Shown: in pieces, positions 1 through 21,826 of the stretch
Layout of the letters: every line of letters begins with the position of its first letter
Position numbering within the stretch: the first letter of the stretch is position 1
IMG/VR virus record: IMGVR_UViG_3300047095_000369
Span: 1-21,826 of that record
Source: a virus
DNA length: 21,826 bases
Reading direction: 5' to 3' (one strand)
Program-made: the position numbers and the translations under genes
The notes under the pieces: generated by a model
Database searches by the model: none
Seen by the model: the letters and a program-made list of their open reading frames with translations, nothing else
Told to the model about the DNA's origin: nothing

Positions 1-969
1 ACGTTCATTGACGGATATATTATCCTACCACAAAGAAGCGATGTATATAACTGTGTGCTTGATGAACCACAGCATTGGGATTCTAGCAACTACCTTACTG
101 CTGAGATGTTCCCCGATGCAGTGGTCGGATTGGGTAGACAGAACAACCAAGTCATAGTCTTTGGTGAAAATTCAACAGAATTTTTCTATGATGCTGCTAA
201 CGTAAACGGCTCACCACTAACACGTAATGACTCCACAACGATTCAAATGGGTTGCGCTGCACCCTACGCTGTCTACCAGAATGAAAAGTCATTTATTTTC
301 GTAGCACAGTCGGAGTCTGGTGGTAGGGCAGTATGGCAGGTAGAGGGTTTTCAACCTAAACGAATTAGTGATGAATTTATTGACAGGATGATTGATGCTG
401 AAGTGGATATGACGGATTGTCGTGGGTTTGGTTTCCGCACGATGGGTCACCTCTTCTACCTGCTTAATCTGCCTACATCTAATCGTACACTTGTCTATGA
501 CGTAGATGAAAAGCTATGGCATGAGTGGTCTAGTAATAATGCAGGTAATCATGCTGTCTTTGCCTGTGACTATCTCTGTGACAATCATGGTGGTGCTGCT
601 TATATGTTACACAACTCCAACGGTACTCTTTACAAACTTGATCCAACTGCTTATCAGGATGATGGTACAAATATCCTAGTAGAACTACAGACTAATAAGT
701 ATGACATGGATACATACAAACGTAAGTTCCTGTCTAACTTTAAGGTAGTAGGTGATAGGTATGAAGCAGGAAATTCTGTAGATGTTAAATGGACAGATGA
801 TGATTATGTAACATGGTCTAACACAAAGACTGTGGCCTTGACAGATGACTTCCCAAACTTTGCTAGAGGTGGTGCGTTTAGACGTAGGGCTTTCAATATC
901 AGAAACGCCCTTAACTATCAACTACGCTTGGAATCGTTTGAGGTTACTTATTATGAAGGGGATCATTAA
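1..969 (+). CDS. Packaged DNA stabilization protein, P22 gp10-like (5' partial)
   Basis: The frame is open from base 1, so the start lies outside the window; a GTG at 55 is internal. About 322 residues are visible. The pattern resembles the Phage_stabilise/P22 gp10 family: an FIDGY segment at the left edge, then FGENSTEFFYD, a GCAAPYAV segment, and a KRISDEFID segment typical of the beta-propeller-like repeats of this family. In P22 the protein sits at the portal-proximal tail and closes the head after packaging. It is the first visible gene of the + strand virion module, and its TAA overlaps the next ATG by one base (TAATG). The family assignment is from recalled motif patterns; a related tail-hub or tail-needle adaptor role is possible. 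Confidence 0.7.
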   Translation, partial: TFIDGYIILPQRSDVYNCVLDEPQHWDSSNYLTAEMFPDAVVGLGRQNNQVIVFGENSTEFFYDAANVNGSPLTRNDSTTIQMGCAAPYAVYQNEKSFIFVAQSESGGRAVWQVEGFQPKRISDEFIDRMIDAEVDMTDCRGFGFRTMGHLFYLLNLPTSNRTLVYDVDEKLWHEWSSNNAGNHAVFACDYLCDNHGGAAYMLHNSNGTLYKLDPTAYQDDGTNILVELQTNKYDMDTYKRKFLSNFKVVGDRYEAGNSVDVKWTDDDYVTWSNTKTVALTDDFPNFARGGAFRRRAFNIRNALNYQLRLESFEVTYYEGDH

Positions 970-1553
970 TGGCCTCTGGACTTCCTCCACCCCCGGTAAA
1001 TGATAAGCCGGGGAGCTTTACTTGGTTAGAGTGGTATCGCCAACTGCGTAACTATGTCTCTACATCAGGTTCAGTTCCTTGGTATATCATTAACTTCTCA
1101 GGGTCGAATATTACAGATATTGCCTCCCGCGCACATGCTAATTTGCAGAACCTACAAGGGGGCACTACTGGTGAGATGTATCACCTTACTGATGCTGAAT
1201 ATACTGCTTTACCGACTAACGGTACATGGACTCCTACCTTTACTAACCTAACAGTTGTTAATGGTACAGGCGGGGCTACATATGCCGGTAGATATACACA
1301 GATAGGTAGTATCGTTTATTACACGATTACTATTACTTGCACTGGAACAGCAACTACAGCAAGCACAGCAGGGACAACTTATTGTACTCTACCTGTTGCA
1401 GCTACATATAATGATACATGCGCTACAGCAAACAGTACAACCAATGTTGGTATAGGTACTGGTGTCTTAGATGCAACAAACGATAGGTGCTATCCAAACA
1501 CATGGGTAGCCACTGGTAATACAATAACAATTTCAGGGAAGTATGAAGTATGA
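969..1553 (+). CDS. Short tail / receptor-binding-type structural protein
   Basis: A 194-residue protein with two distinct halves. Residues 1-75 look like a conserved virion-anchoring segment: proline-rich start, then PGSFTWLEWYRQL, a GSNITDIASRAH stretch, and an LQGG...EMYHLT segment often seen in podoviral tail proteins. From about residue 85 (TNGTWTPTFTN) onward it is Thr/Ser/Gly/Asn-rich, beta-type sequence ending in a SGKYEV strand, as in the swappable tips of small tail fibres. No enzymatic motif is seen. The ATG overlaps the upstream stop (TAATG), implying translational coupling. A tail-tip or host-recognition role is inferred from architecture and position. Confidence 0.55.
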   Translation: MASGLPPPPVNDKPGSFTWLEWYRQLRNYVSTSGSVPWYIINFSGSNITDIASRAHANLQNLQGGTTGEMYHLTDAEYTALPTNGTWTPTFTNLTVVNGTGGATYAGRYTQIGSIVYYTITITCTGTATTASTAGTTYCTLPVAATYNDTCATANSTTNVGIGTGVLDATNDRCYPNTWVATGNTITISGKYEV

Positions 1554-1580
1554 ATAAGCTAATTGAGAGTGAGGTTTGAT

Positions 1581-2402
1581 ATGGGTTGGGACGATAACAA
1601 CTATGACTATATGAGTGAAGACTCAGGTGGTGGTTACACATCAGATGAAGGTATGGACTTTGGTCCAAATCAAGATCAAGGAGTTAATTGGGACTTTGGT
1701 CAGACTCCTGACACATCATGGAATCAATGGCAAGATCAAATGCAAAACCCCGATATGTATCAACCTTGGCAACAAGAACAACTACCGGGATATGATGCAG
1801 GTAATCAGAACTTCCTAGGTGGCGCTGCAGCTACTAATTTAACACAGCAACAACCCGGTGCTGGGGCACAAGACTTCCTAGGTAGACTATTCTCTAATCC
1901 AACTCTAATGGCTAAGGGTATTGGTGCTCTGTTTGAGGGCAGTCAGAATAAGAAGCGTCAGAGTGATCTGAACGGTATCGCGCAGAGGGCTGGCTTTGAT
2001 CCCTTTGGTTCTCAGCGGCCTGTATACCAACAGGCACTACAAAGTACAATGAATGATCCGTATAACCAACCAATGGTTAAAGCACAGATCGATAACGTAC
2101 AACGTATGCAGAACATTAAGGATGCTGCTGCTGGTCGTCGTAGTAATCAACTGTCCTCTGCTCCGGGTGTGATGGCTCAGCAAGCTGCCATTGCACAGAA
2201 TTACTTCAATAGTCTGCAAGGTCCGGCTGGCGCTAATATCAGACCAGATTCTAGTGGCCTAGCCTCTATCCTGAATCAAGCTTCACAGGCAGGAACTAAT
2301 GGGTACATTTCACCACTTCTCTCTGTACTTGGTAATGCTACTCGTGGTAATGACAACGCAGATGTTCTAGAGCAACTAAGAAAGCTACTAGGAAAGGCTT
2401 AA
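1581..2402 (+). CDS. Internal virion / DNA ejection-type protein, Q/N-rich N-terminus
   Basis: The ATG at 1581 is preferred over an in-frame TTG at 1563 because GAGG at 1571-1574 lies six bases upstream. The product is 273 residues. Residues 1-75 are low-complexity and rich in Asp, Gln, Asn, Gly, Trp and Tyr. Next comes an amphipathic segment around DFLGRLFSNPTLMAKGIGALFEG. The remainder contains a DPFGSQRPVYQQAL stretch and a helical Gln/Ala-rich part that resembles internal or tail-lumen proteins of podoviruses. No catalytic motif is seen. It lies just upstream of two other ejection-type genes, as in the three-gene internal-protein blocks of T7 and P22. Function is inferred mainly from order and composition. 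Confidence 0.5.
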   Translation: MGWDDNNYDYMSEDSGGGYTSDEGMDFGPNQDQGVNWDFGQTPDTSWNQWQDQMQNPDMYQPWQQEQLPGYDAGNQNFLGGAAATNLTQQQPGAGAQDFLGRLFSNPTLMAKGIGALFEGSQNKKRQSDLNGIAQRAGFDPFGSQRPVYQQALQSTMNDPYNQPMVKAQIDNVQRMQNIKDAAAGRRSNQLSSAPGVMAQQAAIAQNYFNSLQGPAGANIRPDSSGLASILNQASQAGTNGYISPLLSVLGNATRGNDNADVLEQLRKLLGKA

Positions 2403-2403
2403 T

Positions 2404-3309
2404 ATGAATCCTATTTCTACTGGATATAAACCTGAATATGGATTAGGTGCTGTCTATCAGGGTATTAATGCTGCTGATTCCGAGGCACTTAACCAAGAGG
2501 AAATTATTAAAGCTTTCTTGGCTAACCAACGAGAGCAGCAGTCTATGCCAATGGACATGGATATCAAAGGACTACAAGCTGCACAAGCTAGACAGCAGAA
2601 TACTCCGGATATGCTCCAATCTTTTATGAAAGATAAGCAAGCTGGGTATAACAAGAATATCCGTGAAGATGAGATTGGTTCTCTAATGCAACCATTCCGT
2701 AAGGAACAAGCACCACTACAAGGACAACGTGAAGTAGAAACAGCTAAGTTAGATAGTAACCTAGCTCACCTACAGAATCTAATTCATACTGGCACTGATT
2801 CAAATGGCAATCCTTTATCTCAACCTGATCTAGCTATCTTAAACCAAGAATACAATAAACTTGTTGGTATTAAAGGTAATAGTCCGGAATACTGGGCTAA
2901 GACTGGGATTGAGAATACTAAAGGTGATTGGGATCTACGTAAGCAACAACTTGCTAATGAGGGTCATCAGAATACTGCTCGTATTACATCGGAGAAGAAC
3001 CACGCAATGGAAGTTAATCGAGCACTAACTACGGTTACTACTCAGATTAAAGGTCTCAACGATAACCTCGCTAAACTAGAAGGTAAGGAAATTGAGAACC
3101 AATGGATTGCTGATTTTATGGCTCAAGGTAAGAAGAAGCCAGAAGCTCAAGCTCTAGCTAAACAAAAGCAATCTGCACTTAAGATGCAGTTGCAACAAGA
3201 GAAAGAACAGATGCAGAGATATCAAACATTCCTATTAAGCCAAGTGCCGGGAATGCAAAATATGCCTGCTTCACCTTCCACTGAACAGAAGGTTATCAAA
3301 CTAGATTAA
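2404..3309 (+). CDS. Helical internal virion protein
   Basis: A 301-residue, Gln/Lys/Glu-rich, almost entirely helical protein with no membrane segment or catalytic motif. Coiled-coil-like stretches lie around residues 95-130 and 190-275, including KMQLQQEKEQMQRYQTF. It starts two bases after the upstream TAA; an AAAGG sequence sits just before the ATG. Composition and position between two other ejection-type proteins suggest an internal core or ejection protein comparable in role to T7 gp14-gp16 or P22 gp7/16/20. That role is inference; no specific family is recognised. Confidence 0.5.
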   Translation: MNPISTGYKPEYGLGAVYQGINAADSEALNQEEIIKAFLANQREQQSMPMDMDIKGLQAAQARQQNTPDMLQSFMKDKQAGYNKNIREDEIGSLMQPFRKEQAPLQGQREVETAKLDSNLAHLQNLIHTGTDSNGNPLSQPDLAILNQEYNKLVGIKGNSPEYWAKTGIENTKGDWDLRKQQLANEGHQNTARITSEKNHAMEVNRALTTVTTQIKGLNDNLAKLEGKEIENQWIADFMAQGKKKPEAQALAKQKQSALKMQLQQEKEQMQRYQTFLLSQVPGMQNMPASPSTEQKVIKLD

Positions 3310-3318
3310 GGAATAACT

Positions 3319-6300
3319 ATGCCTTTATATGAATACCAAGGTCAGCAATATGATATTAGTACCGACGATCCAAACGAAGCTAAGTCTAAGATCTTAGCTC
3401 ATCTTGGTGTTTCATCTACACCATCTCCCCAAGCACCAGAGAATACTAGTTTATGGCAAGATGTTAAAATTGGTGCTGAGAATGTAGCGCATACTGGAAA
3501 AGATGCCCTTGATATGCTTGCCGGAGCAGCTGCTCGTATTAGTGGATTTGAAGATTCTTCTGATAAAATCTACGATGATATGATTGCGAGACAGAAGTCT
3601 CGTGAGCAGGAAATGAAAGGATATGATCAAGGGTTTGGTGGTAAGGTTGTTTCCGGATTAACTGGTATTGTTCCAATGCTTGCTGCCGCGCCAGTTGTTG
3701 GCCCATTGGCAGCGGCTGGTGGTATGGCTGGTATGTCTGCCCTATCTCAGGGCGGTAAGAACATCCAAGGGGGTGCATCTACTTCTGGGGCTATTACACA
3801 GGCAATTGGTGAGGGAGCTTTAGACACAGCAGCAATGGCCTTTCCTATTGGTAAGGGTTTGTTAGCCGGTGCCGGATATGGTGCGGGTGGTAACGTTCTA
3901 TCTCAATTAGGTCAAGATGTTTTAGCTACACAAACGATGCCAGATACAGAGGCATCGAAGTTCTATCATCTTGGTAACGATAAAGACACTCTAGAAAAAT
4001 ATGCAATACAAGCCATCACTGGAGGTGTTCCGGGTGGTGTCTTTGGTAAGATGAACGCTAAAGGTAAGTTTGAAACTGCACCAAAAATTGAAGAACCTTC
4101 TGGTAAGGTTTCAGATACTCAGAGGTTTGATACTTCTCTAAATGAGCGTACAGTTCAACTTGAAACTGCTATCCGTAAGGGTGAATCGGAGCTAACTCGA
4201 TTAGGATCTAAAAAGAATCTATCTGAGGCTGAACTTGCTAGATTTGAAAATATTCTAAAAGATGTTGAAGAGAATAAAAGCCAACTGAATAATTTAAAAG
4301 GTATTAAACCTGAAGAAACTGTGGTTAAACCAGAGGAACCTGTTACTGAGGAAATTACTCTTAAGCCTTTGGATGATATTGAATCTAAATCTGCTGAGAA
4401 AAGTGTTCCAGAGGACATTGCTAGACTAGATCAAGAACTAAATGATTCTCTGTCTAAGCAAGTACCAATTGAAACACATCCAGAGGCTGTTGTACCTGAT
4501 GCTGCTTATGATGGTAGTATCCCAAACAAATGGGAACCTCCTGTAGAATCAGGTCTTCCAGTTAAAACTGACACTAGTGGTGAGACTCTCTCTCCTCTAC
4601 AGATGAAAGCTAAAGCTGCTTTTACTCTAACTAAACTAGAGCAACGGCTTGAAACAGTTAATCAACGTATCAGTGATTATGAATCGGGTAAGAGTCCTGC
4701 TGGCACCGTTGATAGTGCTGGTCTGTATGCCCTAAGATCTAAACTTGAGAATGCTATTAGCTATTACGAGAGTGTTAGAGACAAAGCATCTGCTGTTGCT
4801 AAGGATAAGATTGCTAAAAAAGAAGCAACTAAAAAGACAGAAGCTACTCCAGTTGAAAAGACTAAGGCTGTTGAAACATTAGTTGATAAACTAGATGTTG
4901 GTATGCCCAAAGCCAAAGCTTATGTCGATGCTCTAGGTAAAGGTGATATCTTAGGTGCTCTTAAGGCTATCTATGAAACATCCCTACGTCCTGAGATGAC
5001 AGCATTAGCTGAAGCTCTGATGAGACATACCTCTTTAGGTGAACGCAAGATTAAATTAGCAGATAAAATTAAATCTCTTGGTACGTCTGACTGGTTCACT
5101 GGCGATATTGGGATGGGTGTTAGGTCTCTTAATTCACCAATTGTATTTCTACATGAGGTTGTACACTCCATTACTGCTGGTCGTATTGAGTCCTATGCGA
5201 AGGGCGATCGGTTTGATCCAATAACTAACAGAGCTATCTCAGGTCTATTTAAACTACATGCTGACCTATCTTCTAAGCACTTACAGAAGTTTGTAGATGC
5301 TCTAGGACAAGATAGAGCCGAGGCATGGTTAAAGAATCCACATGAACTTTTAGCTCATGGTCTTACCAACAATCAATTCCAAGCTGTACTTCGTGAGATT
5401 AAACTCAATGAAAAGAGTGGTCTAAGTAAATTAGTAGAACAAGTAGCAGGAGTCTTTGGATTCACCAAAACTGAAATGAATGCTCTTAAAAAGGTGTATG
5501 AGCTTGGTGATGACATCATCAGTAACTCTAAGGGGGAGACACTGGATAAGAGTGATCCACGTTGGAAGGGCTATAAGGAACTTGACATTCCCTTTGACTC
5601 TGTTGAAAAGATAGATGCAAAGATCAATAGACTTGGTGCTAAGATTAATGGTAAATTATTCACCGCACAATTGAAGTCTATTTATGGTGATAATCCAGTA
5701 GTAAAAGCTGCAGATAAGATCTTACAGACAGCAGAACGCCGTATGGATACATTGATTAATACCATCTTCGGTGGTACTCCTAACATGAATTCATATAAGA
5801 AGTCTAACTCCTTCTTCTTTACTCTAAAGAAACTACAAGAGAGTGATGGTCTAATTCCTGCTGTACTTAAAGCAAGTTATCCTGAAATCCATGGTGTTGT
5901 TAAAGCTCTACAAGAAGGTCATGATAATGGAAGACCTTATGCCGAGACTCTGGAACGTGCAGGATTAAATGAAACACAACGTAAGTTAGCTGATAACTTA
6001 ATTACTGCTGTTACTAAGTTACATCAAGCTGAGAACGCTTTGCGGGCTAAGGCGGGATTAAAACCAATTCCATTCCGTCAAGGTTACTTCCCCGCTATTC
6101 GTCGTGGAGATCATACTGTAATTATCTCTAAGAATGGTACTCCATATCATTTAGAATCATTTCTATCTAAAACAGAAGCAGATGCATTTATTAAGAAGAA
6201 TGCTAAACTCCTTGGAGATGATACTATTTCGTATGAGGCTAGAAAGCCTAATGATAATACAGAGAATGTTATGAAACTTTTTGATGACATTCAAGCTGCT

Positions 6301-8187
6301 ATTGAAGAAGGTAGAAGTCTAGATAGTCTTAGAGGTGACTACTCCACTGACCAAGCTGGTGTAACTACTCATGCTATGCGTCGTACAGGTATGCCGGGAT
6401 TCATAGGTACAGAGATTGGTCTTACTCCAGAACAGAGTGGTAAGCGGTTTGCAGATAACATTGAATCTTATGTCAGAGAATACGCTGAAAGTATTCGTAA
6501 GCGTGAGGTTATGTTAGACACAGATAAACTCTTAGCTCAGAATAAAGATGTACCTAATGCTTCTAATGTTGTCAAGACCATGCGAGATTACTCAATTGGT
6601 AAGACTGGAGAAGTACAATGGCTGAAAGACGCAGGTACTTGGTGGAAGGAGAAGGTGGATTCGTTTGTTGTTAATAATCCACAATTTAAGGGTAAGTTAG
6701 ATGTACATGCATGGGATCGTATGTCTGGTTTCTTAAGTCATATCTTCTATGCTCATACTCTAACCATGAGACCTTCTATCTGGGTAGCTCAAGTCTTAAC
6801 TTACTTCAACTCATTACGTGGGTTAGGTAGGGAAGATATTTCACCACTCAATGCTATGTTAGCTGCAGGTGAAAGTTGGACAGCCTTGGCTAGAGGTAAA
6901 CATGTATCTAAAGATCTAGTAGATGGTATTCAATATGTGTCTCAGAACTTGAACACATTCCATCCACAACTTACTAACCAATTAAATCGCTTGTCTTTTG
7001 GTAGAGATCCAGAGAGTAACGCTAACAAGATCTTACATATTCTAACTGGTGAGAAACAATCATCTAGTTCTGACACTGTGTCTAGATTCATGACTTGGAT
7101 GACTTTCTATCATGCATATCAAAAGATGGGATTTGAGGGAAAAGAGTTATGGCATAAAGCAGCAGAAGCCTCTGATGAGAACATGTTCGTTTATGCTCGT
7201 AGTCATCAGCCGGGTATCTATCGTGATCTAGGTATTGTTGGTGAGCAGATGTCTCCTCTGAAGACCTTTGCTCATGGTCAGTTAGGTCTGTTGGTTTCTG
7301 ATCTACGTAACTTTATTAACCAACCAAATGCCAAGACTGCTGTTCCTGTTGCACTTACTGCAATGACAGCGGTGATCTTTGGTGGAGCTATTTCTGCTCC
7401 CATTGTTGCTGAATATGAACTACTTCGTAAGCTTGCTGTTCATCTAGGTATCATCGGTGAGGATGATTTCCCATCTGTTACAAAGGTACTCTTAGAGAAA
7501 CCTGAGTGGTTATCACATGGTCTGGTATCTTCTACTACTGGTATGGATATTGGTGCTTCTATGCGATATAACTCTCTTATTGGTAACTTAGCTACTGCAC
7601 AGAATATGTGGTCTGCTCTATTCCCTGCTAGTGGTTTTGCAGGTACTATGGCAGTCAATGCTTCTGAACTGTTGGGTAAGAAAGCTAAAGGGACGTTAAC
7701 TGAGGGTGAGAAGTATAATCATCTAAAGAAGATGGTTCCTAAAGGGCCTGCTTGGGCTGCTGTGGATGAGACTGTGTTTGATTCTCATAATCGGGATATG
7801 ATTCCGTTTGGTAAGAGAGGAGAGGCACTGACTCCCCAGACAGATGAAGCTATCTGGGCAGCTAGAATGGGATCAAGATCATTGCAAGAAGCTAAAGACT
7901 CGACTAAGAATCTTCTTAACCGTGAGGAAGAGAAGAAACGTAACGAGAAGAAAGCCAAAGCTGTTGATCTTATGCTTGATGGTAAGATTGATATTGCTCG
8001 GGATATGCTTGTTGACGCTGAGGTTGATCCTCATACCATTAAGAGTATGATTTCATCTCAACTGGATAGGAAAGAAAGACCTGTGTTGGATAGATTCTAT
8101 ACCAACAAGAAGGGTGGAGTTACTTCTTATGAACAGAAGCGGAAACTACTTGAAATGGTTGGTTATCTAGAGAATCAACGTGATTAA
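3319..8187 (+). CDS. Large internal virion/ejection protein with zincin-like HExxH domain
   Basis: The product is 1622 residues. The start follows AAGGA with good spacing. The N-terminus (LYEYQGQQYDIS... then a KSKILAHLG helix) is a pattern common in phage internal proteins. Two Gly/Ala-rich hydrophobic stretches lie near residues 112-155 and 155-200, followed by a coiled coil near 270-330 and an acidic, Pro/Lys-rich linker to about 430. Residues 612-616 read HEVVH, and about 60 residues later NPHELLAHGLTNNQF (H675, E676, H680) offers a third zinc ligand; together this looks like a metallopeptidase of the kind found in phage polyvalent proteins. The C-terminal third is helical, with a hydrophobic stretch near 1345-1370, as in ejection proteins. 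No transglycosylase motif was recognised. Likely role: ejected at infection to form a trans-envelope conduit and/or cleave host or virion proteins (inference). Confidence 0.65.
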   Translation: MPLYEYQGQQYDISTDDPNEAKSKILAHLGVSSTPSPQAPENTSLWQDVKIGAENVAHTGKDALDMLAGAAARISGFEDSSDKIYDDMIARQKSREQEMKGYDQGFGGKVVSGLTGIVPMLAAAPVVGPLAAAGGMAGMSALSQGGKNIQGGASTSGAITQAIGEGALDTAAMAFPIGKGLLAGAGYGAGGNVLSQLGQDVLATQTMPDTEASKFYHLGNDKDTLEKYAIQAITGGVPGGVFGKMNAKGKFETAPKIEEPSGKVSDTQRFDTSLNERTVQLETAIRKGESELTRLGSKKNLSEAELARFENILKDVEENKSQLNNLKGIKPEETVVKPEEPVTEEITLKPLDDIESKSAEKSVPEDIARLDQELNDSLSKQVPIETHPEAVVPDAAYDGSIPNKWEPPVESGLPVKTDTSGETLSPLQMKAKAAFTLTKLEQRLETVNQRISDYESGKSPAGTVDSAGLYALRSKLENAISYYESVRDKASAVAKDKIAKKEATKKTEATPVEKTKAVETLVDKLDVGMPKAKAYVDALGKGDILGALKAIYETSLRPEMTALAEALMRHTSLGERKIKLADKIKSLGTSDWFTGDIGMGVRSLNSPIVFLHEVVHSITAGRIESYAKGDRFDPITNRAISGLFKLHADLSSKHLQKFVDALGQDRAEAWLKNPHELLAHGLTNNQFQAVLREIKLNEKSGLSKLVEQVAGVFGFTKTEMNALKKVYELGDDIISNSKGETLDKSDPRWKGYKELDIPFDSVEKIDAKINRLGAKINGKLFTAQLKSIYGDNPVVKAADKILQTAERRMDTLINTIFGGTPNMNSYKKSNSFFFTLKKLQESDGLIPAVLKASYPEIHGVVKALQEGHDNGRPYAETLERAGLNETQRKLADNLITAVTKLHQAENALRAKAGLKPIPFRQGYFPAIRRGDHTVIISKNGTPYHLESFLSKTEADAFIKKNAKLLGDDTISYEARKPNDNTENVMKLFDDIQAAIEEGRSLDSLRGDYSTDQAGVTTHAMRRTGMPGFIGTEIGLTPEQSGKRFADNIESYVREYAESIRKREVMLDTDKLLAQNKDVPNASNVVKTMRDYSIGKTGEVQWLKDAGTWWKEKVDSFVVNNPQFKGKLDVHAWDRMSGFLSHIFYAHTLTMRPSIWVAQVLTYFNSLRGLGREDISPLNAMLAAGESWTALARGKHVSKDLVDGIQYVSQNLNTFHPQLTNQLNRLSFGRDPESNANKILHILTGEKQSSSSDTVSRFMTWMTFYHAYQKMGFEGKELWHKAAEASDENMFVYARSHQPGIYRDLGIVGEQMSPLKTFAHGQLGLLVSDLRNFINQPNAKTAVPVALTAMTAVIFGGAISAPIVAEYELLRKLAVHLGIIGEDDFPSVTKVLLEKPEWLSHGLVSSTTGMDIGASMRYNSLIGNLATAQNMWSALFPASGFAGTMAVNASELLGKKAKGTLTEGEKYNHLKKMVPKGPAWAAVDETVFDSHNRDMIPFGKRGEALTPQTDEAIWAARMGSRSLQEAKDSTKNLLNREEEKKRNEKKAKAVDLMLDGKIDIARDMLVDAEVDPHTIKSMISSQLDRKERPVLDRFYTNKKGGVTSYEQKRKLLEMVGYLENQRD

Positions 8188-8566
8188 ACTCTCTGATTAT
8201 TATATGGGAAGAGATAAGAAGTATGCCTCGGACTTAACAGCTGAGGTGAGATCTTCATCAGAGAAGCTCTTGTATAAGATTAATTCTCTTTTACAATACT
8301 TTGGTGAATATCGTAAGGTTAACTCTGGTTGGAGACCTAAACAACTCCAACTAGAGATTAATCCACGGGCTCCGAACAGTAAACACATAACTGGAAATGC
8401 TATTGACCTTGAGGATAAGGATGGAAAGTTAAAAGAATGGTGTGTTTTTAATCAGGATAAACTGGAATTAGAGGGATTGTATATGGAAGATCCTGCTAGT
8501 ACTCCAACATGGGTACATTTACAGCAGGTTGCTCCTAGTTCTGGTAAAAGAATATTCAAACCATAG
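8180..8566 (+). CDS. Peptidase M15-family endolysin (D-Ala-D-Ala carboxypeptidase-like)
   Basis: A 128-residue protein starting at GTG, overlapping the ejection-protein gene by 8 bases. The start is chosen because the family N-terminus (KLSDYYMGRD) is present only from this codon. The VNSGWRPKQ segment, the SKHITGNAIDL motif (zinc ligands H69 and D76) and WVHLQ (H113) match small M15 peptidases of phages, which hydrolyse the peptide crosslinks of peptidoglycan. There is no signal peptide, so release would need a holin; the candidate holin is on the other arm at 10762-11139. Being fused to the virion operon, it could also act as a virion-borne wall peptidase; endolysin is the more likely role. 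Confidence 0.8.
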   Translation: MIKLSDYYMGRDKKYASDLTAEVRSSSEKLLYKINSLLQYFGEYRKVNSGWRPKQLQLEINPRAPNSKHITGNAIDLEDKDGKLKEWCVFNQDKLELEGLYMEDPASTPTWVHLQQVAPSSGKRIFKP

Positions 8567-8608
8567 AAAAAGCCCCCTTGGATTTTGTCCTTGGGGGCTT
8601 TATTTTTA
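8567..8608. terminator. Bidirectional rho-independent terminator between convergent arms
   Basis: AAAGCCCCC (8569-8577) pairs with GGGGGCTTT (8593-8601), and an inner GGA/TCC pairing can extend the stem past a two-base mismatch. On the + strand the stem runs into a T-rich tract (TTTATTTTT). On the - strand it runs into TTTTTC. It lies one base past the last + strand gene and one base past the end of the last - strand ORF, so it can stop transcription from both sides. Confidence 0.85.
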
Positions 8609-8710
8609 TTACTTAGATAGTACTTTGTTCATGAACTCTTGAAAAGCATTATACTCAGCAAAGAATAGTTCACGTTGTGCTTCTAGATATTTATTGAAAG
8701 CTTCAGTCAT
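8609..8710 (-). CDS. Tiny hypothetical protein, 33 aa
   Basis: A short ORF at the distal end of the - strand operon. GGAG sits six bases before the ATG at 8710, and the start overlaps the end of the upstream 44-residue ORF by eight bases. In-frame ATGs exist 6 and 12 bases earlier, but the Shine-Dalgarno spacing favours 8710. The product is charged and aromatic (TEAFNKYLEAQRELFFAEYN) and predicted to be a single helix. The gene ends right at the shared terminator. No family is recognised; support comes from the ribosome binding site and tight packing. Confidence 0.5.
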   Translation of the reverse strand: MTEAFNKYLEAQRELFFAEYNAFQEFMNKVLSK

Positions 8711-8837
8711 TTTCATCTCCATTATATACACCAATTAATACTCGGACAATGCCGAGGTGAACTACTAAAGTCTTTTCTTCCCAGAGGAATTCAAGACCAA
8801 TCATTACACCACTAATAAATGCTACACCAATATACAT
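8703..8837 (-). CDS. Small hydrophobic phage protein, 44 aa
   Basis: The ATG at 8837 follows the ribonucleotide reductase stop by one base. The N-terminus YIGVAFISGVMIGLEFLWEE is hydrophobic with a central Glu. A second part, VVHLGIVRVLIGVYNG, resembles small phage proteins with a 'DLGIIRI' pattern (recalled, not searched). It could be a small membrane-associated protein. Its stop overlaps the next tiny ORF by eight bases. Function unknown. Confidence 0.55.
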   Translation of the reverse strand: MYIGVAFISGVMIGLEFLWEEKTLVVHLGIVRVLIGVYNGDEND

Positions 8838-8838
8838 A

Positions 8839-10479
8839 CTATACTCCGCAAACGCCACTCACGCAAGCGCGATCAACGTTCTCATCGAATACTACACCTT
8901 TATGTTTCATTGCTTCTTCATAGGATACTTCGGTAAGAGGTTGACCTCCTCTACTTCCATCTGGATAGCAGGTAAATCCACGTAACCGTGGGGCGTATTT
9001 ACTGAGAGTTTCGGAGAACCTAGACACATCGGACTCTGTGTTTCCTTTTGAACCCCAAGCAGGTAGATTAATAGTGGATGAGATGGACATATCAACGTAA
9101 TCTTGAATGTCTGCTTGGAATTTAATTCGTTTCTCATAGTCATGGCTTAATCCATATGCTGTGTCAATCTTATCTGGGTCTAGTCCGTACTCTCGGATGA
9201 GTAGGTCTGCAGTTGAGTCAACGACGTATTCATATCTCCATCTAACTCCATCCGTGAGATAACGCCGTTTGTACGCGACTGCAAAAAGTGGTTCGATACC
9301 CGTTGTAGTTCCCGCAAGTATTCCAATTGAACCTGTAGGGGCAATTGCTCTGTATGCAACAGGCTTGCTGATATACAGTCTTTCACAGTGCTCATTTGCT
9401 GCTCTTTCTGATTCATCTTTATAAACCTCTAACCATTGTTTTAATTCTGGAGTAACTTCGTAACCTCTTCTTCGCTTAAGTAGCCATTCATGGATACCCA
9501 TAAGTCCGAGTCCAAGACGACGGTTTTTCTCCCGAATCTTATAGACTTTCTCGTATGGTAAATCGGCTCTAAGTGTGCCACAGACGAGGAATTTGCTAGC
9601 CAAGGAAACGATAGACTTGAACTCTTCCAGAGAATCCACATTGCCAAGATTGATTGACCCAAGATTACAAACGTCAGAATCATCTTCTGATGTAACCTCA
9701 GTACAGGCGTTGCGTAAGGTCTCATTTTGTTTATCACCAAAGTTAAAACTAAATCCCGGCTCACCTGTCATCATAGCCTGACGACAATTCTCTACGAATG
9801 TATGTAGGTTAGCACGATCTGCATTGTGTAACCATTTATCGTCGTAGTTAACCGAGATGTTAGTCATGTCTAGTGGAGCTGCGAAATTAAAGTCTTTGTT
9901 CTTCATGTCTTTAATCTCTTGACTCCAATTCTTAGCCTTCAAGAAAGCTGGAATATCCTCATGGAGCCAGTTTAGACTGGCATAAATCGCTGATCTCCTT
10001 GAGCCACCTTGCATTACTCCCCGTCCAACTTCGTTTATCATTTGCATCAGGGGTATCGGACCACTCGACAAGCCACCTGTACGACTCAAGGGCTTCCCTT
10101 CTGGACGTAGTATGCTGTAGTCGATCCCAATGCCACCGCCAGTCATCAGACAACTCACGGCTCTCTGTGTTAAGTCTGCCCATTCTTCCCTCGTATCATG
10201 CTCTGCTCGTAGTAAGAAGCAGTTGTTAAAGTAACTGTTACCTCTACCTGCATACCACAAGTACCGGCCACCCGGAATAAATTTCATTGTCTTTACATAT
10301 ACGACAAGTTGATCTTGCTCGTCTTTAGTAAGTAAAGCACGATCTTTACCCCATCGTGTACCACATACATCCTCAATAAGTCTTTCAGCTAGAGCATCCC
10401 AAGTATCAGTAGGTCCTTGTGCATACTTTTGTTTGAAGATGTTCTCAGCAAATGTATTTTTAAATCTATTTATGATCAT
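8839..10479 (-). CDS. nrdJ: Adenosylcobalamin-dependent (class II) ribonucleotide reductase
   Basis: A 546-residue monomeric reductase that would convert ribonucleotides to deoxyribonucleotides for phage DNA synthesis using a B12-derived radical, independent of oxygen. Key residues are visible: first redox cysteine C87 in NNCFLL; radical centre N257-C259-E261 in NACTE; second redox cysteine C271 in CNLGSINL; the PTGS substrate loop at 381-384; and a C-terminal cysteine pair C539/C544 for re-reduction. No NrdB partner is seen, which fits class II. The ATG is preceded by a distant AAGGA only, and its first bases overlap a small K/Q-rich ORF, so translation may be coupled. This enzyme is the hallmark of cobaviruses. 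The host must supply or import cobalamin. Confidence 0.93.
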   Translation of the reverse strand: MIINRFKNTFAENIFKQKYAQGPTDTWDALAERLIEDVCGTRWGKDRALLTKDEQDQLVVYVKTMKFIPGGRYLWYAGRGNSYFNNCFLLRAEHDTREEWADLTQRAVSCLMTGGGIGIDYSILRPEGKPLSRTGGLSSGPIPLMQMINEVGRGVMQGGSRRSAIYASLNWLHEDIPAFLKAKNWSQEIKDMKNKDFNFAAPLDMTNISVNYDDKWLHNADRANLHTFVENCRQAMMTGEPGFSFNFGDKQNETLRNACTEVTSEDDSDVCNLGSINLGNVDSLEEFKSIVSLASKFLVCGTLRADLPYEKVYKIREKNRRLGLGLMGIHEWLLKRRRGYEVTPELKQWLEVYKDESERAANEHCERLYISKPVAYRAIAPTGSIGILAGTTTGIEPLFAVAYKRRYLTDGVRWRYEYVVDSTADLLIREYGLDPDKIDTAYGLSHDYEKRIKFQADIQDYVDMSISSTINLPAWGSKGNTESDVSRFSETLSKYAPRLRGFTCYPDGSRGGQPLTEVSYEEAMKHKGVVFDENVDRACVSGVCGV

Positions 10480-10606
10480 TGTATTCTTTTAATTCCTTTT
10501 GTTGTTGCTGTTGTCTCTCTTTATTCCGCAGCTTCTTTTTATATAAGTTAGCTTTGTGTTCCAATCGATCAGTCTTGGAACGGATCTTGGAAAAAGTCTT
10601 CGTCAT
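10466..10606 (-). CDS. Small Lys/Gln-rich basic protein, 46 aa (candidate)
   Basis: An ORF bridging the 63-residue acidic protein and the ribonucleotide reductase. Its ATG at 10606 lies inside the end of the acidic-protein gene, and its TAG overlaps the reductase start by 14 bases. The product is very basic, beginning MTKTFSKIRSK, with KKKLRNKERQ followed by a run of five Gln and a Lys/Glu helix. Small basic proteins of this style are common in podoviruses. It fills what would otherwise be a 90-base gap. Only a weak purine-rich sequence precedes the ATG. It could bind nucleic acid; this is a guess from charge. Confidence 0.45.
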   Translation of the reverse strand: MTKTFSKIRSKTDRLEHKANLYKKKLRNKERQQQQQKELKEYNDHK

Positions 10607-10760
10607 CTTCTACATCAGCCACTAAGGATTGAAATTTCAGTTCAATGATGTCTTCAAAACGATCAACCAACTCTTCTGAAGAGATGTCGAGTCTCTCCAG
10701 AAGGTCGATTTCAGGCCATCGTTTTAACTTATTTAATAGTTCATGATAAGTAGTTGGCAT
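10569..10760 (-). CDS. Small acidic phage protein, 63 aa
   Basis: A 63-residue protein with the pattern LLERLDISSEELVDRFEDII, which I recall as a conserved motif of short phage proteins of unknown function located near ribonucleotide reductase. It ends in a strongly acidic tail (DVEDDEDFFQDPFQD). It starts just after the holin candidate's stop. No enzymatic motif is seen. The acidic tail sits next to the basic 46-residue ORF; the two may be unrelated, but the charge contrast is clear. Confidence 0.65.
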   Translation of the reverse strand: MPTTYHELLNKLKRWPEIDLLERLDISSEELVDRFEDIIELKFQSLVADVEDDEDFFQDPFQD

Positions 10761-10761
10761 T

Positions 10762-11139
10762 TTACTTCTTAAAGTTAGCTACAATTCGCTGTCCAAATAG
10801 GAAGCCAAAGGCAATATTAGCTGCTTCTAGTGCGGTAAGCTTGACAGTAACATCCAGATCAGGAACAAGGGCTGTCCCAAGACCACCCAGAATAACAACA
10901 CCAGCAGAAATATATCGAGCACTGCCGCGAAGATCGATAACCCATTGCGATGGTGTGCCCCCCGGATTATCCAATGACGCAAGGACCTGCATCCGTTTAA
11001 TATCTTGTTCATCAAGTCTAATTTGCTCCTCAATTGTAGTCGGCTTAACACCGCCTGCTTTATTGACAATCAGTTGTTTAATTCCCTCTACACCTACGGG
11101 TAGTAGTGCAGAGAGTAGTGTAGTAAGTAATAGACTCAT
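10762..11139 (-). CDS. Putative holin, GTA-type 3TM family
   Basis: The ATG at 11139 is chosen because it overlaps the upstream HNH stop (ATGA) and GAGG lies about eight bases upstream. The product is 125 residues. A hydrophobic N-terminal helix (SLLLTTLLSALLPVGVEG) precedes a cytoplasmic linker, then comes a clear membrane segment (ARYISAGVVILGGLGTALV) and a third, weaker one near the C-terminus ending in basic residues. The layout resembles the 3-TM holin family described in gene transfer agents and marine phages. It would make pores releasing the M15 endolysin. It lies in the replication arm, away from the endolysin. Another membrane role cannot be excluded. Confidence 0.5.
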   Translation of the reverse strand: MSLLLTTLLSALLPVGVEGIKQLIVNKAGGVKPTTIEEQIRLDEQDIKRMQVLASLDNPGGTPSQWVIDLRGSARYISAGVVILGGLGTALVPDLDVTVKLTALEAANIAFGFLFGQRIVANFKK

Positions 11140-11468
11140 TTGGTTGGCCTCATAGTTTTCCAAGATTCATGTGATCGCATATGATCTCCTCTAGTAGTTA
11201 ATTCTAAATTAGATACATCATTATTAGATTTATTATGATCTTTATGATGAATAATCTCTTTTCGTGTTAGGGGTCGTCCTAAATAAACTGCCATAATATA
11301 TCTATGTTCTAATACCCAACCAGACTTATCACACATACAGTGAAACTGTGGTTCAATTAAATTGATGTTTAGTTTATAATAACCTTTACCATCAATTGAT
11401 CTACCACCTTTCCATTGGCTATGAGCTTCTCCATGACGTGCCCATTTTTTATTACTCCATACTTTCAT
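11136..11468 (-). CDS. Free-standing HNH homing endonuclease
   Basis: The ATG at 11468 has GAGGG seven bases upstream; an in-frame TTG at 11474 overlapping the ThyX stop is the alternative. The product is 110 residues. The core motif runs from WVLEHRYIMAVYLGRPL through EIIHHKDHNKSNN to NLEL, the histidine and asparagine pattern of HNH_3 endonucleases, preceded by a GxGYYKLN strand. Such enzymes cut intron-less or intron-containing target alleles and spread their own gene. It is wedged between thyX and the holin candidate with overlaps on both sides, and its DNA looks more AT-rich than thyX. Probably a selfish insertion rather than a replication gene. Confidence 0.8.
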   Translation of the reverse strand: MKVWSNKKWARHGEAHSQWKGGRSIDGKGYYKLNINLIEPQFHCMCDKSGWVLEHRYIMAVYLGRPLTRKEIIHHKDHNKSNNDVSNLELTTRGDHMRSHESWKTMRPTK

Positions 11469-11470
11469 AA

Positions 11471-12064
11471 TCAACCCTCAGGTATCCAAGTAAAAATGTG
11501 ATTATCAGTCTCTTTTGCTAATATATTATTTATTAGCACTGCAACCTTTCTCACCTCCCATTGGGCATGTGTATCTGCTCTAAGTCTAATGAAATCCAAC
11601 CATGCTTGGAAGTTTCCTGTAACGATAAACTCAGTTGTTGTAGCTTCTGGTAGTACAAACCTAGCATCCTCTTTTTTAACTCCTAGTTCAAGTAATTGTT
11701 TATACCAAGAAGCACAATCTTTATAACATTCCTCATAGTACCCTAAAAGAACTTTATCTGTTGTTGGAGGATAAACAAAGTCTGCTTTATCCTCCTTACA
11801 ATATCTTTGACTTCTTTGTAAGAAATCTAGATGCTTGCTACGAACAAACTGATGAGAACAAACACGGCTAATATTACTAACATGGAAAGTTGCATGAGCA
11901 AACCGTAAAGTAGCCAGATGACCTTTGTCTTTACAAGCGACCGCCCGTTTAATATTTGATGCGTTAGATGTATCAGAGTTGTAACAAATACCAGCACAAT
12001 TACCGATAAAGTTAACAGCATCAGGCGTGATCTGTAATAATTCTACTTTCAACTGTATCACCAT
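11471..12064 (-). CDS. thyX: Flavin-dependent thymidylate synthase
   Basis: A ThyX-type enzyme (197 residues from the ATG at 12064; GTGs at 12067 and 12061 are alternatives) converting dUMP to dTMP with FAD, NADPH and methylene-tetrahydrofolate. The signature region is R75-Y88 (RSKHLDFLQRSQRY), a divergent form of RHRxxSxNExSxRY: the first Arg and the SxRY end are kept, but the usual His is Ser and the central Ser and Asn-Glu differ. The C-terminal DTHAQWEVRKVA segment is characteristic of the family. The start lies inside the MazG-like gene by about 44 bases. Together with class II reductase it supplies DNA precursors independently of the host. Confidence 0.9.
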   Translation of the reverse strand: MVIQLKVELLQITPDAVNFIGNCAGICYNSDTSNASNIKRAVACKDKGHLATLRFAHATFHVSNISRVCSHQFVRSKHLDFLQRSQRYCKEDKADFVYPPTTDKVLLGYYEECYKDCASWYKQLLELGVKKEDARFVLPEATTTEFIVTGNFQAWLDFIRLRADTHAQWEVRKVAVLINNILAKETDNHIFTWIPEG

Positions 12065-12374
12065 CACCTTTAATAGTGTTAGTAGCCTTCCGTGCTTCTA
12101 GTTTAGCATGATTGTAATCTGCTAGTTGTTCTAGAGTAATACCTAGGTTATCACAAATGCGAGTTAAATACCAGAGGACATCACTAACCTCAGATAGAAA
12201 AGCTTCTGGTCTAACCTCATCCCCACGAATAATTTTCTTTAGCTTCCCTGCCACTTCTCCGGCTTCTGAGGCGAGTCCGAGCACGAGATAGTTGGCTTCA
12301 CCGAAGCCGCGTTCACCTGCTCCCGGATATACTGCGGTTGTGAGAGTCCAATCTTGGTATTGTTTGAGATCCAT
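12021..12374 (-). CDS. MazG-like nucleotide pyrophosphohydrolase
   Basis: A 117-residue all-helical protein of the MazG/dUTPase-like superfamily. The metal-binding acidic residues are present: EAGE at 37-40 and EVSD at 62-65. Such enzymes hydrolyse (d)NTPs to NMPs and pyrophosphate, cleaning the pool or affecting stringent signalling. The start at 12374 has AAGGAA eight bases upstream, and the N-terminus (MDLKQYQDWTLTTAVYPG) is family-typical. The first 136 bases overlap the end of the DUF3310 gene out of frame, and its last 44 bases overlap thyX. Substrate cannot be told from sequence; dUTP hydrolysis feeding ThyX with dUMP is one possibility. Confidence 0.85.
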   Translation of the reverse strand: MDLKQYQDWTLTTAVYPGAGERGFGEANYLVLGLASEAGEVAGKLKKIIRGDEVRPEAFLSEVSDVLWYLTRICDNLGITLEQLADYNHAKLEARKATNTIKGDGDTVESRIITDHA

Positions 12375-12562
12375 TGGTCGATTTCCTTTTCTTTATTTTC
12401 TTTTATTAATTCTTGTAAGTAGTCAAGTGCTTTCTCTAGGTCAGCAACACCACCTTTTTTCTTCCATCGAAAGACATACTTAATGATGTTACCTTCAATA
12501 AAAGCAACGTCATGTTTCATTAAAAGGTGAAGTAAGTCTTTACCATTATAATGATTATTCAT
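12239..12562 (-). CDS. DUF3310 family protein
   Basis: A 107-residue protein whose first 55 residues carry the DUF3310 pattern: HYNGKDLLHLL, then FIEGNIIKYVFRWKKKGG and DLEKALDYLQELI. The family is frequent in phages, often loosely labelled 'nucleotide kinase' with no firm biochemical basis. Residues 63-107 lie past the conserved core, are polar and low in order (QVNAASVKPT...SPQKPEKWQGS), and are encoded in a different frame across the start of the MazG-like gene. The tail may be a by-product of read-through. No strong ribosome binding site precedes the ATG, which lies six bases after the metallophosphatase stop. Confidence 0.75.
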   Translation of the reverse strand: MNNHYNGKDLLHLLMKHDVAFIEGNIIKYVFRWKKKGGVADLEKALDYLQELIKENKEKEIDQWISNNTKIGLSQPQYIREQVNAASVKPTISCSDSPQKPEKWQGS

Positions 12563-12570
12563 AATTTAGT

Positions 12571-13362
12571 CTATCCCAAATTTCCATTTCGTAGCCGTCG
12601 TTGATGTCTAGCAAGAAGGTACGAGAGGGTAATGCTATGGCAGTGAAAGGCACCGTCGTTAACATCGTGGAGGAAATGGATTCCTCTGAAGTAATTGTTA
12701 CCTTGTGGTCCGAGGTAGTCTTCGTCATGTTCATAACAACATCCTGCAAATAATCCGGTAATGAGTTTACCATCTGCACGGTATTCATTATAGATCTCCA
12801 TCTTTTGATTGTGTCCTTGAACACAAGACATATGCTTCTTTAGCACAAGGTTACGAGCTGATAGTGCTGGTCTACCTAAGACACCAGTTGTAAAGTAGTG
12901 GCTATAAGCAACACCATCTACTAGAACAATGTCTAGGAATGGATGTACTTCCCAACCATAATCTTTATAACCAAGATCCTCGATAGAAATAGTGCCATCT
13001 AGTTTAGGATCATTCTCAGTAGCACGATTGATGCGCTCTTCGTGATTACCTAAGGTTAAGATCATGCGTGGATTATAACGCTTCTTTTTATTTGCTCCAG
13101 CTCTCTCATTGTATTCCCAAATAGGGCTGAGAAGGGCCTGCATTGCTTCATGGGACGCATTAATATCATCACGGTATCTCCTACCCTCAAACGACTTCTT
13201 ACCTACGTCATATGAGGATAGAGACGGCATGTCTGCAAAGTCACCAATACAAACAATAACGTCAGGTTTTTTTTGAACTAGGTAGTGACCAATAACATTT
13301 AAGTATTCGGTACTATGTCCGGGTTTTACTTGTACGTCTGGAATAACTGCATGTGTAGTCAT
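12571..13362 (-). CDS. Calcineurin-like metallophosphoesterase
   Basis: A 263-residue metallophosphatase. The metal-site motifs appear in order: PDVQVKPG (D9, with Gln in place of the usual His at 11), GDFADM (D41), GNHEER (N106, H107), H155 in SHYFTTG, and GHNQ (H184). The DxQ variant and the MPSLSSYD segment are typical of phage enzymes found beside Pol I-type polymerase genes. Substrate is unknown; phosphomonoester or diester removal from nucleotides or DNA ends is plausible. The start overlaps the upstream HNH stop (ATGA). Confidence 0.85.
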   Translation of the reverse strand: MTTHAVIPDVQVKPGHSTEYLNVIGHYLVQKKPDVIVCIGDFADMPSLSSYDVGKKSFEGRRYRDDINASHEAMQALLSPIWEYNERAGANKKKRYNPRMILTLGNHEERINRATENDPKLDGTISIEDLGYKDYGWEVHPFLDIVLVDGVAYSHYFTTGVLGRPALSARNLVLKKHMSCVQGHNQKMEIYNEYRADGKLITGLFAGCCYEHDEDYLGPQGNNYFRGIHFLHDVNDGAFHCHSITLSYLLARHQRRLRNGNLG

Positions 13363-13724
13363 TTTTTAGAGTATCTCTCTTCTTTACTTTTCTGTTTGTG
13401 ACAATCAATACATAAGACTTGGAGATTATCTTTCCCACAATAGAGTCTATTGATGTATTCATCCCAAGTAGTAAACCCTGTTTTGGGATCTACTACTGGG
13501 TTGATATGATCAACTTGAACTTCCTTTGCAGGATACTCTTGTTTACAAGCAGCACATAGATAGTGCTTACCTTCTCTACCAGTCTTTTGATTTATCCTTT
13601 TACCTACGAATGCATCAGCTAATGTTTCATATTTCGGTGGAAACTTACGAGCACCTGCCCGTAAAACAGCCACAATAAAAGCTCTAAAACGTCCTTCAGT
13701 CCAAAGAGGGTGCGGTGAGTTCAT
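13359..13724 (-). CDS. Zinc-binding HNH nuclease
   Basis: A 121-residue protein with an HNH fold: CAAC zinc pair, VQVDHINPVV (catalytic His region), NLQVLCIDCHKQK (second zinc pair and His). This version, without an AP2 or LAGLIDADG DNA-recognition domain, recurs in podoviral replication clusters next to exonuclease and polymerase genes. It may be a resident recombination or packaging nuclease rather than a homing enzyme; that is inference. The ATG follows GAGAT. Its first 29 bases overlap the tail of the AP2-HNH gene, and its stop overlaps the metallophosphatase start. Confidence 0.8.
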   Translation of the reverse strand: MNSPHPLWTEGRFRAFIVAVLRAGARKFPPKYETLADAFVGKRINQKTGREGKHYLCAACKQEYPAKEVQVDHINPVVDPKTGFTTWDEYINRLYCGKDNLQVLCIDCHKQKSKEERYSKK

Positions 13725-14184
13725 GTATGATCTCTAGTTTCTTTTTAAGATATACATTATGAGCCTCATCAGCAGTTAAATAACTACCTAGATGCAATAA
13801 TGTATTACCAATACGAAGTCTAGCGACATACTTGTTTCCGCTTCTCGATACTCCAAGTGTGTTAGTGCTATTTGATTTATGTGCTTGCTTTTTATTATAC
13901 ATATTAACTTCTTGAACTACATCTCTCAAGTTATTAATAGCATTGTTTAATTTATTACCATCAATATGATCTACCTGATGATTAGGCCATGTCTTATAGA
14001 TATAAAACCAAGCTAATCGGTGAGACTTATATCGTACCTTATTAAGACTAATCCTACGATAACCTTTATTATCAGTAGAACCTGCAATTTTTTGAGAAGC
14101 TCTCCAAATAAATGTACCAGTCTCTGGAAAATAAATTAATTTATCAACAAGTTCCTCGTGAGTTATTTCTTTATTGGTTTTCAT
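13696..14184 (-). CDS. HNH homing endonuclease with AP2-type DNA-binding domain
   Basis: A 162-residue protein. Residues 1-60 carry the GTFIWRAS strand and the SHRLAWFYIY segment. The HNH_3 core is HQVDHIDGNKLNN followed by INNLR. The C-terminal AP2-like domain has GVSRSGNKYVARLRIG and LGSYLTADEAHNVY. This is the standard free-standing homing endonuclease arrangement in phages. It lies between a small overprinted gene and a second HNH gene, overlapping the former by ATGA and the latter by 29 bases. No ribosome binding site is visible, so translation probably depends on coupling. The DNA is visibly AT-richer than the exonuclease and metallophosphatase genes, consistent with later arrival. Confidence 0.88.
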   Translation of the reverse strand: MKTNKEITHEELVDKLIYFPETGTFIWRASQKIAGSTDNKGYRRISLNKVRYKSHRLAWFYIYKTWPNHQVDHIDGNKLNNAINNLRDVVQEVNMYNKKQAHKSNSTNTLGVSRSGNKYVARLRIGNTLLHLGSYLTADEAHNVYLKKKLEIIHELTAPSLD

Positions 14185-14414
14185 GCTGCATCATCAGTAG
14201 TTCTTTCGGGGACATTAACTAGGTCAAGTCCACTACTTGCGGTTGTATACATTCCGTTGGCTCCCCACTGACAAGGATACCAGATGTCATCAAAGGGGTC
14301 ATAGTAGGCTCCATTGATGTACCTACCGTTGAAAATGTCATAGAACCTAACATTGTTTCCACCTCTTGTTGCAATTGGCTTGGTAAAATCAAGTCTGTCT
14401 TTCGGTGCAGCCAT
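14181..14414 (-). CDS. Small conserved phage protein overprinted on exonuclease tail, 77 aa
   Basis: The ATG at 14414 is chosen over one at 14447 because a strong AGGAAGGAG lies just upstream. The product has the pattern LDFTKPIATRGGNNVRFYD, then INGAYYD, WYPCQWGANGMY and SGLDLVNVPE, which recalls a widespread short phage protein ('TKPVQTRDGR...' type) of unknown function. The first 196 bases also encode the last 65 residues of the exonuclease in another frame. The strong ribosome binding site and recognisable pattern indicate that this frame is truly expressed. Confidence 0.72.
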   Translation of the reverse strand: MAAPKDRLDFTKPIATRGGNNVRFYDIFNGRYINGAYYDPFDDIWYPCQWGANGMYTTASSGLDLVNVPERTTDDAA

Positions 14415-15061
14415 GTCTCTCCTTCCTGTTGCATAATCCATAAACATTGAGCATTCATTAAAAACCTGCCAGCATCTTCAAGATATAGATGATAGACAAT
14501 ATCTAGCATCTCTTGTTCATCTGTAAGATGGTCAATATATTTGCTAGCTTTTACAGGACCAAGTCCCATAACACCAAAGATATTATCTGACTTATCTCCA
14601 ATGAGCATTTGTTTATAGAAATGCTTAATTCCTTCTAGTTCTGATACGTAAGAGTATTCATTATGTAACCAATTAAAATGGTTACCGGGAATCATCTTTA
14701 AATCTTTATCCAAACTAGCAATACGAGTATCTTCTGTTTGAGCAATTCCTAATAGATCATCAGCTTCACAACCATCAGATATAATAGCGTTCCAATCAGA
14801 GACAAGAAAACCCCGGCAGGCTTGGAGCCAGCGGGGTGGTTCTTTATCCTTGCGGTTAGCCTTATACTCAGTATTAACTTTCTTACGGAAGTTGTTGGCT
14901 CCAGTAAGGAAAGCAATATAACTTTCTGAATCAGTGTTAACTAATAGATCTCGCATTAGTTTATCTGCACGGAGAAGAGCAACTTCCTCTTCCCCGTGTG
15001 GCTCAACAGATGCGGCACATCTAAAGGCTACTAAATCCGCATCAATGAGAAGTGTTTTCAT
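14219..15061 (-). CDS. 5'-3' exonuclease / flap nuclease (FEN-PIN family)
   Basis: A 280-residue protein with the acidic residues of the FEN/5'-exonuclease family: DAD at 7-9, EADD at 99-102, SLDKD at 116-120, GDKSDN at 155-160, then the helix-hairpin-helix GLGPVKAS at 167-173. It would remove RNA primers and flaps, taking the place of the N-terminal domain missing from the phage's Pol I-type polymerase, or degrade host DNA. The conserved part ends near EGETW (213-217). The last 63 residues are Met/Thr/Ser-rich, look unconserved, and overprint the next gene. The start overlaps the upstream stop (ATGA). Confidence 0.88.
   Translation of the reverse strand: MKTLLIDADLVAFRCAASVEPHGEEEVALLRADKLMRDLLVNTDSESYIAFLTGANNFRKKVNTEYKANRKDKEPPRWLQACRGFLVSDWNAIISDGCEADDLLGIAQTEDTRIASLDKDLKMIPGNHFNWLHNEYSYVSELEGIKHFYKQMLIGDKSDNIFGVMGLGPVKASKYIDHLTDEQEMLDIVYHLYLEDAGRFLMNAQCLWIMQQEGETWLHRKTDLILPSQLQQEVETMLGSMTFSTVGTSMEPTMTPLMTSGILVSGEPTECIQPQVVDLT
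14419..14427 (-). promoter_or_regulatory. Strong ribosome binding site inside exonuclease gene
   Basis: The - strand reads AGGAAGGAG followed by AGAC and ATG at 14414. It is among the best Shine-Dalgarno sequences in the arm, and it is inside the coding frame of the upstream exonuclease. It decides the start of the 77-residue protein. Confidence 0.7.
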
Positions 15062-15303
15062 TTGTTGTCAGCGATAAACTTCTTAGCTGCATCAAGAGTA
15101 TCTACTTCATCAGAGATAGAATCAGTGTTTCCATCCACAAACTTAGTAATACTAACTCGGTACTTCCCATCCTCCTGTTTTTGGATAGTACTCTTGGTGA
15201 AAATCTCACCTTTCGTTCTGGTGACAGGAAGGGCATAAACCAGAGGTTTAATTCCGAATGCATCTCTTAGTACCTGTTGGAATGGATCAATAAGGGATGT
15301 CAT
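15058..15303 (-). CDS. Hypothetical phage protein, 81 aa
   Basis: The ATG at 15303 is favoured by GGAG about eight bases upstream; an in-frame ATG at 15318 lies further inside the SSB-like gene. The product starts MTSLIDPFQQVLRDAFG, has a central beta-like part (KGEIFTKSTIQKQEDGKYRVSIT) with many Lys/Thr, and a helical end. No family is recognised. It sits between the SSB-like and exonuclease genes with overlaps on both sides, so a replication accessory role is suggested only by position. Confidence 0.6.
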   Translation of the reverse strand: MTSLIDPFQQVLRDAFGIKPLVYALPVTRTKGEIFTKSTIQKQEDGKYRVSITKFVDGNTDSISDEVDTLDAAKKFIADNK

Positions 15304-15799
15304 CTTGCATCTCCGCAATGTCTAGGGTTTGTGGTGTAGCTGTATCAAATACATAAGCTTCAAATTGTTTAGCTACTGCTAGTACTTCATTGACTTCAGG
15401 AGTCTTCTTATCAGTCTTTAGCAGATCAACTGCTGCTGAGATCGAACTCTGACGTACAATGTACACTTGCTTCTTAGCACGTTCTTCTGCAGTCTCATAG
15501 GTACTCTTCGGTGAAGCAGATGGAGTATAGCTTGCAGCAGCAGGAGCACCACCAGCACTGGCATTTAGCCAATCCCAATAACCTGACGTTTCATTCTTCT
15601 CTGAGGTAATGGTTAAAACATCACCAGTCTTAGCATTCTTCAGCGTTTCAAAGGCTGGTTTGCTATTACCGAATGACATAATCTTCTTACCTTCAGTCTT
15701 ACCATCACGCTTATATGCCACATCTAGTTGGGTATAAGAACCTTTAGCTGTTGGCTTAGTAGTACTTGTTACTGCTAGAACTTCAATAGTAAATTGCAT
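15287..15799 (-). CDS. Single-stranded DNA-binding-like protein
   Basis: A 170-residue protein. Residues 1-75 have beta-rich, OB-fold-like character (FTIEVLAVTSTTKP, SYTQLDVAYKR, KKIMSFG). A flexible Ala/Ser/Pro linker lies near 85-100, then a helix with KKQVYIVRQSSISAAVDLL, and an acidic C-terminal tail ending DDIPY, comparable to the DDIPF tip that recruits partners in bacterial SSB. It would coat single-stranded DNA at the fork. AAGGAG lies five bases before the ATG, one of the strongest sites in the arm, fitting a highly expressed SSB. It directly follows the polymerase genes. Confidence 0.75.
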   Translation of the reverse strand: MQFTIEVLAVTSTTKPTAKGSYTQLDVAYKRDGKTEGKKIMSFGNSKPAFETLKNAKTGDVLTITSEKNETSGYWDWLNASAGGAPAAASYTPSASPKSTYETAEERAKKQVYIVRQSSISAAVDLLKTDKKTPEVNEVLAVAKQFEAYVFDTATPQTLDIAEMQDDIPY

Positions 15800-15830
15800 T
15801 ATTTCTCCTTAAAATTTGCTACGTTTTATG

Positions 15831-16571
15831 TCAAGTAGCCACGACAATTTCTTTACCTTCGTTTTGATTGGGACCTGCTTTAACTTCACAGATCAAAGGT
15901 ATATTCCAATCTATATTGTAACACTTACTTATGTTAGAAGCAAGATCTTCAAACGTTTTATTGAAAATATTTGTTGCTGCTTCTACTTCATGGTCAGGTA
16001 CATCGGCAACAATAGAATCATGCACAGTAGAAATAAGCAAGCCAGAAAGACCGGCAGTTTTCCATTTGTTATAACAGGACACACGTGCCACTGCCATAAC
16101 GTCAGCACCCACTCCTTGATTGATGTGATTACAGATGTCAGATTCATTCCATTTATATCCTCCAAACCTATTCTTCTTTGGTGTGTGTAGGTGTACTCTC
16201 CCAAAAGGACTAACTGTTTTACCAGTGGTAGTTGCTTCGTTGATTAGTTTTATGTGCGTTTTATTCAACCCTTGATATTTATCAAAGAATCGATCAATAA
16301 CATTTTGCCAGAATTTATCTGACTTGGACACAGATTTAAATAGAGGATCATTTGCATAGGCAAAGGCTGGTCCCCTATAGATACAACGAAACAGAAAGAT
16401 TTTACTTACTAAACGAGAGCTTAATTGCAGATCATTCTGATTGTTTGTATGAATGTCGTTTAATTTAGGATCTTTTAGGAAGTTAAACCATTCCTCTATA
16501 CCAGTTTTATCTTGACTCAAGTATAAATATGTGAGCCACTCCAAGCTTTTTGCATCACATTGAACAATCAT
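15831..16571 (-). CDS. DNA polymerase I family, C-terminal polymerase part (split gene)
   Basis: A 246-residue ORF holding the catalytic palm and fingers. Motif A is at the very start (IVQCDAKSLEW, catalytic D6, E11). Motif B is R53-K57-F61-Y65, where Phe at 61 matches E. coli F762. Motif C is STVHDSIVAD (H184, D185). The ATG overlaps the stop of the N-terminal ORF as ATGA; no Shine-Dalgarno is visible, so expression would need stop-restart coupling or a -1 shift. Its length from motif A to the end equals that of normal family A enzymes. Alone it lacks exonuclease and thumb, so it must assemble with the other half. A one-base sequencing or mutational deletion is the competing explanation. Confidence 0.88.
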   Translation of the reverse strand: MIVQCDAKSLEWLTYLYLSQDKTGIEEWFNFLKDPKLNDIHTNNQNDLQLSSRLVSKIFLFRCIYRGPAFAYANDPLFKSVSKSDKFWQNVIDRFFDKYQGLNKTHIKLINEATTTGKTVSPFGRVHLHTPKKNRFGGYKWNESDICNHINQGVGADVMAVARVSCYNKWKTAGLSGLLISTVHDSIVADVPDHEVEAATNIFNKTFEDLASNISKCYNIDWNIPLICEVKAGPNQNEGKEIVVAT

Positions 16572-17716
16572 GTGAATCTACTTGTACAGAATTGTTTGCA
16601 GGCAGGCGGCATATTTTGCTGGTTAGGTCTAGTTGCCGAGAGTCTGCCAGTAGTTGTAACACATTGATTGAGTTGTCCATGCACAAGAGCATTGGACCAA
16701 TGATGTTCGTCGATAAGTTTTGGTATTCCTTCGTAATACGTTCCCCGAAGTTTTTCGATGCCTCTTCGCTCGAGTATTTTATCGATGAGTCTTTTACCAT
16801 CTCCAGTAGCCTTGAGATTTCGTAACGTATCTTCGTCAGATCTGAAGTATCCATCTGTCGCTAACTCACTTCCTTTTAGAGGTTCAATTAACCTAGGCAA
16901 TACATATTGTTTGGTTATGATTTTGTATCTGGGTTGTCCTGTCTTAGCCCCTGTTTTATAAACTCCAATAGGGAGTCTATCTTCGATTTCAATTGTTCCG
17001 CCATAAAGCAAGCTAGATAGATGAAAATTAGAATTAAGATTGAGGGGAATGTCAGGAGCGTAACTACTGATAAGATGATCCAGTTCATTCGACGCCTGTT
17101 CAAGAAGTTTTGCTTCATTTAATGATCCTGTAATATCGTATTTAAATCCATTGTATTCCATCTCTTGCAATACTAATAGATCTTGGCATTGCATACGGAA
17201 CAATTTATATTTATCTCTGTGTTCGGACGATTGGAATTCCTTTAACTGAACTAAATATAATTGATAGGTTAGATTTAAATCCTGTTTCAAATAAGAAGTA
17301 AGGATGTCTGTTGGGATTTGATCTGTATCAATACCCTTCTTCCAATATTCTTCCTTAATTACATCAATCTTTCTACCTAATCCTCGTTTCTCACAAGCTT
17401 CATCTAGACTTGGGTATCTCCATTGCTGATTACTTAAGATAAATTCAGCTAATTGACAGTCCCAAATTTGGAACTCATCCCCAAGAGTAACATCCAAATT
17501 CCTAAGCCAGTGTAGATCAAACTTAGCGTTGAATAGGAGGAGTCTTGTTCCAAGCTGGTGCTGTGAGTCCATGAAAGCAGAGCTAAAACCATGAATGTTG
17601 TGGATAGAATAACTAATACCATCATACCAACCCCCCAATACAAATTTATTTCTTGTGTCGAATGGATCTCCATTGTTGGAGATAGTTACTTCTGTATCAA
17701 GAGCTAGTACTTTCAT
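16568..17716 (-). CDS. DNA polymerase I family, 3'-5' exonuclease and thumb part (split gene)
   Basis: A 382-residue ORF. The proofreading exonuclease is intact: ExoI D7-T-E9, ExoII NAKFD (D67), ExoIII Y142...D146. Then come a helical thumb-like region and the family A motif TGRLSATRPNQQNMP (356-370). It stops at TGA after SRFT, a few residues before motif A would begin; motif A onward is in the overlapping next ORF. There is no N-terminal 5'-nuclease domain, that activity being encoded separately at 14219-15061. AGAGGAA lies four bases before the ATG. It is the replicative polymerase of the phage; its pattern (DTEVTISNNGDPFD) is typical of podoviral/siphoviral Pol I. Confidence 0.88.
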   Translation of the reverse strand: MKVLALDTEVTISNNGDPFDTRNKFVLGGWYDGISYSIHNIHGFSSAFMDSQHQLGTRLLLFNAKFDLHWLRNLDVTLGDEFQIWDCQLAEFILSNQQWRYPSLDEACEKRGLGRKIDVIKEEYWKKGIDTDQIPTDILTSYLKQDLNLTYQLYLVQLKEFQSSEHRDKYKLFRMQCQDLLVLQEMEYNGFKYDITGSLNEAKLLEQASNELDHLISSYAPDIPLNLNSNFHLSSLLYGGTIEIEDRLPIGVYKTGAKTGQPRYKIITKQYVLPRLIEPLKGSELATDGYFRSDEDTLRNLKATGDGKRLIDKILERRGIEKLRGTYYEGIPKLIDEHHWSNALVHGQLNQCVTTTGRLSATRPNQQNMPPACKQFCTSRFT

Positions 17717-17879
17717 CCGGTTCCTCTGGTAGTCCTACCGGAAATTCATAATCTACTAAACCAAAAGGAAAACCAATATCACGGTGAAAAAGATTCATCA
17801 TAAGTTTAACATTGTTTTCCATCATTGTTTGACTTGGTGCTTCTACAAATAGATCTACTGGAACTCGATAGGTTTTCAC
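17697..17879 (-). CDS. Small hypothetical protein, 60 aa
   Basis: It starts at GTG with AAGGA six bases upstream; the GTG overlaps the preceding stop as GTGA. The product begins MKTYRVPVDLFVEA and ends in an acidic/Ser tail, with a Met-rich middle (MMENNVKLMMNLFHRD). Its last 20 bases overlap the polymerase start. No family is recognised. The strand-then-helix layout suggests a small folded domain. Confidence 0.6.
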   Translation of the reverse strand: MKTYRVPVDLFVEAPSQTMMENNVKLMMNLFHRDIGFPFGLVDYEFPVGLPEEPDESTSS

Positions 17880-18136
17880 GATTGATCCTTACTAATTCTA
17901 ACCTTCATATAAGCAGCATAATGACTAATACCTCCGCCTACTTCTTTACAATAACTATACATACCATCTAAGTGATCAAAGAAGAAGCGATGACCGGTGT
18001 CTGCATTCTCTACCCATGTTTGTCTAGGGATGTTGTATAGTGGAGTACCAAAGATGTTGTCGTAGTTGGATCGATATTCCTCAGTGTTTACTTTTGTTTG
18101 TAGTTTATCACCAGTAATTTCATTGACTGCAGTCAT
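17876..18136 (-). CDS. Hypothetical phage protein, 86 aa
   Basis: GGAG lies six bases before the ATG, within the end of the upstream 44-residue ORF. The product is soluble, with a charged first third and an aromatic second half (TGHRFFFDHLDGMYSYC, GGGISHYAAYMKV). The ending resembles small phage proteins that report a displayed or modified residue, but no family or catalytic motif is recognised. It overlaps the next gene by four bases. Confidence 0.6.
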   Translation of the reverse strand: MTAVNEITGDKLQTKVNTEEYRSNYDNIFGTPLYNIPRQTWVENADTGHRFFFDHLDGMYSYCKEVGGGISHYAAYMKVRISKDQS

Positions 18137-18137
18137 G

Positions 18138-18272
18138 TTAAGCTCCGTAAGTATTAATTAACCAATCTGCTGGATTATCTTGGATGAGAGAGACAAGATT
18201 ATTAAATCTATCCATACTTTGCCAATTCCAGAAGGGTTCTTTTAGTGAGAATAATACTAAATTATGATCCAT
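18138..18272 (-). CDS. Small hypothetical protein, 44 aa
   Basis: A short ORF filling the gap between two longer small genes: its ATG at 18272 overlaps the preceding stop region by 11 bases and its TAA lies one base before the next ATG. AAGGGA lies about nine bases upstream. The product has Trp-rich, leucine-rich sequence (LKEPFWNWQSMDRFNNL, then NPADWLINTYGA) and looks like a small helical protein. The gene's 3' end carries the ribosome binding site of the 86-residue protein, so translation is coupled. Function unknown. Confidence 0.6.
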   Translation of the reverse strand: MDHNLVLFSLKEPFWNWQSMDRFNNLVSLIQDNPADWLINTYGA

Positions 18273-18459
18273 GATTAATATCCCTTAGTTTTAGTTTCTC
18301 TGCTTGTTCAATCAGTAATCGAAGCTGTGTAATGATGTGTTCTTTAGCGCGAGGTAAAGTATCTACCACTTGATAAGAGGCAATAGTTTCATCTTCATCC
18401 ATATAAGGGAAGATGTAATCTCGTACATCATTTGGTACATAAATTGTGACTTTGCCCAT
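18262..18459 (-). CDS. Hypothetical protein, 65 aa
   Basis: The ATG overlaps the upstream TAA (TAATG). The product opens with a beta strand (GKVTIYVPNDVRDYI), then an acidic loop (DEDET) and a long helix (AKEHIITQLRLLIEQAEKLKL). The short strand-helix layout is loosely like ribbon-helix-helix or small regulatory proteins, but no specific match is claimed. It belongs to a block of small genes between helicase and polymerase. Confidence 0.6.
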   Translation of the reverse strand: MGKVTIYVPNDVRDYIFPYMDEDETIASYQVVDTLPRAKEHIITQLRLLIEQAEKLKLRDINHGS

Positions 18460-18668
18460 TATTTTTCTCTCAATGCATTAGTGGTTGTTTCAGACTCGCC
18501 TAACATGCAGATGGTCATAAATCTTTTACGATCAAAGAATTGATTGTCTTGGATGAATCCTTCTGCAATTTCTGCAGCAATCTTTTCTCGATAACCGGGA
18601 GGAAGATCAGCATTTCTAATAGCTTTGGCTACAATTTCATAGTGTTTCCGAGAGAAGCCATACTTCAT
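18459..18668 (-). CDS. Conserved-looking small phage protein, 69 aa
   Basis: A 69-residue protein with the pattern FSRKHYEIVAKAIRNA, then AAEIAEGFIQDN and FDRKRFMTICMLGE. This arrangement recurs in many phage and prophage small proteins (recalled as the 'F..dN..Fd..rF' type). No biochemical function is known to me. Its ATG overlaps the helicase stop by one base (TAATG), so it is translationally coupled to the helicase. Confidence 0.65.
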   Translation of the reverse strand: MKYGFSRKHYEIVAKAIRNADLPPGYREKIAAEIAEGFIQDNQFFDRKRFMTICMLGESETTTNALREK

Positions 18669-19900
18669 TAGCTGTAGTCCCTGTATCTGGCAATTTGTGG
18701 TTCAATAAGAACGTCTTGTTTTCCGTGACGTAGTTCTGGATCTGTGTCATCATCTCCACTGAGTTTATTCTTTGAGAGATGTAAGTGTCGTACATATTCA
18801 AAACCGTCCGCATGGGTAGCTCCAATGCCGAGAATCCAGTCGGCCTCGGCTTGTTTAGCTGTTTTTGCATTCGCCACATTATCCATATTAAGCCACTTTT
18901 TTCCTTCAGCAGTTCCGTCTGCCTGCGTAACCCCGATAACAGGACAATATGTTTTTGCAATCTCTCTAGCCCAGATGTAGATGGCTCCAAGTCTAAGATC
19001 TTCGCGATCACCGTCAAATCCTCGGATTTTATCGATTTGATCGAAGATGACAAGACTAGGTTTAAGAGTTTTACATAGTTTCTCAATTTCACTTTTGGTG
19101 ATAGTTGCTCGATCATAGAGCTTAATCTTACCGTTTGTCTTTGAGTTATATCTGTCTTGATTAGCATGGCGATTACTGATTAGCTCTTGTAAGTGAATAC
19201 CTAGGCTGGCTTGGAAGATTCTAAGTTTAACCTTTTTACCACCTTCTTCATTGTTGATCCAAAGGATGGGACCATCTTCTTCTTTGAGTTGCTCTGCGAA
19301 GTAAGTGATTTCTGATGCGAGGAAGGTTGTTTTGCCAGTCTCGGGCCGTGCAAATATAAAACCGAAATCCCCTTTGCGGAGAGATCCAAGCATTCGGTTG
19401 AGTGTTTGTAGACGCCAACGTAAACCATGTTGTTTGATTTGTTCATTATACAATTCCTCTAGATCATCTGTGATGAATTCAAATTCTTCTATGACCGACC
19501 CATGCTCCTCTTCGTTTTGTACAATCTTGTTGCGAAGAAGATCAAAATCTTTCCTACCTTCATTAACATCAATGGCTAGTAGTGCAATCTCATGAGCGAG
19601 AGTTTTCTTTTTATAATCTAGTAATAGATCTTTAGCTAGATCTTCTTGGATATCCGTAGCTTTGATTGTGTCAAAGATGTTAGATAGTTCATTAACGTCT
19701 TGATGCTTACTGAGACAATACATTGTTAGTTCGTCTAATGTAATATCTCTGTTGTACTTCAACATCAATTCATCTAACCCAAGATAAACTTGTTTTAGTT
19801 GTGGTGCAAGTTTATTTAAATCAATATAGGTTCTATATTGATTATATAGTTCTAAGCTAAGTAGATGTTTTACTAGACCTAATAGGGGATTTACTGGCAA
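18668..19900 (-). CDS. Replicative DNA helicase, DnaB/T7 gp4-type
   Basis: A 410-residue RecA-fold helicase starting at TTG; the start is set by GGAGGAA five bases upstream. Residues 1-130 are a helical N-terminal region like the DnaB primase-interacting part. The Walker A motif is RPETGKTT (185-192). A glutamate cluster follows (NNEEGG, 216-221). Walker B is LVIFDQID (283-290). The C-terminal SKNKLSGDDD segment is typical of phage DnaB-like enzymes. It would form a hexameric ring unwinding the fork. In T7 the primase and helicase are one polypeptide; here they are two genes overlapping by 44 bases. Confidence 0.9.
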   Translation of the reverse strand: MPVNPLLGLVKHLLSLELYNQYRTYIDLNKLAPQLKQVYLGLDELMLKYNRDITLDELTMYCLSKHQDVNELSNIFDTIKATDIQEDLAKDLLLDYKKKTLAHEIALLAIDVNEGRKDFDLLRNKIVQNEEEHGSVIEEFEFITDDLEELYNEQIKQHGLRWRLQTLNRMLGSLRKGDFGFIFARPETGKTTFLASEITYFAEQLKEEDGPILWINNEEGGKKVKLRIFQASLGIHLQELISNRHANQDRYNSKTNGKIKLYDRATITKSEIEKLCKTLKPSLVIFDQIDKIRGFDGDREDLRLGAIYIWAREIAKTYCPVIGVTQADGTAEGKKWLNMDNVANAKTAKQAEADWILGIGATHADGFEYVRHLHLSKNKLSGDDDTDPELRHGKQDVLIEPQIARYRDYS

Positions 19901-20618
19901 GAATTTCCTCCAATTGTTTATATTCTAGTTCTTTTGGATCTTTGTCTGCAATTACTACGTAGACATTTGCACAGTATTGTAATGCAATTTTCTGAAATTG
20001 TAAAGCTTCTTTTTGTTTATCTGGATCTAACCAAATAATAATCGTTGGGTAGAATCGTGATAGTTGTCCAAGTCTCTTTGCAGATATGTATGATCCGAAT
20101 AGAGGTAAGACTGACTCATATCGAGAAAGTTTGATAGCGGACACGATGTCTTCGACGAGGATGATTCGCTCATTTTCTGGGTTAAGGATGTAATCATATT
20201 CGTGGACTTTTCCATATGTTAACCATTTCGGGTGATCAGTTTTAGGACCAAAGTATCTTCCTTGCCATGCAAAGAGTAGACCATTGTGATAATAAGGAAA
20301 GATTAATAGTTGTGTGGATTCACTCCATAGGATGTTATGTCCTAGAAGATTATTTCGATTGAATCCATATTGTTTCATCCAGTTAAGTGCTTGGATTGGA
20401 TACGAATATTCAACATCTTCTGGTAAATTCACAGTTGGATGTTTAACTTCGATAGCCTGTTGTTTGTTTTTATATGTAGTGATGGCATCACCGTGTGTAT
20501 GATAGCCACACCCAAAACAATGGGTATGACCATCACTATATACAGCTAGGTTGTCGCCTTTCGTATCTCTCCCTAGTTTAGCACAACCGGGACATCTTTC
20601 ATGTCGTAGGACATACAT
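19857..20618 (-). CDS. DNA primase, T7 gp4-like zinc finger + TOPRIM
   Basis: The ATG at 20618 is chosen because the zinc finger begins six residues later; the frame is open further upstream but that part is hydrophobic noise overlapping the preceding gene. The product is 253 residues. C9-x2-C12 and C34-x2-C37 form the zinc ribbon (with the KGDNLAVYSDGHTHC segment characteristic of gp4). The TOPRIM domain has LVEDIVSA (E156) and WLDPDK (D198, D200) for metal and nucleotide binding. It would lay RNA primers for the adjacent helicase and polymerase. The first 20 bases overlap the upstream gene. No ribosome binding site is evident, so it may be coupled. Confidence 0.88.
   Translation of the reverse strand: MYVLRHERCPGCAKLGRDTKGDNLAVYSDGHTHCFGCGYHTHGDAITTYKNKQQAIEVKHPTVNLPEDVEYSYPIQALNWMKQYGFNRNNLLGHNILWSESTQLLIFPYYHNGLLFAWQGRYFGPKTDHPKWLTYGKVHEYDYILNPENERIILVEDIVSAIKLSRYESVLPLFGSYISAKRLGQLSRFYPTIIIWLDPDKQKEALQFQKIALQYCANVYVVIADKDPKELEYKQLEEILASKSPIRSSKTST
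19905..19911 (-). promoter_or_regulatory. Ribosome binding site for TTG-started helicase
   Basis: The - strand reads GGAGGAA, then five bases before TTG at 19900. It lies inside the end of the primase gene. The near-perfect match compensates for the weak start codon and fixes the helicase N-terminus. Confidence 0.7.
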
Positions 20619-21426
20619 AATCAGTAGTGAAGATTTTATAGAATGGGTGACTCTGAGCAAAGCCAGTATTATCTGCGGCGGGATGATCCATAAATCTATT
20701 AAAACAATAGAAGATACCATCAGTTCCATGTCCTGCATATCTTTTATCAATATGGATAGATTTTTTAGCTGATGATGTTTTAAATAAATGTAGGTTGTTT
20801 AATACAAAGTCCCATCGTTCTTTATAATGTGGAATAGATTGATTCCATTTAATGTATTCAAATTCATTGCATCCTGTTAGGGCTATGGTAGATTTAGTAA
20901 TTGTAGTGATGAATGTATCATGGGTAAGGTTTTGTCCAAAATATCCTAAACGTAGGAGACTTGCCCAGATTGAGAATAGAAATCCATTACGTTTCCACAT
21001 CTTACTTGCAGTAACTTTATATAGTTTGAAGTGATGAGTCATTCCGTAATGACATGTAGCTTTATATTGATCTACATATTCAACTGTAGTTTTTTTCCAT
21101 TTATGTTTTACTTCTAACGGATTTAACATACGAGTGATACTACTTTGAATATCTTCTAATTTACTCGTTGTTGATAGGATGAGTAGTAGTGTGATTGGAG
21201 TATCATGTGGGGTTTCGTCACAATATTGTAAGCCGGTACAAGTTTTAGTGTTAAGACAATCAATTAAATGATCTTTGCAACGAATGCAAGCGGATTCCAT
21301 TGATAGGATACCTTTATCATCAGTAAAACCAAATGCCCAATTAAAACTAGACATGCTGAAAGTATGATATTTATGATTAAAGGGAATTTTATTTTCTGTA
21401 CCAATGATTTGTCTAAATTCGTGCAT
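20599..21426 (-). CDS. Unrecognised protein with N-terminal cysteine cluster, 275 aa
   Basis: A 275-residue protein following the ATP-grasp gene by one base (AAGG upstream of the ATG, spacing about ten). Five cysteines lie within 23 residues (C47, C50, C57, C63, C69: Cx2Cx6Cx5Cx5C), preceded by a FSMSSFNWAFGFTDDKG stretch and followed by a polar helical body rich in His, Trp and Tyr (for example SKMWKRNGFLFSIWASLLRLGYFG). The cysteines suggest a structural zinc or other metal site. No CxxxCxxC radical-SAM motif, Walker motif or nuclease motif is seen. The location between an ATP-grasp ligase and the primase allows two readings: partner of the ligase, or early replication accessory. Function unknown. 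Confidence 0.6.
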   Translation of the reverse strand: MHEFRQIIGTENKIPFNHKYHTFSMSSFNWAFGFTDDKGILSMESACIRCKDHLIDCLNTKTCTGLQYCDETPHDTPITLLLILSTTSKLEDIQSSITRMLNPLEVKHKWKKTTVEYVDQYKATCHYGMTHHFKLYKVTASKMWKRNGFLFSIWASLLRLGYFGQNLTHDTFITTITKSTIALTGCNEFEYIKWNQSIPHYKERWDFVLNNLHLFKTSSAKKSIHIDKRYAGHGTDGIFYCFNRFMDHPAADNTGFAQSHPFYKIFTTDYVCPTT

Positions 21427-21427
21427 G

Positions 21428-21826
21428 TTAATTAGCCTTAATGTAATTTAAAATTGCGTTAGAATAGTTAGTGATGGTTTGACCTTCCAAACCGGGAGCA
21501 GTGTTTACTTCTAAGACATAATACTTCTTTTGTTTTGCGTTGTAAACAATATCTACAGCGCCAAAATCAAGGCCAGCAGCATTGCAAGCCAGTAGAGCTT
21601 GATTAGAGAGATCATTTTTATTATTAATTTTGATGTCTTCCCTACAGAATACCCAACCATTTGCATGGTTACGAATCTGTGAGTTAACATTCTCGGAATC
21701 AGCACGGCGTTTCTTTTGTACAATATCAATTACTTGGTTAGCAAAGACATGTACTCTATATTCAAGAGTTTTCTTGATGTATTTAACATATAACGGGCAA
21801 GGTTCTACCCGTTCACTTTCTTTGGT
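21428..21826 (-). CDS. ATP-grasp ligase, RimK-like (C-terminal part; start beyond window)
   Basis: The frame is open to the window edge; 132 residues are visible, ending at TAA 21430-21428. The C-terminal ATP-grasp signature is clear: a KYIKKTLEYRVHVF strand, IRNHANGWVF, then GLDFGAVDIVY (metal-ligand Asp) and VLEVNTAPGLEG (Glu and Asn magnesium ligands). ATP-grasp enzymes of this type join a carboxylate to an amine via acyl-phosphate; RimK adds glutamates to a protein tail. Phage members are known, proposed to modify peptides or proteins, but the substrate here cannot be read. The N-terminal half and any ligase partner genes lie outside the window. Confidence 0.85.
   Translation of the reverse strand, partial: TKESERVEPCPLYVKYIKKTLEYRVHVFANQVIDIVQKKRRADSENVNSQIRNHANGWVFCREDIKINNKNDLSNQALLACNAAGLDFGAVDIVYNAKQKKYYVLEVNTAPGLEGQTITNYSNAILNYIKAN

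Follow-up and report, generated by a model that had tools for sequence, protein, structure and literature searches.

Is the family A DNA polymerase of this virus made as two proteins, or do its two open reading frames (ORFs) represent one protein that has been interrupted by an error, an intron, or a recoding site? The window analysed here is the whole stretch of 21,826 nucleotides of the IMG/VR record IMGVR_UViG_3300047095_000369. A first-pass annotation of its letters had described a polymerase ORF pair split at catalytic motif A with an ATGA overlap, and had offered a stop-restart polymerase of two subunits, a -1 frameshift, and a single-base deletion as explanations.

Two polymerase ORFs meeting at motif A

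The polymerase genes and their neighbours in the window are as follows.

16568..17716, minus strand: half 1, 3'-5' exonuclease, thumb, and N-terminal palm segment (TGRLS...SRFT), 382 aa
15831..16571, minus strand: half 2, palm motif A, fingers (O-helix SRLVSKIFLFRCIY), and motif C (HDS), 246 aa
16568..16571, minus strand: ATGA stop/start overlap of both ORFs, proposed termination-reinitiation site
16552..16571, minus strand: half-2 start and motif A Asp codon, intact in the window
18668..19900, minus strand: DnaB-like replicative helicase of the same replication module (Pfam DnaB_C)
15287..15799, minus strand: gene following half 2, positioned like gp16 of MEP401, function unassigned
14219..15061, minus strand: 5'-3' exonuclease of the replication module (Pfam 5_3_exonuc_N)

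Half 1 ended with TGRLSATRPNQQNMPPACKQFCTSRFT followed by the TGA stop, and half 2 began with MIVQCDAKSLEW, in which MIVQCDA is the start of motif A. The overlap comprised 4 nt on the coding strand in the context AGATTCACATGATTGTTCAATGTGATGC. Both ORFs matched Pfam DNA_pol_A (PF00476) above the gathering score, ORF 1 at profile positions 55-133 and ORF 2 at positions 197-379; these matches, together with the catalytic residue set described below, identify a family A polymerase. In a comparison with PDB sequences, half 2 was aligned with residues 377-602 of the Klenow-fragment chain, indicating that the cut lies in the loop directly before the motif A strand. Direct reading of the junction revealed neither an AGGAGG-like Shine-Dalgarno sequence nor a slippery heptamer. 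The ORF coordinates, the Pfam matches, and this reading all agree with the first description of the junction. Motif A was in frame in the window, with no translationally bypassed interruption of the T4 gene 39/60 type.

The helicase-polymerase gene order of the window was also found in MEP401 and QDWS535. Three HNH endonuclease ORFs were present elsewhere in the window (11136-11474, 13359-13724, and 13696-14184, minus strand), clustered in the replication/metabolism module beside the thyX, metallophosphoesterase, and exonuclease genes.

Conservation and predicted folds of the two halves

In an alignment of 40 relatives, D7, E9, Y142, and D146 of half 1 and D6, E11, R53, K57, F61, H184, and D185 of half 2 were invariant, and all of them were present in the window. 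When the window was compared with two relatives (L011 and L013), pS was 0.75-0.87 and pN was 0.27-0.32 for both halves. These values indicate saturated synonymous sites and constrained protein change, which points to purifying selection on both halves. The invariant residues and the pS/pN values are in accordance with the initial view that the catalytic residues are intact and that the pair is not a decayed pseudogene.

Each half was also modelled alone with AlphaFold. The mean pLDDT was 93 for half 2 and 89 for half 1, in which residues 354-361 scored under 50. Foldseek matched half 2 to the palm-fingers of Pol theta and Bacillus Pol I, and half 1 to the family A polymerases phiVC8 DpoZ, Pol I, and T7. 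The low-scoring residues belong to the palm tail, for which packing against half 2 is expected; this would fit an obligate partner.

The same cut in about 230 relatives

Each half was used as a tblastn query against 50,697 phage records, and five records with the two halves apart were obtained; scans of IMG/VR contributed several hundred further loci. A single-protein search of viral contigs with half 2 gave zero matches, and alignments were used instead. The halves overlap by 1 nt (TAATG) in QDWS535 and are separated by a 77-aa gene in MEP401 and MEP402, by a 68-aa gene in ctOsX528, and by 3.6 kb with seven genes in ct2os315. Among 192 loci with both halves, a fused gene was found only in the distant outgroups HTVC033P and Vibrio 1.015.O. 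Forty-five further distinct loci were split in 43 cases and fused in two, the fused pair matching the half-2 queries at only 35%. No fused member of the clade was thus found in either set. The identical cut was shared by about 230 distinct relatives, comprising phage isolates and IMG/VR contigs, which is far beyond chance, and the question of whether relatives carry one ORF or the same split is answered in favour of the split.

The spacing between the halves in the clade ranged from -17 nt to +3598 nt, with unrelated genes intervening. Whatever intervened, half 1 almost always ended with SRY or SRF plus 0-15 residues. Half 2 started with M-[ILV]-x-x-x-D-A, 4-5 residues before the motif A Asp, and its own start codon was at the same residue in every subgroup. 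The ORFs overlapped or abutted (within about 10 nt of the start codon) in 50 of the 192 loci, and the half-1 stop lay within ATGA in 24 of them. With a conserved cut and both parts under selection, the gene pair is a naturally split polymerase. The split had been called unusual beforehand; this holds for family A in general, but in the present Zobellviridae-related clade the split is the rule.

Two side observations were made on these loci. Small acidic proteins recurred between the polymerase genes of different subgroups (L004:5166-5399 and the gaps of L113, L230, L290, and L300), and are perhaps an accessory subunit. Half 1 of L083 contained an in-frame stop near residue 347, the sole half-1 disruption in the first locus set.

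These data bear directly on whether one base was lost from an ordinary continuous gene by a sequencing or assembly error. The -1 relation of the ORFs and the expected spacing of the palm residues would suit such a loss; however, about 230 loci from many metagenomes and isolates carry the same cut with varied overlaps or inserted genes, and none in the clade is fused. Because the cut is shared clade-wide with very different spacings and both halves are under purifying selection, the single-base deletion was rejected, and we regard an error as very improbable.

It could also be supposed that the halves are exons spliced in RNA, as was suspected for MEP401/402 and as the joined annotation of Vibrio phage ICP2 implies. 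Group I introns do occur elsewhere in the same polymerase gene, in the O-helix codons (L106) and at the PNLQN site (L300, L290, and L303). Against this, the ORFs overlap or abut in the window and in about 50 relatives, leaving no room for an intron; the inserts in other relatives are unrelated genes, as many as seven; and in all subgroups half 2 has a start codon of its own, always at one and the same residue. At the Rfam gathering threshold no intron was detected at the junctions of the window or of L002-L006, and the coding parts of the window have a 4-nt overlap between them in place of a ribozyme core; the group I introns elsewhere in the gene appeared at lower thresholds. Since the ORFs overlap, splicing is practically ruled out here, and its probability is very small.

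Programmed -1 frameshifting at ACATGA might yield a full-length polymerase besides the two halves. Its product, SRFTMIVQCD, would keep the natural spacing, and short recoding sites seem to be present in relatives. The junction, however, lacks a slippery heptamer, and the arrangement is not conserved, since relatives show other overlaps and long gaps. Such a frameshift, which had been one of the initial options, is unnecessary and is inapplicable where the halves of relatives are 0.1-3.6 kb apart; we consider it improbable in the window. Rejoining of the halves by a split intein was also considered, as intein-joined split polymerases such as the MIJ3 PolB are known (PMC6892783). Half 1, however, stops 0-15 aa past SRY/SRF and half 2 starts 4-5 residues ahead of the motif A Asp. 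The ORF ends are polymerase residues and the N- and C-intein segments are absent; accordingly, protein trans-splicing is refuted by the sequence and has a negligible probability.

Taken together, these findings suggest that the window very probably encodes a family A polymerase of two permanently separate subunits, made here by restart. The conserved cut, the residues, the selection, and the varied spacing support this option, which had been among those first proposed. From the strict conservation of both halves, their complementary predicted folds, and the low-confidence tail of half 1, we infer that half 1, with the exonuclease, the thumb, and the first palm strands, would assemble non-covalently with half 2, which contributes motif A, the fingers, and motif C. 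One active site would be formed by both halves, and the cut would lie in a surface loop that connects two palm strands. Given the ATGA overlap and the absent Shine-Dalgarno sequence, restart by terminating ribosomes is most likely the simplest route to half 2, judging from the sequence. In such a process, ribosomes ending half 1 at TGA would restart on the overlapping ATG without a Shine-Dalgarno sequence, and the yields of the two subunits would be coupled.

Comparison with known split genes

A literature search on split family A polymerases returned no results, and a paper on virioplankton polA did not mention splits. The split had been noted in OM43 phages in 2023 and left open as a possible intron (PMC10580990), and a tool paper describes separate genes for the two domains in some Zobellviridae (PMC10143988). 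The Methylophilales (OM43) phages MEP401 and MEP402 and their group I relatives (PMC10580990) have the same polymerase family and cut position as the window. MEP401/MEP402 also have the same neighbours (primase, helicase, and exonuclease), and their halves are 41-42% identical to those of the window; they differ in the intervening gene, where an intron was suspected, whereas the window has the ATGA overlap and no insert.

In the Vibrio phages ICP2 and VP41s3 (Zobellviridae), a family A polymerase is likewise carried by two ORFs near motif A, with an HNH-like ORF between them in ICP2 and a small gene in VP41s3. Their cut, however, is about 13 residues earlier (PNLQN / IKSRF) than that of the window, and the identity is about 30%; the split is probably an independent event. 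The intervening ORF of ICP2 had HNH-type motifs by inspection and no Pfam match at E 0.01. ICP2 (L007:5956-8524) is annotated with a two-piece joined CDS around this ORF; an intron was not detected there, and a separate start seems to be present for the C-terminal ORF. The ICP2 polymerase is possibly also two proteins.

The nearest parallel for the origin of the split is T4, in which mobA, an HNH gene, divided the topoisomerase gene into 39 and 60; a bypassed insert of 50 nt in gene 60 may protect against the endonuclease (PMC3014915, PMC5009743). The T4 arrangement resembles the present clade in that a fragmented replication gene still works, that an HNH gene is located at the junction in many relatives, and that in some relatives the frame is interrupted near the start of the second piece. 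It differs in the enzyme and in the length of the interruption (50 nt versus about 1-10 nt in the clade relatives), and the window itself, unlike T4 39/60, has neither an endonuclease at the junction nor an interruption. Fission associated with homing endonucleases likewise produced separate subunits from nrdA of Aeromonas phage Aeh1, split by mobE, and the split gene 43 of the family B polymerase in phages 25 and 44RR (PMC2988022); these cases concern a ribonucleotide reductase or a family B polymerase and other cut sites.

Frame breaks within motif A in relatives

Among about 250 distinct half-2 starts, 28 had a frame interruption inside the motif A codons, directly following the catalytic Asp. 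The broken loci were as follows.

Candidate short bypass or frameshift sites: L012, L014, L020, L032, L035, L045, L051, L094, L097, L106, L124, L142, L170, L235, L277, L278, L284, L285, L289, L299, L300, L318, L329, L358, L364, L405
Without a good hairpin: L002 (+1), L240 (-1)

In the 26 loci other than L002 and L240, the interruptions broke the frame or contained a stop; they were about +1 to +10 nt, with two of -1, and in most of these loci a hairpin ended at the break. This hairpin took in the start codon together with the codons that immediately precede the break, and its sequence varied while the pairing was kept, as in the stems TTTGGGAC/GTCCCAAA, ACTTAATG/CATTAAGT, and GCCTTG/CAAGGC. 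The stem score was 18.0 in 24 broken starts versus 11.7 in 182 intact starts (Mann-Whitney p=2.5e-10). A good hairpin was lacking in L002, L142, and L240, and the hairpin of L124 had a different register; these four loci may represent a separate class or be errors. A scan with a degenerate hairpin pattern returned the known case only. Of the first 24 broken loci, more than half had a stop codon at the break or immediately next to it, for example L170 (GCT CTT TAG CTT GAG TGG), L106 (GCG CTA TAG CTA GAA TGG), and L285 (TAT CTT TGA C, the shift site of E. coli prfB). The codon before the break could often re-pair with the triplet ahead of the resuming codon. Matched-codon stop-hops have been described in synthetic constructs, and a natural in-frame stop-hop was said to be unknown (review PMC5009743).

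Sequencing error was examined as the cause of these breaks and rejected, because disruptions were otherwise rare, with only one in about 219 kb of polymerase coding sequence of the first set (O-helix introns aside), and because the same break was common to pairs of diverged contigs. The dN/dS was 0.04 for L051-L097, which share the same break, and 0.11 for L124-L142. Close intact relatives of broken loci were found at 96.5% (L014-L011), 94% (L094-L013), and 99% (L051/L097-L044), and about 21 changes between the broken and intact states were counted on the tree. The records of the frame-broken genomes contained no second intact copy of half 2 that could rescue them. On the basis of these sequence features, the breaks look like very short ribosomal-hop or frameshift sites.

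Homing endonucleases at the cut site

Of 24 broken loci, 12 had an HNH gene or its remnant in the gap between the polymerase genes; of 169 intact loci, 7 did (Fisher p=2e-8, odds ratio 23). This association is biased upward because the HNH search seeds came partly from broken loci and the counts were completed by eye. The HNH matches of L300, L290, and L303, located in a half-1 group I intron, were left out of this association. The first 10 residues of the HNH ORFs of L094 and L032 are the old half-2 start (MAIVNADAKS and MPIINVDAKS, respectively); each ORF is followed by a second copy of the half-2 start, the break, and the remaining half 2. These residues appear to record an insertion at DAKS^LEW directly. 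Among relatives, the cut site forms a hot spot of HNH genes.

As to the origin of the ancestral split, we lean towards invasion of polA near motif A by an HNH homing endonuclease. The invading gene would give the C-terminal part a new start, as with MobA in T4 gene 39/60, and the endonuclease would later have been lost in the lineage of the window, leaving back-to-back ORFs. The frame breaks with HNH genes in relatives support this origin; the support is indirect, since an HNH gene between the halves is absent in the window and in most intact loci. It also seems rather likely that HNH genes repeatedly invade the motif A codons and that the polymerase gene survives via short programmed hops or frameshifts (about +1 to +10 nt) after the hairpin. 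These events would occur immediately past a hairpin closing over the catalytic Asp codon.

HNH ORFs were also observed at two other positions of the polymerase gene. The O-helix codons (VFR^LIYGG) were interrupted by insertions with HNH ORFs at L106:4065-4650, L035:6285-7000, and L098:4926-5602; that of L106 was a group I intron by Rfam (26 bits, below the gathering score), and those of L035 and L098 were alike by eye. In half 1, the SRP^NLQN codons contained group I introns with HNH ORFs (L300:2804-3508, L290:3247-3440, and L303:3434-3601), the same region as that of the splits in the ICP2 and VP41s3 polymerases.

Implications

The overlapping ORFs settle, within this lineage, the issue left open in the literature of an intron as the reason for the split. 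A replicative family A polymerase very probably can persist as two proteins cut beside the catalytic aspartate, and the pair would offer a ready-made split polymerase for engineering. In about 28 relatives with frame breaks, endonuclease-driven gene fission and short ribosomal bypassing can be studied in natural cases. If the proposed hops are true, the T4 gene 60 bypass would have ultrashort natural counterparts in these relatives, as a family that would have arisen many times.
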